Assembly: GCA_011176685.1 (NCBI GenBank) | Contig: DUED01000020.1 | Span: 1-64,000, forward strand | Source of the DNA: Anaerolineae bacterium | GTDB taxonomy: Bacteria; Chloroflexota; Anaerolineae; Anaerolineales; Anaerolineaceae | DNA length: 64,000 nt | Reading direction: 5' to 3' | Part shown: piece after piece, positions 1-64,000 of the stretch | Position numbering within the stretch: position 1 is the stretch's first letter | Layout: each line of letters opens with the position of its first letter | Translations under genes and position numbers: made by a program | Notes under the pieces: generated by a model | Databases searched by the model: none | Told to the model about the DNA's origin: nothing | The model's input: only the letters and a program-made list of their open reading frames with translations

Positions 1-127
1 CCTCCATAACTGTGTCTAACTTGAAGTCTGCACTGAAAGCACGACGTTTTCTTGTGCTCATGTTTGTCCTCCATAGCTTTATGTTACTCCCTTATTGCTA
101 TGTCCGGATTTTCAACCGCACTACACA
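1..127 (-). mobile_element. End of an IS element, cut by the window edge
   Basis: On the minus strand an ATG at 61-59 opens a reading frame beginning MSTRKRRAFSADFKLDTVM, which runs off the window. A short basic segment followed by an FSADFK/FTAEFK-type motif is typical of the OrfA (helix-turn-helix) protein of IS3-like elements. An AT-rich leader with a GGAGGA ribosome site lies upstream and ends near 127 at a sequence reading TGTGTAGTGCGGTTG outward, which is probably the terminal repeat. Only the element's 5' end is visible, so intactness cannot be judged. Confidence 0.6.
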
Positions 128-205
128 ATATTTCCCATTCCGAATTGATGAAAAGGTGAAATTGACTAACTAATCGGAAATTTAAATGAGTAAGGAGGTA
201 TTCCG

Positions 206-634
206 ATGGTAAGAGTAGAAAAATCTGTGATCATAAAAAAACCAGTCAAAGAAGTGTTTGCTTATTCTCAAGATTTAGATAACTATCCTAAATGGGCAGG
301 TATGTCAATACAAAGATTAGAAGGACCTGATAATGTTGTCGGTTCACGTTTCTTGTCTGTACATAAATTTCTCGGTAAGGAAATGAAAATGACAATGGAA
401 ATCACCGCCTTCAAGGAGAATGAGATATGGGCAGCAAAATCGATCGAAGGGCCTGTGCAGCTGGAAGGTACCATGACTTATAGAAAAGTACCAGAAGGCA
501 CGAAGATAACAATGGTCGGTGAGGGAGAAACAAAAGGGTTCTTTCAATTAGCAGAAGGTGTAGTTGCCAGCTCAATGGAAAAAAGCTATGAAGAATCCCT
601 AAACCGTCTGAAATCCATTTTAGAAGGTAGCTAA
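206..634 (+). CDS. SRPBCC-superfamily protein (CoxG/polyketide-cyclase-like)
   Basis: A 142-residue soluble protein. It opens VEKSVIIKKPVKEVF, the usual first strand and helix of the START/SRPBCC fold, and continues with alternating strands (FLSVHKF, MKMTMEITAF, GTMTYRKVPEGTKITM) and a long C-terminal helix (residues 115-140). The fold has a deep hydrophobic cavity and binds lipids or other small hydrophobic ligands; the ligand here cannot be told. A strong AAGGAGGT ribosome site lies about 6 bases before the ATG. It stands alone between an IS end and a non-coding stretch, so context gives no function. Confidence 0.75.
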   Translation: MVRVEKSVIIKKPVKEVFAYSQDLDNYPKWAGMSIQRLEGPDNVVGSRFLSVHKFLGKEMKMTMEITAFKENEIWAAKSIEGPVQLEGTMTYRKVPEGTKITMVGEGETKGFFQLAEGVVASSMEKSYEESLNRLKSILEGS

Positions 635-1105
635 AATTTCTCAAATAGCCGCGGTCAATTTCTGGGGAAAATACCTATAAGGCAACTAAGTATCAAAGGC
701 AAACCTTTTTTACCTTAGTCAAATCACTCATAGGTAAATAATTATAACTACGCGTAATTAGCATTGCGCACCAGGGACTCAAATCCGCAGTGTCTTGTTC
801 CACAGATAAGAGCAGAACTGTCCATGGCGTTATACAGTGTCCATTATATCCATTGTTTCTACAGAGATTGCACACGAATTGCACACGAAATGGGAAAGGC
901 GATTTAATAAATAAAAAATAGCTATGAAGTATTTAGGCAATCTGCGACCGCAATCAACATCATGAATAGAATGGATCATATAATACATGATGAAAAAGAA
1001 GATATCAGTCAAAATTAAAAAACTCATAATTTGTATTGATGTTTTTTTGTAAAATAATTAATTATTATTTTAAGGATAGTTACCAATATATTAGGAAAGA
1101 GATTA
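635..1105. other. Non-coding stretch with a tandem 11-mer
   Basis: No convincing gene is seen in these 471 bases. A perfect tandem repeat of ATTGCACACGA lies at 867-888. A sequence near 767-795 resembles the T-arm of a tRNA (minus strand, GGATTTGAGTCC) but no complete cloverleaf can be built around it. The stretch may be the scar of an integrated element; nothing in it proves this. Confidence 0.35.
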
Positions 1106-1600
1106 ATGAACAAGCGACATATTCATGGCGGAAAATTCTTTGTAATTATTCTTTTCCTTTGCTCTGCATTGAGTTTTGTTTTTATAATATGGATTAAGGC
1201 TAATAATTTGTATATCGATATTCTGGAATCAAATAAGTGGATTTCAATCGCATCAACTGTCACTGGTTCTTTCTTGCTTATTTTCGGTTGTATTTTAGGA
1301 TATGCTTCACATGAGGTTTTCAACAAAACCATTGCAATGAATGGGAAAATCAATCATGTGATGAAATCCGGGCTGTATAAATGGGTGAGACATCCTTTTT
1401 ATCTTTCACTGATATTGATCACTGGTTCAATGATTCTGATTCTGAAATCATATATCCTGCTTGCAGGATGGATCATCATAACAGGGATTCTGGTAAGCGA
1501 AGCCCGAAAAGAAGAAAAAAAATTATTGTCAACTTTTGGCGCTGAATATCTTAATTATCAGCAAAAAACTGGACAGTTCTTACCCAAATTTTTCAAGTAA
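1106..1600 (+). CDS. ICMT/PEMT-family membrane methyltransferase
   Basis: A 164-residue integral membrane protein. Hydrophobic helices lie at about residues 10-28, 47-68, 93-110 and 113-128. The signature is in the C-terminal half: VRHPFYLSLILITG (SAM-binding RHP motif) and EARKEEKKLLSTFG followed by EYLNYQQK. This pattern defines the isoprenylcysteine carboxyl methyltransferase / phospholipid methyltransferase superfamily, which uses SAM at the membrane. The substrate is unknown; bacterial members are mostly uncharacterised. It is one of four such genes in the window, and the most diverged from the others. Confidence 0.75.
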   Translation: MNKRHIHGGKFFVIILFLCSALSFVFIIWIKANNLYIDILESNKWISIASTVTGSFLLIFGCILGYASHEVFNKTIAMNGKINHVMKSGLYKWVRHPFYLSLILITGSMILILKSYILLAGWIIITGILVSEARKEEKKLLSTFGAEYLNYQQKTGQFLPKFFK

Positions 1601-1737
1601 TAACGATATTCTTATAATGGCAAATGTATTGGATTTATCATTTCGAGTAATTTTATTAAATTTATATATAACTCTTTCTAAAAATAACATTATCTCAAGC
1701 ACATAGAATAAGAATTATCTTCTTTCAACTAATATCC

Positions 1738-2264
1738 CTATCTTTTACTTTTCTGATGTTTTTCTTTTTCCCCCATAAGGCCAGAAATAACTTGCATCAC
1801 CTTTTCCGGTTTGCGTGTCGAAAAAGAAACATCCTGCACCAATCCCTTCTTTTTCTTCAGTGAAACACATATTCGCGGATATTCCAAAAAGTTAAAGGAA
1901 ACTCGTACCTCTTTCTAACAAACATAAAGTGAATACCAGCACCCCCATATTTCTTGAAATCCGGAACCTCGTCCAATCTGACCTTCTCAATATTGTCAAC
2001 TGACACAGTCCATTTGAAAATGCTAAATCTGAGCTGTAAAAATTCAGGGGTGATAAGGATTATGAGCGACCTGTAATTTACAGAGTAGATAAGGAAGAAA
2101 CAGGAAAGGCAAAGGAATATTACCGCAAGAGTATTCCAATTCATAAACATATTTGTGCGCCAGATGAATAAAGAGAAAAACACGATTGTCAATGCAATGA
2201 AAAGCATCTCTGTCTTTTCGGAAGAGGTCTTTTCGCTATATAAATACTTTTCTTTGTTTGCCAT
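1738..2264 (-). pseudogene. Small membrane protein with PH-like C-terminus, frameshifted
   Basis: The open frame from ATG 2264 gives two membrane helices (residues about 19-36 and 43-63), then a soluble domain with LIILITPEFLQLRF and KVRLDEVPDFKKYGG, a layout like bacterial PH-domain membrane proteins. The frame ends early at 1857. One base missing near 1910 (in the RKRY codons) would continue the protein in another frame as VSFNFLEYPRICVSLKKKK and onward to a stop at 1738, adding about 55 sensible residues. The gene is therefore decayed or carries a sequence error. It is the last gene of a three-gene minus-strand operon; its ATG lies 2 bases after the stop of the methyltransferase gene at 2267. 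Confidence 0.6.
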
Positions 2265-2266
2265 TC

Positions 2267-2758
2267 TTAATGGCCAATGATTCTTTGTATAATTCCCCGG
2301 ATTGGATTTAATCGTGGTACTTTCTTCTGGTACTCGATGTATTGCTGTCCGAACTTGTCGATCAATCTTTCTTCCTCTTCGAAAGTACCATTGTAATATT
2401 GGACAATATTTACTATTCCAAGGACGAGGTTGATCAAACTGGGTGAGATGAGATAAAGCGCAATGCCGATCAGAACACCAGCAAAATATTGTGGATGGCG
2501 GACAATGCTGTAGATGCCTTTATCAACCAACTGGTTGGTGTGAACGTAGCTCTTTCCTTTTTGGACTTTCCCCAGTCTCTTAAATGTGAAGATGGGAAGC
2601 ATCCCGAAGATTCCTGCGATCCAAAGCAAGATCCAGCCGCTGTTCCGCAAGGAAGAAAGGATGGGAGATTGATAGGTGAATGCTGCAGCAAGTATTTGTC
2701 CGACAGAGGTGAGCGTTAATAGGATATGATCAAATCCGAATTTGAATTCTTTTTTCAT
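2267..2758 (-). CDS. ICMT/PEMT-family membrane methyltransferase
   Basis: A 163-residue protein starting MKKEFKFGFDHILL. The open frame extends further upstream, but this ATG overlaps the stop of the preceding gene as ATGA (2755-2758), so translation is probably coupled. There are about four membrane helices. The catalytic signature is VRHPQYFAGVLIG near residue 90, then FEEEERLIDKFGQQY and EYQKKVPRLNP. It probably transfers a methyl group from SAM to a membrane-associated acceptor; the acceptor is unknown. It is closely similar to the frameshifted gene at 38744-39239 (shared QLVDKGIYSIVRHPQY-like segment), and the two are paralogues. Confidence 0.78.
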   Translation of the reverse strand: MKKEFKFGFDHILLTLTSVGQILAAAFTYQSPILSSLRNSGWILLWIAGIFGMLPIFTFKRLGKVQKGKSYVHTNQLVDKGIYSIVRHPQYFAGVLIGIALYLISPSLINLVLGIVNIVQYYNGTFEEEERLIDKFGQQYIEYQKKVPRLNPIRGIIQRIIGH

Positions 2759-3333
2759 CTCTCCTTCTTTCTTTTCAAACTGAAGTAACGTGGAACCGAA
2801 TCCATATAGTCCTGAAAAGACTGACCGTAAGATATAAGGCAGGCGGATTCTTCTCCCTGTATGCGGAAGTGGTAAAGAACAATCCCAATACTCGAAAGGA
2901 GCAATGCTAAACCATTTCCGCAGCTCATAGCTGTGCCTATGAAAATAAATACCAATCCTACCCACTGTGGATTACGTGAGTATTGATAAATCCCATCTCG
3001 CACTGCTTGATCGGCAGGAGTCTTACGGTAAGTAAATAGGGCAATGAACATGATCGTAAAACCAGCTAGATAGATAAAAGTACCCAGCCAAAATAGGACA
3101 GTATTGAACTTTATGGACGAGAAAACAATGAGTAAAAGGCTAGCTACCGAGAATGGTTTCCCTATAGCAGATAGCTTGTAGTATTGCTTTTCCCAATCTG
3201 CCACACTGTAGAGTTTCTTGACAATGGCTTTTGAGCAGCTCAGTAGATACAGTCCAAAGCACCCATAGAATACAGCCAGATAAACCCACCCATTCAGCAA
3301 TCTTAGTTTTAAAATCGGTAAGAATTCCATCAT
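2755..3333 (-). CDS. ICMT/PEMT-family membrane methyltransferase
   Basis: About 192 residues with four or five membrane helices. The superfamily signature is present as SRNPQWVGLVFIFIG (RNP replacing the usual RHP), followed by IQGEESACLISYGQSF and YMDSVPRYF. Two adjacent ATG codons (3333 and 3330) follow an AGGAGG site; the second has the better spacing, and the longer in-frame extension upstream lacks a site. It is first of a minus-strand operon with a second methyltransferase and a PH-like membrane protein. Two methyltransferases in series suggest sequential or heteromeric action; this is inference. Confidence 0.72.
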   Translation of the reverse strand: MMEFLPILKLRLLNGWVYLAVFYGCFGLYLLSCSKAIVKKLYSVADWEKQYYKLSAIGKPFSVASLLLIVFSSIKFNTVLFWLGTFIYLAGFTIMFIALFTYRKTPADQAVRDGIYQYSRNPQWVGLVFIFIGTAMSCGNGLALLLSSIGIVLYHFRIQGEESACLISYGQSFQDYMDSVPRYFSLKRKKER

Positions 3334-3446
3334 TCCTCCTTTATTTTTAGTGCAGAGGGATATCAAAGTTTTAAAATGATTATATGATATCCACAACTAT
3401 TTACTTTTGGATTTTCCCTACCCAAAAAATAGTCGCCAAGTTACTT

Positions 3447-4134
3447 TGACGTGACCCCCGAAAACTAGTCCAGATACAATGTTAGTATCTGGCACAATCG
3501 GAGGCATAAAATGACACGGAAACGAAAGTACTCAGCTGAACAAATTATTACAAAATTGCGGGAAGCTGAGGTACTTCTCAGTCAGAGGAAAACTATTGCA
3601 GAAGCATGTGTGGAGCTACGATTTCATGGAAGATCACACCCATAATGGGGTCAAGTTCCGCATCTTGAACATCATCGATGAATACACACGAGAATGTTTA
3701 GCCATCCGAGTTGCACGCAGATTGACGCACAAAGATGTGCTAGCAGTGCTTAACGACTTATTTCTCCAACGAGGTGTTCCCGTTCACATTCGCTCGGACA
3801 ACGGTTCGGAGTTCACCGCAAAAAGGGTGCGCAGCTGGCTGAAGGCGTTAACAATCAAAGCGCTGTTTATTGAACCGGGCAGTCCGTGGGAAAATGGTTA
3901 CATTGAATCATTCAACGGAAAGATGCGAGATGAGTTATTGAACGGTGAGATCTTTTATTCTTTGAAGGAAGCTCAGGTGCTGATCGAGATGTGGCGAAAG
4001 CATTACAACACGCTCCGGCCTCATAGTGCATTGGGATATTATCCCCCTGTGCCTGCAGCAATCGTTTTTCAGCCTATACAATTTCAACAGGTTGGACTAA
4101 CATAACAAGTGGTATAAAGAATGGGGTCACGTCA
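3447..4134 (+). mobile_element. IS3-family element with an internal deletion
   Basis: A 688-bp element bounded by perfect 12-bp inverted repeats (TGACGTGACCCC at 3447-3458 and its complement at 4123-4134). Inside are the start of OrfA and the catalytic end of OrfB, with the middle missing. No flanking direct repeat is seen. Intact relatives are about 1.2-1.4 kb, so roughly half has been lost. With both ends present it could in principle be moved by a related transposase. Confidence 0.8.
3511..4105 (+). pseudogene. IS3-family transposase, OrfA/OrfB deletion fusion
   Basis: OrfA starts at ATG 3511 (MTRKRKYSAEQIITKLREA) and runs about 36 codons before it meets OrfB out of frame; it stops at 3645. 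The OrfB part, readable from about 3596, begins HVWSYDFMEDHTHNG and keeps the whole integrase core: Asp in SYDF, Asp in RSDNGSEF and Glu in NGYIESFNGK form the DDE triad, ending in the usual RPHSALGYYPP. The OrfB N-terminal DNA-binding region is gone, so the product is unlikely to be an active transposase. Confidence 0.8.
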
Positions 4135-4195
4135 CTATTAAGCTGCTTATTATTGGGTGATTGAGCGTGATTTGAATTAGAGCTTTTTCTGCTTT

Positions 4196-4978
4196 TTAAT
4201 CCTTGTGTTTTGTAGATTTCACTAAGGCATAAATTGAAGTTACTAGAAGCGGAATATGCAGTACTCCCATCCAACGCGTATCTGGATTGAACCAGTGGCT
4301 AAGATTGAATAACGCATAAATCAATCCGTTGAAAGCTGTGATTCGAAATGCAAGCAGGTTCACTTTCGGGTAGAACAGGATTAGCATGTATAAAAATACC
4401 GGTGTAGTAAAACAAAAGGTAAATCCGTAATCAGGTGAAGTAATTAGAAGTATAGGATCAAAATGAGGAATAACTGATGAACCATCAACCCTATAAGGAG
4501 ACCAAAAAGCTAGAAGAGCTAAAGGTAATAGTATATATATGTACCATTTTATATCCTTGAATGAGGTTTCAATGTTCCCGCGAATTGCTACCCATATCCA
4601 GCTTAAGCCAAGAATTACAAACGCAATCAAGCCACTGGTGTGAACCACAAAGCCATACTTCACTGTATTTCCGAATGATTGGGCAAGAGCTATAATTAAA
4701 AAATCCAGCCCCATATAAACAGCAAATAGACGATCTGCCTTCTCTGGTCGGAGAGCAATCAGTAAAATGATAAGTAATGTAACAACATGAAATACTATGC
4801 CCCAACCTTTATAGGGTGTGATGGCAACCATTAGGAGATTGATGATTACATCTTGTGTGTTTTCGGGAGAAAAAGCTTTTTCGGTAATCGGTGGCAATAC
4901 TGAAATCACAATGAATAACAAATAGACGACAGGAAAGAACCACTTTCTTTTTGATAGGTCAGTTAGGTAATTATTCAT
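4196..4978 (-). CDS. Unknown polytopic membrane protein, 260 aa
   Basis: I do not recognise this protein. It starts MNNYLTDLSKRKWFF and has about eight hydrophobic helices (near residues 13-28, 42-58, 61-76, 86-101, 114-130, 145-160, 180-205 and 240-252) with short loops and no long soluble domain. A conserved-looking FNLSHWFNPDTRW lies before the last helix. The C-terminus is basic (KSTKHKD). Its 3' end lies just beyond the IS relic, which may have separated it from former neighbours. No ribosome site is obvious upstream of the ATG. Confidence 0.6.
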   Translation of the reverse strand: MNNYLTDLSKRKWFFPVVYLLFIVISVLPPITEKAFSPENTQDVIINLLMVAITPYKGWGIVFHVVTLLIILLIALRPEKADRLFAVYMGLDFLIIALAQSFGNTVKYGFVVHTSGLIAFVILGLSWIWVAIRGNIETSFKDIKWYIYILLPLALLAFWSPYRVDGSSVIPHFDPILLITSPDYGFTFCFTTPVFLYMLILFYPKVNLLAFRITAFNGLIYALFNLSHWFNPDTRWMGVLHIPLLVTSIYALVKSTKHKD

Positions 4979-5784
4979 AAAACACCTCTTTTTTAATACT
5001 GATCGATTATGTTAAATTTTACTGTTTTTTAAGGATTTTAAGGGTAGAAAGTTCAGCCAGTTTTGCGATCAGAATAAGAAGGTTGAGTTATTGGACACTT
5101 TTAAGATTCGCTTATGTCACCGGAGGTATCCACCTGCCCTAGCGATCAGTCCAGGGAACTCCCAGCCATCTGATTCGAAGTCAGTGGGTCAATGTGTCCA
5201 TTGCACCTGCCTGCACACTAAAAGGGCGCCACCTGAATGCGACCAAAGGGAGTCTCGCAGATGCGATTATAGAGTGTGCCCACTCTCAATTTCGCCAGCC
5301 AGTTTATCCTTGTTATCACTATCACTGATATTCGTTCCTTGGAAACGAATCAAAAATACATTAATTAGTGTCAACTTTTGTCAAGTTTTGTCAACTTTCG
5401 TAGCTCTCTGTAGGAGCAGAGAGCGTAGACGTGTACAGAGCGTAGCGTGGTGTACTCCACCCGCGATGACTGGAAGCCATCGCGAAGCATGCTGTAAAGC
5501 GACCAAAGGGAGTCTCGTATAGATAATCGCAAGGTGGGGTATGTAAACCCCACTCCTCAATTCTTTTGCGATAATTCCCACATTAAAATAAACAGTGCCG
5601 CTTCGTGAAATCCGGAAAGGCAGCTCATATACACAAGACGATAATGGCAACATCTGCCCGTGCAACCACTATGGCGTCTATTGAATGAATTTTATTGCGA
5701 AAAATAAAGGGCTGGATTCATAAGCTAAAAGACTGATCATCGGTTGGTTGCCTGATAAATCATTCATATACTATACTTAAAAAA
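4979..5784. other. Hairpin-rich non-coding block with a repeated module
   Basis: No real gene is seen; the open frames here have poor composition. The identical 19-mer GCGACCAAAGGGAGTCTCG occurs at 5239-5257 and 5499-5517, each followed by a hairpin and a CTCAATT-type segment, so a module of about 60-75 bp is repeated. Perfect hairpins lie at 5403-5424 (8-bp stem), 5462-5484 (7-bp stem) and 5534-5553 (7-bp stem). A triple GTCAA(C/G)TTT direct repeat lies at about 5371-5398. Such a series fits a structured RNA or the subterminal region of a decayed IS200/IS605-type element; neither is proven. Confidence 0.5.
5748..5777 (+). promoter_or_regulatory. Putative promoter of the PCMT gene, near leaderless
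   Basis: TTGCCT (5748-5753) and TATACT (5772-5777) are separated by 18 bases. The ATG at 5785 is only 7 bases past the -10 box and has no ribosome site, so the transcript would begin at or next to the start codon. Confidence 0.45.
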
Positions 5785-6582
5785 ATGATCTCTCTTAAAA
5801 ATAAAAAGCACCTAATCATTATCGCGATTTTTATTGCAGTTTTTGGATTTACTGCGATTTATTTAATCGCACGCCCGGCTGAATCACAAGCGACAATCCC
5901 AACCGAAGCTCCATCCAGTTTATATGATGACCAACGTCAGTCGATGGTCGCACGCGCTAAAATTTCTTTTAACCTGAAAAACCCCGACGTGCTGCGTGCC
6001 ATGCAGGAGGTGCCTCGTCACGAGTTTGTTCCAGAGGATTTGCTTCATCTGGCTTATAGCGATCACCCCTTGCCGATTGGTTATGGACAGACTATTTCTG
6101 CTCCATACATCGTTGCCTGGATGACAGAATTGCTTGAACTGCAACCAGGCGATCGCGTTCTTGAAATCGGTACGGGGTCAGGTTATCAGGCGGCTGTTTT
6201 AGCTCAATTAGGATACGCGGATGTTTACAGCATAGAAATCGTGCCTGAATTAGCCCAACAAGCACAGCAGCGAATAAATCAACTTGGCTATACTGAACTG
6301 CACCTGCGCCAGGGCGATGGCTACTTTGGCTGGGAGGAGTTTGCCCCATTCGACGCCATTATAGTTACCGCTGCCCCCGATCATCTTCCGCAGCCATTAG
6401 TGCAGCAGCTTACTGAAGGCGGACGCATGATCATTCCCATTGGTCCAGTGGGAGGTTACCAATCTATGTGGAAGTTTATCAATGAGGGCGGAGAACTGAA
6501 AGCTTATAATATGGGTGGTGTGAGGTTTGTTCCGCTTGTATCCGAGGGCGAACCGCAACCTATGCAAATACCCGCGGAATAA
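5785..6582 (+). CDS. pcm: Protein-L-isoaspartate O-methyltransferase, membrane-anchored
   Basis: A 265-residue protein. Residues 8-28 form a membrane anchor or uncleaved signal, so the catalytic domain probably faces outside. The PCMT domain follows: VPRHEFVPE, then LPIGYGQTISAPYIVAWM (substrate and SAM site), SAM motif I LEIGTGSGYQ near residue 127 and AAPDHLPQPLVQQL. The enzyme methylates isoaspartyl residues in damaged proteins using SAM. Most bacterial PCMTs are cytosolic, about 210 residues and lack an anchor. The gene overlaps the 3' end of the convergent spermidine-synthase-like gene by 23 bases. Confidence 0.88.
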   Translation: MISLKNKKHLIIIAIFIAVFGFTAIYLIARPAESQATIPTEAPSSLYDDQRQSMVARAKISFNLKNPDVLRAMQEVPRHEFVPEDLLHLAYSDHPLPIGYGQTISAPYIVAWMTELLELQPGDRVLEIGTGSGYQAAVLAQLGYADVYSIEIVPELAQQAQQRINQLGYTELHLRQGDGYFGWEEFAPFDAIIVTAAPDHLPQPLVQQLTEGGRMIIPIGPVGGYQSMWKFINEGGELKAYNMGGVRFVPLVSEGEPQPMQIPAE

Positions 6583-9013
6583 GCAGCCAGACGCCCAAAT
6601 AGCATAAAGCCCCTATCAACAACACGACATTAAACCCTGTTTCAATAGCAAGGAACGCCGCTAATACTGAAGCCACCACTGATGTTGCTCCATTGATGCC
6701 CCATGCCCAAGGAATTAATGAAGGCATTTTTTGGCCAAGAGCATGCATTCCCGCAGGAAAGGGGATGCCCATTAGGAATCCCAACGGTGAAAGCATCACA
6801 ATTGTTATAAGAATACGGTTGGGCAGGGAGAATCCGATGGCGACATCTATACCTTTGGAAAATATTAATGGCAGAACACATAGATAAGCCACCAGCAAAA
6901 GGATTGTTAATCTCACTGGTAAGCTCCTGGAAAAGCTGCTGCCTAACCCGGAAAAAAGAAGCAAGCTGAATAAGACCGTTGAAAATGCATAAGCCGGATG
7001 ACCCAAGAATAGGATTAATTTCTGAATCAACGGAATTTCCACAAGCATGAAAGCCAAACCAAGCAAGAAAAAATATAAAAACACCACTTGCACCAAGCTT
7101 TTATATTCAGTATGAATATATTTAAATTCCAGGCGTTTGAATAGTAACGGTATGATGATCAATGTGCTGGATACAAACATCGTAATCAATAAGAGCACAA
7201 ACGTCACCAGGTATCCAGCTCCCCCAAAGGGCTGCCAGGTTTTTCCATAACCCTCAATAATGGATGGCAATTGTGACCATTTAAAATAATGGCTGAAAAA
7301 TGGCTGATTATCCCCAGGCGGGGCAACATTAAATGGATAATCTGCATAAAATGCACTTTTATCATCCGTGTGAATTAAATCTCTAAATGCCTGATAATAA
7401 ATGGGTTCCAGTAATATATTATTTACGTTTATTTCGTTTTCTTTAACATCCGGACCATAAACCAGATCAAATGAATAATCTGAAAGAAAAATCCGGATTG
7501 TTTGTAACTCATGCTCAGTGAATGGTTGCCTTTTAATTAATAAAGTGCCGAGGTTATAACCGCGGAAAGCAACAATACAATTTTCAACATCAATATCCGA
7601 TTTCTCCATAGCCGTAATTGCTGTCGAGAAAGCGCGCAGCCATTCACTGGACGGCATTTGCAGCCAGCGGTTTACGACAAAAATTCCCCCTTCATCAAGG
7701 TGATCAATCACCTCCAAGAATGCTTCTACTGTATAGCGATAATCCTCTGTAAGACTATAAGCGCCCCAATTTACTGGATGGTAATTGCTGGTAAGAGATA
7801 AAATGGCGATATCAAACGTGTCTTTATTTCTTCGCAGGAAACTGCGCATGGTCTCATTATTAAAATGGATCCCATAATCCTCATAAAGCGGTTTTATTGT
7901 CTGTAAAATAAGGTTATTGGGCTCAACTGTTGTGATTTCGCGTGAGTTACCAGCTAACGCCACAGCGATGTCCAAGCCCCCATACGGTTCAATAACTAGC
8001 ACTTTGGGAGTGGGCTTGAGCCAATAAGCGATGAATTGCGGCAGGTATTCAGTGAACTCAAGATTATCTTGCGGATCAATGAGAACATTGAGATTATCAC
8101 TATCGACGAATAGACCTCTTTTCGCATTAATAACCTTTGGATAACGATAACTTAGGCCGGGTATAGACCTCAACCCCTGGCTTTCGACAATATCCATACG
8201 AGAAAATGCATTCCAGCTTGTTGATGAAATAGTCGCATTCGGATATTGCAGTGCATAGGACAAACCCTTATAGGGCGATATGTGCAGGTCTAGCCATTGG
8301 CTAACACTTCCCTCCTGAATATAGCGTCTGCACTCCAGTGATGAAAAGCCAACAAGCAGCAGAGCTAGCAAGATTAATCCAAGTTGAAAGACCAGCTTGC
8401 TTTGCGACCCAATAGAAATTTGCCAATGATGAACTACACTAATGAATAACGCAAGAGCTGCAATTCCCACACAGAGCATAACCACACCTACACCGCCCAC
8501 CAATGAAGGAGTAACAAAAGCCAGCATACATCCCATTGACGAACCTAACAAGTTAGCGGCATAGATCCTATTCACTTTTTGCGGAAAGGCTTTCAGGAAA
8601 ATGCCCACTACTAAGCCACTGAAAAAAAATGGCAATGACAAGAAAATATAGTGAAGAACAAGGATAAGGATTTGATCCGGTTTGACGGCAATTGCAAAAG
8701 AATCAAAAGGAACAGTAATAAATATCAGGTAAGAGCCCAATAGTGAAATTGCAGTTGATAATGAGAGCCACTGAAATTTTTTTGAAATATTCCCTTTGGC
8801 AAGTTGAGGAAAAAGCGACAAAATTGATCCACTAGTTCCAAAACCCAGCAGTGCTAAACTCACGATAAAAAAGGCAAAGTGATAAAACTGAGCAATGGAA
8901 TAAAGACGGGTTAAATTTATTTCAAAAAGTAATGTCGCAGCAGAAAGAAGAAAAATTCCCGTATAGATATTCCAGCCACAGTAGCTGCCCTTATTATTTT
9001 TCTGCTTATCCAT
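6560..9013 (-). CDS. Membrane spermidine-synthase-like protein
   Basis: An 817-residue protein in three parts: about six membrane helices at the N-terminus (residues 17-230), a soluble Rossmann domain resembling spermidine synthase (VLVIEPYGGLDIAVAL near residue 338, ITTVEPNN, FDIAILSLTSNY, LDEGGIFVVNRW), and six or seven further helices from about residue 600. The C-terminal block has LVEIPLIQKLILFLGHP and GIPFPAGMHAL, typical of bacterial membrane members of the SpeE superfamily. Polyamine synthesis has not been shown for this architecture, and the true substrate is unknown. The start is chosen at MDKQKNN; a TTGAAA-18-TATTAT promoter ends 9 bases before it. Confidence 0.75.
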   Translation of the reverse strand: MDKQKNNKGSYCGWNIYTGIFLLSAATLLFEINLTRLYSIAQFYHFAFFIVSLALLGFGTSGSILSLFPQLAKGNISKKFQWLSLSTAISLLGSYLIFITVPFDSFAIAVKPDQILILVLHYIFLSLPFFFSGLVVGIFLKAFPQKVNRIYAANLLGSSMGCMLAFVTPSLVGGVGVVMLCVGIAALALFISVVHHWQISIGSQSKLVFQLGLILLALLLVGFSSLECRRYIQEGSVSQWLDLHISPYKGLSYALQYPNATISSTSWNAFSRMDIVESQGLRSIPGLSYRYPKVINAKRGLFVDSDNLNVLIDPQDNLEFTEYLPQFIAYWLKPTPKVLVIEPYGGLDIAVALAGNSREITTVEPNNLILQTIKPLYEDYGIHFNNETMRSFLRRNKDTFDIAILSLTSNYHPVNWGAYSLTEDYRYTVEAFLEVIDHLDEGGIFVVNRWLQMPSSEWLRAFSTAITAMEKSDIDVENCIVAFRGYNLGTLLIKRQPFTEHELQTIRIFLSDYSFDLVYGPDVKENEINVNNILLEPIYYQAFRDLIHTDDKSAFYADYPFNVAPPGDNQPFFSHYFKWSQLPSIIEGYGKTWQPFGGAGYLVTFVLLLITMFVSSTLIIIPLLFKRLEFKYIHTEYKSLVQVVFLYFFLLGLAFMLVEIPLIQKLILFLGHPAYAFSTVLFSLLLFSGLGSSFSRSLPVRLTILLLVAYLCVLPLIFSKGIDVAIGFSLPNRILITIVMLSPLGFLMGIPFPAGMHALGQKMPSLIPWAWGINGATSVVASVLAAFLAIETGFNVVLLIGALCYLGVWLLIPRVFA

Positions 9014-9083
9014 GTTTATTTAATAATACCCAGTATCCTTGAAATTTTTCAAGGCAAATACCAATAATATCTACATAAATAAG

Positions 9084-9112
9084 AAAAGGGCAGATGGAAT
9101 TTCTGCCCTTTT
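9084..9112 (-). terminator. Intrinsic terminator downstream of gyrB
   Basis: A perfect 10-bp stem, AAAAGGGCAG with its complement, around a 9-base loop and flanked by A/T runs. It lies 20 bases beyond the gyrB stop and could work in both directions. Confidence 0.8.
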
Positions 9113-9133
9113 TGTCCTTTTAGACACGATTGA

Positions 9134-12114
<2,981 letters not shown>

Positions 12115-12185
12115 ACAACCATCAATTTTACCATACGTGCATTTTCATTAATTTCCATTATTTTTTTCATGATCACTAGATTTTC

Positions 12186-12215
12186 TTTACAAATTTAACT
12201 ACTACAAGGTAAAAT
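12186..12215 (+). promoter_or_regulatory. Promoter of a putative leaderless gene
   Basis: TTTACA (12186-12191) and TAAAAT (12210-12215) are spaced by 18 bases. The ATG at 12223 is 7 bases past the -10 box, so the transcript would have no leader. Confidence 0.55.
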
Positions 12216-12222
12216 CCTATCA

Positions 12223-13035
12223 ATGGAGAAGAACGCGCATTTTCCAAAAGCAGACCGCATAAGCATTATTTCCGCCGTAATCCTGATTGCTTATGCAGGG
12301 ATGCCTTTCATACACATTCCAGCCCGAGAAATCAAATTATCTTTATTTAACTTCCTCATTGCATTCCAATTAAATTTTCCCATACTAATCTCTTTTATTG
12401 CAGCAGTATTAGCGGCTGCTGGTACCAATTGGCTACTTCAGGATCATCCAGCACTAGGTTCTAAAACCACCCTGCCTTATTTGATTACACCCACTCTAAC
12501 CGCTTGGGTACTCGGTATCCCACTCAGCATTATCAATGTAAGTCTGGAATGGTGGGTAGTATTTGGGCTGGGTGGCATTTTCACACTCACCGTTCTTATA
12601 GCAGAATATATTGTAGTGGATCCTAGTGACGTCCGTTTTCCTCCAGCCGTGATGCTCCTGACTGCATTAAGCTTTGGATTATTTCTCACTTTAACTATCG
12701 CTTTACGAACCGCAGGTCTGCGGCTTTACATGCTGCTAATAATTCTATTACCCACATATACATTTTTTTGCCTAAGAATGCTTTATTTAAAAGAAAAAGC
12801 AAAATGGCACTTTGAATGGACTCTAGTATGCATGGTCATATTGTCACAATGCATAATTGGTTTGCATTATTGGCCAATTTCCCCTATCCGATTTGGACTT
12901 ATCCTGTTGGGTCCTGCTTATTCACTGGTGTCAATTGCAAAATCACTGATTCGCAAAATACCCCTTAGAAATGCAGCCATAGAACCAGTAATAATGTCAG
13001 GTCTTTTTTGGACAATCGCTGTCTTACTTGCTTAG
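12223..13035 (+). CDS. Unknown polytopic membrane protein, 270 aa
   Basis: I cannot name this family. About eight hydrophobic helices fill the protein (near residues 15-30, 40-62, 82-98, 108-130, 140-162, 165-182, 197-235 and 250-268). A moderately conserved-looking EYIVVDPSDVRFPP lies in the middle. It is divergent from the 11107-12114 gene and followed by plsY. It appears to be expressed from a leaderless promoter. Confidence 0.55.
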   Translation: MEKNAHFPKADRISIISAVILIAYAGMPFIHIPAREIKLSLFNFLIAFQLNFPILISFIAAVLAAAGTNWLLQDHPALGSKTTLPYLITPTLTAWVLGIPLSIINVSLEWWVVFGLGGIFTLTVLIAEYIVVDPSDVRFPPAVMLLTALSFGLFLTLTIALRTAGLRLYMLLIILLPTYTFFCLRMLYLKEKAKWHFEWTLVCMVILSQCIIGLHYWPISPIRFGLILLGPAYSLVSIAKSLIRKIPLRNAAIEPVIMSGLFWTIAVLLA

Positions 13036-13108
13036 AAAAAAACCATTAATTAATCATTATCGTAACCTATAAACAAGCTTCGGGTTTCTATTGATGGAGC
13101 ATATCAAC

Positions 13109-13759
13109 ATGTTTAAATTAGCAATAACTTTCATAACTGCATATTTACTCGGATCTATCCCCTTTGGGCTGGTTATTGTCAAATTCATTAACGGACTAGA
13201 TGTAAGAAAGATAGCCAGTGGCCGCACTGGCGGGACAAATGCCATGCGCGCTGCTGGTTTATTGGCAGGTTTTCTAACTGCTATTCTTGACGTATTAAAA
13301 GGTGTAGCAGCACCCTGGCTGGCAAAAAATGTGCTGCCATCTTATCCATGGGCAGCAGCAGTTGCAGGTTTACTTACAATTTTAGGTCACAATTATTCAA
13401 TATTTCTCATTGAACGCACAGAAGCAGGAAAGATATTTCTACGTGGTGGTGCTGGAGGAGCAACAACCCTTGGAACAAGTATCGGATTATGGTCTGAAAG
13501 CTGGATAATCATCTTGCCAGTTGCTATTATCATTTATGTCGTGATTGGTTACGCATCAGTGGCAACAATCAGTATTGCTCTTTCCTCGATGCTCATCTTC
13601 GTCTTTAGAGCTGTAAATGGGTATGGTCCCTGGGATGATATCCTGCTGGGTGCTGGTGCACTAGCTATTGTTCTCTGGGCACTGCAGCCAAATATTTATC
13701 GTTTGTTAAACGGCAATGAACGTGTTGTGGGATTACGCGCTCTAATCAAAAAGCATTGA
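13109..13759 (+). CDS. plsY: PlsY-like glycerol-3-phosphate acyltransferase, atypical motif 2
   Basis: A 216-residue membrane protein with about five helices. PlsY transfers acyl groups from acyl phosphate to glycerol-3-phosphate, the first step of phospholipid synthesis. Motif 1 is SGRTGGTNAMRAAG (family form SGNxGATNxxR) after LLGSIPFGLVI. Motif 2 is altered: GHNYSIFLIERTEAGK is followed by RGGAGGATTLG where the family has F-K-GGKG-x-AT. Motif 3 is GYASVATI. The loss of the GGKG lysine and the extra residues make activity uncertain. The start ATG 13109 follows a GGAG site; in-frame TTG 13091 and ATG 13094 are possible alternatives. Confidence 0.75.
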   Translation: MFKLAITFITAYLLGSIPFGLVIVKFINGLDVRKIASGRTGGTNAMRAAGLLAGFLTAILDVLKGVAAPWLAKNVLPSYPWAAAVAGLLTILGHNYSIFLIERTEAGKIFLRGGAGGATTLGTSIGLWSESWIIILPVAIIIYVVIGYASVATISIALSSMLIFVFRAVNGYGPWDDILLGAGALAIVLWALQPNIYRLLNGNERVVGLRALIKKH

Positions 13760-13791
13760 AGGTATAAATCCCCCTAAATATTCAGTGTCAT

Positions 13792-14631
13792 CTAACCATT
13801 CTTTCCTGATATTTCCTGCTGTAAAAGCGCAATCAGGTTGCGTTTATGTAATTCTTTCACTAATCCCCCAAGCAGCACATGACTTTTACCGCAACTTTCT
13901 ACTGTAGCTTCCTGAAGCTTTTTATTTGGGTCTTTCCTTCGTATTGCTGTTTTAACGACCTTTTTAATTGCAGCTAAATAAGCCAAGTTGTCCTTGATTG
14001 CTTGCTCAATCTCCCCTCGCAAAATAATATCTCCATGTCCTTGTATTATATTTTCGAGACCCATTTTTTCAATAGACATAATTGTTTCTGTCAATTGTTC
14101 CAAGTCGCCTTCAACAATATATGGGATCGGCATAAAAGCATCTCCTGCAAATAAAATACGGTCTTCATGCAATAACACAGCAATACAGTCTAAACTGCTT
14201 CCTGGAGTTGAAAAGATTTTCAAATGCTTTTTCCCCACTTGTAAAGAAATAGTGCCAGATGTAAACGTTAGAGAAGGCAGAACAATACGGGTTTTTGCAA
14301 ATACAGAATCTTGAGCTTTCACCTCTTTTAATGCTTTTATATTTTTCTCTATCATATACCTATAACAAAGCGCATGGGCAATAACAATAGCACCTGGAAA
14401 AAAACAATTACCCCAAGTGTGGTCAGCATGATAAATTGTATTGATGATATAGCGAACTGGTACTTTTAGCTCACCCTCAATGAATTCTCTGATCGCTAAG
14501 GTTTCTTCAGGAAGTGCTAACGTGTCAATCACTATTGCCCATTCAGGTCCGACAACAGCCCCCGCGGTGACTTGGGCATAAATTTCGCTCTGGAACCAAT
14601 ACACATCATTAGCGATACGCTCACGCAACAT
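13792..14631 (-). CDS. Metallo-beta-lactamase-fold hydrolase with incomplete metal site
   Basis: A 279-residue protein with the metallo-beta-lactamase fold. The usual HxHxDH motif appears as NTIYHADHTWGN: the HxDH part is there but isoleucine sits where the first His should be. Further features are FSTPGSSLDCIAVLL (third-His region, Ser-Ser where many have His), ILFAGDAFMPIPY (bridging Asp) and IIQGHGDIIL (last His). With several ligands changed it may bind one metal or none. It starts MLRERIANDVYWFQ without a good ribosome site. It is convergent with plsY; function cannot be assigned. Confidence 0.7.
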   Translation of the reverse strand: MLRERIANDVYWFQSEIYAQVTAGAVVGPEWAIVIDTLALPEETLAIREFIEGELKVPVRYIINTIYHADHTWGNCFFPGAIVIAHALCYRYMIEKNIKALKEVKAQDSVFAKTRIVLPSLTFTSGTISLQVGKKHLKIFSTPGSSLDCIAVLLHEDRILFAGDAFMPIPYIVEGDLEQLTETIMSIEKMGLENIIQGHGDIILRGEIEQAIKDNLAYLAAIKKVVKTAIRRKDPNKKLQEATVESCGKSHVLLGGLVKELHKRNLIALLQQEISGKNG

Positions 14632-14761
14632 AAATTACATCTAAAAAAATTTTCAGTTATATTTAAGTAGACTTACCAACTATTAAAAATAGCATAAAAG
14701 GTTAAAAAAGTCAAAATATTAGGGCATGCGTGCTGTAAATCATATTAAACATTTTGAAAAT

Positions 14762-14790
14762 TTGACCACCAAATACTTTTATGGTAAGAT
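14762..14790 (+). promoter_or_regulatory. Promoter of the metH riboswitch transcript
   Basis: TTGACC (14762-14767) and TAAGAT (14785-14790) with an ideal 17-base spacer. Transcription would begin near 14797, 16 bases before the first paired base of the SAM riboswitch. Confidence 0.75.
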
Positions 14791-14812
14791 TGCGAAAAAT
14801 TTCGCTTTAAAA

Positions 14813-14925
14813 CTCATCTAGAGAGGTGGAGGGACCGGCCCTATGAAACCTCGGCAACCGCAAAATGTTTGCAGGTGCCAATTCCGGCAGAAGTCGCTAA
14901 GCATGCGCATATTCTGGAAGATGAG
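14813..14925 (+). ncRNA. SAM-I (S-box) riboswitch
   Basis: The closing helix P1 pairs CTCATCT (14813-14819) with AGATGAG (14919-14925). Between them are the conserved S-box elements: AGAGGTGGAGGGA, CCCTATGAAACCTCGGCAACC and GGTGCCAATTCC. SAM binding stabilises P1 and so permits the terminator downstream to form. It controls metH and probably the genes after it: high SAM shuts off methionine synthesis. Confidence 0.95.
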
Positions 14926-14944
14926 AGCATACACAGAAAAAATG

Positions 14945-14969
14945 CCTCTCAAATCCAGAGAGGTTTTTT
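14945..14969 (+). terminator. Riboswitch-controlled terminator before metH
   Basis: CCTCTC (14945-14950) pairs with GAGAGG (14958-14963), followed by six T. It sits between the SAM aptamer and the metH ribosome site and is the expression platform of the riboswitch. AGAGG at 14821-14825 in the aptamer repeats the 3' arm and could compete for pairing. Confidence 0.85.
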
Positions 14970-14985
14970 ATTAAGAAGGATTTTA

Positions 14986-17900
14986 ATGAAACGCCATTAT
15001 ACAAATAGAAGCTACCTAGAAGCAATAAATGAGAAAGTAATCGTCTTCGACGGAGCAATGGGCACTTCATTGCAGGTTATGGGTTTAACGTCACAAAATT
15101 TTGGTGGAGAAAAGTTCCAAGGTTGTAATGATTACCTGGTAATAAGTTGCCCTTCAGCAGTGGAGGCAGTTCATCGCTCATTTCTCAAAGTAGGTGTAGA
15201 TGTAATTGAGACTAATTCCTTCCGCGCTAACCGAATCACTCTCGGCGAATTCAGCCTTGAAAATCAGGTCTATGAGATAAACCGACATGCTGCTACTTTA
15301 GCCCACCAGATTGCGGATGAATTCAGCGCTAAGGGGCATAAGCGATTCGTAGCTGGATCAATGGGCCCGACTGGCAAACTCCCTTCAATAAGTAACTCTG
15401 AATCTTCAGATATTCCTTTTGATGAATATACCGATATCTTTCGTCAACAAGCTATTGGATTGATTGAAGGCGGCGTTGATTTGTTGTTACTGGAAACGCA
15501 GCAGGACATCCTCGAAGTTAAAGCATCTATTCATGGAATTCATAAGGCATTTACTGAATGCGGTATTTTTCTACCTATCCAAGTACAGGTCACATTGGAT
15601 GAAAATGGGCGCATGCTGCTTGGGACCGACATCACTGCCGTGCTGGCTATTCTTGAAGGCATGGCTATTGATGTGATAGGTATAAATTGTTCAACAGGCC
15701 CAGAACAGATGCAACAAGCAATTTCTTATTTGGGAAAAAATGCCACTATGCCAATATCCTGCCTACCAAATGCAGGCATACCACAAAATATCAACGGAAA
15801 AGCTGTATACCCTCTCACACCACAAGATTATGCTCAACAGATGACAGCATTTGTGGAAAAAGACCATGTCAATATCGTTGGGGGTTGTTGTGGAACCACA
15901 CCAGAACACTTACGTTACCTTGTAGAACAAATACATGATCATCCATCTCCACTAAGACCTAAGAACTCAATTCCTTGTCTGAGCAGTGCTATGCAAGCGA
16001 TCGCAATGGTTCAGGAGCCACCACCTTTTCTGATTGGCGAGCGTCTGAATACCCAGGGGAGCCGGCAATTTAAAGAATTGATGCTCCAAAAGGATTATGG
16101 AGCTGCCCTGCAACTAGCGCGCCTGCAAATTGATAATGGGGCGCATGGGTTGGATATTTGCACTGCCCTGACAGAAAACAGGGATGAGGCCCAAGATATG
16201 CAGAATATAATCAAGATGGTTGCCGCAAATATTAACGCAGCGCTGATCATTGATACAACAGATCCAGATGTGATGGAAATTGCATTGAAGGCTGCTCCTG
16301 GCCGCTGCCTATTAAATTCTGTTAATTTAGAAATTAAACAAAAAAAATTAGATCATATCTTCCAGTTAGCTAAGCGCTTCAATGCCGCTGTGATTGCCCT
16401 CACAATCGACCATGATGGTATGGCAAGAACCTCCAAACGCAAACTGGAAATTGCTCAAAAGATTCTTGAGATCGCAACTGGAACACACGCATTGCGACCG
16501 AAAGATCTGGTATTTGACCCACTCACTTTCACCCTGGCTAGCGGTGACAGCGAATCAGCATCTGCAGCTGTTGAAACCTTAAGGAGCATTCAGTTGATTA
16601 AAGAGAAGCTACCTACCTGTTTGACAGTTCTGGGTATCAGCAATGTGTCTTATGGTCTTTCACCAACTTCCCGCAAAGTACTGAATAGCGTATTCTTATA
16701 CTATGCCATGCAATCTGGTTTGGATATGGCAATTGTCCACCCAGCAAGCATCATGCCTTATGCAACCATCCCAACAGACGAGCGAAAGATTGCTGAGGAA
16801 CTAATTCTCAATCTAAGAAAAGATGCTTTAAAGGATTTCATTGAGTTTTTTACGAGTAGAGAGAACGTATATATAGCTCCCAAACAGGTTCTCAAAGCAG
16901 AAGGTTTATCAACCGGTGAGCGTATTCGCTGGCGTATCCTGCATCAAGAGCAAGAGGATCTAATAGAGGATATTGACACTTTCATATCTGATAGAACCAA
17001 TGAAACAGATCATACTCGTGCAATTTGCCTTATAAATGAATATCTCCTGCCAGCGATGAAAGAAGTGGGTGAACAATTCGGGCGCGGCGAATTGATTTTA
17101 CCCTTTGTGTTGCAATCCGCCGAAATCATGAAAGCGGCCACATCACATTTGCAACAGTATCTTGACCAAAATACTGAAATCAGTAAAGGGAAAATTGTGC
17201 TGGCAACAGTTTACGGAGATGTGCATGATATTGGGAAAAATCTTGTTAAAACCATTTTGGTGAATAACGGCTTTGAAGTGATTGACCTTGGCAAACAAGT
17301 CCCTGCAGAAGAGATTATTCAGCAGGCTGAAATCAACCATGCAGACGCAATCGGGTTAAGTGCCCTGCTAGTTAGCACCAGCCAGCAAATGCCGATAGTC
17401 GTTAGAAAAATGCATCAGAGAGGAATAACGATACCTGTACTAATAGGCGGTGCAGCAGTAAATGCTGACTTTGCAAACCAAATCGCCAAAGTAGATGGTA
17501 GTACTTACCATAATAAAGCTAGTGTATATTTCTGTTATGACGCTTTTGAAGCGCTTAATGTCTTAGAAAGAATAAAAAAAGAAAACTACGCTAAAAATCC
17601 TTATCAGCCCGTATCCAGTTCACGCCCCCAAAATATTACGAATGAATCAGCAATAAAGGAAAAAGAAATAATAAGATTATCCCCTAACAAAACCCCAATT
17701 CCACCTTTTTGGGACTCAAAGATTCTATCTGATATTCCTATATGTGATCTGCTGCCGTTTCTTAATAAAAAAGCGCTTTTCCGACTTTCATGGGGTGCTA
17801 GAAATGCCCGAGGTAAAAAGTGGAAACAGCTTGAAGCTGAATTCGAAAAAAGGCTGTCTTCTATGTTGAAGATTGCCGAAAAGATTGGATGGCTATTGCC

Positions 17901-18450
17901 CAGAGCGGCATATGGATATTGGCCAGCTCAATCCGACGGGGATGCAATTGTGATTTATGATCCGCATTCCCATACCCCTATCAAAGAGATCACACGATTG
18001 CAGCTCCCTCGTCAGGCTGAAAAAAAGCACCTTTGCCTAGCAGATTATTTCCTCCCAATCTCATCTGAGAAAAAAGATGTAATTGCTTTCCAAGTTGTTA
18101 CAGCTGGTTCAGAAGCAACCAAATACATTCAGGGCCTTAATTCCAAGGATAATTTTGTAGAGGCATTTTATTCACATGGACTTGCAGTACAAATAGCAGA
18201 ATCCGCGGCACGATATATCCATAATCGTATTCGCACTGAGTTAAATTTACAAATCAAACAAGGTAAAAGATATTCCTGGGGTTATGAACCTATCCCTGAC
18301 CTATCGCAGCATAGAATCCTATTCGACTTGCTCCCAGCAGAAAAAGATTTGGGCATGCAGCTCACATCCAGCTACCAATTAATCCCGGAACACTCAACTG
18401 CTGCTCTGGTGGTTCACCATCCGCAGGCAATATATTTCACAATCTCCTAG
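14986..18450 (+). CDS. metH: Cobalamin-dependent methionine synthase
   Basis: A 1154-residue enzyme that passes a methyl group from methyl-THF through cobalamin to homocysteine. Domains in order: homocysteine/zinc domain (DGAMGTSLQ, zinc Cys in GINCSTG and GGCCGTTPEHL near 298), pterin domain from about 345 (GERLNTQGS, ALTENRDEAQDM), cobalamin cap and Rossmann domain with the cobalt-ligand motif DVHDIGKN near 745, and a SAM-dependent reactivation domain from about 920, shorter and more diverged than in E. coli. The start at 14986 follows AGAAGGA with good spacing. The open frame extends back to 14869, but that part is riboswitch and terminator. Regulation is by the SAM-I riboswitch. Confidence 0.95.
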   Translation: MKRHYTNRSYLEAINEKVIVFDGAMGTSLQVMGLTSQNFGGEKFQGCNDYLVISCPSAVEAVHRSFLKVGVDVIETNSFRANRITLGEFSLENQVYEINRHAATLAHQIADEFSAKGHKRFVAGSMGPTGKLPSISNSESSDIPFDEYTDIFRQQAIGLIEGGVDLLLLETQQDILEVKASIHGIHKAFTECGIFLPIQVQVTLDENGRMLLGTDITAVLAILEGMAIDVIGINCSTGPEQMQQAISYLGKNATMPISCLPNAGIPQNINGKAVYPLTPQDYAQQMTAFVEKDHVNIVGGCCGTTPEHLRYLVEQIHDHPSPLRPKNSIPCLSSAMQAIAMVQEPPPFLIGERLNTQGSRQFKELMLQKDYGAALQLARLQIDNGAHGLDICTALTENRDEAQDMQNIIKMVAANINAALIIDTTDPDVMEIALKAAPGRCLLNSVNLEIKQKKLDHIFQLAKRFNAAVIALTIDHDGMARTSKRKLEIAQKILEIATGTHALRPKDLVFDPLTFTLASGDSESASAAVETLRSIQLIKEKLPTCLTVLGISNVSYGLSPTSRKVLNSVFLYYAMQSGLDMAIVHPASIMPYATIPTDERKIAEELILNLRKDALKDFIEFFTSRENVYIAPKQVLKAEGLSTGERIRWRILHQEQEDLIEDIDTFISDRTNETDHTRAICLINEYLLPAMKEVGEQFGRGELILPFVLQSAEIMKAATSHLQQYLDQNTEISKGKIVLATVYGDVHDIGKNLVKTILVNNGFEVIDLGKQVPAEEIIQQAEINHADAIGLSALLVSTSQQMPIVVRKMHQRGITIPVLIGGAAVNADFANQIAKVDGSTYHNKASVYFCYDAFEALNVLERIKKENYAKNPYQPVSSSRPQNITNESAIKEKEIIRLSPNKTPIPPFWDSKILSDIPICDLLPFLNKKALFRLSWGARNARGKKWKQLEAEFEKRLSSMLKIAEKIGWLLPRAAYGYWPAQSDGDAIVIYDPHSHTPIKEITRLQLPRQAEKKHLCLADYFLPISSEKKDVIAFQVVTAGSEATKYIQGLNSKDNFVEAFYSHGLAVQIAESAARYIHNRIRTELNLQIKQGKRYSWGYEPIPDLSQHRILFDLLPAEKDLGMQLTSSYQLIPEHSTAALVVHHPQAIYFTIS

Positions 18451-18459
18451 ATCAGTATA

Positions 18460-20334
18460 ATGGACAACAAATTGAAACGAGAAAAATTAATAAAAAGACT
18501 GAAAGCAAAAAAACCGTTGCTAGCAGACGGTGCGATGGGTACATTACTACATGAACGCGGCGTCGGTTTTGATCAGTGTTTTGACGAATTGAACCTGACT
18601 AATCCCAGCCTAGTAGCAGATATCCATCGAGAATATATTGAAGCTGGATCTGAAATCATCCTAACCAATACCTTCGGAGCCAACCGTTATAAACTTAGTC
18701 GTCACGGGCTAGAAGATAAGGTTACAGCAATCAATAATGCCGGAGTAGAACTTACCCGACGAGTTGTGCTGGCATCTTTTAAAGAAATATTTATTGCTGG
18801 TGATGTAGGACCTCTTGGTGTGCGACTGGCACCATTTGGCCGTGTACAGCCAGAACAAGCACGCGATATTTTCAAAGAACAGATCAATGCCCTGTATGAA
18901 TCTGATGTAGATCTACTTGTCATTGAGACTATCACTGACCTTTATGAAATTCGCGAGGCAATCAGTGCTGCGCAAAGCTTGAATGCCGATATTCCTATCG
19001 TAGCGTCAATGACTTTCACTCGTGACGACTGCACCTTGTTGGGAGATAATCCCATTAAAGTAGTAAACACTATCTCCAATTATGGCGCGGATGTAATCGG
19101 GGTAAACTGCTCAGGTGGCCCCAATCAACTGCTTCGTTTGTTGAAAAAAATGCATCAGGCACTGCCAGAAGGAATTTTCTGGATAAAGCCCAACGCCGGA
19201 TGGCCCGAACAGGTCTCTGGACGCATTTTTTATCCCGCTTCTCCTGAGTATTTCGGTAATTACGCTTTAGCCTTCTGGAAGAGAGGAGCAAAAATCATGG
19301 GTGGTTGCTGTGGCACTACACCAGCACATATTGCAGCAATGGATAAAGCCATTCAATCCAATACCACCAAAGTGATTTTCAATGATTTAGAGATAAAAAC
19401 AGTTGAAGCCGAGGTTTTAAAAGAAGAGGCACAGGAACCCACCAAATTCTCGCAGAAACTTACGCAAGGAAAATTCATTTTTACCATAGAGATGGATCCA
19501 CCTCGCGGGCTCTCGACACACAAGATACTAGCTGGAGCTAGCTTGTTGGCTGAAGCCGGTGCAGATGCAATTGACATAGCAGACAGCCCAATGGCACGTA
19601 TGCGTATGAGCCCCTGGGCAATCTGCAATCTTATCCAGAAGCATATCAATATCGAAACAGTGCTCCACTTTCCCACTCGTGGGCGCAACCTCCTGCGTGT
19701 ACAAGGTGATTTATTAGCAGCCCACGCACTGGGGGTGCGCAATGTTTTTGTGGTCATGGGCGACCCAACTGCAATTGGCGATTATCCTGAAGCAATGGAC
19801 AACTATGATCTGGCACCATCCGGACTCATCAAACTTATCAAACAGCGCTTCAATCAAGGTATTGACCATGCCGGCAGCGAAATTGGTCAGCCAACCAGCT
19901 TCTTTGTAGGCTGCGCATTAAACCTGGCAGCACCAGATCCAGAACGAGAGATGAAAGTTCTACAGCGTAAAATCCGCAAAGGGACCGACTTCATCCTGAC
20001 ACAGCCTATTTATGATGTCACAATATTGGAAAATTTCCTGAAACAATACCGGGTGTTCTCAAAAAAAATTGAAGTACCCATTATCATTGGCGTTTTACCG
20101 TTAGTAAGCGCCCAGCACGCTGCTTTCTTGCATCAAGAAGTACCAGGCATTGATATTCCTGAAAAAGTTTATCAACAACTTCAAAGCAGCGGTGATGAAG
20201 GCGCGAAACTGGGAATAAAGCAGGCAATTGATCTAATTCACCAGTTAAAACAAGTTGCACAAGGTGTTTACCTAATGCCTGCTTTCAGCCGCTTTGACTA
20301 TGCTGCAGAAATCATCGATAAATGTTCTGGATAA
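18460..20334 (+). CDS. Homocysteine S-methyltransferase / methylenetetrahydrofolate reductase fusion
   Basis: A 624-residue fusion. Residues 1-300 are a homocysteine methyltransferase domain (DGAMGTLLHERG, LTNTFGANRYKL, zinc Cys in GVNCSGG and GGCCGTTPAHI near 281). Residues 330-620 are a MetF-type reductase (FTIEMDPPRG, HFPTRGRN, VVMGDPTAIGDYP, TQPIYD), which makes methyl-THF. The same architecture is seen in the YitJ-type fusion of Bacillus. The gene starts 9 bases after metH and is certainly cotranscribed with it under the SAM riboswitch. MetF supplies the methyl donor that MetH uses; why a second homocysteine domain is kept is open. Confidence 0.93.
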   Translation: MDNKLKREKLIKRLKAKKPLLADGAMGTLLHERGVGFDQCFDELNLTNPSLVADIHREYIEAGSEIILTNTFGANRYKLSRHGLEDKVTAINNAGVELTRRVVLASFKEIFIAGDVGPLGVRLAPFGRVQPEQARDIFKEQINALYESDVDLLVIETITDLYEIREAISAAQSLNADIPIVASMTFTRDDCTLLGDNPIKVVNTISNYGADVIGVNCSGGPNQLLRLLKKMHQALPEGIFWIKPNAGWPEQVSGRIFYPASPEYFGNYALAFWKRGAKIMGGCCGTTPAHIAAMDKAIQSNTTKVIFNDLEIKTVEAEVLKEEAQEPTKFSQKLTQGKFIFTIEMDPPRGLSTHKILAGASLLAEAGADAIDIADSPMARMRMSPWAICNLIQKHINIETVLHFPTRGRNLLRVQGDLLAAHALGVRNVFVVMGDPTAIGDYPEAMDNYDLAPSGLIKLIKQRFNQGIDHAGSEIGQPTSFFVGCALNLAAPDPEREMKVLQRKIRKGTDFILTQPIYDVTILENFLKQYRVFSKKIEVPIIIGVLPLVSAQHAAFLHQEVPGIDIPEKVYQQLQSSGDEGAKLGIKQAIDLIHQLKQVAQGVYLMPAFSRFDYAAEIIDKCSG

Positions 20335-20355
20335 CCCCTTAAATTCTTTAAAAAG

Positions 20356-21222
20356 ATGAACCCTCAATTTCAGCCTTTCTCGGTTCTTTGTGCTAATCTG
20401 GGCAACGCATCCCTTAAGTATTTCAACGACACCTATAAGAACAAGCTGGCTTCAAAAAAATTGGAGAAGCGTCTGACGAGAAGAATTAAGAAGCTTAATC
20501 CAGATATTATTGTATTTCAGGAATCGTTGGGTTTTTTAGAATATTTGTTACGTAAACCACGCAAACCACAGATCCGGCGGCTTGTAGGGAAGCAATATTC
20601 CATTGTTGTAGACAGCCGCTTTCAATTTGAAGGCATAGCAGTGCACACGAAGATAGGCAAGATTATTGGTTGTAAAAAAGGAAAATATAAGAAAAACAAG
20701 CGCACTGAAGCACAAGGCAGTCAATGTGATAATGGTTTTGCCACGCAAGCCGCTACCATACGTCTGAAAGGTGGATTTCAGTTTGATCTGGTGAATTTTC
20801 ATCTGCACAGCACAAACGTCTTTTGCCGTGTCAATACATTAATTAATGTGTTTGCAGGCAACCTTAAAGAGAACAGGCAACCGCTTATCAAACAGCAATG
20901 GGTATTGCTGATAGGAGATTTCAACTTCGATCCCTGGCGTTATGAAGACAAGAGCACTCATATCTGGAAAAAACAATTTAAAAAGGGTTGGGCAGGGTCT
21001 GCTCTGCATTACTATAATCGGTTGAGCGAGGATGGTTTGCCAGAATTGACAAGCATTTTCCCCTTCCTTAGCCGCACAATTGACTTTGCAGTCAGCAATT
21101 TCGCCATTGGTACGCTCGACACTTTGGGGGTAACAACCGATACTAAACGCCTGGATGGGGGAAAAGGATGCGACCATCGGGCATTGTGGGGACTGATACA
21201 GCCAAAGGCTAAATTTAATTAA
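20356..21222 (+). CDS. Endonuclease/exonuclease/phosphatase-family protein
   Basis: A 288-residue soluble protein of the DNase I-like EEP fold. Motifs: LCANLGNA at the start, the catalytic Glu in IIVFQESLGF near residue 55, VNFHLHSTNVF, the Asp/Asn pair in IGDFNFDPWRY and the terminal DHRALWG. The residues needed for a divalent-metal phosphodiesterase are present. Substrates in the superfamily range from DNA to phospholipids and cannot be told here. It is rich in Lys (pI likely high) and has no signal peptide. It lies 21 bases after the MTHFR fusion, possibly in the same transcript. Confidence 0.75.
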   Translation: MNPQFQPFSVLCANLGNASLKYFNDTYKNKLASKKLEKRLTRRIKKLNPDIIVFQESLGFLEYLLRKPRKPQIRRLVGKQYSIVVDSRFQFEGIAVHTKIGKIIGCKKGKYKKNKRTEAQGSQCDNGFATQAATIRLKGGFQFDLVNFHLHSTNVFCRVNTLINVFAGNLKENRQPLIKQQWVLLIGDFNFDPWRYEDKSTHIWKKQFKKGWAGSALHYYNRLSEDGLPELTSIFPFLSRTIDFAVSNFAIGTLDTLGVTTDTKRLDGGKGCDHRALWGLIQPKAKFN

Positions 21223-21253
21223 AATTATATGATTAAATAGGTAAGGAATTGAG

Positions 21254-21733
21254 ATGAAGATTGAATATATTCCGATAGGTAAAATCCACTCTCCATTCAA
21301 GAGTATCACCAATATGCCCATCCAACCAAATGGAGCAATCGGTATCAAAGGAACCGTATGCCTTTTTCCTGAATATATCCCTGCAGTAAAGGATCTTAAT
21401 GGATTTTCCCACATCATTCTGCTGTACCATTTTCATATCGTGAAGGATTGGCAACCTCTGGTAATACCGTTCATGGATACATTGAAGCGCGGTTTGTTCG
21501 CCACGCGAACACCAAAAAGACCCAATCCAATCGGATTATCCATTGTGTGTTTATTATCCATTGAGAAGAATATTTTACACATTGAAAATGTGGATATTCT
21601 TGATGGGACTCCTTTACTAGATATCAAACCGTATGTACCTGAATTTGATCAATACAATGTCAAATCCATTGGCTGGCTTAAGGAAAAAAAGCAGAGAGTA
21701 ACCCACCAAAAATCCGATAAACGGTTTGCATGA
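21254..21733 (+). CDS. trmO: TrmO/TsaA-family tRNA methyltransferase
   Basis: A 159-residue beta-barrel methyltransferase. It opens IEYIPIGKIHSPFKS and has the family core GLFATRTPKRPNPIGLS (SAM-binding) and VDILDGTPLLDIKPYVP. Characterised members use SAM to N6-methylate the threonylcarbamoyl-adenosine at position 37 of tRNA-Thr. tsaD, needed to make that base, is also in the window (36645). The size equals the core domain without the C-terminal extension of the E. coli protein. AAGGAATTGAG upstream serves as ribosome site. Confidence 0.85.
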   Translation: MKIEYIPIGKIHSPFKSITNMPIQPNGAIGIKGTVCLFPEYIPAVKDLNGFSHIILLYHFHIVKDWQPLVIPFMDTLKRGLFATRTPKRPNPIGLSIVCLLSIEKNILHIENVDILDGTPLLDIKPYVPEFDQYNVKSIGWLKEKKQRVTHQKSDKRFA

Positions 21734-21812
21734 TTCTTCTGACCCCTTGGATGATAAACTCTAATATTTAAAAGTAAGATAAAATATTCAACAATAAACA
21801 AAAAAGATAATT

Positions 21813-22577
21813 ATGTTGCTGGTTATTGATCTAGGCAATACCAATCTCACTTTGGGTTTATATCAGGGGAGAAACCTTGGTCCTCATTGGCGGTTGGCTA
21901 CCGAGCATGCACGCATGGCAGATGAATATGGTATCCAGATGCTGACGCTATTGCAGATCAGCGGGATTCAGCTTACTGCCCTTGACGGTATCTGCTTATC
22001 GTCTGTTGTACCACCACTGACAGTACACATTAAAGAAGCTTGTATACAATATTTGCATAAAGATGTATTAATCATCAGCACAGCACTCAAAACCAACATC
22101 ACTATTCTCTATGATGACCCCAAAGAAGTAGGGGCAGATCGCATCGCTGATGCTGTAGCAGTGCAGAAAAAATTCGGCGGCCCTGCTTGTATTATCGATT
22201 TTGGCACTGCAACAACCTTCAATGCCCTTACAGAAAAGGGTGAATACTTGGGTGGGGCGATTATGCCTGGCATCGGCATCGCTGCCGATGCACTCGTACA
22301 GCGAACAGCAAAACTGCTGCCGGTAGAACTGAAAGCACCACCTTCCGTTATCGGCCGCAACACTGTGCACTCCATGCAAGCGGGATTGATTTTCGGGTAT
22401 GTTTCACTCGTTGAAGGCATGGTCCACCGCTATCGGGAAGAATTAGGGGAAAATATGAAAGTAATTGGCACCGGCGGACTTGTACACACCATCACGCAAT
22501 ATACAGAATCCATTAAAATTGTTGAGCCATGGCTGACACTAGAAGGGTTGCGAATACTCTGGGAGCTTAATCAATAA
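21813..22577 (+). CDS. coaX: Type III pantothenate kinase
   Basis: A 254-residue enzyme for the first step of coenzyme A synthesis. Motifs: LLVIDLGNTNLTLGLY (phosphate 1, ASKHA fold), DDPKEVGADRIADAVA (GADR), IIDFGTATTFNAL (phosphate 2), GGAIMPGIG and MQAGLIFGYVSLVEG. Length fits the family. It is followed by coaBC after 5 bases, giving the first three CoA steps in one operon. No clear ribosome site is seen before the ATG. Confidence 0.95.
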   Translation: MLLVIDLGNTNLTLGLYQGRNLGPHWRLATEHARMADEYGIQMLTLLQISGIQLTALDGICLSSVVPPLTVHIKEACIQYLHKDVLIISTALKTNITILYDDPKEVGADRIADAVAVQKKFGGPACIIDFGTATTFNALTEKGEYLGGAIMPGIGIAADALVQRTAKLLPVELKAPPSVIGRNTVHSMQAGLIFGYVSLVEGMVHRYREELGENMKVIGTGGLVHTITQYTESIKIVEPWLTLEGLRILWELNQ

Positions 22578-22582
22578 TCACT

Positions 22583-23803
22583 ATGGCAAATCCACTGATT
22601 AGCAAACACATACTCTTAGGAGTAACCGGCTCAATTGCAGCTTATAAAGCTGCTGAACTGGCTTCAAAGCTGTATCAATCTGACGTTGAAGTTTATGTAA
22701 TGCTTACAGAAGCAGCACAAAAATTTATCTCGCCTCTCACTTTTCAAACTGTAACCGACAAAAAAGCATACACAGAGAGCGATCTTTGGGGCAGGGAAGG
22801 ACATGTAGTTCATGTTCACATCGGCCGTCAAGCCGAATTGATGATCATTGCCCCTGCCACAGCTAATACAATTGCCAAACTGGCATACGGTATCGCTGAT
22901 AACCTGCTCACTTTAACCACGTTAGCAGTGAACTGTCCAATTCTGATTGCACCTGCCATGGATGTGGGAATGTACAGTCATAGTGCCACACAAGAAAACA
23001 TCAGTGTTCTAGAGAAACGAGGTGTTCAATTTATTGGTCCTTTAGAGGGTCATCTGGCTTCAGGATTGGAGGGCATAGGACGCATGGTAGAGCCCAGTGT
23101 AATCCTGCAGCAGGCACGCTGGATGCTAGCACAAGACGGTCTGCTCAAAGGGAAGAAAATCGTTATAACCGCAGGCGGCACACAGGAATCCATTGATCCT
23201 GTGCGTATCCTAACCAATCGCTCCTCTGGCAAACAGGGCTATGCTGTTGCTCAGGCAGCATTGGATGCCGGAGCACAAGTCATGTTGATTAATCCCTCCT
23301 CACATCTCATCCCTCCTACAGGCGCAAAAACCATCCGTGCGGACACCGCGGCAGATATGTATCACGCTGTTTTGAATGAGATCAATGATGCAGATGCCCT
23401 GATCATGGCCGCTGCAGTGTCAGATTTTCGCCCAAAGAAAATGAAGAGTCAAAAGATCAAGAAAGAAAATGGTTACAACCAAATACAGTTAGAACAAACC
23501 GAAGATATACTTGTCAAAGCGGCAGAAGTCAAACAGAAGAGCAACCCAAAACTCATATTGGTGGGATTCGCCGCGGAAAGCCAAGATTTAATCGCCAATG
23601 CCCGCAAGAAAATGAAAGCTAAACATCTTGATTTAATGGCCGTGAATGACATTACCCAACCAGATGCTGGGTTTGCATCAGACACAAATCGTATAACCCT
23701 GCTTTTCGCAAACGGGAAATCCGAATCTCTCCCATTGATGCCCAAAATAGAAGTCGCAGAAAAAATCATTGCCTACCTCATTGAAGCACTTATCAATAAA
23801 TAA
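22583..23803 (+). CDS. coaBC: Phosphopantothenoylcysteine synthetase/decarboxylase
   Basis: A 406-residue bifunctional enzyme for the second and third steps of CoA synthesis. Residues 1-180 are the flavin-dependent decarboxylase (GVTGSIAAYKA, catalytic His in VVHVHIGRQAE, APATANTIAKLA, PAMDVGMY where many have PxMNxxMW). Residues 185-405 are the CTP-using synthetase (ITAGGTQESIDPVR, NRSSGKQGYA, AAAVSDFRP, KKMKAKHLDLMAVND). It begins 5 bases after coaX. Confidence 0.95.
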   Translation: MANPLISKHILLGVTGSIAAYKAAELASKLYQSDVEVYVMLTEAAQKFISPLTFQTVTDKKAYTESDLWGREGHVVHVHIGRQAELMIIAPATANTIAKLAYGIADNLLTLTTLAVNCPILIAPAMDVGMYSHSATQENISVLEKRGVQFIGPLEGHLASGLEGIGRMVEPSVILQQARWMLAQDGLLKGKKIVITAGGTQESIDPVRILTNRSSGKQGYAVAQAALDAGAQVMLINPSSHLIPPTGAKTIRADTAADMYHAVLNEINDADALIMAAAVSDFRPKKMKSQKIKKENGYNQIQLEQTEDILVKAAEVKQKSNPKLILVGFAAESQDLIANARKKMKAKHLDLMAVNDITQPDAGFASDTNRITLLFANGKSESLPLMPKIEVAEKIIAYLIEALINK

Positions 23804-23812
23804 GGAAAATCT

Positions 23813-24535
23813 ATGCGCATCCTTGTCATCTCTGATATCCACTCCAATCTATCCGCCTTGGAGACTGTACTGTTTGCAGCGGGTAAAGTCGATGCAGTCT
23901 GGTGCCTTGGAGATATTGTTGGCTACGGACCGGACCCAAATGAATGCATTAAACTTGTGCGAGACCTGCCCAACCTTGAATGTATCAAAGGAAATCACGA
24001 TTCAGCTGCACTGGGTGAAGTAGATCAACAAACATTCAACCATGAAGCCAGTCTAGCAATCTCCTGGACAAAACATGCACTGACTGCTGCGAGCAAAGAA
24101 TTTTTGCTAAGTTTGCCTGAGCAGATAGTAAAAGGAGAGGTGACCTTGGTACACGGCAGCCCACGCAACCCTGTATGGGACTACGTTATGGATTACATGA
24201 CCGCCATACGTATGTTCCAATTCTTCGACACCCGTTTGTGTATGCTCGGCCATACCCATGTACCTGCATACTGGGAGGAAGCCAGTACAGACTCTAGTGC
24301 GGTAATCCCACTGGATTTCCAAAAGAAAACTGTAAGCGGCCGTGTAATTCTTAATCCTGGCTCAGTTGGTCAACCACGCGATCGTGATCCACGCGCTTCT
24401 TTTGCATTCTTTGACCCCAATAACAGTACTTGGGAACTCCAACGTGTGGAATATGATATTTCCAGTGTACAGGAACGTATTAAAAAAGCCGGATTGCCCT
24501 GGAGACATGCACTACGCTTAAACGATGGCTGGTAA
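23813..24535 (+). CDS. Calcineurin-like metallophosphoesterase
   Basis: A 240-residue soluble protein with all motifs of the binuclear metallophosphoesterases: SDIHSN at the start, LGDIVGYGPDPNE, KGNHDSA, VHGSPRN and LGHTHVPAYW, with NPGSVGQPRDRDPRAS as the YfcE/MJ0936-type ending. Family members cleave phosphodiesters or phosphomonoesters with Mn or Ni; the physiological substrate is not predictable. AAGGA upstream is the ribosome site. It lies 9 bases after coaBC. Confidence 0.88.
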   Translation: MRILVISDIHSNLSALETVLFAAGKVDAVWCLGDIVGYGPDPNECIKLVRDLPNLECIKGNHDSAALGEVDQQTFNHEASLAISWTKHALTAASKEFLLSLPEQIVKGEVTLVHGSPRNPVWDYVMDYMTAIRMFQFFDTRLCMLGHTHVPAYWEEASTDSSAVIPLDFQKKTVSGRVILNPGSVGQPRDRDPRASFAFFDPNNSTWELQRVEYDISSVQERIKKAGLPWRHALRLNDGW

Positions 24536-24597
24536 GGGAACCTTTTTTGGTTTTTATCCGTCTATTAATTGAAAAACCTTCACATAAGGAGATCATA

Positions 24598-25554
24598 ATG
24601 AAGAAGAGATTAATACTAATTAGCCTTTTGCTTGCTACTTTACTGCCGTCTGCTTGTTCTATGCTAGCAGCTCCAGCTGGCAAAATAAGAGAAGAGTCTT
24701 TCATCCAAGCAGAAGAAGCGCTTGAAGCACCTCTAGCCGCTGTGCCAGAATTTGTTAAAGAGGAATCCATCGCCAAAGCAGACCTAAACTTGGAAGGTTC
24801 CATAGCTAGCACAGATCGCATTGTAATCAAGAACGCCAACATCTCCATAGTTGTAAGTGACCCTGTAAAAACGATGGAAACAATAATGAGCATGGCAGAG
24901 GATATAGGTGGTTTTGTTGTTAACTCAAATGTTTATAAGACTACAATATCTAGCGGCATTGAAGTACCAGTAGCCAACGTCACTGTGCGAGTTCCAGCAG
25001 AACAACTAAATCAGGCATTGGATTCAATCAAATCCCTGGTGGAAGACGAGACTCTGGACATTCTCAGCGAAGATATTTCCGGCCAAGACGTGACCAGTGA
25101 AGTAACAGACTTGGAATCACGTCTGCGCAATCTGCAGGAAGCTGAGAGGCAACTGCTGGAAATCATGGATGATGCGCAAGAGACAGAAGATGTAATGTCT
25201 GTATTCCACGAACTTACCTACATCCGTGAACAAATTGAAGTCTTACAGGGACAAATCAAATACTATCAAGAATCGGCGCGTTTGTCTGCAGTAAGTGTTT
25301 ATATCCAAGCAAAGGAAGCTGTTACGCCACTAACCATTGGTGGATGGCAACCTTCTATAGAAGTGCAAAAAGCCCTGCAGGCATTAATTAACGGATTGAA
25401 ATACTTGGCAAACTTCCTGATCTGGCTAGTCATTTTTCTTGCACCGTTCACAGTGATCATTGGTTTGCCGATCTATTTCATCGTAAAAGCTATTCGCAAG
25501 TGGCATAAAAAGCCCAGAGGAAAAGAAGAAATGAAACCCAAAATGAAAAAATAG
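24598..25554 (+). CDS. DUF4349-type lipoprotein
   Basis: A 318-residue envelope protein. The start is MKKRLILISLLLATLLPSAC with AAGGAG 6 bases upstream; residue 20 is the lipobox cysteine. The body (residues 65-250) matches the DUF4349 layout: DRIVIKNANISIVVSDP, MAEDIGGFVVNS, then an antiparallel coiled coil (EVTDLESRLRNLQEAERQ, YIREQIEVLQGQIKYYQ). A membrane helix at about 277-300 and a basic tail follow. Thus it is tied to the membrane at both ends. Function is unknown. Confidence 0.82.
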   Translation: MKKRLILISLLLATLLPSACSMLAAPAGKIREESFIQAEEALEAPLAAVPEFVKEESIAKADLNLEGSIASTDRIVIKNANISIVVSDPVKTMETIMSMAEDIGGFVVNSNVYKTTISSGIEVPVANVTVRVPAEQLNQALDSIKSLVEDETLDILSEDISGQDVTSEVTDLESRLRNLQEAERQLLEIMDDAQETEDVMSVFHELTYIREQIEVLQGQIKYYQESARLSAVSVYIQAKEAVTPLTIGGWQPSIEVQKALQALINGLKYLANFLIWLVIFLAPFTVIIGLPIYFIVKAIRKWHKKPRGKEEMKPKMKK

Positions 25555-25579
25555 AACTTAGAGAAGTATTGTATATCCA

Positions 25580-25610
25580 AGAGTTGGTGCAAATGTACCA
25601 ACTCTTTTTT
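25580..25610. terminator. Bidirectional terminator
   Basis: A perfect 9-bp stem (AGAGTTGGT and its complement) with an 8-base loop, followed by T on the plus strand and A before it. It serves the DUF4349 gene and the convergent alpha-galactosidase gene, whose stop codon overlaps it. Confidence 0.88.
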
Positions 25611-27969
25611 ATTTTAACCGTATTTGCATATATGACTTCTTGTGAATCACCACCGGAATCTCATATATGTCATGTCCATACCGCTGCCATAATAGTGAAT
25701 TGCCATCTAACGAAATCTGGCTGATAGATTGCGGGTGTGCTATAAAGATCAACCCTTTTGTATTCCGCTCAGTATCTATCGTTGCCTGAATTTCTTTTTT
25801 CCCTACAATCCAATCACAAATTTCAAGACCTTGCGAAATATGCAGATCTCCGCCAATATATTGTGGTTGATTTTCATGCACACGCCTTACAGCCAGCAAT
25901 TTAACTCCATGACTGGGAACCTCACCATGAAAAAAAGGTCTATGCGCATTTACTATATAAGCAGTTTTATTCCAAAAATCACTCACCCAATAATCGTCCG
26001 CTTTTATATTAAATTCTTCAGGAGATATTGAAAATGTTATCGGTTGATTTTCCCAGTTGAAACATGCCAGCAAATGCCAATGACCCACAGCATTCTCAAT
26101 ATCCAACCGCAACCGTTGCGGCGTTCCTGCACTAATCCAATCTAACACGCGAGCACGTTTTCCTATTAGTGGAATCAGGGCAGCTGCCAAACGCAGCCTT
26201 TCTTTTGTTAATTCCTTCAGGTCATCGGAGAGTAGCAACGATCCACCCGTGAGAGCAATAGCAGTCGCCAGCGACTGTACTTCTGAGATTGTTAATTCTG
26301 TAGAGGACCTAATTAATAAACAATCAGGGTCATTAATCCACCAGCGGCGATGCAATGGCGCACGTGTTAAGATATTCTGGATACTATTACAAGCAGAGGG
26401 AATACTGGGTTCACTATTAAAGGGAAAACTGATGCCGAAATATTTTGGCCGCCAAGCCCCACTCACATCTGCACCGATACGCATGGCATCCACCAGACCA
26501 AGCACTGATCCAAGGGGAGCACCGCAACCAACAAGCGTTGTTTCATTCCCCACAGCTCGCCTTAATGCTTGCACACCGCTATATAGAACTTGCGCGCGCG
26601 TCCTAGTATCATCTTGATATCGGCCTTTAAGGGCTCCAGCATATAGAAAATCTAATTTCAAATAAGGAAATCCCCACTCATGTACAGCAGTACTTACAAC
26701 TCTGCTAGCATAACCAAGTGCATCCTGGTTAGTCAGATCCAGTGCTGCGCCAAACGAGTTCCAGACAAAGCCGGCATTTACAGGCTTCCCATGTCTGTTA
26801 CGTAAAACCCAATCAGGGTGTTCATGGTATAGGCGTGACCTGCGGTTAATAATAAAAGGAGCCAGCCATAGACCCGGGGTGAAACCTGCAGCTTTTATTT
26901 TTTCCGCTAACGATACCACCCCTTTGGGAAAACCAGCTCTAAATTCAAACCAATCTCCAACCTGTTCCTGAAACCCGTCATCAATTTGAATTAATTTCAA
27001 TGGTAATTCAGCGCTTATCAATGAAGCTGCTTCTAGGTTTTCAGTAATAACTTGCTTATTAATATTCTGGTAATAATAATACCAGGAACACCAACCTTGC
27101 AGAGGGTCTTTGACCTCTTCAATGTGATGCTCACGGGCAACTGCCTCTAAGTAAGGCGCGAGTGACTCACTATCTTCTGCATGAAAGGCATACACTACAG
27201 CCCAATCTGTCTCGATACTTTTATCTGGATTAAGCCGGGTATCATCGCCATTCGCCCATAGATATAAAAAAGGCGGGTCCCGTAACCATGCTTCCACTGA
27301 ACCAAAATGTTGTTTTTGAGAAAGGAAACCCACCAAAAGAGCAGTGCGGCTTTGCTGATCTCCCACCACACCAAAGAAGTCGCTGGAAAAATGGCCGCGC
27401 TGTTTTGTAAGGGGCGTACCTGGATTAACCACCATAGGATTTTGTAAAAATCCTAAATGCGATCGGCGCTGTCTTTGACTTGAACAATATGCAGCCGTAT
27501 AAGACCACGATTGCCAGCCATGGGAAAAGAAAGTAAGCTCTGTAGAAAGTGAATTTCCTTTAAATACAATCGATTTTTCATTAGAAAGATCACTTCTTAG
27601 TAAATCAATGCGCCTGATCCACAGTGGGTCATGGTTGTTGTTGTGAATTACTACCTTCCATAAAACAAACGGGTAATTTTCGGGAAGAAAAAATATCAAC
27701 TGACAATCCAGTTTTGATCCCTTACTTGAGATAATGATTTTCGCTTGTTTGCCTTTTCCATGATTTGGTACAACTTTGTTAAAAACTTGGATTTCATGGC
27801 CAGACCATTCGCCCACAAACTCACATTTGTGCCCGAATTCATCCCGATAATGAACAGCTATCCAGGCGTTTCGCAATAATGGAAGATTGTCATCCGCTGA
27901 TATCACCCCAAAACGTCTTATTTCTGGGTCAAAATAAACCTGATAATAATTATTTTGAATGATATGCAC
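25609..27969 (-). CDS. Alpha-galactosidase, GH36
   Basis: A 786-residue cytosolic glycoside hydrolase. The N-terminal beta-sandwich (residues 1-290) is followed by the TIM barrel: LQGWCSWYYYYQN, LKLIQIDDGFQ, GFTPGLWLAPF, the nucleophile Asp in YLKLDFLYAG near 439, and the acid/base Asp in MRIGADVSGAW near 500; a beta domain ends it. GH36 enzymes release alpha-linked galactose from melibiose and raffinose sugars; some members prefer other alpha-glycosides. There is no signal peptide. The start is GTG (27969). No sugar transporter is next to it. Confidence 0.88.
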   Translation of the reverse strand: MHIIQNNYYQVYFDPEIRRFGVISADDNLPLLRNAWIAVHYRDEFGHKCEFVGEWSGHEIQVFNKVVPNHGKGKQAKIIISSKGSKLDCQLIFFLPENYPFVLWKVVIHNNNHDPLWIRRIDLLRSDLSNEKSIVFKGNSLSTELTFFSHGWQSWSYTAAYCSSQRQRRSHLGFLQNPMVVNPGTPLTKQRGHFSSDFFGVVGDQQSRTALLVGFLSQKQHFGSVEAWLRDPPFLYLWANGDDTRLNPDKSIETDWAVVYAFHAEDSESLAPYLEAVAREHHIEEVKDPLQGWCSWYYYYQNINKQVITENLEAASLISAELPLKLIQIDDGFQEQVGDWFEFRAGFPKGVVSLAEKIKAAGFTPGLWLAPFIINRRSRLYHEHPDWVLRNRHGKPVNAGFVWNSFGAALDLTNQDALGYASRVVSTAVHEWGFPYLKLDFLYAGALKGRYQDDTRTRAQVLYSGVQALRRAVGNETTLVGCGAPLGSVLGLVDAMRIGADVSGAWRPKYFGISFPFNSEPSIPSACNSIQNILTRAPLHRRWWINDPDCLLIRSSTELTISEVQSLATAIALTGGSLLLSDDLKELTKERLRLAAALIPLIGKRARVLDWISAGTPQRLRLDIENAVGHWHLLACFNWENQPITFSISPEEFNIKADDYWVSDFWNKTAYIVNAHRPFFHGEVPSHGVKLLAVRRVHENQPQYIGGDLHISQGLEICDWIVGKKEIQATIDTERNTKGLIFIAHPQSISQISLDGNSLLWQRYGHDIYEIPVVIHKKSYMQIRLK

Positions 27970-28018
27970 TTGGATTTACTAAGTTCAATTCACAAATTTT
28001 GTGAATAATTTACGAATT

Positions 28019-30103
28019 TCAATCAACAATAAGTTTATGGTAAGTGTATAAATTAAACCCGTTTGTCATAATTACGGGTTCTAATCTGTCCATGAAAATC
28101 CAACCGTAGGGGTCACTTTCAAGAATCATTGATTCTGGTGCATAAACATAATCCATGCCAATCTTATCTAGAAAAAGATATGCCTCAGCTTCCTGCAATA
28201 ATTTGGAATATTCAAACCCGTTTACTAATCCATCTAAGTTAACAATTGCTCGATTCTCACTGAAGTAAGCAATTGCGCCACCGCCTGTCATTCCGATTAT
28301 TGAGCCGGGTTCTGTGTTATGCATAATGAATTCTATCTCTTTACGGTAGCTATGTATTTCATCCAACCCACGTTGATAAGGGAAACTCTGGATCATACTT
28401 AGGGATAAATTTGCGATCAGAATCACACAAAGGACTGCAACACAAAAACGCACCACTTTTTCCCCATGCTTGTTCTGACGAATATTTTGCAACACATACT
28501 CCAATAAAATACTACTAATGATAACCACGAATAGCATTTCACTGGTCCAATACCAATATTTGGCATGCAAATATCCAGTAGCTTTATAAGAAAACATATG
28601 AAACACGCACCCGGTAAAAAAGGGGAGTAAAGCTAATTCATCATGAACCTTTTTCAAATGAGACCGGTGTTTTTGTACCAACCAGAACACAATCCCCCCA
28701 ATCACAACCCAAACTGTAATGCCAAAATCACGTTTGAAATTAGCAAATTGAATCGTTTTTTCTGGAAAGCCCAGCATTCTGGTGATAATATCTGTAAAGA
28801 TATCAACTGGTTTAGTTACCAGCCACCAGGGACCGTTTTTTATTGTCGGATTGAACCAGCTTCCAAGCACCTCATGTAAATGCTTCAAAGGCTTGCCATA
28901 TACTGTCAAAGGTAAAGTACCCCACCAGCGTTTGATTTGACCGCTTACAGGCATAGCAGTGCCTGCGTAACTCTTATTCCAAAGCAAATAAGCGACTAAA
29001 AATAAACCTATCGGAAAATAATAAACAATGGCTGTGTTCAGCCATTGTTTCCAATTTTTCTTTAGGGATATATCTTCTTTCTGACTATGATTACTTAATC
29101 GCATCTTAAGATAATGTATTAGCCGCCAACCAATCAGGAAAATCAATGAGAAACCTAAATCTATAGCAACCACAGAACGGGGGAAACCAAGAAACACATG
29201 CAGAACATCATGAAACAAAAATAATAACAACCCATTCACGACTGAAGCTATGCTGATTGCATACCCTGAACGTAAGAACGACTTTAGAGGAAAACCATTT
29301 GATGTAAATGTATAGCTACCTGCAGCATATAGTAATAAAACCTTCAATGGCATTGAAAGCGCAATGAATAGATAGGCAAAGGGTAGAAAATTAAAAATAT
29401 TATCGGTATTCTGCACTCTTAAATAATAAGCAATCAGTGCTGAAAGGAGTGAGAAAATCAGATCCAGAAGGATTTGCCATCGAAGTGCAGATTTGCGAAA
29501 TACCAACCATATGCCCGCTGCCAATATGAAGAAAATATTATCCAGACGGCCGAACAACGTTAAAACAGCCAAGCCGCTTAGTAATAATACTTTTTTTAAG
29601 TCAATTTTTCCTTCAAAAGATGTCAAAACTGAGAGCATGGTGACTAACAAAAAGGCATTGATACCTGATTCCATCCCCATCATTGTGGTTAATCCATGGA
29701 TAGCTGGAGTGAACATCCAGAAGATCGCTATCATCCAGCCAGCTTCTAGGGATAGTTTTTTAGAAAGCAGCCGATAAAGCAAAATCCCCGTGCCAATATT
29801 GAAAAAAGCCTGTACCATTACCAGAACACGAAGGGGTAAGACAAGGTCCACGCGCGCCAATGCAAAGACAGGTACACAAATGAGCATCCATAGTGGATGA
29901 AACCCATTGGTGGCACTGATGCCGTCAAAGGTGATACCTTTACTCTCAGCGATATTACGGGCAATCACAAAATAATAAAAGGCATCATCAGTCTGATACC
30001 AATTAAGCAAACTGGCTTCAGGGGAAAGCGCCACATATAAATGCAGTACTAGCGTAAATATAATTATTAGCAGTTCAAAGGGGATTCGCTTTTTTCTAGT
30101 CAT
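28019..30103 (-). CDS. GT39-like membrane glycosyltransferase or related protein
   Basis: A 694-residue membrane protein with about twelve helices. Near the N-terminus the loop LLNWYQTDDAFYYFVIARN carries the DD pair expected of GT-C glycosyltransferases that use polyprenyl-phosphate sugars, and is followed by GITFDGISATNGFHPLW. The C-terminal 90 residues form a soluble domain (TEPGSIIGMTGGGAIAYF, IVNLDGLVNGFEY) common in this class. Donor and acceptor are unknown. A GATAAT box lies 5 bases before the ATG. It lies upstream of the alpha-galactosidase on the same strand, 49 bases away. Confidence 0.72.
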   Translation of the reverse strand: MTRKKRIPFELLIIIFTLVLHLYVALSPEASLLNWYQTDDAFYYFVIARNIAESKGITFDGISATNGFHPLWMLICVPVFALARVDLVLPLRVLVMVQAFFNIGTGILLYRLLSKKLSLEAGWMIAIFWMFTPAIHGLTTMMGMESGINAFLLVTMLSVLTSFEGKIDLKKVLLLSGLAVLTLFGRLDNIFFILAAGIWLVFRKSALRWQILLDLIFSLLSALIAYYLRVQNTDNIFNFLPFAYLFIALSMPLKVLLLYAAGSYTFTSNGFPLKSFLRSGYAISIASVVNGLLLFLFHDVLHVFLGFPRSVVAIDLGFSLIFLIGWRLIHYLKMRLSNHSQKEDISLKKNWKQWLNTAIVYYFPIGLFLVAYLLWNKSYAGTAMPVSGQIKRWWGTLPLTVYGKPLKHLHEVLGSWFNPTIKNGPWWLVTKPVDIFTDIITRMLGFPEKTIQFANFKRDFGITVWVVIGGIVFWLVQKHRSHLKKVHDELALLPFFTGCVFHMFSYKATGYLHAKYWYWTSEMLFVVIISSILLEYVLQNIRQNKHGEKVVRFCVAVLCVILIANLSLSMIQSFPYQRGLDEIHSYRKEIEFIMHNTEPGSIIGMTGGGAIAYFSENRAIVNLDGLVNGFEYSKLLQEAEAYLFLDKIGMDYVYAPESMILESDPYGWIFMDRLEPVIMTNGFNLYTYHKLIVD

Positions 30104-30204
30104 AGGATATTATCATGTTTATTGAATTTGATGCAGAGTATTATAGCCGATGGTTAATCCAAGCAAATTCTAACAAACAGATGGCTCAAACCTTCTATAC
30201 ACCG

Positions 30205-30272
30205 ATCTTCCCTATCCTCTTCCTGAAAGGGGGATGAATAATCGTATGGATGGGTTTAAAACCAACCCATAC
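30205..30272. other. Intergenic stretch with an imperfect hairpin
   Basis: Between the GT39-like gene and the formate-THF ligase stop lies 173 bases without a gene. GTATGGATGGG near 30243 can pair with CCCATAC near 30265 around a TTTAAAAC loop. There is no T run, so termination is uncertain. Confidence 0.3.
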
Positions 30273-30276
30273 ACAA

Positions 30277-32205
30277 TTATGATAAACCTAAGACCTGCCC
30301 TGTATTAGGGTCAATATCGATTTCCATAAAAGCCGGGCGAGTAGGCAAACCGGGCATGGTGCTGATCTCTCCCAGCACTGGATAAATAAAGCCCGCTCCC
30401 ACTGATGCGCGTACATCGTGAATGGGAATGCGGAAGCCCTTGGGTACACCCTTCACTGCGGGGTCGTGGCTTAAGCTAAGGTGAGTCTTCGCCATACAGA
30501 TAGGTAGTTTATCAAATCCCAGGCGGTTATATTCTTCTATGCGTGCTTCCGCATCAGGTTCATAATCTACACCATCTGCGCCATATATTTCAACAGCAAT
30601 AGTCTCTATCTTTTTCTTAATTGGCCAATCGAGCGGATAAAGCAACCGGAAATGAGATGATTTTTCTGCAGCTTTCACAATTGCTTTTGCCAAGTCAACC
30701 GCTCCCTCACCTCCAAGCTCCCAGTGACAGCATACTACCGCATCTAAGGCACCACCTTCATCTACGGCAACCTTGCGTATAAATTCCAACTCCGCATCCG
30801 TATCCTTGTTAAAACGGTTAATTGCCACAACCACTGGAACACCAAATATTTTTGTAATTTTTATATGATGCAGCATGTTCTTCACACCTTCACGCAGCAG
30901 GTCCAGATTCTCGCTTGTGTAAACCTCATCTAGAGGTTGGCCCGCTCTTACAGCAGGTCCTCCACCATGCATTTTCAGCGCACGCATGGTTACCACCATG
31001 ACCACCGCATTGGGAACCAAGCCAGAATATCTGCACTTGATATCAAAAAATTTCTCCATGCCCATATCAGAGCCGAAACCCGATTCTGTCACAACATAAT
31101 CAGCCAATTTCAACCCGATTTTATCAGCCAGGACAGAACTGTTACCATGGGCAATATTGGCAAACGGTCCTGCGTGTACGAAGACCGGCGTGCCTTCCAA
31201 CGTCTGCATCAGCGTGGGTTTAATAGCGTCTTTCATTAATACTGTTAAAGCGCCAGCCACTCCCAGGTCATCTGCTGTAATAGTTTCACCACTGCGGCTG
31301 AGTGCAACAACCATTTCCCCTAAGCGACGGCGCATATCTACTAGATCTGTGGTGAGTGCCAATACTGCCATGATCTCACTGGCAACTGTGATATAAAACC
31401 CGGACTCACGCGTGATACCTTTCTCTCTTGGGCCCTTGCCAATAGTGATGCCGCGCAAAAAACGGTCGTTTGTATCAATTCCTCGCATCCAGGTGACTGT
31501 TGCCGGATCAATATCCAGACGAATCAGCTGTCGCCGTTTTCCTTCTGTTAATCCATCCGGGTCATCTTTACTGATCCCCAGTTTATGTAACCGGCCTAGC
31601 ATGCCGCGAGCGAAATGACGTCTACCTTTCTTGTCAACTGGAAATAAGCGGCGAAAGAGTGCTTCATCGCTCTGTCTAGTTTCATGAAAGATGCGCGTAT
31701 CAATAGCCGCCGCTAGTAAATTATTGGCAGCAGTGATAGCGTGGATATCGCCAGTGAGGTGCAGGTTAAGATCCTCCATTGGAACAACCTGGCTGTAACC
31801 ACCTCCGGCTGCCCCACCCTTAATGCCAAAAGTCGGACCCTGGCTGGGCTGGCGGATGCAGGTCATCACCCGGTAGCCCAAGTGAGCGCCAAGCGCTTGA
31901 CTCAAGCCCACCGTAGTTGTAGTTTTCCCTTCGCCCAATGGTGTGGGAGTAATAGCTGTTACGTCGATATATTTACCATCTGGAACATGGCTTAATCGCT
32001 TCAGAACTTCTAATCTAACTTTTGCTTTATACGGTCCAAATAATTCAATTTCGTGCGGAAGCAACCCTATTTCCTCAGCAACTTGCTTAATAGGTTTTAG
32101 CTGCGCGCCCTGTGCAATGACAATATCTGGCGGAACTGGTTTCTGCCTTTTAAGTTGTATCGGAGTAAAGGGTTTTCTTTTGGTTAAATTTTGTTCCTTC
32201 AACAT
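30277..32205 (-). CDS. fhs: Formate--tetrahydrofolate ligase
   Basis: A 642-residue enzyme that makes 10-formyl-THF from formate, THF and ATP, the entry of formate into the methyl branch of the Wood-Ljungdahl pathway and of C1 metabolism. The ATP loop is [18 protein letters not shown] near residue 75; then [47 protein letters not shown] and [10 protein letters not shown]. The length is that of the longer form related to the C-terminal part of C1-THF synthase, not the 555-residue acetogen form. Start 32205 follows AAAGGATGG; an in-frame ATG at 32235 is possible. Confidence 0.93.
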
Positions 32206-32258
32206 ACAACACCATCCTTTGAATTTTTTGCGCATTTCCTTTTCTAATTAATTCAGCT

Positions 32259-33525
32259 TTACTCGACTATCTGAACCTGATCTTTCTGCTGTATCAGATT
32301 TTTAAAACGCTCACCAATACGAGCATGTAGCATTAGGTAGCCAAGTGCAGCAACAATGCAAATAATTCCACCTACACACCAAACCCAGTTGGGATCAGTA
32401 TTATCAATGACCCATACATCAGCCAATGGGCCTATTGCCATTGCAATCCTCCACCGTAAACCGAAGACTGCTATATATCTTTCCTGCATTTCTTCTGGCG
32501 CGATTGTTACCATCAGCGATTGACAAACTGTGGTATTTATCATTTCTCCAGCAGTTATTATACCCATTGCAAGAAGGAATAGCTCTAAAGAGGAGACAAA
32601 GCTGCACATCCCAAACCCAATGGAATAAAAAGTATTAACGACCATTATCACAAGCAAAGGGGGATAGCCAGACCTTTTTCTGGTCATCCAAAACTGAAAC
32701 AGTACAACCAAAACAGCATTCAGACTGAGAATAAATCCATACACATGTGGATATATATGGTGAAAACCACGCAAGAAAAAAGAAAGAATATTATTCATCT
32801 GCATATAGACAATAGCTATAAGGTTAACAAGTGCCAAAAAACCATGAAAATCTTATCCGACAAAAATACTTTATAATTCACAATCGTTTTTATTAAGCCC
32901 TGCTGCCGTTTTCATTAGAAAATTCTGGTTTTGTTTCCGGCAAAGTGAAATGCACTATCCCGGTAGTAATTGTGCTGGAGAGCATCTAAAATGAACAGCA
33001 GCAGGTAAGAAATTCCTACCAGCAATTCACCTAATACTGGACAATTAACCCATGTAATATTAGACGAAACCCGTAGAACGCCAAAACCTATCGTGCGTTT
33101 TTCTTCCAGCAGCAAATCCGCCACCATAGCACCCTGCACTGGACCGTCTGCTTCTGCCAGCAACCCCACCTATACAATGATAACGGCTAAAGTCCGCAAA
33201 TCTCCACCAATACCATTAATATTCTGCTAGTTGCGCATAGAACCAGGCCATAGACAATCATATTCTTGTGCCCAAACTTATCTGTTAGTGCTCCCCCGAT
33301 CATACTGCTTACCATGCTGGAAAGAGACCAAGGGCCAACAATAATCCTATTTTTGTCATGCTCACATTAAAATATTGGGCGATATAAGGAAGAATTTGGA
33401 AATATCATCAAACCACCCAGCCGGTCGATGAAGGTCGCAACCTCCAAAATTCGGAAGCTGCGAGGAAACTCAGAACTAAGTGATTTTATTTTATTGAGCA
33501 AACCAATTTCCCAAATACAAATCAA
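32259..33525 (-). pseudogene. MFS transporter, broken by several frame changes
   Basis: Three pieces in different frames reconstruct one major-facilitator protein. Near 33420-33500: SFRILEVATFIDRLGG. At 32915-33169: GPVQGAMVADLLLEEKRTIGF and SYLLLFILDA. At 32259-32837: the complete C-terminal half, with NAVLVVLFQFWMTRKR and ALGYLMLHARIGERF. The part around 33170-33380 reads MTKIGLLLALWSLSS and DKFGHKNMIVYG only with frame changes. At least three lesions are present, so it is a true pseudogene. Its C-terminal half resembles the MFS fragment at 42504-42906. Confidence 0.8.
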
Positions 33526-33556
33526 GGAAACAAGAACTACAAATATTAATGATAAA

Positions 33557-33585
33557 TTACCCTGATGATAAGCTTAGGATATAAT
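33557..33585 (+). promoter_or_regulatory. Promoter of the selA operon, near leaderless
   Basis: A consensus TATAAT (33580-33585) lies 8 bases before the ATG at 33594; a weak -35 (TTACCC) is 17 bases further up. No ribosome site is present. Confidence 0.5.
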
Positions 33586-33593
33586 CATTCATC

Positions 33594-34001
33594 ATGGCGA
33601 AAAACCATTTTCCGTCGCTGCAAAAAGTGCTGCTGACCAGCCTAATTCTGGTTATCCTGGGAATTGGCGGTATTGCAGGATTAGTATTTTTTACTCTACC
33701 AACAATCTGGCCACGTTGGCTAATTTTCTTTTTCCTTACCCTTGGAGCAACGGGGCTTTCACTCCCTTTTATTTATGTTCTTCAGCGCCGCATCTCTGAA
33801 AGCGGTTTTACCGAGGGCGTACTCATCCGCGAAGCCTTGCTGTGCGCTATTTATATTGACTTATTAATTTGGCTGCAATTAGGAAGGGTTTTGAATTCCC
33901 TGATTGCTCTAATATTAGCAGGCGGTTTCTTGCTGTTTGAATTCTTTTTAAGCATTAGTGAGCGTGTAATTTTTCAGCCAAGAAAAAACTTACATGAATA
34001 A
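33594..34001 (+). CDS. Small membrane protein upstream of selA
   Basis: A 135-residue protein with four hydrophobic helices (near residues 14-36, 40-62, 78-95 and 98-120) and a C-terminal basic tail. I do not recognise it. Its last 8 bases overlap the selA start, so the two are translationally coupled and expressed together. This coupling is the only hint to its role. It appears to be read from a leaderless promoter. Confidence 0.6.
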   Translation: MAKNHFPSLQKVLLTSLILVILGIGGIAGLVFFTLPTIWPRWLIFFFLTLGATGLSLPFIYVLQRRISESGFTEGVLIREALLCAIYIDLLIWLQLGRVLNSLIALILAGGFLLFEFFLSISERVIFQPRKNLHE

Positions 34002-35352
34002 GTACCAGGATCTGCCCTCTGTTGACGCACTGCTTAAACATTCCGGCGCACAAAAATTAATATCAAAAGCCGGGAGAGAACTGGTTATTCAATTGATCCG
34101 CAAGGTACTGCAGGATGCACGAGTAGCATTCAAACATGAAAAAAACCTCCCAACTAATGATGAAATCATCCAGCGCACCCATGAACTGTTAAAGAACTGG
34201 CTATCCCCAACTCTCGTGTCAGTAATAAATGCAACTGGTGTTATTCTTCATACAAACTTGGGGCGTGCCCCGCTCAGTCAGGCGACCATACAAGCCATGC
34301 ATGAGATTACCAGTGGTTACAGCAACCTGGAATTTGACCTAAGAAAAGGGCGTCGTGGAAAACGCAGCATCCATCCAGAGCAAATTCTCAAGCGCCTGAT
34401 CAGCGTAGAGAGTGCATTAGTGGTAAACAACAACGCTGCAGCTGTTCTGTTGGTGCTCAGTGCATTAGCCCGGCGTCAGCATGTGATCATTTCGCGAACG
34501 CAGCTCATAGAAATTGGTGGGGGTTTTCGAGTACCAGACGTAATGCGACAGTCAGGTGCCAAGCTGGTAAGCATCGGCACTACCAACCGAGTACATCTAC
34601 ATGATTACGAAACTGCACTACGCGAACCAGCCGCGCTGGTGCTGTGTGCACATCACTCCAATTTCCGCATCATCGGTTTCGCCAGCGAACCCCCACTTAA
34701 AGAAATCACCTCCCTAGCTCATCAAGCTGGCATCCCTATAGTTCACGACCTGGGTTCCGGCGCACTGTTGGATACAGAACAATACGGCTTAGCTCATGAA
34801 CCAACCGTGCAGGAATCTTTGAAAGCAGGTGCGGATATAATTTGCTTTTCTGGCGATAAACTGCTGGGCGGCCCACAAGCCGGCATCATCGTCGGTAAAG
34901 CAGAATATCTCTCAAAAATCAAAAAGCATCCTCTAGCACGTGCAGTACGTGCAGACAAGCTCTGTCTGGCAGGTATTACTGCTACACTTTTTCATTATCT
35001 CAAGGGTGAAGCTTTACAAAAACTTCCAGTATGGCACATGATTTCCACAACCAAAGCTGAGATAAACAGGCGCGCGCAGAATTGGAAAAAGATGCTTGGC
35101 GCTGGTGAACTGATCAAAGGGGAATCCAAGGTTGGCGGTGGAAGCTTACCCGGTGAATCCCTACAGACAACACTGCTCGCCCTGTCTGTACGGAAACCCA
35201 ACTATTTCATGGCAAAGCTGCGTGCGCAACCCGCACCTGTGATTGCCAGAGTCGAGAATGACCTAGTTGTATTTGACCCGCGCACAGTGCTACCCGAACA
35301 AGAAGAAATCTTGATAGAAAAAATCCGATCATTATTGAACGAGGTGAAATAA
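33994..35352 (+). CDS. selA: L-seryl-tRNA(Sec) selenium transferase
   Basis: A 452-residue PLP enzyme converting seryl-tRNA(Sec) to selenocysteinyl-tRNA(Sec) with selenophosphate. Motifs: LPSVDALLKH at the start, NATGVILHTNLGRAPLS, GYSNLEFDLRKGRRG, VNNNAAAVLLVL, ELIEIGGGFRVPD-type segment and the PLP lysine in FSGDKLLGGPQAG near residue 289. Length is normal for the bacterial enzyme. selB, selD and tRNA(Sec) are not in the window, although selA and selB are often adjacent. Its presence implies selenoproteins such as formate dehydrogenase elsewhere in the genome. Confidence 0.93.
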   Translation: MNKYQDLPSVDALLKHSGAQKLISKAGRELVIQLIRKVLQDARVAFKHEKNLPTNDEIIQRTHELLKNWLSPTLVSVINATGVILHTNLGRAPLSQATIQAMHEITSGYSNLEFDLRKGRRGKRSIHPEQILKRLISVESALVVNNNAAAVLLVLSALARRQHVIISRTQLIEIGGGFRVPDVMRQSGAKLVSIGTTNRVHLHDYETALREPAALVLCAHHSNFRIIGFASEPPLKEITSLAHQAGIPIVHDLGSGALLDTEQYGLAHEPTVQESLKAGADIICFSGDKLLGGPQAGIIVGKAEYLSKIKKHPLARAVRADKLCLAGITATLFHYLKGEALQKLPVWHMISTTKAEINRRAQNWKKMLGAGELIKGESKVGGGSLPGESLQTTLLALSVRKPNYFMAKLRAQPAPVIARVENDLVVFDPRTVLPEQEEILIEKIRSLLNEVK

Positions 35353-35394
35353 AATTATTTCAACGAACTCCACAAATCCAAAGGATATCCCTGA

Positions 35395-36633
35395 ATGAAA
35401 ACTGACATTGACCGATTAATGCAAGAAGAAAACATCGACGTCCTATGGGTTACTGGGTCGATGATGAATAACCCGGATATGGTGTATTTCACCGGTATTC
35501 ATAATGCAAGTACTATTAATCTTTTCAAATTGAGGGATAAGCCACCAATAATTTTTCATGATAATTTCGAACGCGATGAGGTAGCAAAATCTGGCCTAAA
35601 AACCCAATCCTATATTGACAAATTCCCTTTTGATAAATATCTAAAGGAAGCCAGGGGTAATGTCCTTAAAGCATATTCAACATGGTTTAAAGCTTTTTTC
35701 ATTGAGACATGTATCACAAGTAGCAGAGTAGCTATTTTCGGAAAAAAAGACATCAGCTACACATATGCCATAATAAAGGCTCTGAAGAGAGAACTGCCGC
35801 AGGTTGAATTCATAGGATATTTCAAAGATAGTTTGCTTAAGCAAGCACGTATGACGAAGAGTCAAGCGGAAGTTGAACAAATCCGCCAAATGGGAAATGT
35901 TACCACTCAGATTGTAGCCAAGGTGGCTAATTTGCTCAGCAACCAAAAAGTAAAAGATAATAAGCTGGTTAATAAAGGAGGCCATCCCATAACAGTAAAG
36001 GAAATAAAAAAGCTTATCCGCCTGTGGTTGGTAGAGCGCGGCGCAGATAACCCGGAAGGTACTATCTTCGCTATCGGACACGATGCCGGCGTACCACACA
36101 ACGCTGGCGACCCGAATGGTTTTCTGGAACTTGGCAAGCCCATCGTATTTGATATTTTCCCTTGCGAAGCCGGCGGTGGCTATTTCTACGACTTCACCCG
36201 TACCTGGTGTCTGGGTTACGCTACTGATGAAGTACAAAAACTGCACGCTCAGGTTCTGAAGGTGCATCATAAAATCATAAGCGAACTAAGACCCAATCGC
36301 CCCTTTAGGGATTTCCAGAAACGCGCCAGTGAATTGTTTACCAAAATGGGCCATGTTACGATTGAAAAACAATTTAATGTAACTGAAGGATATATTCACT
36401 GTATAGGGCATGGATTAGGATTAAATGTGCATGAAAACCCATTCAGTGGTATCTCTGCGGGTGAAAGGGATATACTCACCCCCGGAATAGTGTTCACCAT
36501 CGAGCCCGGGTTATATTACCCATCCAAGAATATAGGTGTGCGAATCGAAGATACAATATACTTGAATCCTCAGGGAAAATTTGAGATCCTGGCAGATTAT
36601 CCTTATGACTTGGTGATACCAGTAAAAAATTAA
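35395..36633 (+). CDS. M24-family metallopeptidase (Xaa-Pro peptidase-like)
   Basis: A 412-residue soluble protein. The N-terminal creatinase-like domain (residues 1-160) precedes the pita-bread catalytic domain. Metal ligands: Asp in FDIFPCEAGGG and DFTRTW, His in GHGLGLNVHENP, Glu in FTIEPGLYYP and Glu in VRIEDTIYL. Enzymes of this group remove N-terminal residues before proline using two Mn or Co ions; creatinase-like activities also occur. AAAGGATAT precedes the start. It lies 42 bases after selA and 11 bases before tsaD, so the three probably share a transcript. Confidence 0.88.
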   Translation: MKTDIDRLMQEENIDVLWVTGSMMNNPDMVYFTGIHNASTINLFKLRDKPPIIFHDNFERDEVAKSGLKTQSYIDKFPFDKYLKEARGNVLKAYSTWFKAFFIETCITSSRVAIFGKKDISYTYAIIKALKRELPQVEFIGYFKDSLLKQARMTKSQAEVEQIRQMGNVTTQIVAKVANLLSNQKVKDNKLVNKGGHPITVKEIKKLIRLWLVERGADNPEGTIFAIGHDAGVPHNAGDPNGFLELGKPIVFDIFPCEAGGGYFYDFTRTWCLGYATDEVQKLHAQVLKVHHKIISELRPNRPFRDFQKRASELFTKMGHVTIEKQFNVTEGYIHCIGHGLGLNVHENPFSGISAGERDILTPGIVFTIEPGLYYPSKNIGVRIEDTIYLNPQGKFEILADYPYDLVIPVKN

Positions 36634-36644
36634 TCTTTCAAGAT

Positions 36645-37688
36645 ATGTCAGAAACAAAAATTAAAAAGAAACCATCCATACGTATCTTAGGGATCGAAAC
36701 CTCCTGTGATGAAACCGCTGCTGCAGTAGTCCAGAACGGCAATAAAGTCCTCTCCAATGTAATCGCATCACAGGTAGAGCTACATGCTCAGTACGGCGGT
36801 GTATTTCCGGAAGTGGCTTCGAGACAGCATGTCAAGGTTATTTATGCAGTGGTGGAGCAAGCTCTGAAAGAAGCTCATCTCGACTTAAAGGAGCTGGACG
36901 CCATCGCTGTAACGCGTGGACCAGGTTTAGCGGGTTCACTGGTTGTAGGGATGAACATTGCAAAAGCTCTGTCAATGAGCAGCGGCTTATCGCTGATCGG
37001 TATCAACCATCTGGAAGGCCACATATACTCCGCCTGGATTCATCTCGATAAGAAAGATAAACAAAAAAAGCCGCAATTCCCGCTATTAGCCCTGATTGTT
37101 TCTGGCGGCCACACGACACTAATCATGATGGAGGAGCACCTGCAGTACCAGCAGTTAGGGGGCACGCTGGATGACGCCGCTGGTGAGGCATTTGATAAAG
37201 TGGCACGCTTGCTTGGTCTTTCCTACCCTGGTGGTCCAGCTATTCAAAAAGCGGCAGAGACTGGCAACTCACTATCATTTAATTTCCCACGCGCCTGGCT
37301 TGATGGCAGCTGGAATTTTTCCTTCAGCGGTCTCAAGACCGCTGTAAGGCGCACCCTACAAGAACTACAAGCAGAAGGCAAAGCAATCAAAGTAAATAAC
37401 CTTGCCGCCAGTTTCCAGGCAGCAGTAGTAGATGTGTTAGCAACCAAGACCTTACTGGCAGCCAGACACTTCAAAGCCAGAGACATCCTGGTGGCAGGAG
37501 GTGTTTCTGCCAACCGTACTCTGCGTAAAGCATTCCTAAAGCAAAAGGAGTTCACCGTGCACTTCCCGCCCCTTTCTCTATGTACTGATAATGCTGTAAT
37601 GATCGCCGCCGCTGGCTATTACCACCACTTGCAAGGAGCACATGATGAGCTAGATATGGATGTGCTGCCTAACTGGCCACTCACCTGA
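36645..37688 (+). CDS. tsaD: tRNA N6-adenosine threonylcarbamoyltransferase
   Basis: A 347-residue enzyme completing t6A37 synthesis on tRNAs reading ANN codons, together with TsaB and TsaE. Motifs: LGIETSCDETAAAVV, PEVASRQHV, TRGPGLAGSLVVG, the metal motif NHLEGHIYSAW near residue 121, VSGGHTTLI, GEAFDKVARLLGL and VAGGVSANRTLR. The length is normal. TrmO (21254), which modifies the product on tRNA-Thr, is also in the window. Confidence 0.95.
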   Translation: MSETKIKKKPSIRILGIETSCDETAAAVVQNGNKVLSNVIASQVELHAQYGGVFPEVASRQHVKVIYAVVEQALKEAHLDLKELDAIAVTRGPGLAGSLVVGMNIAKALSMSSGLSLIGINHLEGHIYSAWIHLDKKDKQKKPQFPLLALIVSGGHTTLIMMEEHLQYQQLGGTLDDAAGEAFDKVARLLGLSYPGGPAIQKAAETGNSLSFNFPRAWLDGSWNFSFSGLKTAVRRTLQELQAEGKAIKVNNLAASFQAAVVDVLATKTLLAARHFKARDILVAGGVSANRTLRKAFLKQKEFTVHFPPLSLCTDNAVMIAAAGYYHHLQGAHDELDMDVLPNWPLT

Positions 37689-37697
37689 GTTCATCCG

Positions 37698-37900
37698 ATG
37701 GTGCAAGGAAAAAAGGAAAAACTGAAAATACGAATAAAAGGAAAGAACTCACTACTAAAATTAATCCTCGTCAAAAAGCAGGCCGAATAGCGCCAGGCGC
37801 ACCCTGCCCTAAATGTGGACAAGGAAAGCTGGAATACAACGGTATACTCAATTTAGCCTGTGCAATCTGTGGGTATGAAAATTGCGGAGGAATTACATGA
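37698..37900 (+). pseudogene. Small zinc-ribbon protein needing a -1 frame change
   Basis: From 37697 the minus-1 frame encodes a Lys/Arg-rich linker then a zinc ribbon with two cysteine pairs, CPKCGQGKLEYNG and CAICGYENCGG, ending at TGA 37898-37900. That frame has no ATG, GTG or TTG. The only plausible ATG (37698) is in the next frame and stops at 37790. The two frames meet at A-AAA-AAG (37709-37715), in the right register for -1 slippage, giving about 67 residues. Alternatives are an unusual start codon or a base-count error in the A run. The ribbon resembles the C-terminal topoisomerase I-type fingers. It follows tsaD by 9 bases. Confidence 0.55.
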
Positions 37901-37944
37901 TAAACCATAATAATCCCCAGGTAGGATAGTTTAAGGAGCAAAGT

Positions 37945-38355
37945 ATGGAAGCAAAAGTAATCTGGAAAGGACGTATGAGCTTTAATGGCTCAGCCGACAG
38001 CGACTTCACCGTTCCTTTGGGCAGCTCGCCTTCCGTTGGTGGTGACGATGATGGTTTCCGCCCTATGGAATTGTTGGCGATTGGGCTGGCTGGTTGCACT
38101 GCCATGGATGTGATTTCTATTCTGCAAAAGAAACGACAGGATGTAGAGAGCTTTGCGGTGCGTGTACACGCCGAAAACGCAGGGGAGCACCCCAAGGTGT
38201 TCACCCACTTGACAATTGAATACCTGCTTAGCGGCAAGAATTTGGATCGCCAGGCAGTAGAGCGTGCTGTGCAACTCTCAGAAGCAAAATACTGCCCAGC
38301 TCAAGCCATGTTCAAGCAGATCGCTCCGATTGACCTGAAGATCACCATTAAGTAA
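37945..38355 (+). CDS. OsmC-family protein
   Basis: A 136-residue protein of the OsmC/Ohr fold. The two redox cysteines are seen in LAIGLAGCTAMDVISIL near residue 51 and AKYCPAQAMF near 113, in a frame typical of OsmC-like (YhfA type) members. Characterised relatives reduce organic hydroperoxides; YhfA-type members have no proven role. TAAGGAGC lies 8 bases before the ATG. Confidence 0.88.
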   Translation: MEAKVIWKGRMSFNGSADSDFTVPLGSSPSVGGDDDGFRPMELLAIGLAGCTAMDVISILQKKRQDVESFAVRVHAENAGEHPKVFTHLTIEYLLSGKNLDRQAVERAVQLSEAKYCPAQAMFKQIAPIDLKITIK

Positions 38356-38454
38356 TAAATATTGCCTAATACATAATTTAAAGGTAATAGACATTTAAAT
38401 CGCAGGAAACCAAAGATATCATTTTCCGTATACCCTAATGAAAAGGAGAGAAAT

Positions 38455-38658
38455 ATGTACCAACGCAGACCTGGTTGTCTTTCTGGATTGCTCAAACTTT
38501 TTATGCTTGACCGCCTATTTGGCTGGATGCAGCGCCGCTTTGGCTATAGAAGCGGATCCTGTATGGGCTGCGGCTGTGGTGTTATCATGCTGATTATTTT
38601 CATCATGCTGGCATCTTCAATAATTTTTGGTACAGATTGGCTACGGTTTTCTTTTTGA
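38455..38658 (+). CDS. Small single-span membrane protein, 67 aa
   Basis: The start follows AAAAGGAGAG. The sequence is MYQRRPGCLSGLLKLFM at the front, then a basic stretch (WMQRRFGYRSGS), the Cys-rich MGCGCG, and one membrane helix (residues 42-59). I know no family for it. The CMGCGCG motif might bind a metal or be lipidated. The good ribosome site and codon pattern support a real gene. Confidence 0.55.
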   Translation: MYQRRPGCLSGLLKLFMLDRLFGWMQRRFGYRSGSCMGCGCGVIMLIIFIMLASSIIFGTDWLRFSF

Positions 38659-38743
38659 AAAAAGATGGGAGTGGTGCTGATGGATAAAGGGAACCACATT
38701 ATATTTTGATTATGGGAAGAAATCAGTGTTGCCAGGTAGGGTG

Positions 38744-39239
38744 ATGAAATCAAGAGACCTGCTTATAGGAATCCTATTAACTTTAGCCGCAGTAGGCCAG
38801 ATCGTTCTTGGTTTTGTTTTTTATAACTCGCAGGGATCCGATCTCTGGCGAAATATCGGCTGGGGTATTGGATATTTGTCAGCCATCTTTGGCTGGCTAC
38901 CAATGTATGAGTTAAAAAAGAGGGGGGGGAGTGGAGAAAGGACGCAGTTATATTCAGACTTCTAAACTGGTGGATAGCGGAATATATGCAATCGTGCGCC
39001 ATCCGCAGTATCTAGCTGGAATCTTAATAAACATTGCTGTTGCTATGATTTCCCAACACTGGCTTGTCACAGTAATTGGAGCAATAGCTGCTATCATCTA
39101 TTTTAACGATACTTTCAACGAAGAGCAAAAAAATATCACCAAGTTCGGTAATGCATATAAACAATATCAGCAGAAAGTCCCGCGTGTCAATTTTTTGCTG
39201 GGGTTCATTCGTTGGATAAGCAGGAAGTTTAAGGGCTAG
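38744..39239 (+). pseudogene. ICMT-family methyltransferase, frameshifted at a G run
   Basis: A paralogue of the gene at 2267-2758. The first frame (from ATG 38744, MKSRDLLIGILLTLAA) ends soon after WLPMYELKKRGG. The second frame takes over at EKGRSYIQTSKLVDSG and continues through VRHPQYLAGILIN, FNEEQKNITKFG and YQQKVPRVNF to 39239. The switch lies at a run of seven or eight G near 38924-38931, a typical place for slippage or a count error. One base removed or added would give a full protein of about 164 residues. Confidence 0.75.
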
Positions 39240-39276
39240 GAGAAAGTTTATTCAGGATAGGCCAGAAGGTTAAAAC

Positions 39277-39300
39277 AAAAAGCGCCAAGAAGCGCTTTTT
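39277..39300. terminator. Bidirectional terminator
   Basis: AAAAAGCGC and its complement GCGCTTTTT form a 9-bp stem with a 6-base loop. It separates the frameshifted methyltransferase gene from the convergent DegV gene and can serve both. Confidence 0.85.
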
Positions 39301-39321
39301 GTTATTAGAATATTATGATTT

Positions 39322-40173
39322 TCATTCTTGAATTGGATAAGCTATCAAACCAATCGTGCCAGGTCCAAAATGCGCTGCCAGTGAAATAGTCAATTCTGTG
39401 ATAGTCGCTTCAGCACAGTTAAAGCGCTTCTTAACTTCTTCAAGTACTTTTTCTCCAGTCTTAAGATCGCGCGCGTGAACTATGGCAATATTAACCAGTT
39501 GATTGCCAACCTTTTTCTTCATTTTTTCTAGCAATAATTCAAGCGACTTAGAGCGCGAGCGTACTTTTTCTCCCATTTCCAGGATACCATTTTTTAATTC
39601 AACAATAGGTTTGAGATTAAGCAGCGAAGCCAATGCTGCCTGCAAGTACTTAATGCGCCCACTCATTTGAGCGTATTTAAGCGTATCCACTGTGAAGACC
39701 AGCTCCATTTTCTGGCGAATATACTCTATCCTTTTCAAGATTTCCTGGATGGTAGCACCTTTGCGCTCCATTTTGCGCGCTTCCTTACACATCATACCCA
39801 TGCTAGCCGAACCCGAAGCGGAATCGAAGGGAATGATCTTATATTCATCCTTCAGCTCCTCAGCGGCTTGATAGGCAGAAGCCATCGTGCCGGAGAGCTT
39901 TTCAGTCACATGAATGGAAAGTATTGTGTCGCCAGGTTTGGCGATCTGGCAGTAAAATTCAATAAATTGTTGTGGTGAGGGCTGGGATGTAGATGGGATA
40001 GCATGATCCTGCTCCACTAGCTTGTAGAAATCTTCATAGTTCAAATCTATACCCTGGAGATAGGATTTGCCCTCATGGATAATATTGATAGGGATTAAAT
40101 CTATGTTGTACTTCTCGACCCAACCAGTTGGCAGGTCGCCGGCGGTATCCATTACAATATGCATCATGGTCAT
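39322..40173 (-). CDS. DegV-family fatty-acid-binding protein (FakB-like)
   Basis: A 283-residue soluble protein of the DegV fold. It opens MHIVMDTAGDLP, followed by LIPINIIHEGKSYLQGIDL, PSTSQPSPQQF, the lipid-binding SIHVTEKLSGTMASAYQAA and the C-terminal AHFGPGTIGLIAYP. Family members bind a fatty acid; in Firmicutes (FakB) they present it to the kinase FakA for phosphorylation. No FakA is in the window. The first codons hold two ATGs, and the second, directly before MHIV, also fits. A paralogue lies at 47529. Confidence 0.87.
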   Translation of the reverse strand: MTMMHIVMDTAGDLPTGWVEKYNIDLIPINIIHEGKSYLQGIDLNYEDFYKLVEQDHAIPSTSQPSPQQFIEFYCQIAKPGDTILSIHVTEKLSGTMASAYQAAEELKDEYKIIPFDSASGSASMGMMCKEARKMERKGATIQEILKRIEYIRQKMELVFTVDTLKYAQMSGRIKYLQAALASLLNLKPIVELKNGILEMGEKVRSRSKSLELLLEKMKKKVGNQLVNIAIVHARDLKTGEKVLEEVKKRFNCAEATITELTISLAAHFGPGTIGLIAYPIQE

Positions 40174-40256
40174 TTACTCCTAGTTTTTAACAAAACCTTG
40201 GTACTTCGCATTACAAGGTTATTAACCCCTCTGGTTGGACTGAGTTACTCCTGAAA

Positions 40257-40985
40257 TCAGGATTCTAATTCCACATAAATGCGCTTATTTATTTTGCCCT
40301 TGCTCTTGTAATCAACGACTTTTATTTTTCCCACCTCGCGGGTATTATGCACATGTGTGCCACCATCTGCTTGCAAGTCCAATCCCACAATTTCCACTGT
40401 GCGTACTTGCTGAATGTGCTCCGGCAGTAGGTTGATCTTGGTGCGGATCAGATCCGGGATCTTAAAAGCTTCTTCGCGCGGTAGGTTCGCAACCCACACC
40501 TCATGGGCTGCTTGTACTTCTTTATTGATCGCTTCCTCAATAACCTGCACCAACTCCTTACTCATGGACTCAAACTCGAAGTCCATGCGTGCCTTTAGGA
40601 TATCCATATTGCCACCTGTCACCAGCGCGCCGTAATCGCGGAAGATGACCCCGCACAGGATATGCATGGCAGTATGGGTACGCATTATCTTATAGCGCCG
40701 CTCCCAGTCAATCTCGCCCTGTACTTCCTCGCCCACTCCGGGTAGAACTGCTTCTTCTTTCAGGAAATGCCAGTGTTCGCCCTTGATCATGCGGGCACGC
40801 TTGAGGGAAAGGACCTCTTCATTCACATACAGGATACCAGCATCGGGAAGCTGCCCTCCCCCGCCGGGGTAAAAGGCGGTCTGGTCAAGCTGTAGGGCAT
40901 GATTTTCCGTGTCCACAGCCGTGACCTGGGCAGTGAAGGATTTTATGTAACTGTCGTTTTGATAAATATATTTTGTCATTGTCAC
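40257..40985 (-). CDS. Alanyl-tRNA editing protein, AlaX type
   Basis: A 242-residue stand-alone editing protein that removes mischarged Ser or Gly from tRNA-Ala. Motifs: TAFYPGGGGQLPD, the zinc motif HTAMHIL near residue 105 and DGGTHVHNTREVG near 205. In the last motif Asp stands where AlaRS has Cys (CGGTHV), so one zinc ligand differs; this is seen in part of the AlaX family. The N-terminal glycine-rich part makes it the medium-length class. It is 83 bases upstream of, and on the same strand as, the DegV gene. Confidence 0.88.
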   Translation of the reverse strand: MTMTKYIYQNDSYIKSFTAQVTAVDTENHALQLDQTAFYPGGGGQLPDAGILYVNEEVLSLKRARMIKGEHWHFLKEEAVLPGVGEEVQGEIDWERRYKIMRTHTAMHILCGVIFRDYGALVTGGNMDILKARMDFEFESMSKELVQVIEEAINKEVQAAHEVWVANLPREEAFKIPDLIRTKINLLPEHIQQVRTVEIVGLDLQADGGTHVHNTREVGKIKVVDYKSKGKINKRIYVELES

Positions 40986-40999
40986 TCCGATTTTTAGAA

Positions 41000-42247
41000 T
41001 TAATCATTTTCATCTTGCTGTAAGAATCTAACTTTTGGAGACTTATTAAGTTCTCTTTTTTCGGTGTCAGGCAATAGAAACACAAAAGGAATTCCAGCGA
41101 CACCAACAATTGCGCTCCACAGGAATGCCTGATAACCGCCGAACTGATCGTAAAGGTAGCCAATTACAATGCCAGCTACAGCATTAATGGAAAACAGCAA
41201 GGCCAGGTACAGCCCATTAGCAAGAGAGCGGCTCTCAGGGGAATACTCCTGCACCATTGCCATGTTAACCGGCTGCACCATTATTGAGAACAATCCCATA
41301 AATAATAGGGTAATAATCTGATAAACACCCTGTGTATGCAGGAATAAGACCATAAACAATATCGATCCCAAAATAGAAATAAGGATGATTGTCTTGCTCT
41401 CAATCCTGTCCCTTATACTGCCGCCTATTAAAGTACCAATAACCCCCGCGCCGAGCTGTATCGATTGTGATGTGCCTGCTAGCCATAAGCCGGCACCTTG
41501 TTCTGTCAAATAAACAGGTAGAAAGCTGTGTGAAGCCCCTCTCATCAATGAGCGCGCGGTGATCATGCCAACCATAGGGAGCATCATAGGCATTATTGCT
41601 TTTAAAGAAGAATTCAGGGATATGCCACTATTCAAAGGCGGCGTGCGCGCATGGATGTCCTTAAAAAGAAAGAACAGGACACAGGATGCCGCTATTCCAC
41701 CTATCATCAGCCACGGGGTTGCTTGAACGGAGAATAACGTTACAACTGAAATAATCACAATAGGACCGATCATCCATCCCAGTTCACCTCCTACCATCCA
41801 AAAACTCATGCCTTTTCCGATCTTATTACCAGAGATCCTGCCCGCCATGGCTGGCGCGATGGCATGAAATCCAGCCGAGCTGATCCCTGCGATCAGTAGC
41901 ATAATTGCCAGCATGGTGAAATTCCGAGACACACCTAATAAGCTCATGAAAATCGCTGTGATAGCAGGGGCAAGAAAGACATATTTCTTTAAATCACTGC
42001 GGTCTGCGATCCTGCCAAAAACCGGCTGCAATACTGAGGGCCACAATAAAAATGCGCTCAGCAATCCACCCTGTACTTTGAGCAGTGAAAGGTCATCAAT
42101 CAAAATGGGAAGCAGCGGTGCTAAGAAACCAGTATAAATATCATGAGCTGCGTGTGCAGCCGCCATGGTTATAACTTGAGTGAGATGAAAGGAATTCTCC
42201 TGGGGGCTTTGTTCCTTGTTTGCTGTTTTGGATAAAGTGGGTTTCAA
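41000..42247 (-). CDS. MFS transporter (Fsr-like)
   Basis: A 415-residue protein with twelve predicted helices. MFS signatures: GRIADRSDLKKYVF after helix 2 and GSIRDRIESKTIIL after helix 8. VITMAAAHAAHDIYTGFLAP in helix 1 is typical of fosmidomycin-resistance-like transporters (the AHxxxD pattern). The substrate is unknown. The C-terminus is cytosolic and polar. AlaX follows after 14 bases, so the two are probably cotranscribed. Confidence 0.85.
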   Translation of the reverse strand: MKPTLSKTANKEQSPQENSFHLTQVITMAAAHAAHDIYTGFLAPLLPILIDDLSLLKVQGGLLSAFLLWPSVLQPVFGRIADRSDLKKYVFLAPAITAIFMSLLGVSRNFTMLAIMLLIAGISSAGFHAIAPAMAGRISGNKIGKGMSFWMVGGELGWMIGPIVIISVVTLFSVQATPWLMIGGIAASCVLFFLFKDIHARTPPLNSGISLNSSLKAIMPMMLPMVGMITARSLMRGASHSFLPVYLTEQGAGLWLAGTSQSIQLGAGVIGTLIGGSIRDRIESKTIILISILGSILFMVLFLHTQGVYQIITLLFMGLFSIMVQPVNMAMVQEYSPESRSLANGLYLALLFSINAVAGIVIGYLYDQFGGYQAFLWSAIVGVAGIPFVFLLPDTEKRELNKSPKVRFLQQDEND

Positions 42248-42364
42248 AGTGTGCTCTCTCTTTTCTTTTTGATATATACGAAGCTCTAATTATAAGGATG
42301 ATTATAAGAAACGACAATATAATCACTTATTCAGGAATCCTAATTCGTCACGATAGGGTCTTGC

Positions 42365-42503
42365 TGAATAAGTTCAGATACATATGAGACAGTAAGCCTG
42401 GACAAAAAAGGGCATCGGTGACATCCTTATAGGTAGGAAAAACGAACAAAGGAGCAAACCCCGATGCGCATGATAGGTAATCTATACTCATTATACCGTT
42501 TAG
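42365..42503 (+). repeat. IS-end repeat, copy 1 (inverse of 55137-55274)
   Basis: A 139-bp stretch nearly identical to the reverse complement of 55137-55274. It starts TGAATAAGTTCAGATACA, carries the ribosome site AAAGGAGC and then an ATG (42464) for MRMIGNLYSLYRLA, the N-terminus of the same transposase as in copy 2. The reading frame soon enters the MFS remnant out of frame, so an insertion was followed by deletion. Confidence 0.78.
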
Positions 42504-42906
42504 CCAATAATCCTCCTGTTGTGGCTTCTCAATGTATGGCTATATCAGCACCTATCTACTGTTCCTGCTTGCCATGGTTATCATCACCATCGGTGAGATG
42601 ATCATTGCGCCGATAGCTCAAGCGCTGGTGGCAAGCTTTGCCCCGGAGCACATGCGCGGGCGCTATATGGCAATCCACAGCTTTGCCTGGATCATTCCTA
42701 TTGCCATCGGTCCACTGGGAACCGGATTTATCATGGATCACTACGATCCGCGGCTGGTCTGGTTCATAGCGGGAGGAATTGGCGTGCTGGATGTGCTGGC
42801 CTTCCTGGTGCTACACATTAAAGCCGGCAAAAAGTTTGAATTTAAGCAAAACAGGCACAAGAAACTGGAGAAACAATCAGTTAAAGCTGAACTGTCTTTA
42901 GAATAA
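42504..42906 (+). pseudogene. C-terminal fragment of an MFS transporter
   Basis: About 125 residues remain: YGYISTYLLFLLAMVIITIG, then SFAPEHMRGRYMAI, GTGFIMDHYDPRLVWFI and a polar tail. These correspond to the last four or five helices of a 12-helix transporter. The rest was lost when the IS end at 42365-42503 was inserted and the region deleted. The joint lies just before 42530. The sequence resembles the C-terminal half of the MFS pseudogene at 32259. Confidence 0.8.
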
Positions 42907-42946
42907 AGACCTAAAAATACTTCATAGGGTGAATATATATAAAAAT

Positions 42947-42972
42947 AAGAGCTGTCTGAAGAGGCAGCTCTT
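42947..42972. terminator. Hairpin, possible terminator before the MttB-like gene
   Basis: AAGAGCTG pairs with CAGCTCTT around a 10-base loop, with an A-rich stretch before and TGTTAATTCTTTT after. The T run is weak. It may end transcription from the remnant region. Confidence 0.5.
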
Positions 42973-43065
42973 GTTAATTCTTTTATTAATCTTCTAATAA
43001 AGAGAAGATATAATTATGTTTATAATCACTTAAAAGCTATAATATCCGTTTTTTGGAGTTTAATA

Positions 43066-44409
43066 TTGCGACCTATATTTAAAGTACTCGATCAAGATTT
43101 ATTGGATCAAATTATTAAAGAGGGTTTTCAGATCTTGATGGATCCCGGTGTACGTATCCACAATAAAGAAGCACTTGAACTATTGGCAAATGCCGGTGCA
43201 GAAGTTGATCTTAAAAAGCAAATTGCTTATATATCCGAGGATCTGGCTCGCCAAGAGTTGGCAACCTGCCCTAATGAATTCAATCTTTATAGCTTAAAGG
43301 GTAAACCAGTAGTGCATTACGGCGGCGATAAAGTGCATTTTGATCCCGGCTCAGCCGCCATAAATATCCTAGACAGTGAAACCCAGCGCCAACGTAAGCC
43401 ACTGACAGCTGATTTCATCAAATTTGTAAAGCTGGTGGAAACTTTACCGCAGCTAGATGCACAAAGTACTGCTTTCATCTGTATGGATGTTCCTGAAGAA
43501 ATCGGCGACCTTTACCGCCTTTACTTGGCTTTAAATTATATGCATAAGCCCATCGTTACTGGTGCCTTTCGCAAGGACACCTGGTGGGTAATGAAGGAAT
43601 TGCTGGTAACAGTGGCTGGAAGCGAGCAGGAGTTGGCGGAAAAGCCCATTGCAGTTTTTGACGTCTGCCCCTCACCACCGCTTCTGTGGAGTGACCTGAC
43701 CTGTCAGAACCTAATTGATTGCGCACGACACAAGATCCCAGCTGAGCTGGTCTCTATGCCATTAGCTGGTGCTACTGCGCCTGTTAAGCTGGCAGGAGCG
43801 GTTGTGCAGCGTACAGCAGAATGTCTGAGCGGTGTGACCATTCATCAGCTTGCCAACCCAGGCGCACCCATCGTGTGGGGTGGCTCACCAGCAACTTTTG
43901 ATATGCGAGAAGGTACTACACCCATGGGCGCCGTTGGCACCTGGCTGATTGATTGTGCCTATGTGCAGATTGGTAAAGCGCTAGGTTTACCTACACATGC
44001 CTATCTTGGTATGAGCGATGCCAAGATCGTGGACGCGCAATGTGGTTTGGAATCTGCGGGAGGAGCACTGCTGGCAGCTCTGGCGGGCGTAAACATGGTT
44101 TCCGGTGCCGGTATGTTGGACTTCGAAAGCTGCCAAAGCTATGAGAAACTGGTCATGGATGCTGAGATTATCGGGATGGCTAAACGCCTGATCGCAGGTA
44201 TTGAAGGTCGGGAAGAACCCATTGCATTGGATCTGATACGCCAGATGGGGCATCGCGCTGAATACCTGGCAAGCCCGCACAAACTTAAATGGTTCCAGCA
44301 GGATTTGCATATTCCCTCTAAACTAATTGATCGCTCTTCCTATGATGGCTGGTTAGCCAAAGGTGCTAAAAGCGCGTGGGAGCGCGCCGGTAAGCCAACA
44401 CTGGGCTGA
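43066..44409 (+). CDS. MttB-family corrinoid methyltransferase (non-pyrrolysine)
   Basis: A 447-residue protein of the trimethylamine/glycine-betaine methyltransferase superfamily. It starts at TTG (43066) with GGAG 7 bases upstream. Family segments: ILMDPGVRIHNKEALELL, YHFDPGSAAINI-like segment VHFDPGSAAINILD, GAFRKDTWWVMKELL, PAELVSMPLAGATAPV, VWGGSPATFDMREGT, HAYLGMSDAKIVDAQCG and GGALLAALAGVNMVSGAG. No internal TAG is present, so it is not the pyrrolysine form; relatives such as MtgB demethylate glycine betaine or other quaternary amines onto a corrinoid protein. The C-terminus looks some 20 residues short and the usual partner gene downstream is deleted. Confidence 0.85.
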   Translation: MRPIFKVLDQDLLDQIIKEGFQILMDPGVRIHNKEALELLANAGAEVDLKKQIAYISEDLARQELATCPNEFNLYSLKGKPVVHYGGDKVHFDPGSAAINILDSETQRQRKPLTADFIKFVKLVETLPQLDAQSTAFICMDVPEEIGDLYRLYLALNYMHKPIVTGAFRKDTWWVMKELLVTVAGSEQELAEKPIAVFDVCPSPPLLWSDLTCQNLIDCARHKIPAELVSMPLAGATAPVKLAGAVVQRTAECLSGVTIHQLANPGAPIVWGGSPATFDMREGTTPMGAVGTWLIDCAYVQIGKALGLPTHAYLGMSDAKIVDAQCGLESAGGALLAALAGVNMVSGAGMLDFESCQSYEKLVMDAEIIGMAKRLIAGIEGREEPIALDLIRQMGHRAEYLASPHKLKWFQQDLHIPSKLIDRSSYDGWLAKGAKSAWERAGKPTLG

Positions 44410-44491
44410 TTCCATCGGCGCTGACGGATATGCACAGGATGCACTTAATGCAGTACGGTTAGCAAAACAATTAATCATTGATAAGGAATGA
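44405..44491 (+). pseudogene. C-terminal remnant of a corrinoid protein gene
   Basis: In the +1 frame across the end of the MttB-like gene, 28 codons read ADSIGADGYAQDALNAVRLA and continue to KQLIIDKE before TGA (44489-44491). This is the typical tail of MttC/MtbC-type corrinoid proteins. About 180 residues that should come before it, with the cobalamin-binding DxHxxG motif, are absent. A single deletion removed the end of the methyltransferase gene and most of its partner. Confidence 0.7.
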
Positions 44492-44506
44492 AAGGAAGGA
44501 ATAAGA

Positions 44507-45412
44507 ATGGAATATCGGGAATTTGGCAAAACGGGTCTGAAAGTAAGCCGTTTGGGCATGGGGCTTTCTGAGCTGGGTTATGAACTTACTACCTCAGATA
44601 TTAAGAAAGCGGAGCGATTGCTGAATATTGCCCTAGATGGAGGCATAAATTTTTTAGATACAGCTGGTTGTTATTTGATCAGCGAGGAATTAATTGGCCG
44701 TACAATCGCGCACAGAAGGAAAGAGTATATCCTCGTCACTAAAGCCGGGCATGTAGCAGGTGGATATGATGGAGTGGATTGGTCTTATGCTACGGTCAAA
44801 CACAGCATCGAACGCAGTCTAGTACGAATGAAAACGGATTACATCGATCTGGTGCAACTGCATTCCTGCCATATTAATATCTTACGGAAAGGGGATGTAA
44901 TCCGCGCTCTTCAAGATGCCCAGCAGGAAGGCAAGACGCGGCATATTGGTTACAGCGGAGATAATGAACATGCACTCTGGGCCATTAAAAGCGACGCCTT
45001 TGCCACTTTACAGACCACCTTTAATTTAGTTGACCAAAAAGCAATTGAGAACTTGTTCCCTCTTGCTAAGAAAAAAAGGATGGGTATTATCGCAAAAAGG
45101 CCAATAGCTAATGGCGTTTGGGGTAAGCAAAGCAACACCAACGGTTACACTGCAGATTATTTAGGCAGAGCTATTACGATGAAAGCAATGGGACCAATTC
45201 CCCAAGAACCGAAGAATCCAATTCTGACATCCATCGGCTTTGTGCTTGCCCATCCAGAGGTGGACACTATCATTATTGGGACAATCAACGAAGATCACCT
45301 GCGGGAAAATATCCGCCTCATTAACAATGATCTGCCGATATCCTCTAAGACTGTTGAAGAGCTCCATCACCGCTTTAACGAACTCGGTGCACAATGGCTG
45401 CAGCTGATTTAA
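44507..45412 (+). CDS. Aldo/keto reductase
   Basis: A 301-residue TIM-barrel oxidoreductase. It starts MEYREFGKTGLKVSRLGMG after AAGGAAGGAA. Catalytic residues: Asp in NFLDTAGCY with Tyr in the same motif, Lys in ILVTKAGH and His in LVQLHSCH. NADPH-site segments lie at GFVLAHPEVDTIIIGT. It reduces carbonyl compounds with NADPH; the substrate is unknown. It begins 15 bases after the corrinoid remnant and may once have been in the methylamine operon. Confidence 0.87.
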   Translation: MEYREFGKTGLKVSRLGMGLSELGYELTTSDIKKAERLLNIALDGGINFLDTAGCYLISEELIGRTIAHRRKEYILVTKAGHVAGGYDGVDWSYATVKHSIERSLVRMKTDYIDLVQLHSCHINILRKGDVIRALQDAQQEGKTRHIGYSGDNEHALWAIKSDAFATLQTTFNLVDQKAIENLFPLAKKKRMGIIAKRPIANGVWGKQSNTNGYTADYLGRAITMKAMGPIPQEPKNPILTSIGFVLAHPEVDTIIIGTINEDHLRENIRLINNDLPISSKTVEELHHRFNELGAQWLQLI

Positions 45413-45510
45413 TATTATGAAAAGTAGAATACGCTGGGCATAGTTTAATTTGTGAAGAAATTGTATTTGAGTTTTCAACAATATGGGTTTTTATATCAAA
45501 ACTGAATATT

Positions 45511-45537
45511 TGTAACGTTTTAGTTATCCTTTCGTTT
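45511..45537 (+). promoter_or_regulatory. Possible ECF-type promoter of the sigma factor gene
   Basis: TGTAAC (45511-45516) and CGTTT (45533-45537) are 16 bases apart, the layout of ECF promoters (AAC at -35, CGT at -10). It lies directly before the sigma gene, so autoregulation is likely. The start codon would be at or near +1. Confidence 0.45.
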
Positions 45538-45543
45538 CATTAG

Positions 45544-46122
45544 ATGAAGACTCTTATGTCATCCAGCACTGGTAATATCTCTGAAGCTGAATTAATTGAC
45601 AGCTCAATATCCGGTGATAAGCACGCTTTTGGAAAGCTGTATGACTTTTATTACAAGCAGATTTATCGCTACGCTTTTTATCGCCTGTCCAACCGGGAGG
45701 AAGCAGCTGATATGGCAGCTAATATATTTTTACGAGCATGGGGGCATTTACCCGAGTTCGGTAAGGGAAATCAGCGCAATTTCAGGGCTTGGTTATACCG
45801 GATTGCGCATAATATGATCATAGATCACTATCGCAAACAAAGAATATCGAGTCCCTTACAGGAAGCTGTTAATGTTCCGCAGAGGAAACCAGGCCCAGAA
45901 GAATCCTTTCAAAAAAGAGAACGTTCAAAGGCGTTAGCTAATGCGATTAATAAATTAAACCCAATAGCACAGCAAATTATTGCCTGCCGTTTTATTGCCT
46001 GCATGAGTCATAAGGAAACTGCGGAAATTGCAGGGCTTTCAGAGGGCAATGTACGGATTATTCAATATAGGGCTTTGCAACAATTACAAATAATGTTTAC
46101 AAAGGAAAGAGATGAAGGATAA
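45544..46122 (+). CDS. RNA polymerase ECF sigma factor
   Basis: A 192-residue sigma factor. Region 2: AFGKLYDFYYKQIYRYAFYR, EEAADMAANIFLRAW and RAWLYRIAHNMIIDHYRKQR. Region 4: ALANAINKLNPIAQQIIACRF and HKETAEIAGLSEGNVRIIQYRAL, a helix-turn-helix reading the -35 box. Region 3 is absent, as expected of ECF factors. An ATG at 45556 is an alternative start. The following DUF5667-type gene overlaps it by 11 bases and probably encodes its regulator. Confidence 0.92.
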   Translation: MKTLMSSSTGNISEAELIDSSISGDKHAFGKLYDFYYKQIYRYAFYRLSNREEAADMAANIFLRAWGHLPEFGKGNQRNFRAWLYRIAHNMIIDHYRKQRISSPLQEAVNVPQRKPGPEESFQKRERSKALANAINKLNPIAQQIIACRFIACMSHKETAEIAGLSEGNVRIIQYRALQQLQIMFTKERDEG

Positions 46123-47395
46123 AAGATATGCCAGGGTCTTAGCTGGCTGCTTGCAGGCAATCGAACAAGGCAAGATGAGCATGGATGAATGTTTGCAACG
46201 ATATCATCAATACCGGGAAGAACTGCAAAGATTGCTGATAATATCCGATATGTTACACAACGCGCCAGATGTTGCTCCCGATTTACATACACGCCGCGCC
46301 GCAAAATTTGAACTTTTAAACAGTTTGCCCACACGAAATATTTCTGTAACAAAACTGAAACAAAATCGTTCTATATGGCAGACTAATCAAAAACCATTTA
46401 AAAAGAGGTTTGCCATGTCATGGGTAATAATTATGGCTACAGTTCTATCACTTTTTAGCGGAGCAGGGGCTGTATATGCATCCAGTGATGCAATTCCAGG
46501 TGATTTGCTCTATCCGGTAAAAACAGCAATTGAGGAAATCCAACTTGGCATTTCCGATGATGAGACAGATACTATTCTGTATTTGGGATTCATGGATGAA
46601 CGGCTGGATGAAATTGCACAATTAATTAGCGATGGTGACCTGGAAGACATACCAGTAGCTCTTGATGGCTATCAGAACCACCTAGAGCAGCTCACAAAAC
46701 TAATGTCACACATCCGCCCTGATGATCCTGTACAAAGCCAAGCGCTTGAAGCTATGCTGCAGACGCATCTACAAGAACAATCGCAGGTTATGAATGGGTT
46801 CGCTATGTCTCTAGGAGAACAGATCCAACTGCGTGAACAACTTCAAGAAATGTCACAAACCGCTACACAACTGCACTTGCAAATAGAGAATAAGGACAAA
46901 GAAGAAGAAACTCAAAAACCAGAAGGAGCTGGCCAGCCACATAAAGAAGGTAATTCAGAAATGCCCAGTGATGGAAAGGGTCAGTCACAAGATCAATCTT
47001 CCGGAAGCAATCAGCAATCAGGTGAATTCCAAGGTCAGTTGCAGGTTTCCTTGTCCAGTCATGGAAGCATGGAAGAAGGACAGTACACACTAACTTTTCA
47101 AGTCAATGCTGCATTGGAAGGTAATCTTCATGCCTTAGTGAATGGCGAGCACTTTGCCTGCGCACTGATTAACAAAGCCAATGGCTTGCTCGAATGCAAG
47201 GGACCTGCACCAATTGATGATGAAGCATCTGTGATGCTATATAAAGACAAAACAGGTGAATTGCTCTTCAGCCAGATGATAAAGGTGAATAAATTTATGT
47301 GGGGTCAGAGCAATGAACAGGGCGGCATGAATGGGCAAGGTGATGGTGAAGGACAGGGTTGCAATGATGGGCAAGGTTGTGGGGGAGGAAAATAA
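46112..47395 (+). CDS. DUF5667-type membrane protein, putative anti-sigma partner
   Basis: A 427-residue protein. The N-terminal part (1-90) is cytosolic and helical, with LAGCLQAIEQGKMSMDECLQ, like the front of anti-sigma factors. One membrane helix lies at about 105-128. The extracytoplasmic part starts with ASSDAIPGDLLYPVKTAIEE, the DUF5667 hallmark, followed by a helical segment (130-260), a Gln/Ser/Gly-rich linker (265-305), a beta-type domain (308-395) and a GQGDGEGQG tail. It overlaps the sigma gene by 11 bases. Membership of the anti-sigma group is inferred from context. Confidence 0.75.
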   Translation: MKDKRYARVLAGCLQAIEQGKMSMDECLQRYHQYREELQRLLIISDMLHNAPDVAPDLHTRRAAKFELLNSLPTRNISVTKLKQNRSIWQTNQKPFKKRFAMSWVIIMATVLSLFSGAGAVYASSDAIPGDLLYPVKTAIEEIQLGISDDETDTILYLGFMDERLDEIAQLISDGDLEDIPVALDGYQNHLEQLTKLMSHIRPDDPVQSQALEAMLQTHLQEQSQVMNGFAMSLGEQIQLREQLQEMSQTATQLHLQIENKDKEEETQKPEGAGQPHKEGNSEMPSDGKGQSQDQSSGSNQQSGEFQGQLQVSLSSHGSMEEGQYTLTFQVNAALEGNLHALVNGEHFACALINKANGLLECKGPAPIDDEASVMLYKDKTGELLFSQMIKVNKFMWGQSNEQGGMNGQGDGEGQGCNDGQGCGGGK

Positions 47396-47424
47396 TAGAA
47401 GGGGATATTATGATAGTAGAAGTA

Positions 47425-47457
47425 CAAGGCGGAGCATTTATACTCCGCCTTGCTTTT
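47425..47457. terminator. Terminator after the sigma/DUF5667 operon
   Basis: A perfect 10-bp stem (CAAGGCGGAG and complement) with an 8-base loop, followed by CTTTTT. It also lies behind the convergent DegV gene. Confidence 0.88.
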
Positions 47458-47528
47458 TAACCTAGCTCGAGTAATCTTGGTTATGTATTTTTTAAGTATT
47501 TTTTAAGAACACCCTGATAATGAAGCAC

Positions 47529-48398
47529 TCAAGGTATGTCCACAAATGCTCGCTGAGGCGCATAAGCAACACCCACCATGCTGGGACCAGTATGTGCGCC
47601 GAGCACCAGCGACATAGGTCCAATCGGCAACCATTCACAGTCAAAGCGCTGTTCCAACTGCTCACGCAGCATGGCAGCCCCTTCGGGGTTGTAGGCATGC
47701 AGTACCTGCACCCGTAGAGCGCTGCCTGGTTTGTGCTGCTTGGCGATCAGATCAACCAGCCCTTGCACTGCCCGCTTAAAGGTCCGCATTTGACCTATTT
47801 GGACATAGGTCCCGTTTACCTTTTCTACCCCAATTAAAGGTTTAATGCTCAGCAATGATGCAATTAATCCTTTCATATGGCTAATACGCCCACCATGAAT
47901 CAGATATTTAAGCTCTTTTAAAGTATAAATGCTATCGCTTGCCGCTCCAATGCTTTTTATCAGGTCCAGTATTTTCTTTTTAGACCAACTAGCTTTTATT
48001 GCTCGAGCTGCGGCTTTCACCTGCCAGCCAGCTGCCGCGGATAGAGTCTTGGTATCCACAAGCGTTATTTTTGCTTGCGGAACCATCTCTGCACCTAATT
48101 GAGCGGAAGCGAAAGTACCGCTTAATCCGGATGTCATTTGTATCGAAAGAATATCCGGGTCAGTTTTTGCCAGTTTCTTATACACTTCAGCGAAATCTCC
48201 AGCTGATGGCTGCGAAGTGACGGGAAGTTCATCGGTTGCAGCCAGCAGCTTGTAAAAATCCTTCGGTTGGATGTCAATTCCTTCTTTGTATGATTTGCCC
48301 TCGAGGGTGACCACCAGGGGGATAATGTGAATGTGCAGCTCTTTTAGCTGTTTGGGGCTAAGACCTACGTCTGTTCCACTGTCGGTTACGATTTGCAT
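47529..48398 (-). CDS. DegV-family fatty-acid-binding protein, second copy
   Basis: A 289-residue protein with the same fold as the 39322 gene: MQIVTDSGTDVGL, HIIPLVVTLEGKSYKEGIDI, PVTSQPSAGDF, SIQMTSGLSGTFASAQLGA, LIHGGRISHMKG and AHTGPSMVGVAYAP. It probably binds a single fatty acid. The two copies are diverged and separated by 8 kb, so they may differ in lipid preference, as FakB1 and FakB2 do. AAGGAGAATT precedes the start. Confidence 0.88.
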   Translation of the reverse strand: MQIVTDSGTDVGLSPKQLKELHIHIIPLVVTLEGKSYKEGIDIQPKDFYKLLAATDELPVTSQPSAGDFAEVYKKLAKTDPDILSIQMTSGLSGTFASAQLGAEMVPQAKITLVDTKTLSAAAGWQVKAAARAIKASWSKKKILDLIKSIGAASDSIYTLKELKYLIHGGRISHMKGLIASLLSIKPLIGVEKVNGTYVQIGQMRTFKRAVQGLVDLIAKQHKPGSALRVQVLHAYNPEGAAMLREQLEQRFDCEWLPIGPMSLVLGAHTGPSMVGVAYAPQRAFVDIP

Positions 48399-48478
48399 TT
48401 GCTAATTCTCCTTTTCAATCTATATACTTAAGGTAGCTTTAAATTATAACCTTCTAAAGTAACAATGTCTAAAATTAC

Positions 48479-48534
48479 ACAACCACATCCAGCTAAAAAA
48501 AACTGACGCCTATCGAATTCAGATGTCAGTATGT
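48479..48534 (-). repeat. Inverted repeat, left copy (pairs with 54647-54704)
   Basis: Read on the minus strand, these 56 bases match 54647-54704 on the plus strand with about three substitutions and a 2-base length difference in the T run. The repeat contains a hairpin/T-tract terminator and the extra downstream segment AGCTGGATG. The copies face outward from the two-component/efflux region. Confidence 0.85.
48495..48530 (-). terminator. Terminator of the two-component operon
   Basis: ACTGAC...GTCAGT arms with further pairing inside, followed on the minus strand by eight T. It lies about 80 bases after the response-regulator stop and belongs to the left inverted repeat. Confidence 0.75.
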
Positions 48535-48608
48535 AAAATTTTCTCTGAGGGTTTTTTTATCCATCTTTTAGGGTGCCCTACAATCATAAGAAGGCGTTTA
48601 CATTTTAA

Positions 48609-49250
48609 CTAATCAACTATTCCATAGCGCAGGGCAACTACAGCTGCTTGGGTCCTATCTTTTACTTCTAGCTTTTCCAATATTGCACTTACGTAGTTGC
48701 GCACTGTGCCTTTCGAGAGGAAGATCTCTTGCGCAATCTCTGCATTGGACAGCCCATTGGCGATTAATCCTAAAATCTCTTTTTCGCGGTCAGTTAAATT
48801 CTTACCAACCAAGGTTTCGCCTTTTTGTACACCTTTCGCTATCTTTGTGAATAATTTAACCGCTACCTTCTCGTCCACAGGCGTTCTGTCCTCGGAAACA
48901 TCAACAATTGCCTGGATCAATTTTTCCCTAGAAGCATCCTTTAACAAGTATCCATCTGCGCCATTGCGGATGGCATCAAAAACCCAGGCATCGGCGTCAT
49001 AGGTCGTGAGCACCAGAACTTTGATCTGCGGGTATTTCTGTTTGATTTCCTTGGTGGCTTGCAGCCCATTCATTACCGGCATTTTAAGGTCCATCAAGAC
49101 CACATGCGGAGCTTTTTTTTCGATCTTCTCAATCAGTTCCACACCATTGTTGGCAATGCCGAGCACATTGATGGCTTCGGTGGTACTCAAGATTGCTTGC
49201 AAACCCTGGCAAACAACTTCTTGATCGTCGCAAATAATCAGGTTAATCAT
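48609..49250 (-). CDS. NarL/LuxR-type response regulator
   Basis: A 213-residue DNA-binding response regulator. The receiver domain (1-120) has DD at residues 8-9, the phosphorylated Asp54 in VLMDLKMP, Thr in VLVLTTYD and Lys in YLLKDAS. The LuxR domain (145-210) has LTDREKEILGLIANGLSNAE and FLSKGTVRNYVSAILEKL. It overlaps the kinase gene upstream by 8 bases. It is divergent from the efflux operon and most likely controls it. Confidence 0.95.
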   Translation of the reverse strand: MINLIICDDQEVVCQGLQAILSTTEAINVLGIANNGVELIEKIEKKAPHVVLMDLKMPVMNGLQATKEIKQKYPQIKVLVLTTYDADAWVFDAIRNGADGYLLKDASREKLIQAIVDVSEDRTPVDEKVAVKLFTKIAKGVQKGETLVGKNLTDREKEILGLIANGLSNAEIAQEIFLSKGTVRNYVSAILEKLEVKDRTQAAVVALRYGIVD

Positions 49251-50496
49251 CGCTGCGCGGTAATTGTATAATAATCTTGGTTTTCATATTCGGTTTGCTA
49301 TCAATCGTTAATGTGCCTCCCAACAATTCAACCCGTTCCCGCATGCCTCGGATACCCATTTGCTCTTTTCGTATCTTTTCAGGATCAAATCCTTTGCCGT
49401 TATCTTCAATCATCAAAGTGAAATTATCCGGTTGGTTTTCCAAAGCAACATCAATGCTTTTAGCATTGGAGTGCTTGATACTGTTCTCTAGCGCTTCCTG
49501 CACAGAACGATAAATGCAGTGGTTAATCTCATCATCCAGCAACTCATCACTGGCTGGCAACGATACTTTTGATTGAAAACCTCCCCGCTCTGCTGCACTT
49601 ATCACCAAGTTTTTAATAGCTTGTTTTAATCCGTATGTCTCAACCGCCGATGAGCGCATGTCCACCAAAGCACGCCGTGTCTCATCTAATCCATGGCGGG
49701 TATTTACCAGTGTTCTATTCAGTACTTGCTTGGCTTGTTGCGGTTTCTTTGAGAACAGCGCCCTAATGGCTTCCAACTGTACAGCCACACTGCTCAGGGT
49801 ATGCGCTAAGGTATCATGCATTTCACGGGCAATGCGGTTGCGCTCCTGGCTTTGTGCCAAGCGTTCAGCAGTTAAAGCATATTTTCTTAGTTTCCGATTG
49901 GCAGCTTCCAATTCTTTTTGCTGAGTTCGCTGCAGGTCAACCAGGCGGTACGTAATCCAGCCGATAATGCCCAGAGTCAAACCGCGTACAATATTACCCA
50001 TCATTGAGATGACAAAAAAGAAATTATCTCCTTTGCCATAAATTCGAAATGGCAGGATATCTAGCAGAGTGATAAAAATGCAATAATACATTACTTCCCG
50101 CAGTGAGTACTGCCAGGCGATAAACATCAAAGGGATAAACAAGTAAAAAGTAGTATCCCAGCGCAGGAGGTTGATACCTCCCCGAAACCAATCGGATTTT
50201 TCCAAGGAGGGTGGAATTGATCTAGCTAAAATGGTTATACTTGCAAGCAAAAATAAAAGAACTAATAATTGCGGCTTTTTAATTTTAGACTTTATTGCAG
50301 GAATGAGCAGTGAGACTAATACAAACATCAATATTAGGGCGGAAATAAATGAGGATTGATCAAGAGCAAAGCGCATTTCATCCTTGCGAAGTACAAATCG
50401 TGGTGAAAATGCGGATATCAGTAAAAAAGTTATCTGCATTATTATTGACCAACGTAAGATTGGAATTATGCGCGTATCAATGCTGTTGTCCTTCAT
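49243..50496 (-). CDS. Sensor histidine kinase, HisKA_3 type
   Basis: A 417-residue kinase. The N-terminal part has six membrane helices with little extracellular loop, so the signal is probably sensed in the membrane. The phosphorylated His is in RNRIAREMHDTLAHTLSS near residue 226. The ATPase domain is at the end: IYRSVQEALENSIKHSNA, DNGKGFDPEK and MGIRGMRERVELLGG. It is the partner of the response regulator whose gene it overlaps. Together with the divergent MacAB-type pump it resembles antibiotic- or envelope-stress sensing modules. Confidence 0.93.
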   Translation of the reverse strand: MKDNSIDTRIIPILRWSIIMQITFLLISAFSPRFVLRKDEMRFALDQSSFISALILMFVLVSLLIPAIKSKIKKPQLLVLLFLLASITILARSIPPSLEKSDWFRGGINLLRWDTTFYLFIPLMFIAWQYSLREVMYYCIFITLLDILPFRIYGKGDNFFFVISMMGNIVRGLTLGIIGWITYRLVDLQRTQQKELEAANRKLRKYALTAERLAQSQERNRIAREMHDTLAHTLSSVAVQLEAIRALFSKKPQQAKQVLNRTLVNTRHGLDETRRALVDMRSSAVETYGLKQAIKNLVISAAERGGFQSKVSLPASDELLDDEINHCIYRSVQEALENSIKHSNAKSIDVALENQPDNFTLMIEDNGKGFDPEKIRKEQMGIRGMRERVELLGGTLTIDSKPNMKTKIIIQLPRSDD

Positions 50497-50591
50497 GCCC
50501 TCATACTAACATAAGTCAGCCCAAAACAGCCCTTGGTTGCCGTCATAAAAGGATATGACTTTAGGCACCCTTAGATTTGATGCTGGACACC

Positions 50592-50620
50592 TTCAAAAAT
50601 ATTGCAGTCCGTTATAAAAT
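50592..50620 (+). promoter_or_regulatory. Putative promoter of the efflux operon
   Basis: TTCAAA (50592-50597) and TAAAAT (50615-50620) are 17 bases apart. AGGAG (50657-50661) is the ribosome site for the ATG at 50668. The 170-base gap between the divergent operons is where the response regulator would be expected to bind. Confidence 0.45.
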
Positions 50621-50667
50621 TTTTCTGCAATTAGCATGAAATTGAGATCAAATTCTAGGAGTTTATT

Positions 50668-52197
50668 ATGGAAAAAAGGGAATCAAAAGGAAAAACACAA
50701 GCATTAAATAAGCAAGTTCAGGAGCTTGGAAAGAAAATGATTGAGTTCTATCAGAGCCACAGAAAGCTCACAATCATCGGTGGTGGGATACTTGCCGTTC
50801 TGCTCATTGCAGCGATCGTACTACCCATCCTTGGCAAGAACGATGATGAGGTCGCCATGCAGACTGCCCAAGTAACCATCGGTGACCTGACTAAAACTAT
50901 AGACGTGGTGGGTACAGTAAAAGCCGTGCCCTCTAGCATTTTATCTTTTGGCACGGAAGGCATTGTCTCGGATTATGATCTGCAGGTCGCAGATCAAGTT
51001 CTCGAGGGTGATGTCCTGATAATGCTTAAAGACAGCTCCATTTCATCATCCATCCTGCAAGCTGAATCCAGTTTGCTGGATGCACAGCATGAACTGGATA
51101 AATTGATCAATGCCAATTCATTACTGTACGAAGCTGCATTAACCCTGGAAGATGCTGAATATGCCTACCGATCAAAATTGGATTCGTGGGAATATTGGAA
51201 CTTCAACAACACTCCCCAGAATGCGGTTGACGAGGCGGTGGAATCCTACATTGCCAAAGAAAACACACTTACCAGAGCAAAGGATGTCTATAATACCCTA
51301 TCGCGTCAGGTGGAAAACAGCGATGACCCTGAATTAGCTGCTGCCCATAAGGAGATGCAGGCAGCTCAATTCGAGCGGGATAAAGCTTTACGCCATGTCA
51401 ATTACCTTCTAGGCCATACCTTTGACCACGCTGTGGAAACGGATTACATCGAATATAAACAGGCAGATGCTGCCCTGCAGGAAGCCCTGCTCACCTATGA
51501 AAAATATTTCGATAACTCGGACGAGATCGCTGCAGCACAAGCCAATGTCCAGGCTTTGCAAAATACAATTGACAGCGCCAAGATCATTGCGCCCTTTGAT
51601 GGGACCGTTACCAATATCATGGTTGATCCAGGGCAACTCATTTCCTCAGGCACGGCAGCAGTGCAGGTTGATGCGCTTGATAACTTAATGATTCATGTCC
51701 TGGTCTCGGAGGTGGATATCGAGGATGTTGAGGTCGGTCAGGAAGCGATAGTAACTCTTGACGCCCTTCCAAACAGACAATATAGCGGCATTGTCGTAAA
51801 GGTCTCACAAGCTGGAAGTGATGAATCGGGCGTGGTGGAATTCAGCGTTTCTGTGAATGTAATAGATCCTGCCCCTGCTATTAAACCCGGTTTCACGGCT
51901 GTAGCCAGTATTACCATCGACCAAGTGGAGAATGCACTGTTGGTTCCCAGTTCGGCGCTGCAAAGCCGTGAGGGGAGAAATGTGGTGATGAAAGTAGATG
52001 ACCAGGTTAATATCACACCCATCCAAGTTGAGGTGGGCGTGAGCGCAGAGTCCTATACCGAAATCTTGAGTGACAACCTGGCGGAAGGCGATACCATCAT
52101 GGTCTTCAGTACGACCTCAGACTCGCAATTCTTCTTCCCAGGCCCAGGTGGTGGATTTGGTCTAGGCGGTTTGGGTGGCGAACGACCTAAGAACTAG
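50668..52197 (+). CDS. Periplasmic adaptor/membrane fusion protein, MacA-like
   Basis: A 509-residue HlyD/MacA-type protein. A membrane helix lies at about residues 32-54. Next come MQTAQVTIGDLTKTIDVVGT, a biotinyl-lipoyl half-domain, a long alpha-helical hairpin (125-300), AKIIAPFDGTVTNI as the second lipoyl half, a beta barrel with VDIEDVEVGQEAIV and a Gly/Phe-rich tail (FFFPGPGGGFG). In a Gram-positive-like or single-membrane Chloroflexota cell it would bridge the pump and outer wall. It is the first gene of the efflux operon; the ATPase follows after 11 bases. Confidence 0.88.
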   Translation: MEKRESKGKTQALNKQVQELGKKMIEFYQSHRKLTIIGGGILAVLLIAAIVLPILGKNDDEVAMQTAQVTIGDLTKTIDVVGTVKAVPSSILSFGTEGIVSDYDLQVADQVLEGDVLIMLKDSSISSSILQAESSLLDAQHELDKLINANSLLYEAALTLEDAEYAYRSKLDSWEYWNFNNTPQNAVDEAVESYIAKENTLTRAKDVYNTLSRQVENSDDPELAAAHKEMQAAQFERDKALRHVNYLLGHTFDHAVETDYIEYKQADAALQEALLTYEKYFDNSDEIAAAQANVQALQNTIDSAKIIAPFDGTVTNIMVDPGQLISSGTAAVQVDALDNLMIHVLVSEVDIEDVEVGQEAIVTLDALPNRQYSGIVVKVSQAGSDESGVVEFSVSVNVIDPAPAIKPGFTAVASITIDQVENALLVPSSALQSREGRNVVMKVDDQVNITPIQVEVGVSAESYTEILSDNLAEGDTIMVFSTTSDSQFFFPGPGGGFGLGGLGGERPKN

Positions 52198-52208
52198 TAG
52201 TAGTAAGT

Positions 52209-52886
52209 ATGCAGAAAAAAGTCTTAGAAGCAAAAAATATAACGAAAATCTATCAAATGGGTGAGGTACAGGTTCATGCCCTGCGTGGATTATCATTAGA
52301 TGTAAAAAAAGGGGAAGTGGTCTCCATTATGGGACCATCCGGTTCTGGCAAATCCACTCTGATGAATATCCTGGGATGTTTAGATAGACCCACCAGCGGA
52401 GAGTATATTCTTAATGGCAAGCGCGTAGCAAAGCTGAGCGACGACCAATTGGCTGATATCCGCAACCGCCAGGTTGGCTTTGTGTTCCAGAGCTACAACC
52501 TACTGCCACGCTCCACGGCGACTGCCAATGTTATGCTGCCTTTGCGCTACAGCCGCAATGGACACCAGCAGCCACGAAAAAAAGCGGAAATGCTGCTGGA
52601 AATAGTCGGGCTGGGTGACCGCATGCATCACAAACCAAGCGAACTTTCAGGCGGTGAGCAGCAGCGGGTCGCAATCGCCCGGGCGCTGGCAAATGATCCA
52701 GCCATCGTGCTGGCAGATGAGCCCACCGGAAATATTGACTCTAAATCAGGGGATGAAATTATGAACCTGCTGCTCAAATTGAACAAGGAAAAAGGCGTCA
52801 CCCTCATCATTGTGACCCATGATCCAGAAGTGGCGAAATATACTCAGCGAACGATCGAGATCATAGATGGGAAGGAGCGTGCATGA
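52209..52886 (+). CDS. ABC transporter ATPase, MacB/LolD type
   Basis: A 225-residue nucleotide-binding subunit. Walker A GPSGSGKSTLMNI near residue 40, Q-loop FVFQSYNLLPR, signature LSGGEQQRVAIARAL, Walker B VLADEPTGNIDS and switch His in IIVTHDPE. It powers the MacB-like permease. Its stop overlaps the permease start as ATGA (52883-52886). Confidence 0.95.
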   Translation: MQKKVLEAKNITKIYQMGEVQVHALRGLSLDVKKGEVVSIMGPSGSGKSTLMNILGCLDRPTSGEYILNGKRVAKLSDDQLADIRNRQVGFVFQSYNLLPRSTATANVMLPLRYSRNGHQQPRKKAEMLLEIVGLGDRMHHKPSELSGGEQQRVAIARALANDPAIVLADEPTGNIDSKSGDEIMNLLLKLNKEKGVTLIIVTHDPEVAKYTQRTIEIIDGKERA

Positions 52887-54109
52887 ATAAAATGAGATTT
52901 TTAACCGATGCATTTATAAGCCTAAACTCCAACAAGCTGCGCACCGGTTTGACTATGCTGGGCATCATCATCGGCGTAGCAGCCGTGATATCCATGTTGG
53001 CCATTGGTCAGGGAGCATCTACTTCCATCACGGAATCCATCCAATCCATTGGCACAAACCTGTTATACGTCACCACTGATACCTCGGTCACCAACTACCA
53101 GCCTTTGACAGTGCATGATGCCCAGGCGATTGAAGAATCGCCCTTGGCAGAATCAATTGCAGCGGTTGCGCCTTCTGTACAGGTAAACATGTCTGTCTCG
53201 TATAATGGTGTCTCAATCTCACCCACAATTCAAGGTGTTACTCCAGAATATGAATCAGTCCGTAATAAAAAAGTCGAAATCGGGATATTCATTTCAGAAA
53301 GCCATCTGGAGAACGCTGAGACAGTAGCTGTAATTGGCGCGGATGTGGTGACTGACCTGTTCGGATCGAGCGTTGGCGTTTTGGGTGAAAAGATCCGCAT
53401 TGGAAATACCCTCTATACTGTCATTGGCATCCTTGAGCAAAAGGGCGGAACTTCAATAGGTTCTTCTGATAACCAAATACTGGTCCCGCTCAGCACTGCC
53501 AATTTACGTTTGGTGGCAAAGTCAAAGGTCAACGATGTTGTAAACCTCATCTCCATCTCGGCCATTGACCCAGAGTCAATGGATCAAGCCATAAACGAGA
53601 TTACAGCCATATTGCAGTCCCAGCATAATATACAGACAGGAGAAGATTTAGATTTTTCAGTCAATTCTCAAGAAGACATCACTGAAGCAGCCACTTCCAT
53701 TACCCAAGTGTTGACCATCTTTTTAGGCGGCATAGGTGCCATCTCATTGCTGGTCGGTGGTATCGGCATCATGAACATTATGCTGGTGTCGGTCATCGAG
53801 CGTACCAAAGAGATTGGTTTGCGCAAAGCGCTGGGTGCCCGCAACCGCGACATTATGCTGCAATTCCTGATGGAATCGCTGGTGATCGGTCTCATCGGTG
53901 GCATATTTGGTGTAGCGCTCGGTTGGGGAATCTCTTCGCTGATCGGAGGTGTGGCAGCATTTGGTAATACTGCTTTCAATCCTGTCATTACCGCAGATTC
54001 TATACTTCTAGCCACACTTTTCTCTATTGCCATTGGATTAGTATTCGGGCTCTACCCGGCTAACCGGGCTGCTAAGCTTGAACCGGTAGAAGCATTAAGA
54101 ACAGAATAA
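52883..54109 (+). CDS. ABC transporter permease, MacB/FtsX type
   Basis: A 408-residue permease. Helix 1 (residues 18-40) is preceded by SNKLRTGLTMLGIIIGVAAV, the MacB hallmark. A large extracytoplasmic domain (45-275) follows, then three helices with GGIGAISLLVGGIGIMNIML, RTKEIGLRKALGARNRDI and the final LVFGLYPANRAAKLEPVEAL. It probably exports a drug, peptide or lipid in concert with the adaptor, under the divergent two-component system. Confidence 0.93.
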   Translation: MNKMRFLTDAFISLNSNKLRTGLTMLGIIIGVAAVISMLAIGQGASTSITESIQSIGTNLLYVTTDTSVTNYQPLTVHDAQAIEESPLAESIAAVAPSVQVNMSVSYNGVSISPTIQGVTPEYESVRNKKVEIGIFISESHLENAETVAVIGADVVTDLFGSSVGVLGEKIRIGNTLYTVIGILEQKGGTSIGSSDNQILVPLSTANLRLVAKSKVNDVVNLISISAIDPESMDQAINEITAILQSQHNIQTGEDLDFSVNSQEDITEAATSITQVLTIFLGGIGAISLLVGGIGIMNIMLVSVIERTKEIGLRKALGARNRDIMLQFLMESLVIGLIGGIFGVALGWGISSLIGGVAAFGNTAFNPVITADSILLATLFSIAIGLVFGLYPANRAAKLEPVEALRTE

Positions 54110-54123
54110 AGAAAGGAATACAC

Positions 54124-54530
54124 ATGAAAAAAAAACCTATAAGGTTTGGGGTGTTATCCTGCTGGTGCTGGGCTTACTAGCCATCGCCGGCGGGATTGGA
54201 GCAAGCATTTACAATCGCAACTTGCTGGGAAAACAGTTCTCTGATTTCCGGCGTGCTGATTTTCCCAAACTAAAAGAGGGCGAACGCCCTAATTTCTCTA
54301 GCAGGAACCGATTACAGCGGGTTTTCCGTTTCGCTCGTTTTGGTTTCTTTAGCGGCTTGCCGATCTTCCTGATAATTGATGGCGGCTTGCTGCTCATCGG
54401 CGGAGTAGTCCTGCTCATAATTGCCAAGAACAAAGCCAAAGCAGGAACAGTGGTTAATACACCAGCTAAAACACCGAAAAAACCGACTGCTCAAAAGGCA
54501 ACCAAAAAAACGGTCAAAAAGGAAGAGTAA
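54124..54530 (+). pseudogene. Small two-span membrane protein, start out of frame at an A9 tract
   Basis: Fourth gene of the efflux operon. ATG 54124 with an AAAGGAATA site is followed by nine A (54127-54135). In this frame translation stops after 18 codons. With one A more (or two fewer) the frame continues as KTYKVWGVILLVLGLLAIAGG, then RADFPKLKEGERP, a second helix GLPIFLIIDGGLLLIGGVVL and a Lys/Thr-rich tail to 54530, 135 residues. A weak in-frame GTG at 54165 is an alternative. Slippage of polymerase on A9, phase variation or a count error could each explain it. Confidence 0.6.
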
Positions 54531-54646
54531 CTGCCTTAAAGCGCTTGTCTGGTGCTGCTCGTCCTCCAATAGAAAAGCGGCTGGTTGAATTGTAGTGCAT
54601 CCTAAAAGTTGGACGAAAAAATAAAAAACCTCTCATAGGAAATAAT

Positions 54647-54704
54647 ACATACTGACGTCTGAATTCGATAGGCGTCAGTTTTGTTTTTAGCTGGATGCAG
54701 TTGT
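54647..54704 (+). repeat. Inverted repeat, right copy (pairs with 48479-48534)
   Basis: Contains the shared core CTGAATTCGATAGGCGTCAG and AGCTGGATG. See the left copy; the two bracket the kinase, regulator and efflux genes. Confidence 0.85.
54651..54688 (+). terminator. Terminator of the efflux operon
   Basis: ACTGACGTCT and AGGCGTCAGT arms around GAATTCGAT, then TTTTGTTTTT. It is the right copy of the outward-facing repeat. Confidence 0.78.
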
Positions 54705-54850
54705 CAAGCCCCCAGAATGGCTTCTGCTTTCTGTTTACCGCCAGCCAAGCCGATAACTTTGACCTCTTTATAATGGGCTAGTCTGAGGTTGAATTAGGTC
54801 TTTTCCTTTTAAAATTACTCCTCAGATCCAATTTGACAGTAGACAAATAA
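54705..54850 (-). other. Intergenic stretch with a possible gene scrap
   Basis: On the minus strand about 30 codons read HYKEVKVIGLAGGKQKAEAI then a stop near 54709, recalling the nucleotide-binding part of NADP-dependent oxidoreductases. It is too short to name with certainty. Nothing else is seen. Confidence 0.3.
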
Positions 54851-54851
54851 A

Positions 54852-54875
54852 AAAAAAGCCCTAACGGGCTTTTTT
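54852..54875 (-). terminator. Terminator after tRNA-Glu
   Basis: AGCCC pairs with GGGCT around TAAC, extended by A6 and T6 flanks. On the minus strand it lies 12 bases after the tRNA 3' end; it is symmetric and could also work forward. Confidence 0.82.
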
Positions 54876-54886
54876 AATAAATACAA

Positions 54887-54959
54887 TGCCCCCAAGGGGA
54901 TTCGAACCCCTGTTTTAGCCTTGAAAGGGCTGCGTCCTGGTCCCCTAGACGATGGGGGC
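54887..54959 (-). tRNA. tRNA-Glu (UUC)
   Basis: A 73-base cloverleaf on the minus strand. The acceptor arms GCCCCCA and TGGGGGC pair, the D-arm includes GTCTAGGGG, the anticodon loop is CTTTCAA (anticodon TTC) and the T-arm is GGGGTTCGAATCCCC. The discriminator is A, and CCA is not encoded. It stands alone. Confidence 0.97.
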
Positions 54960-55019
54960 AATGTGGCGCAATTCTACCATCTCCATAATAAGGGGTCAAG
55001 CAAGTGTATAGGTTCAATA

Positions 55020-55176
55020 GATATGATGAGATAAATCGGCTGCTGGATAAGCCCTGCTCCCTCAAAGCCTGCACGTCTGACAGTAGCCTGAGCCTGTTTT
55101 GTGATTGCTCTGAGGTCTTGAAAGGAGAATTCTTTACTAAACGGTATAATGGGTACAGATCACCTATCATTCGCAT
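55020..55176 (-). pseudogene. N-terminal remnant of an IS transposase
   Basis: From ATG 55176 the frame reads MRMIGDLYPLYRLVKNS and ALREQGLSSSRFISS, suggesting a helix-turn-helix front of a transposase, after which the similarity ends near the tRNA. The same N-terminus starts at 42464. The IS family cannot be fixed from this piece; the rest of the element is missing. Confidence 0.6.
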
Positions 55177-55274
55177 CGGGGTTAGCTCCTTTGTTCATTT
55201 TTCCTACCCGTAAGGATGTCCCCGATGCCCTTTTTTATCCAGGCCTACTGTCTCAATGTATCTGAACTTATTCA
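55137..55274 (-). repeat. IS-end repeat, copy 2 (inverse of 42365-42503)
   Basis: 138 bases almost identical to copy 1 (roughly one mismatch in ten). It holds the terminal sequence (TGAATAAGTTCAG ending at 55274), the ribosome site AAAGGAGC and the transposase start. Confidence 0.8.
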
Positions 55275-55459
55275 CCTGGAAACGGGAATTAACCGGCGGG
55301 ATAATTATCCTGGTCTGTGCCATAGCTCATATTACTTTCACATCTATTGTTGCAGGTCACAATAAGGGCTTTGCCATGCTGATTTCAGGCGGACCACTCC
55401 TGTTAGTTGGTACCCTGTTTCTCGCAAGCTGGTGGAGATCAAGACTAAAAGAAGCCTAG
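55256..55459 (+). CDS. Small membrane protein whose start lies in an IS end
   Basis: A 67-residue protein with two helices (residues about 15-33 and 40-58) and the end WWRSRLKEA. The ATG at 55256 and the next six codons are inside the IS-end repeat; its own sequence begins at about WKRELTGG. The insertion probably replaced the original N-terminus. No ribosome site is obvious, so it may be a remnant. Confidence 0.4.
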   Translation: MYLNLFTWKRELTGGIIILVCAIAHITFTSIVAGHNKGFAMLISGGPLLLVGTLFLASWWRSRLKEA

Positions 55460-55691
55460 AGAAGCACTACAGCATTCGCCCAAATCAATTTAGTCGGCTA
55501 TCAGTATAGTGAGTAACTCTAGATAGTATTAATCAAAGGCGAACATATAGTTGGAATTTCTTGATAGGGGTGAATTAATATCTAAAGACAATTTGTTTTC
55601 AAACATATCATTAAATAGCAAAACACCAGGGGATGGGTTGATGAAAAGCCAGGGATAAACCTTCCCATCCCACAATCCATTATTGGATTAC
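55460..55691. other. Gap behind the opp operon
   Basis: No gene is seen. GGGATGGG (55631-55638) and CCCATCCC (55665-55672) can pair around a 26-base loop and could mark the end of the opp transcript, but no T run follows. Confidence 0.3.
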
Positions 55692-56711
55692 TCAGAGGTT
55701 GGTTTCTGCATAATGGCAGGCAACTATGTGCCCAGGTAAGATTTCTCTGAGTATGGGTTCTTTTTTGGCGCAATCCTTCTTGGCAATAGGGCAACGCGGG
55801 TGAAAACGGCAGCCAGAGGGAGGATTGATCGAATTAGGAATCTCTCCTTTAGGCATCGGCTCTGTCCTGCGTTTTTTGGGATCCTGAACTGGAACTGCCG
55901 CCAAAAGGGCTTTTGTATATGGATGCATTGGATGCTGATATACTTCTTGTACCGTGCCAATTTCTGCTAATTTTCCCAAGTAAAGGATACCAATACGATC
56001 GCAAATATATTTCGCAGTTGCAAGATCATGCGTTATGTATAAATAAGTAAGGTCAAATTCCTTCTTGAGCTGTACCATCAAATCAAGTAATAATGCTCTA
56101 ACGCTCACGTCAGCCATCGCAACTGGTTCATCTGCTAATACTAAATCTGGCCTTGTGATCAATGCCCGCGCAATGACAATACGTTGCCGTTGGCCACCTG
56201 ATATTTGATGGGGGTACTTATTATAATAAAAGAGTGGTGGGGTTAAACCAACCTTCTCGAACAACGTTAAGACCATATCGCGATGTTCTGCAGACTTTTC
56301 TGGATAATGGATCTTCAATCCCTGCATTACCGCATCCCCTAAACTCATCCGAGGATTTAATGATGCCATTGGATCCTGAAAAATAACCTGCATGCGCCTG
56401 CGCAACTTTCGAAGTTCTTCAGCAGTAAGTTTGCCAAGATCTATCCCATCAAAGATCACCGTGCCTTCAGTCAGAGTTTCTAATCCAATTGCCAACCTTC
56501 CAATGGTAGTCTTACCAGATCCGCTCTCTCCAGCAAGTCCAAATGCTTCACCGCGTTTGATGTGGATGGTTACATCATCGACAGCGCGTACATAATCGAT
56601 TTTTCCAGCAAATATCTGATCAATCAAACTTTTTTGAACCGGGAAATATTTCTTAATGTTTTCCAGCTTTAGAAAGATTCCGTTGTTATTTCTTTTATTA
56701 TCTGCTTTCAT
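55692..56711 (-). CDS. oppF: Oligopeptide ABC transporter ATPase OppF
   Basis: A 339-residue ATPase. It starts after an extra N-terminal stretch: LKLENIKKYFPVQKSLID, then Walker A LAGESGSGKTTIGRL, Q-loop VIFQDPMASLNPRMS, signature ISGGQRQRIVIARAL, Walker B LVLADEPVAMADVS (usual EPVSALDVS) and YITHDLATA. The C-terminal extension has the cysteines of CRFHPRCPIAKKDCAKKEP, which bind an iron-sulfur cluster or metal in Opp/Dpp ATPases. It is the last gene of the operon, 5 bases after oppD. Confidence 0.92.
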   Translation of the reverse strand: MKADNKRNNNGIFLKLENIKKYFPVQKSLIDQIFAGKIDYVRAVDDVTIHIKRGEAFGLAGESGSGKTTIGRLAIGLETLTEGTVIFDGIDLGKLTAEELRKLRRRMQVIFQDPMASLNPRMSLGDAVMQGLKIHYPEKSAEHRDMVLTLFEKVGLTPPLFYYNKYPHQISGGQRQRIVIARALITRPDLVLADEPVAMADVSVRALLLDLMVQLKKEFDLTYLYITHDLATAKYICDRIGILYLGKLAEIGTVQEVYQHPMHPYTKALLAAVPVQDPKKRRTEPMPKGEIPNSINPPSGCRFHPRCPIAKKDCAKKEPILREILPGHIVACHYAETNL

Positions 56712-56716
56712 AAGAA

Positions 56717-57715
56717 TTACCCTTTGTCAGCCATTTTTTCAGGGTGTTCTTGATACAGCCAGCAATGTATAAATCGATTGCTTTCAACTTCGATAAAAGA
56801 TGGTTCGATTTTAGAACATATCGGCATTACTTTTGGACAGCGAGGATGGAATCGGCAGCCTTTCGGAGGCCGTGTTAAGTTTGGTGGCTCTCCCAGCATT
56901 TTATATAATTCTTCATTTGCATTGAACCGGATATTAGGAATGGATGCCAGCAATCCTTGTGTATAAGGATGCATAGGTTTTTTAAATACATCAAAAATAT
57001 CACCGATTTCCACCATATGACCAGCATACATCACGGCGATACGATCTGCCATCTCTGCTATCAAAGCGATGTTATGCGTGATCATTAGTAGACTTATCTT
57101 AAATTCTTCGCGAATCTCACGCAATTGGTCAGCTAGCTTTGCCTCTACAATAACATCCAGAGAAGTAGTTGCTTCATCTGCCACAATCAAATCAGCATTT
57201 AATATCAACCCAATCCCTGTCATGACACGTTGACGCATACCACCCGAAAGCTGGTGAGGATAACTGATCATCCGATCAGCCCCTATGCCAAGCCGTTTGA
57301 TCATGTCTCTAGCTCGGTTGAGAGCTGATTCTTTTTTTGTTTGTTTTTCATGCACTTGAATCGTTTCGATCAGGTGATCATCAATGCGCTGGACGGGGTT
57401 CAATGATGTCATCGGATCCTGAAAGATCATACTTACTCGACGTCCACGAAAATCATGCAGTTGTTTCTCGTCATATTCCATAATATCTTCATCGTCAAAG
57501 ATTATCTTGCCGCTTGATATCTCACCGGGTGGATCAATCAATCGTAACAAAGCTTTGCCCAATGTGCTTTTACCGCAACCACTCTCTCCTACCAAACCTA
57601 AAATCTCACCTTTATATATATCAAAACTTACGTGGTCGACAGCGCTTACAGGTCCAATCCGTGTTTGGTAGGTGACGGATAAATCTCTAATTTTTATTAA
57701 GATTTCATTTGTCAT
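56717..57715 (-). CDS. oppD: Oligopeptide ABC transporter ATPase OppD
   Basis: A 332-residue ATPase: LVGESGCGKSTLGKAL (Walker A), MIFQDPMTSLNPVQR (Q-loop), LSGGMRQRVMTGIGL (signature), LIVADEATTSLDVI (Walker B; the family usually has DEPTT, here DEATT) and LLMITHNIALI. The Cys-rich tail CRFHPRCPKVMPICSKIEP is present. It pairs with OppF. It starts 1 base after the oppC stop. Confidence 0.92.
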   Translation of the reverse strand: MTNEILIKIRDLSVTYQTRIGPVSAVDHVSFDIYKGEILGLVGESGCGKSTLGKALLRLIDPPGEISSGKIIFDDEDIMEYDEKQLHDFRGRRVSMIFQDPMTSLNPVQRIDDHLIETIQVHEKQTKKESALNRARDMIKRLGIGADRMISYPHQLSGGMRQRVMTGIGLILNADLIVADEATTSLDVIVEAKLADQLREIREEFKISLLMITHNIALIAEMADRIAVMYAGHMVEIGDIFDVFKKPMHPYTQGLLASIPNIRFNANEELYKMLGEPPNLTRPPKGCRFHPRCPKVMPICSKIEPSFIEVESNRFIHCWLYQEHPEKMADKG

Positions 57716-57716
57716 A

Positions 57717-58973
57717 CTAAAGCTCCGATAATCGCGGGTTTAAAATTTCAGATAAACTTTCACCCAGCATACTGAAAGCAAGTGTTACCAAACTGACCAT
57801 CGCCCCAGGGAAAGTAATCAGCCACCATGCTCGACGTAAATAATCCTGGCCTCGTGCAAGGTCGATACCCCAATCTGGTGTGTCAGGCGGTAATCCTAGA
57901 CCGATAAAACTTAATCCTGCCTCCGTTAGGATCGCATCAGCAACATTGACAGAAAAAATAATCACAACTGAAGGCAGAACATTGGGGAACACATACTTGG
58001 TTATTATTGTTAATGGTTTTGTTCCCAAACTGCGCGCTGCTTCAACATATAACTCATTCTTGACAGTCAAGGTCTGTCCGCGCACAATGCGGAAATAAGT
58101 TGGAACGTAAAGCACAGCAATTGCAATGATTATATTTCCCATTCCAGCACCTAAAACAGCAGCAACAGCAATAGCTAATATCAAGCCTGGAAAAGCATAT
58201 AGGCTGTCCATTACGAAGGTTAATATGCGGTCGATTGGTCCGCCTATGAAACCGCTGAACAACCCTAAGGGTACACCAACTACAAAAGATAAGACTGCTG
58301 AGCTCAAACCAACTATCAATGCAATTCTAGTTCCCCAAATAATGCGGCTTAAGATGTCTTGGCCAATTTGATTCGTACCCAAGATAAATGATTCTGCTTT
58401 ACTGCTGCGTAACTTTTCTAATACTATTAAGTTGCCAAAATCAGAAATCGTTTCTCCTGATTCTTCTTCCGACGCAATATATCCATCAATTTCACCTACA
58501 GATACTGCTTCCAATCCTTCTTCAACGGTCTCAAATCTTTCACCTCGTGGTTGATAAACAACATCTATTCCCTCTTCTTCTGCTTGTGTATTTAACCGAT
58601 CCAATGTATCCCGCATTGCCTGTGTAGCTTGGCTGCCCATGGTATACCCGATTTTATTTGTTCTTTCTGCAATATCAGCAAATTTGGTTACATCGCTTTT
58701 CTGATCAACTAACAGTAAAAAAACGGGGGTTTTTTCACCTGGTCTTAATAGAGATGGCCCAACTTCCTCACGAGGATCATGAGGTGCAAACCATTGAGGA
58801 AAAACACCGATAATGATAATAGAAAGTAATAAAATACCACTGATCAAAACGAACCACCAATCACCCTTATACCATTTGCGCGCAAGTAATAAACGTCTAA
58901 AAAACCCAACTTTATCTAACTCTAATTGCCATTCTGGCACTGCATCACTTAGTATTTCTCTTTGATCATTCAT
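57717..58973 (-). CDS. oppC: Oligopeptide ABC permease OppC with an extracytoplasmic insert
   Basis: A 418-residue permease where about 300 is usual. Helix 1 is at residues 41-60. The normal path from WFAPHDPREE to FILGTNQIGQDILSR (196-210) is broken by an insert of about 110 residues (83-193) lying outside the membrane. The insert reads VFLLLVDQKSDVTKFADIAE, NKIGYTMGSQATQAM, RFETVEEGLEAVSVGEIDGY, the pattern of a type 2 periplasmic-binding lobe (KSDI/GS/ExxLxAVxxGEIDAxI). The rest is a regular six-helix permease with the EAA loop AARSLGTKPLTIITKYVFPN. Gene order and the 2-base junction to oppD make it part of the operon. Confidence 0.88.
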   Translation of the reverse strand: MNDQREILSDAVPEWQLELDKVGFFRRLLLARKWYKGDWWFVLISGILLLSIIIIGVFPQWFAPHDPREEVGPSLLRPGEKTPVFLLLVDQKSDVTKFADIAERTNKIGYTMGSQATQAMRDTLDRLNTQAEEEGIDVVYQPRGERFETVEEGLEAVSVGEIDGYIASEEESGETISDFGNLIVLEKLRSSKAESFILGTNQIGQDILSRIIWGTRIALIVGLSSAVLSFVVGVPLGLFSGFIGGPIDRILTFVMDSLYAFPGLILAIAVAAVLGAGMGNIIIAIAVLYVPTYFRIVRGQTLTVKNELYVEAARSLGTKPLTIITKYVFPNVLPSVVIIFSVNVADAILTEAGLSFIGLGLPPDTPDWGIDLARGQDYLRRAWWLITFPGAMVSLVTLAFSMLGESLSEILNPRLSEL

Positions 58974-58994
58974 TTAAATAACCCATAGTAAAAA

Positions 58995-60017
58995 TTAGTA
59001 TCGTATACGTGGATCCACTAGTGCATAAAGAATATCCATCAGCAATGAAATTATGGCCACGAAAAATGCAAACACTGCAATTGTGGATTGCACAGCAGTG
59101 TAATCGCGTAGCGCAATGCGATCTACCAAATACCGGCCCATACCCGGCCAAGAAAAAGTTGTTTCAGTCAACACAGCACCTGCGATTAAAATAGCCATTT
59201 GCAAACCAATTAATGTCATAATCGGGATAAAAGTATTTCTTAATGCATGCTTATATGCCAATTGCTTTTCTGGGATACCACGTGCCCTGCCAGCTGTTAT
59301 AAAATCCGATTTCAACATCTCAATCATATTAACTCTTGTTAGACGGATGAATACACCTGTTAATGCTAATCCTAATGTGATCGAAGGCATAATGAGATGC
59401 AATAGACTGGATTTTAAAGCTTCCCAATCTTGTGTCAGAATAGAATCTAGGACATAGAAATTGGTAATTGAATTAAATCTGGTCATAATTACAGGATTCA
59501 TTCGTCCTGATAGTGGCAATAAGTCTAACCTGACGCCGAATACAATCTGGAAAACAAGCCCTAAGAAGAAAATTGGAATGGAATAAATTAAAACACTGAA
59601 TACGCGAATACAATAATCGATAAATTTCTTCCTGTTCATTGCCGCAGAAGCACCCAACCCAATTCCAAATAAACTGGTAAATAACATGGCTGGGATAGTG
59701 AGTTCTATTGTGGCAGGTAGGCGCTCTCCTAATTCATCTTTAATCAGGCGTTCACCGCGCGTGAGCGCATTGCCAAAATTGAACGTCACCATATCTTTCA
59801 AGTAATTGATATACTGAACTGTAATAGGATCATTCAATCCTAACCGCTCACGTATGCGATCAGCTTGTTCTTCGCTCACTCGTGGACCAAGTTGCGATCG
59901 GATGGGATCTCCCGGTAATACTCGCATGATAAAAAAAACTAAACTAACCATAATTAATACCATCGGGATGGTCATTATAAAACGTGTAATCAAGAATTTA
60001 CGTAATGATGATGACAT
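58995..60017 (-). CDS. oppB: Oligopeptide ABC permease OppB
   Basis: A 340-residue permease of normal size. It starts MSSSLRKFLITRFIMTIPMV with helix 1 and continues FFIMRVLPGDPIRSQLG, ELGERLPATIELTIPAML, the EAA loop AGRARGIPEKQLAYKHALRN and VLTETTFSWPGMGRYLVDRI. It forms the channel with OppC. It lies 22 bases before oppC and is separated from oppA by a hairpin. Confidence 0.94.
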   Translation of the reverse strand: MSSSLRKFLITRFIMTIPMVLIMVSLVFFIMRVLPGDPIRSQLGPRVSEEQADRIRERLGLNDPITVQYINYLKDMVTFNFGNALTRGERLIKDELGERLPATIELTIPAMLFTSLFGIGLGASAAMNRKKFIDYCIRVFSVLIYSIPIFFLGLVFQIVFGVRLDLLPLSGRMNPVIMTRFNSITNFYVLDSILTQDWEALKSSLLHLIMPSITLGLALTGVFIRLTRVNMIEMLKSDFITAGRARGIPEKQLAYKHALRNTFIPIMTLIGLQMAILIAGAVLTETTFSWPGMGRYLVDRIALRDYTAVQSTIAVFAFFVAIISLLMDILYALVDPRIRY

Positions 60018-60079
60018 ATTGATAACTCCATAAAAAAAAATAATTTCACAATTATTTTCAGCAAAAATATTAAATGTCT

Positions 60080-60104
60080 GGTGAGGGTTCTTGTAACCCT
60101 CACC
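60080..60104 (-). promoter_or_regulatory. Hairpin between oppA and oppB
   Basis: A perfect 10-bp stem (GGTGAGGGTT and complement) with a 5-base loop, without a T run, lies 25 bases after the oppA stop. Such hairpins commonly protect or partly end the binding-protein mRNA so that binding protein outnumbers permease. Confidence 0.75.
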
Positions 60105-60128
60105 AATTGATTGATCTATTGATCCAAC

Positions 60129-61766
60129 TTATTCAGCAGCTTCTGCTTCGGAAGTGTGGTTGAATACCATGTAGCGCAGTGCAGGAGCGTCGATTTTTTC
60201 CACCGTCAATCCTTCAACACTTTCCAGACGTGTTGATTCAATTGGACCTAAGGTGCGCCAAGCGATATCAATTTCACCTTTTTCAACAGCATTAGCCATA
60301 GTGGTTGGATCAGCGTAGTATTTGACGATCACATTCGGGATCTTGGGTGCTTCGCCACTATAGTTGGGGTTGGCTTCTAGAACCAATTGCTCCCCTGGTG
60401 TATGTGAAACCATTCGATATGCACCAATACCATCCAATGTATCTGGGAATTGCACAAGCTCATCCGGCCCAAAGGTATTCGGATTTACTGGTACAAATGG
60501 TGCTGTAGCTGCCAGCGCACTGAAGAAACCAATCGGGTATTTGAGATTGTAAACAACGGTCTTTTCATCAACTGATTCTACATTATCAACATACACCTGA
60601 ACCAAACCAGAAACCTGACCTTCCAGGGTATTGAAGCGATCCCAAGCATACACAAAGTCATCAGCCGTGACGAGTGTGCCATCAGCAAACTGTAGACCGT
60701 CTTTTAAAGTGAAAGTATATTGTAAACCATCAGCGCTGATCTCTGGGAAGTCTGCAGCAGCGGCAAGTACAAGTTCTGCCGTGCCGGGTGTGTAACCCAA
60801 CAATGCCATACCAGTATTCTTGATGATCTCCCAGTCATGGACTGCGTATGCATCATTGGCATCTAAGCTGTTGACCTCATCGGTTGTACCAATAATGATG
60901 GTATCAGTGGAACCGGAAACAGGAACTGCATCTGCGCCGAAGCTGAGAACATCATAGTTGAATTCAAATGGTGCACCAATAGCAACACCCTCTACACCAT
61001 TGCGGTAAGTGATGTATTCGGGTTCAAAGAACAAAGGAATAGTAGGAACATCCTCTGCATATAATTCACCGACTTGCTTGTAAAGTTCTGCACGTTCAGC
61101 TGTATCGGTGGCAGCGCCAGCGCTTACTAACAATTTATCCATTTCCTCATTGCAGTAGTTAACACCATTGTCTGGTGACTGTAAGCAGGATGCAAATGGT
61201 GTCAACCATGTATCAGGATCCACGAAATCTGGGAACCAACCTAAAATGAAGAATGGTAAATCACCAGCAACAAAGCCATCAACGTATTCTGCCCAGTTCT
61301 GGACTTGCAGATTGACTTTGCACATACCAGTCTCTTCGATTTGCTCCTTGAGCACCTGCATCACATCCGCGGTTGTGGTACCGTAGTGTTCAGGTGGATA
61401 CCAAAGATCAAATTCAAATGGATTATCTTCTGAATAACCCGCTGCCTGAAAAAGTTGTTTGGACATCTCCAAATCACGAATACCATACTTTTCCAAGAAA
61501 GGTTCGGTCGCGTACGGATAGCCTTTAGGAACCATGTGATAAGCAGGAGTATTTCTTCCTTCAAACACACGGTCAACAATCACCTCGCGGTCAATCGATG
61601 CAGCGATAGCTTGACGCAATTCCTTCGTCCAAAGATACTCAGACGCGAGAGCAGCTTCCTCAACGGCTTCTTCAACTTGGGCTGCTTCTGGCGCTTCACC
61701 AGCACAGGCAGCGGAAGCCACGAGAGCCAAGATCACAAAACCGAACATTAAATATTTTTTAAACAT
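60129..61766 (-). CDS. oppA: Circularly permuted oligopeptide-binding lipoprotein (OppA-like)
   Basis: A 545-residue SBP_bac_5-family protein with rearranged order. Residues 1-21 are a lipoprotein signal (CAG cleavage). An acidic Ala/Glu linker (22-42) leads straight into the normally C-terminal half: LRQAIAASIDREVIVDRVF at about 50, YPYATEPFLEKYGI, FFILGWFPDFVDPDTWL and DVPTIPLFFEPEY near 245. Then comes the normally N-terminal half: TDTIIIGTTDEVNSLDAN at 287, YTFTLKDGLQFADGTLVTAD at 350, DTLDGIGAYRM near 442, VLEANPNY and finally LRYMVFNHT at 530, after which the chain ends. In ordinary family members VFNHT is followed directly by RQAxAxAID. Both halves are complete. The start MFKKYLMF follows GGAGGAG; MEEK at 61778 overlaps that site. 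Confidence 0.92.
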   Translation of the reverse strand: MFKKYLMFGFVILALVASAACAGEAPEAAQVEEAVEEAALASEYLWTKELRQAIAASIDREVIVDRVFEGRNTPAYHMVPKGYPYATEPFLEKYGIRDLEMSKQLFQAAGYSEDNPFEFDLWYPPEHYGTTTADVMQVLKEQIEETGMCKVNLQVQNWAEYVDGFVAGDLPFFILGWFPDFVDPDTWLTPFASCLQSPDNGVNYCNEEMDKLLVSAGAATDTAERAELYKQVGELYAEDVPTIPLFFEPEYITYRNGVEGVAIGAPFEFNYDVLSFGADAVPVSGSTDTIIIGTTDEVNSLDANDAYAVHDWEIIKNTGMALLGYTPGTAELVLAAAADFPEISADGLQYTFTLKDGLQFADGTLVTADDFVYAWDRFNTLEGQVSGLVQVYVDNVESVDEKTVVYNLKYPIGFFSALAATAPFVPVNPNTFGPDELVQFPDTLDGIGAYRMVSHTPGEQLVLEANPNYSGEAPKIPNVIVKYYADPTTMANAVEKGEIDIAWRTLGPIESTRLESVEGLTVEKIDAPALRYMVFNHTSEAEAAE

Positions 61767-61874
61767 CTTCTCCTCCATTGGTTAATTTTTTTTTACTGAT
61801 TTTTAGATTAAACTATGTGCACCAAATCCCTTTGCATCACCTCCTTTTGTCTACTTTCATCATCATAGAATTAG

Positions 61875-61947
61875 AAAAAAACCTTCCTGGTTTGGAAGGC
61901 CCTTTCTTCTTCTGCTGCTAATCTGGCAGCACTTGCGTTAAAACGCA
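61875..61947 (-). promoter_or_regulatory. Multi-hairpin leader with terminator upstream of oppA
   Basis: Read on the minus strand: hairpin TGCGTT-TT-AACGCA (61947-61934), hairpin GCTGC-7-GCAGC (61930-61914), then CCTTCC-6-GGAAGG (61899-61882) followed by seven T. The last is a terminator located about 110 bases before the oppA start, as in attenuation or riboswitch control. I recognise no known riboswitch class. It might only be the end of a transcript from upstream. Confidence 0.5.
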
Positions 61948-62069
61948 CAAACCCGGCCCTCCCAATTGAGGTCGCTATTAATGTCTTTGCGTTTTAATCG
62001 TAAGCTTAGATACATATTGTGAAAGTTTATATCATTATTCCAAGTGTTTGTCAATAGTTTGTTGTGCGG

Positions 62070-62462
62070 TGTCCAGGAGATACTAGACACTTTTGGTATC
62101 AAGAATACATCAGGTAAATATTGTGATTTAGTGAAAGCAAAATTAATCCTCAGAAGGTAAAACAAAATGAATCCTAGACACCATATAGAATATAAACAAC
62201 TTCGTAAAGTAAATCCACAAGCTGCCCGATTGGCAGTGATCAATTACCTGGAGAGCATCCATAGTATTATTGCCAGAACCGCCCGTGTATATGGCATCAA
62301 CCGCTGTGTAGTGTATGACATTCTGTATAAGCAAGCATCCGGTCACTTGAACGACTAATCAAAAGTACCCAAGCGGCAGCCCAGAAAAACACCCACGGCA
62401 GTAGAACAGCAGGTCATAGCGGCCAAGGGCAAGGTCGAGAGATATCTCGCTCCTACCCATCA
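62070..62462 (+). mobile_element. IS481-like element remnant
   Basis: Starts near TGTCCAGGAGATACTAGACA (62070), possibly the terminal repeat. The transposase starts at ATG 62167 (MNPRHHIEYKQLRKVNP) and has a helix-turn-helix part (IIARTARVYGINRCVVYDIL). An in-frame TAA at 62356-62358 interrupts it; the same frame then continues SKVPKRQPRKTPTAVEQQVI and ends near 62460 at the SRAP gene. The integrase domain is missing. Confidence 0.68.
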
Positions 62463-63131
62463 AAAAGCCAGTGGCAGGACGCATTCCGGTTTATCTACTT
62501 TGGGATTGTTGATCAAGCGTCCAACGGGATATGTCCTCATTTTCTCTGCCGGATAAGGCAAAAGCAATGATTTCAGCTTTATTAGATTGGTTTCTTTCAG
62601 CCAAGCCCAGCAATTACGGCTGTCGAACAGTACTGGCATGCGATTGTGTATGGGTGCCACCAGTGTATTTGGAGGGCAGGTAATGATGGCACACGAGCAC
62701 ATTTCTTGTTCGTCTGGTGTACGCCAGTTCTCCCATAATCCAGCAAACGCGAAAGTTTTGCCACTTTTCATTTTAAAGTAATAAGGTACCTTAGGCACGC
62801 CATGTTTCGAGGAACGCTGCCATTCGTAAAAACCATCGGTCAGTATCAAACAGCGCCGCTGTTTAAATGCGTTTCGGAAAGATGGTTTTTCCTGCAGAGT
62901 CTCTGAGCGCGCGTTGATCAGCCGGCTGCCGATGGATTCATCCTTTGACCAAAATGGAATTAATCCCCAACGCAACATTTTTACATCGCGAAGATCAGCA
63001 TCCATTACAACTGGCACTGGCTGGGTAGGTGCCACGTTGTAGCGAGGTTTCCATTCGCTGGGTACGCTGTTCAGGTCAAACTCCTGCTGCCAAATTGCTG
63101 GCTCAAGCGTGATAGTAAATCGTCCACACAT
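62460..63131 (-). CDS. SRAP/HMCES-family protein (YedK type)
   Basis: A 223-residue protein of the SOS-response-associated peptidase family, which crosslinks itself to abasic sites in single-stranded DNA. The start is set at MCGRFTITL so that Cys2, the reactive residue exposed by Met removal, is N-terminal; AAGGAAATGAG precedes it. Other motifs: RYNVAPTQPVPVV with the conserved Asn, MLRWGLIPFWS, INARSETLQEKPSF (Glu), GFYEWQR and MPVLF. The last 5-10 residues run into the IS481-like remnant, so the natural C-terminus may be altered. Confidence 0.92.
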   Translation of the reverse strand: MCGRFTITLEPAIWQQEFDLNSVPSEWKPRYNVAPTQPVPVVMDADLRDVKMLRWGLIPFWSKDESIGSRLINARSETLQEKPSFRNAFKQRRCLILTDGFYEWQRSSKHGVPKVPYYFKMKSGKTFAFAGLWENWRTPDEQEMCSCAIITCPPNTLVAPIHNRMPVLFDSRNCWAWLKETNLIKLKSLLLPYPAEKMRTYPVGRLINNPKVDKPECVLPLAF

Positions 63132-63273
63132 CTCATTTCCTTCTTGCAAATAAATAGAAAATTTGTACTTATTATAATGGAATTTTGATAAAAACCAACT
63201 ACTTTTTTTGACGTATATATATAAAATGATTCAAAATTTGTAAGGAATTACAATGATGTCTAAGGAGGTCGGC

Positions 63274-64000
63274 ATGCAGAATGGTTTGGCTGTAAAGGTG
63301 AGGGGCTTAAAAAAGTATTACGATGAAATTAAAGCCGTAGATGACATTGATTTCACCATTCGTAAAGGTGAAATTTTCAGTTTATTGGGCCCAAATGGAG
63401 CAGGCAAGACCACCACTATAAACATGATTGCCGGTCTCTTTCCACCTGATGCAGGAGATGCTTTGTTATTGGGCTATTCCATAACTAAAGAACCACTTAA
63501 AGCTAAGGCAAAGCTGGGTGTAGTACCACAGGAAGTGGCTTTATATGATGACCTTTCCGCGCGGGAAAACCTCACTTTCTGGGGCAAGATGTATGGCTTG
63601 CGTGGCTCCAAGCTCAGTAAACGTGTGGACGCAGTTTTAAAGGTTGTCGGTTTAACCAAACGCCAAAAAGGCAAGGTTGGAAAATTCTCTGGCGGAATGA
63701 AGCGCCGCGTTAATGTTGGCATTGCTTTTCTGCACTTACCGGAAATCATCATCATGGATGAGCCGACGGTGGGTATCGATCCACAGAGCCGCCGATATAT
63801 CCTTGATAAAGTCCTTGATTTAAAAAATCAGGGCACAACTGTTCTTTATACAACTCACTATATGGAAGAAGCACAGGAACTCTCTGATCACATCGCCATC
63901 ATGGATCATGGCAAGATCATCGCCTACGGCACGAATGAGGAATTGTTAAAACTGGTCGGCGAGCAAACCCGCGTGGATCTGACCTTGAGCGCAGACGGCA
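63274..64000 (+). CDS. ABC transporter ATPase, CcmA/drug-export type (partial)
   Basis: The first 242 codons of an ATPase; the gene continues past the window. Walker A LGPNGAGKTTTINMIAG, Q-loop VVPQEVALYDDLSA, signature FSGGMKRRVNVGIAF, Walker B IIIMDEPTVGIDPQS and switch YTTHYMEEAQEL. The DEPTVGIDP and THYMEEAE patterns point to ABC-2 type exporters; a permease is expected downstream. TAAGGAGGT lies 4 bases before the ATG at 63274; an in-frame ATG at 63253 has a weaker AAGGA. Confidence 0.92.
   Translation, partial: MQNGLAVKVRGLKKYYDEIKAVDDIDFTIRKGEIFSLLGPNGAGKTTTINMIAGLFPPDAGDALLLGYSITKEPLKAKAKLGVVPQEVALYDDLSARENLTFWGKMYGLRGSKLSKRVDAVLKVVGLTKRQKGKVGKFSGGMKRRVNVGIAFLHLPEIIIMDEPTVGIDPQSRRYILDKVLDLKNQGTTVLYTTHYMEEAQELSDHIAIMDHGKIIAYGTNEELLKLVGEQTRVDLTLSADG

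Follow-up and report, generated by a model that had tools for sequence, protein, structure and literature searches.

The gene at positions 60129 to 61766 (minus strand) of the window, the 64,000-nucleotide stretch of DNA analyzed here, encodes a substrate-binding protein (SBP) of 545 residues in which the two blocks of the SBP_bac_5 family occur in reversed order. We conclude with high confidence that it is the lipoprotein SBP of a peptide importer of the Opp type, and that a circular permutation sets its chain apart from canonical SBP_bac_5 proteins. A natural circular permutation within SBP family 5 had been proposed in the initial annotation, and it is now supported by profiles, PDB matches, orthologues, synteny, a tree and the predicted fold. 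Beyond that proposal, a similar permutation was found to recur in several other SBP_bac_5 lineages.

Block order in the permuted protein

The assignment rests on the reading frame and on profile, PDB and HMM matches. The frame starts at the ATG at 61766 or at an in-frame ATG at 61778, and its stop lies at 60129. Residues 1-21 (61704-61766, minus strand, as are all parts of the gene) form a signal peptide that ends in the lipobox sequence ASAAC, and the lipobox cysteine, Cys21, is nearly invariant in a 21-row alignment of permuted proteins. An acidic, alanine-rich tether follows (residues 22-45; 61632-61703). The canonically C-terminal block comes next (residues 46-276; 60939-61631) and comprises lobe II, the return hinge strand and its C-terminal tail, as defined by profile, PDB matches, alignment, model and HMM. 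The translation then reads through a linker, GADAVPVSGS (residues 277-286; 60909-60938), and the old termini meet in it around FGADAVPVSG / SFADGYTPVSGDANTIIIG. The canonically N-terminal block, which is lobe I according to profile, model and HMM, comes last (residues 287-545; 60132-60908) and stops just past the hinge strand at 520-535 (ALRYMVFNHT). Both blocks are complete, in frame and free of stops, as had been claimed from the initial reading.

Three profile comparisons give the same reversed order. The Pfam profile PF00496 (SBP_bac_5) matches the protein twice, with residues 47-196 corresponding to profile positions 215-365 and residues 332-539 to positions 2-210. The whole protein scores 235.8 bits (E 1.1e-69) against a gathering cut-off of 32.4, and each half is also recognized alone (E 1.2e-25 for the first and 2.9e-43 for the second). 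PF00496, a cluster C family, is the only Pfam family that matches at E 0.001 or better. OppA and MppA chains in the PDB match in two stretches of reversed order, such that OppA 289-485 corresponds to residues 50-248 and OppA 67-252 to residues 345-511. A custom HMM of 495 positions, built from 44 canonical-order proteins, aligns residues 48-274 with model positions 267-491 and residues 286-539 with positions 5-261. This places the cut at model 261/267, just beyond the first inter-lobe strand. The collinear canonical order is thus absent from the window SBP in three independent comparisons, and for this reason it is classed, on its sequence, as a permuted relative of SBP_bac_5 and no canonical member. 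The agreement of Pfam, PDB and custom HMM bears out the earlier claim of two reversed blocks in one chain. The cut at the FNHT/RQA joint and the short linker between the old ends are likewise upheld by profiles, PDB matches and orthologues.

Predicted fold, hinge and tether

In canonical cluster C proteins such as YejA, lobe 1 is discontinuous (residues 1-286 and 540-579), lobe 2 spans residues 287-539 and two segments bridge the lobes (PMC10924461). The cut in the window SBP falls past the first bridge, so each lobe would be continuous and one bridge would be left. The product would still fold as a two-lobed flytrap of normal shape, but lobe II (about 46-247) and lobe I (about 250-536) would each be built from a single stretch of chain, and a single crossover strand (about 242-255) would replace the usual two. 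The lipid anchor would move to the hinge by way of a lengthened tether. The window SBP shares all sequence blocks, the Pfam family, the operon context and an aspartate aligned with OppA Asp419 with OppA, DppA and MppA. These canonical proteins, however, have a discontinuous lobe I and an anchor on strand 1 of that lobe, whereas lobe I of the window SBP is continuous and its anchor lies at the hinge.

AF2 models were made from 21 sequences without templates for the permuted SBP (pLDDT 77.6, pTM 0.76) and compared with a model of its canonical sister (pLDDT 81.6). The permuted model has the strands and helices of the sister, rotated in their order. Residues 520-535 of the permuted protein, directly before its C-terminus, correspond to the long hinge strand of the sister (279-294), and residues 242-255 to its return strand (511-524). 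As a control, the sister model was aligned with PDB SBPs and matched over 483 residues (Z 38.5), whereas the permuted model matched over only about 230 residues (Z 21.5). The aligned part is residues 287-532, placed on positions up to about 250-270 of OppA-like PDB chains. The shorter alignment of this model is as expected for a permutation under order-keeping aligners. A search of the predicted structure for a normal closed fold with new termini near the hinge had been proposed at the outset; the rotated elements and the position of the hinge strand agree with such a fold, but the packing of both lobes as one SBP, in the two-lobe, three-domain fold of the family, is inferred only from pTM and secondary structure.

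The tether after the lipobox cysteine measures 24-62 residues (median 35) in permuted proteins vs 7-34 (median 16) in canonical ones. The ranges overlap, and the longer tether fits an anchor that needs to reach the hinge. At the other end of the chain, permuted relatives continue for just 7-10 residues after VFN.

Conservation, operon context and origin

The same permuted gene is present in about 24 of 147 Anaerolineaceae genomes from 10 genera, although some copies are contig-edge fragments, and the named genomes that were scanned contain 21 loci with this order. A search for such orthologues in related genomes had been proposed in the initial annotation. Cultured isolates with the permuted order include Pelolinea submarina MO-CFX1 (complete genome), Longilinea arvoryzae, Ornatilinea apprima and Anaerolinea thermolimosa. 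The relatives are 66-76% identical to the window protein across whole chains, and the mean column identity of the alignment is 71%. dN/dS is 0.05-0.11 for close pairs, and as judged from these sequences the genes are under purifying selection. In one metagenome-assembled genome, UBA4781, a frameshift splits the permuted gene (4150-5790 of its locus) near residue 137 of the N block; it is probably a sequencing error.

The window SBP is encoded at the head of an intact operon, whose genes were assigned by comparison of ORFs and operons. It is followed on the same strand by the permeases oppB (58995-60017) and oppC (57717-58973) and the ATPases oppD (56717-57715) and oppF (55692-56711), and these four genes follow the permuted gene in every permuted locus with sufficient flank. 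OppC carries an extra segment of about 130 residues before its permease domain. This segment has no Pfam match; it is present in the canonical-order operons of the family too and is missing from Archaeoglobus. D180 of the permuted SBP aligns with OppA Asp419, which we take to have a role in peptide binding, and is invariant in 21 rows. Since this residue is kept, peptide binding is expected, and peptides would bind the permuted SBP and then pass to OppBCDF. That peptides are the ligand is an inference from operon context and homology alone, without binding data. We infer, in the absence of expression, binding or structure data, that the protein most likely functions like any other peptide SBP, apart from its altered hinge and tether.

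Could the reversed order be an artefact, with two SBP fragments misjoined by assembly or binning? The window genome is an incomplete assembly of 66 contigs, which leaves room for such an error. It is nevertheless practically ruled out: about 20 genomes, each assembled independently and one of them a complete isolate genome, have the same order at 66-76% identity, and these orthologues run straight across the junction. The joint is as conserved as the remainder of the chain, and F276, S284 and G285 in it are invariant. The initial annotation had named an assembly join as a possible refutation, and the orthologues reject it. Because each lobe is continuous in the permuted order, one might instead picture the halves of a split SBP that were fused later and act as two separate domains with other partners. 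This is hardly credible in the face of a single lipoprotein signal, a short linker of 10 residues, one copy per genome in a standard operon without a second SBP, a confident single model (AF2 pTM 0.76) and a canonical homologue in the same slot. Two independent proteins are also excluded by signal, linker and operon. That the protein has become a sensor or regulator without a transport role has a precedent of sorts, as another kind of permuted SBP_bac_5 domain (type B, below) forms the ectodomain of a Ser/Thr kinase in a related lineage. For the window gene this is very unlikely, as it encodes a plain lipoprotein immediately upstream of intact oppBCDF, and the same holds for all loci with enough flank.

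The nearest canonical-order homologues of the window SBP, 41-44% identical to it, are found in genomes of the same family (G005, G531, G535 and G538) and hold the identical operon slot, as does a canonical-order homologue in G036. The OppC of the first three of these genomes matches the extra OppC segment of the permuted operons. No genome carrying both forms was found among the 147 family genomes at the threshold used. In a tree for which permuted rows were first rearranged into canonical order, the permuted proteins form one clade (support 100) that is sister to the same-family canonical homologues (support 100), and canonical rows from Archaeoglobus, Zymogenaceae and Thermofilum fall outside both. 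Because of the same-slot homologues and this tree, we infer from sequence comparison that the canonical order is ancestral and that the gene was rotated in place, in one event for this clade. It had been stated initially that relatives with the normal order at the same locus would refute the permutation. Such relatives exist, but as a sister clade in other genomes, so the permutation is derived and not refuted. The opposite polarity, a permuted ancestor with a later reversion in the canonical sister clade, is favored by nothing but the symmetry of the argument. The three outgroups are canonical, as are most SBP_bac_5 proteins, and the permuted rows form a single clade; we give this possibility scarcely any weight.

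Rotation in place of the resident gene would have occurred in the ancestor of these Anaerolineaceae, and the route was probably a tandem duplication. The second lobe would then have gained a new lipoprotein start in front of it, and a new stop would have appeared downstream of the first hinge strand. The initial annotation had suggested a tandem duplication in which the outer halves were lost; this remains plausible but unproven. No tandem-SBP intermediate was found among the long SBP frames checked (L143, L144, L145, L146, L147 and L091), each of which contains one SBP, canonical or type B, preceded by other sequence. In two of them (L143, 1843-5313, minus strand; L144, 176-2926, plus strand) a canonical SBP_bac_5 domain is C-terminal in open frames of 1157 and 917 residues, respectively.

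Recurrence, precedents and implications

We designate the clade of the window SBP type A and the further permuted SBP_bac_5 proteins types B to G. Type B is DppA-like; its residues 76-447 correspond to DppA 126-502 and its residues 482-563 to DppA 30-117, with the cut in the domain II loop (model about 93-99/116). At E 1e-80, 94 of the 201 genomes in the window's order have a match, type D and a few fragments included, and type B is also found in other classes of Chloroflexota. One long frame (G038:C3:55697-59698) has an SBP judged by eye to be sugar-type ahead of a type-B domain. The kinase mentioned above (locus L091 in G641:C168, 3308-6118, plus strand) is a 936-residue transmembrane Ser/Thr kinase with a type-B domain as its outer part, and its gene is immediately followed by those for a stand-alone type-B SBP and the associated permeases. 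From its sequence, the permuted SBP appears to serve here as a receptor-kinase ectodomain.

Type C (L019, L033 and L090) has a hinge cut as in A, belongs to a different clade and has canonical relatives of 58-68% identity. Type D (L084) is cut in the middle of lobe II (model 329/335) and is close to or inside B in the tree. Its nesting in B is not secure, and an AU test does not reject a B clade without D (p 0.46). Permuted lineages outside the window's order occur in Bacillota, Alphaproteobacteria and haloarchaea. Type E, an OppA-like protein encoded in a plasmid record of Subdoligranulum variabile, has the same cut site as B (residues 442-558 correspond to B. subtilis OppA 16-132 and 54-441 to 138-522; E 5.7e-96). 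Its gene (L134, 3092-4879, plus strand) encodes a serine-rich C-terminal tail and is unannotated in the PLSDB table. Type F is a haloarchaeal plasmid family (Halobaculum, Haloprofundus, Halalkalicoccus, Halopenitus and others) cut as in D, and its N-terminal part matches weakly (21-22 bits). Four haloarchaeal permuted SBP_bac_5 loci (L135, L139, L140 and L141) lie on megaplasmids and are annotated as ordinary ABC transporter substrate-binding proteins. Type G, from Nitratireductor sp. OM-1, is also cut as in D, and F and G may have a common origin. Short junction-like matches on Deinococcus, Salipiger and Leisingera plasmids (H11, H13 and H14) were discarded as canonical genes in which the match extends into the signal region.

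Each of the three cut sites, namely the hinge joint (A and C), the domain II loop (B and E) and the mid lobe II loop (D, F and G), is thus used in at least two lineages. A single origin for all types is unlikely, given their different cut sites and the canonical sisters that separate them in the tree. At least four independent origins (A, B, C and E) can be stated with confidence, and one or two more are likely. We consider it probable that SBP_bac_5 is a naturally permutable fold, whose permutants were fixed repeatedly in bacteria and archaea at three preferred sites, once perhaps on an already permuted gene (D, close to or within B).

Natural SBP permutation was known from another class. Tp0684 (TpMglB-2), the glucose-binding lipoprotein of Treponema pallidum, is a natural permuted SBP described as 'Type Ic / Cluster Bc'; it retains ligand binding, and its authors also weigh tethering as a possible reason (PMC4990184). 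Both cases are natural circular permutations of membrane-tethered SBPs of ABC importers and are conserved in a set of bacteria. The window SBP shares the permuted topology of that class without the cluster B (sugar-binding) fold and homology. In Tp0684, a cluster B sugar SBP, the permutation adds a fourth crossover, whereas the hinge cut in the cluster C window SBP removes one. The gene for the window SBP is part of a resident operon and has a sister of canonical order. Permuted halves of ribose-binding protein (PMC9815098) and domain-insertion biosensors (PMC6335823) demonstrate that SBP folds tolerate rearranged chain order. Engineered permuted binding proteins are laboratory-made, whereas the window SBP is natural, operonic and under selection. 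The initial annotation knew of no described permuted OppA. This holds in the open-access literature searched, where we found no published permuted OppA or SBP_bac_5 and only Tp0684 as a natural permuted SBP; the result is provisional, as subscription journals were mostly outside the scope. What is new, with the same reservation, is the SBP_bac_5 case, the operon with a canonical sister and the recurrence at shared sites.

Circular permutation is usually shown by comparison of distant folds. Here, the states before and after the event occupy one operon slot in sister genomes with the permeases kept, which makes its origin and cost directly testable. Permuted forms break the assumption, made in annotation, of a single collinear SBP_bac_5 model, and with termini at the hinge they are ready-made biosensor scaffolds. 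SBP flytraps are thought to require their hinge; how much of it is necessary is the question raised by a natural variant that has a single covalent crossover and is anchored at the hinge.
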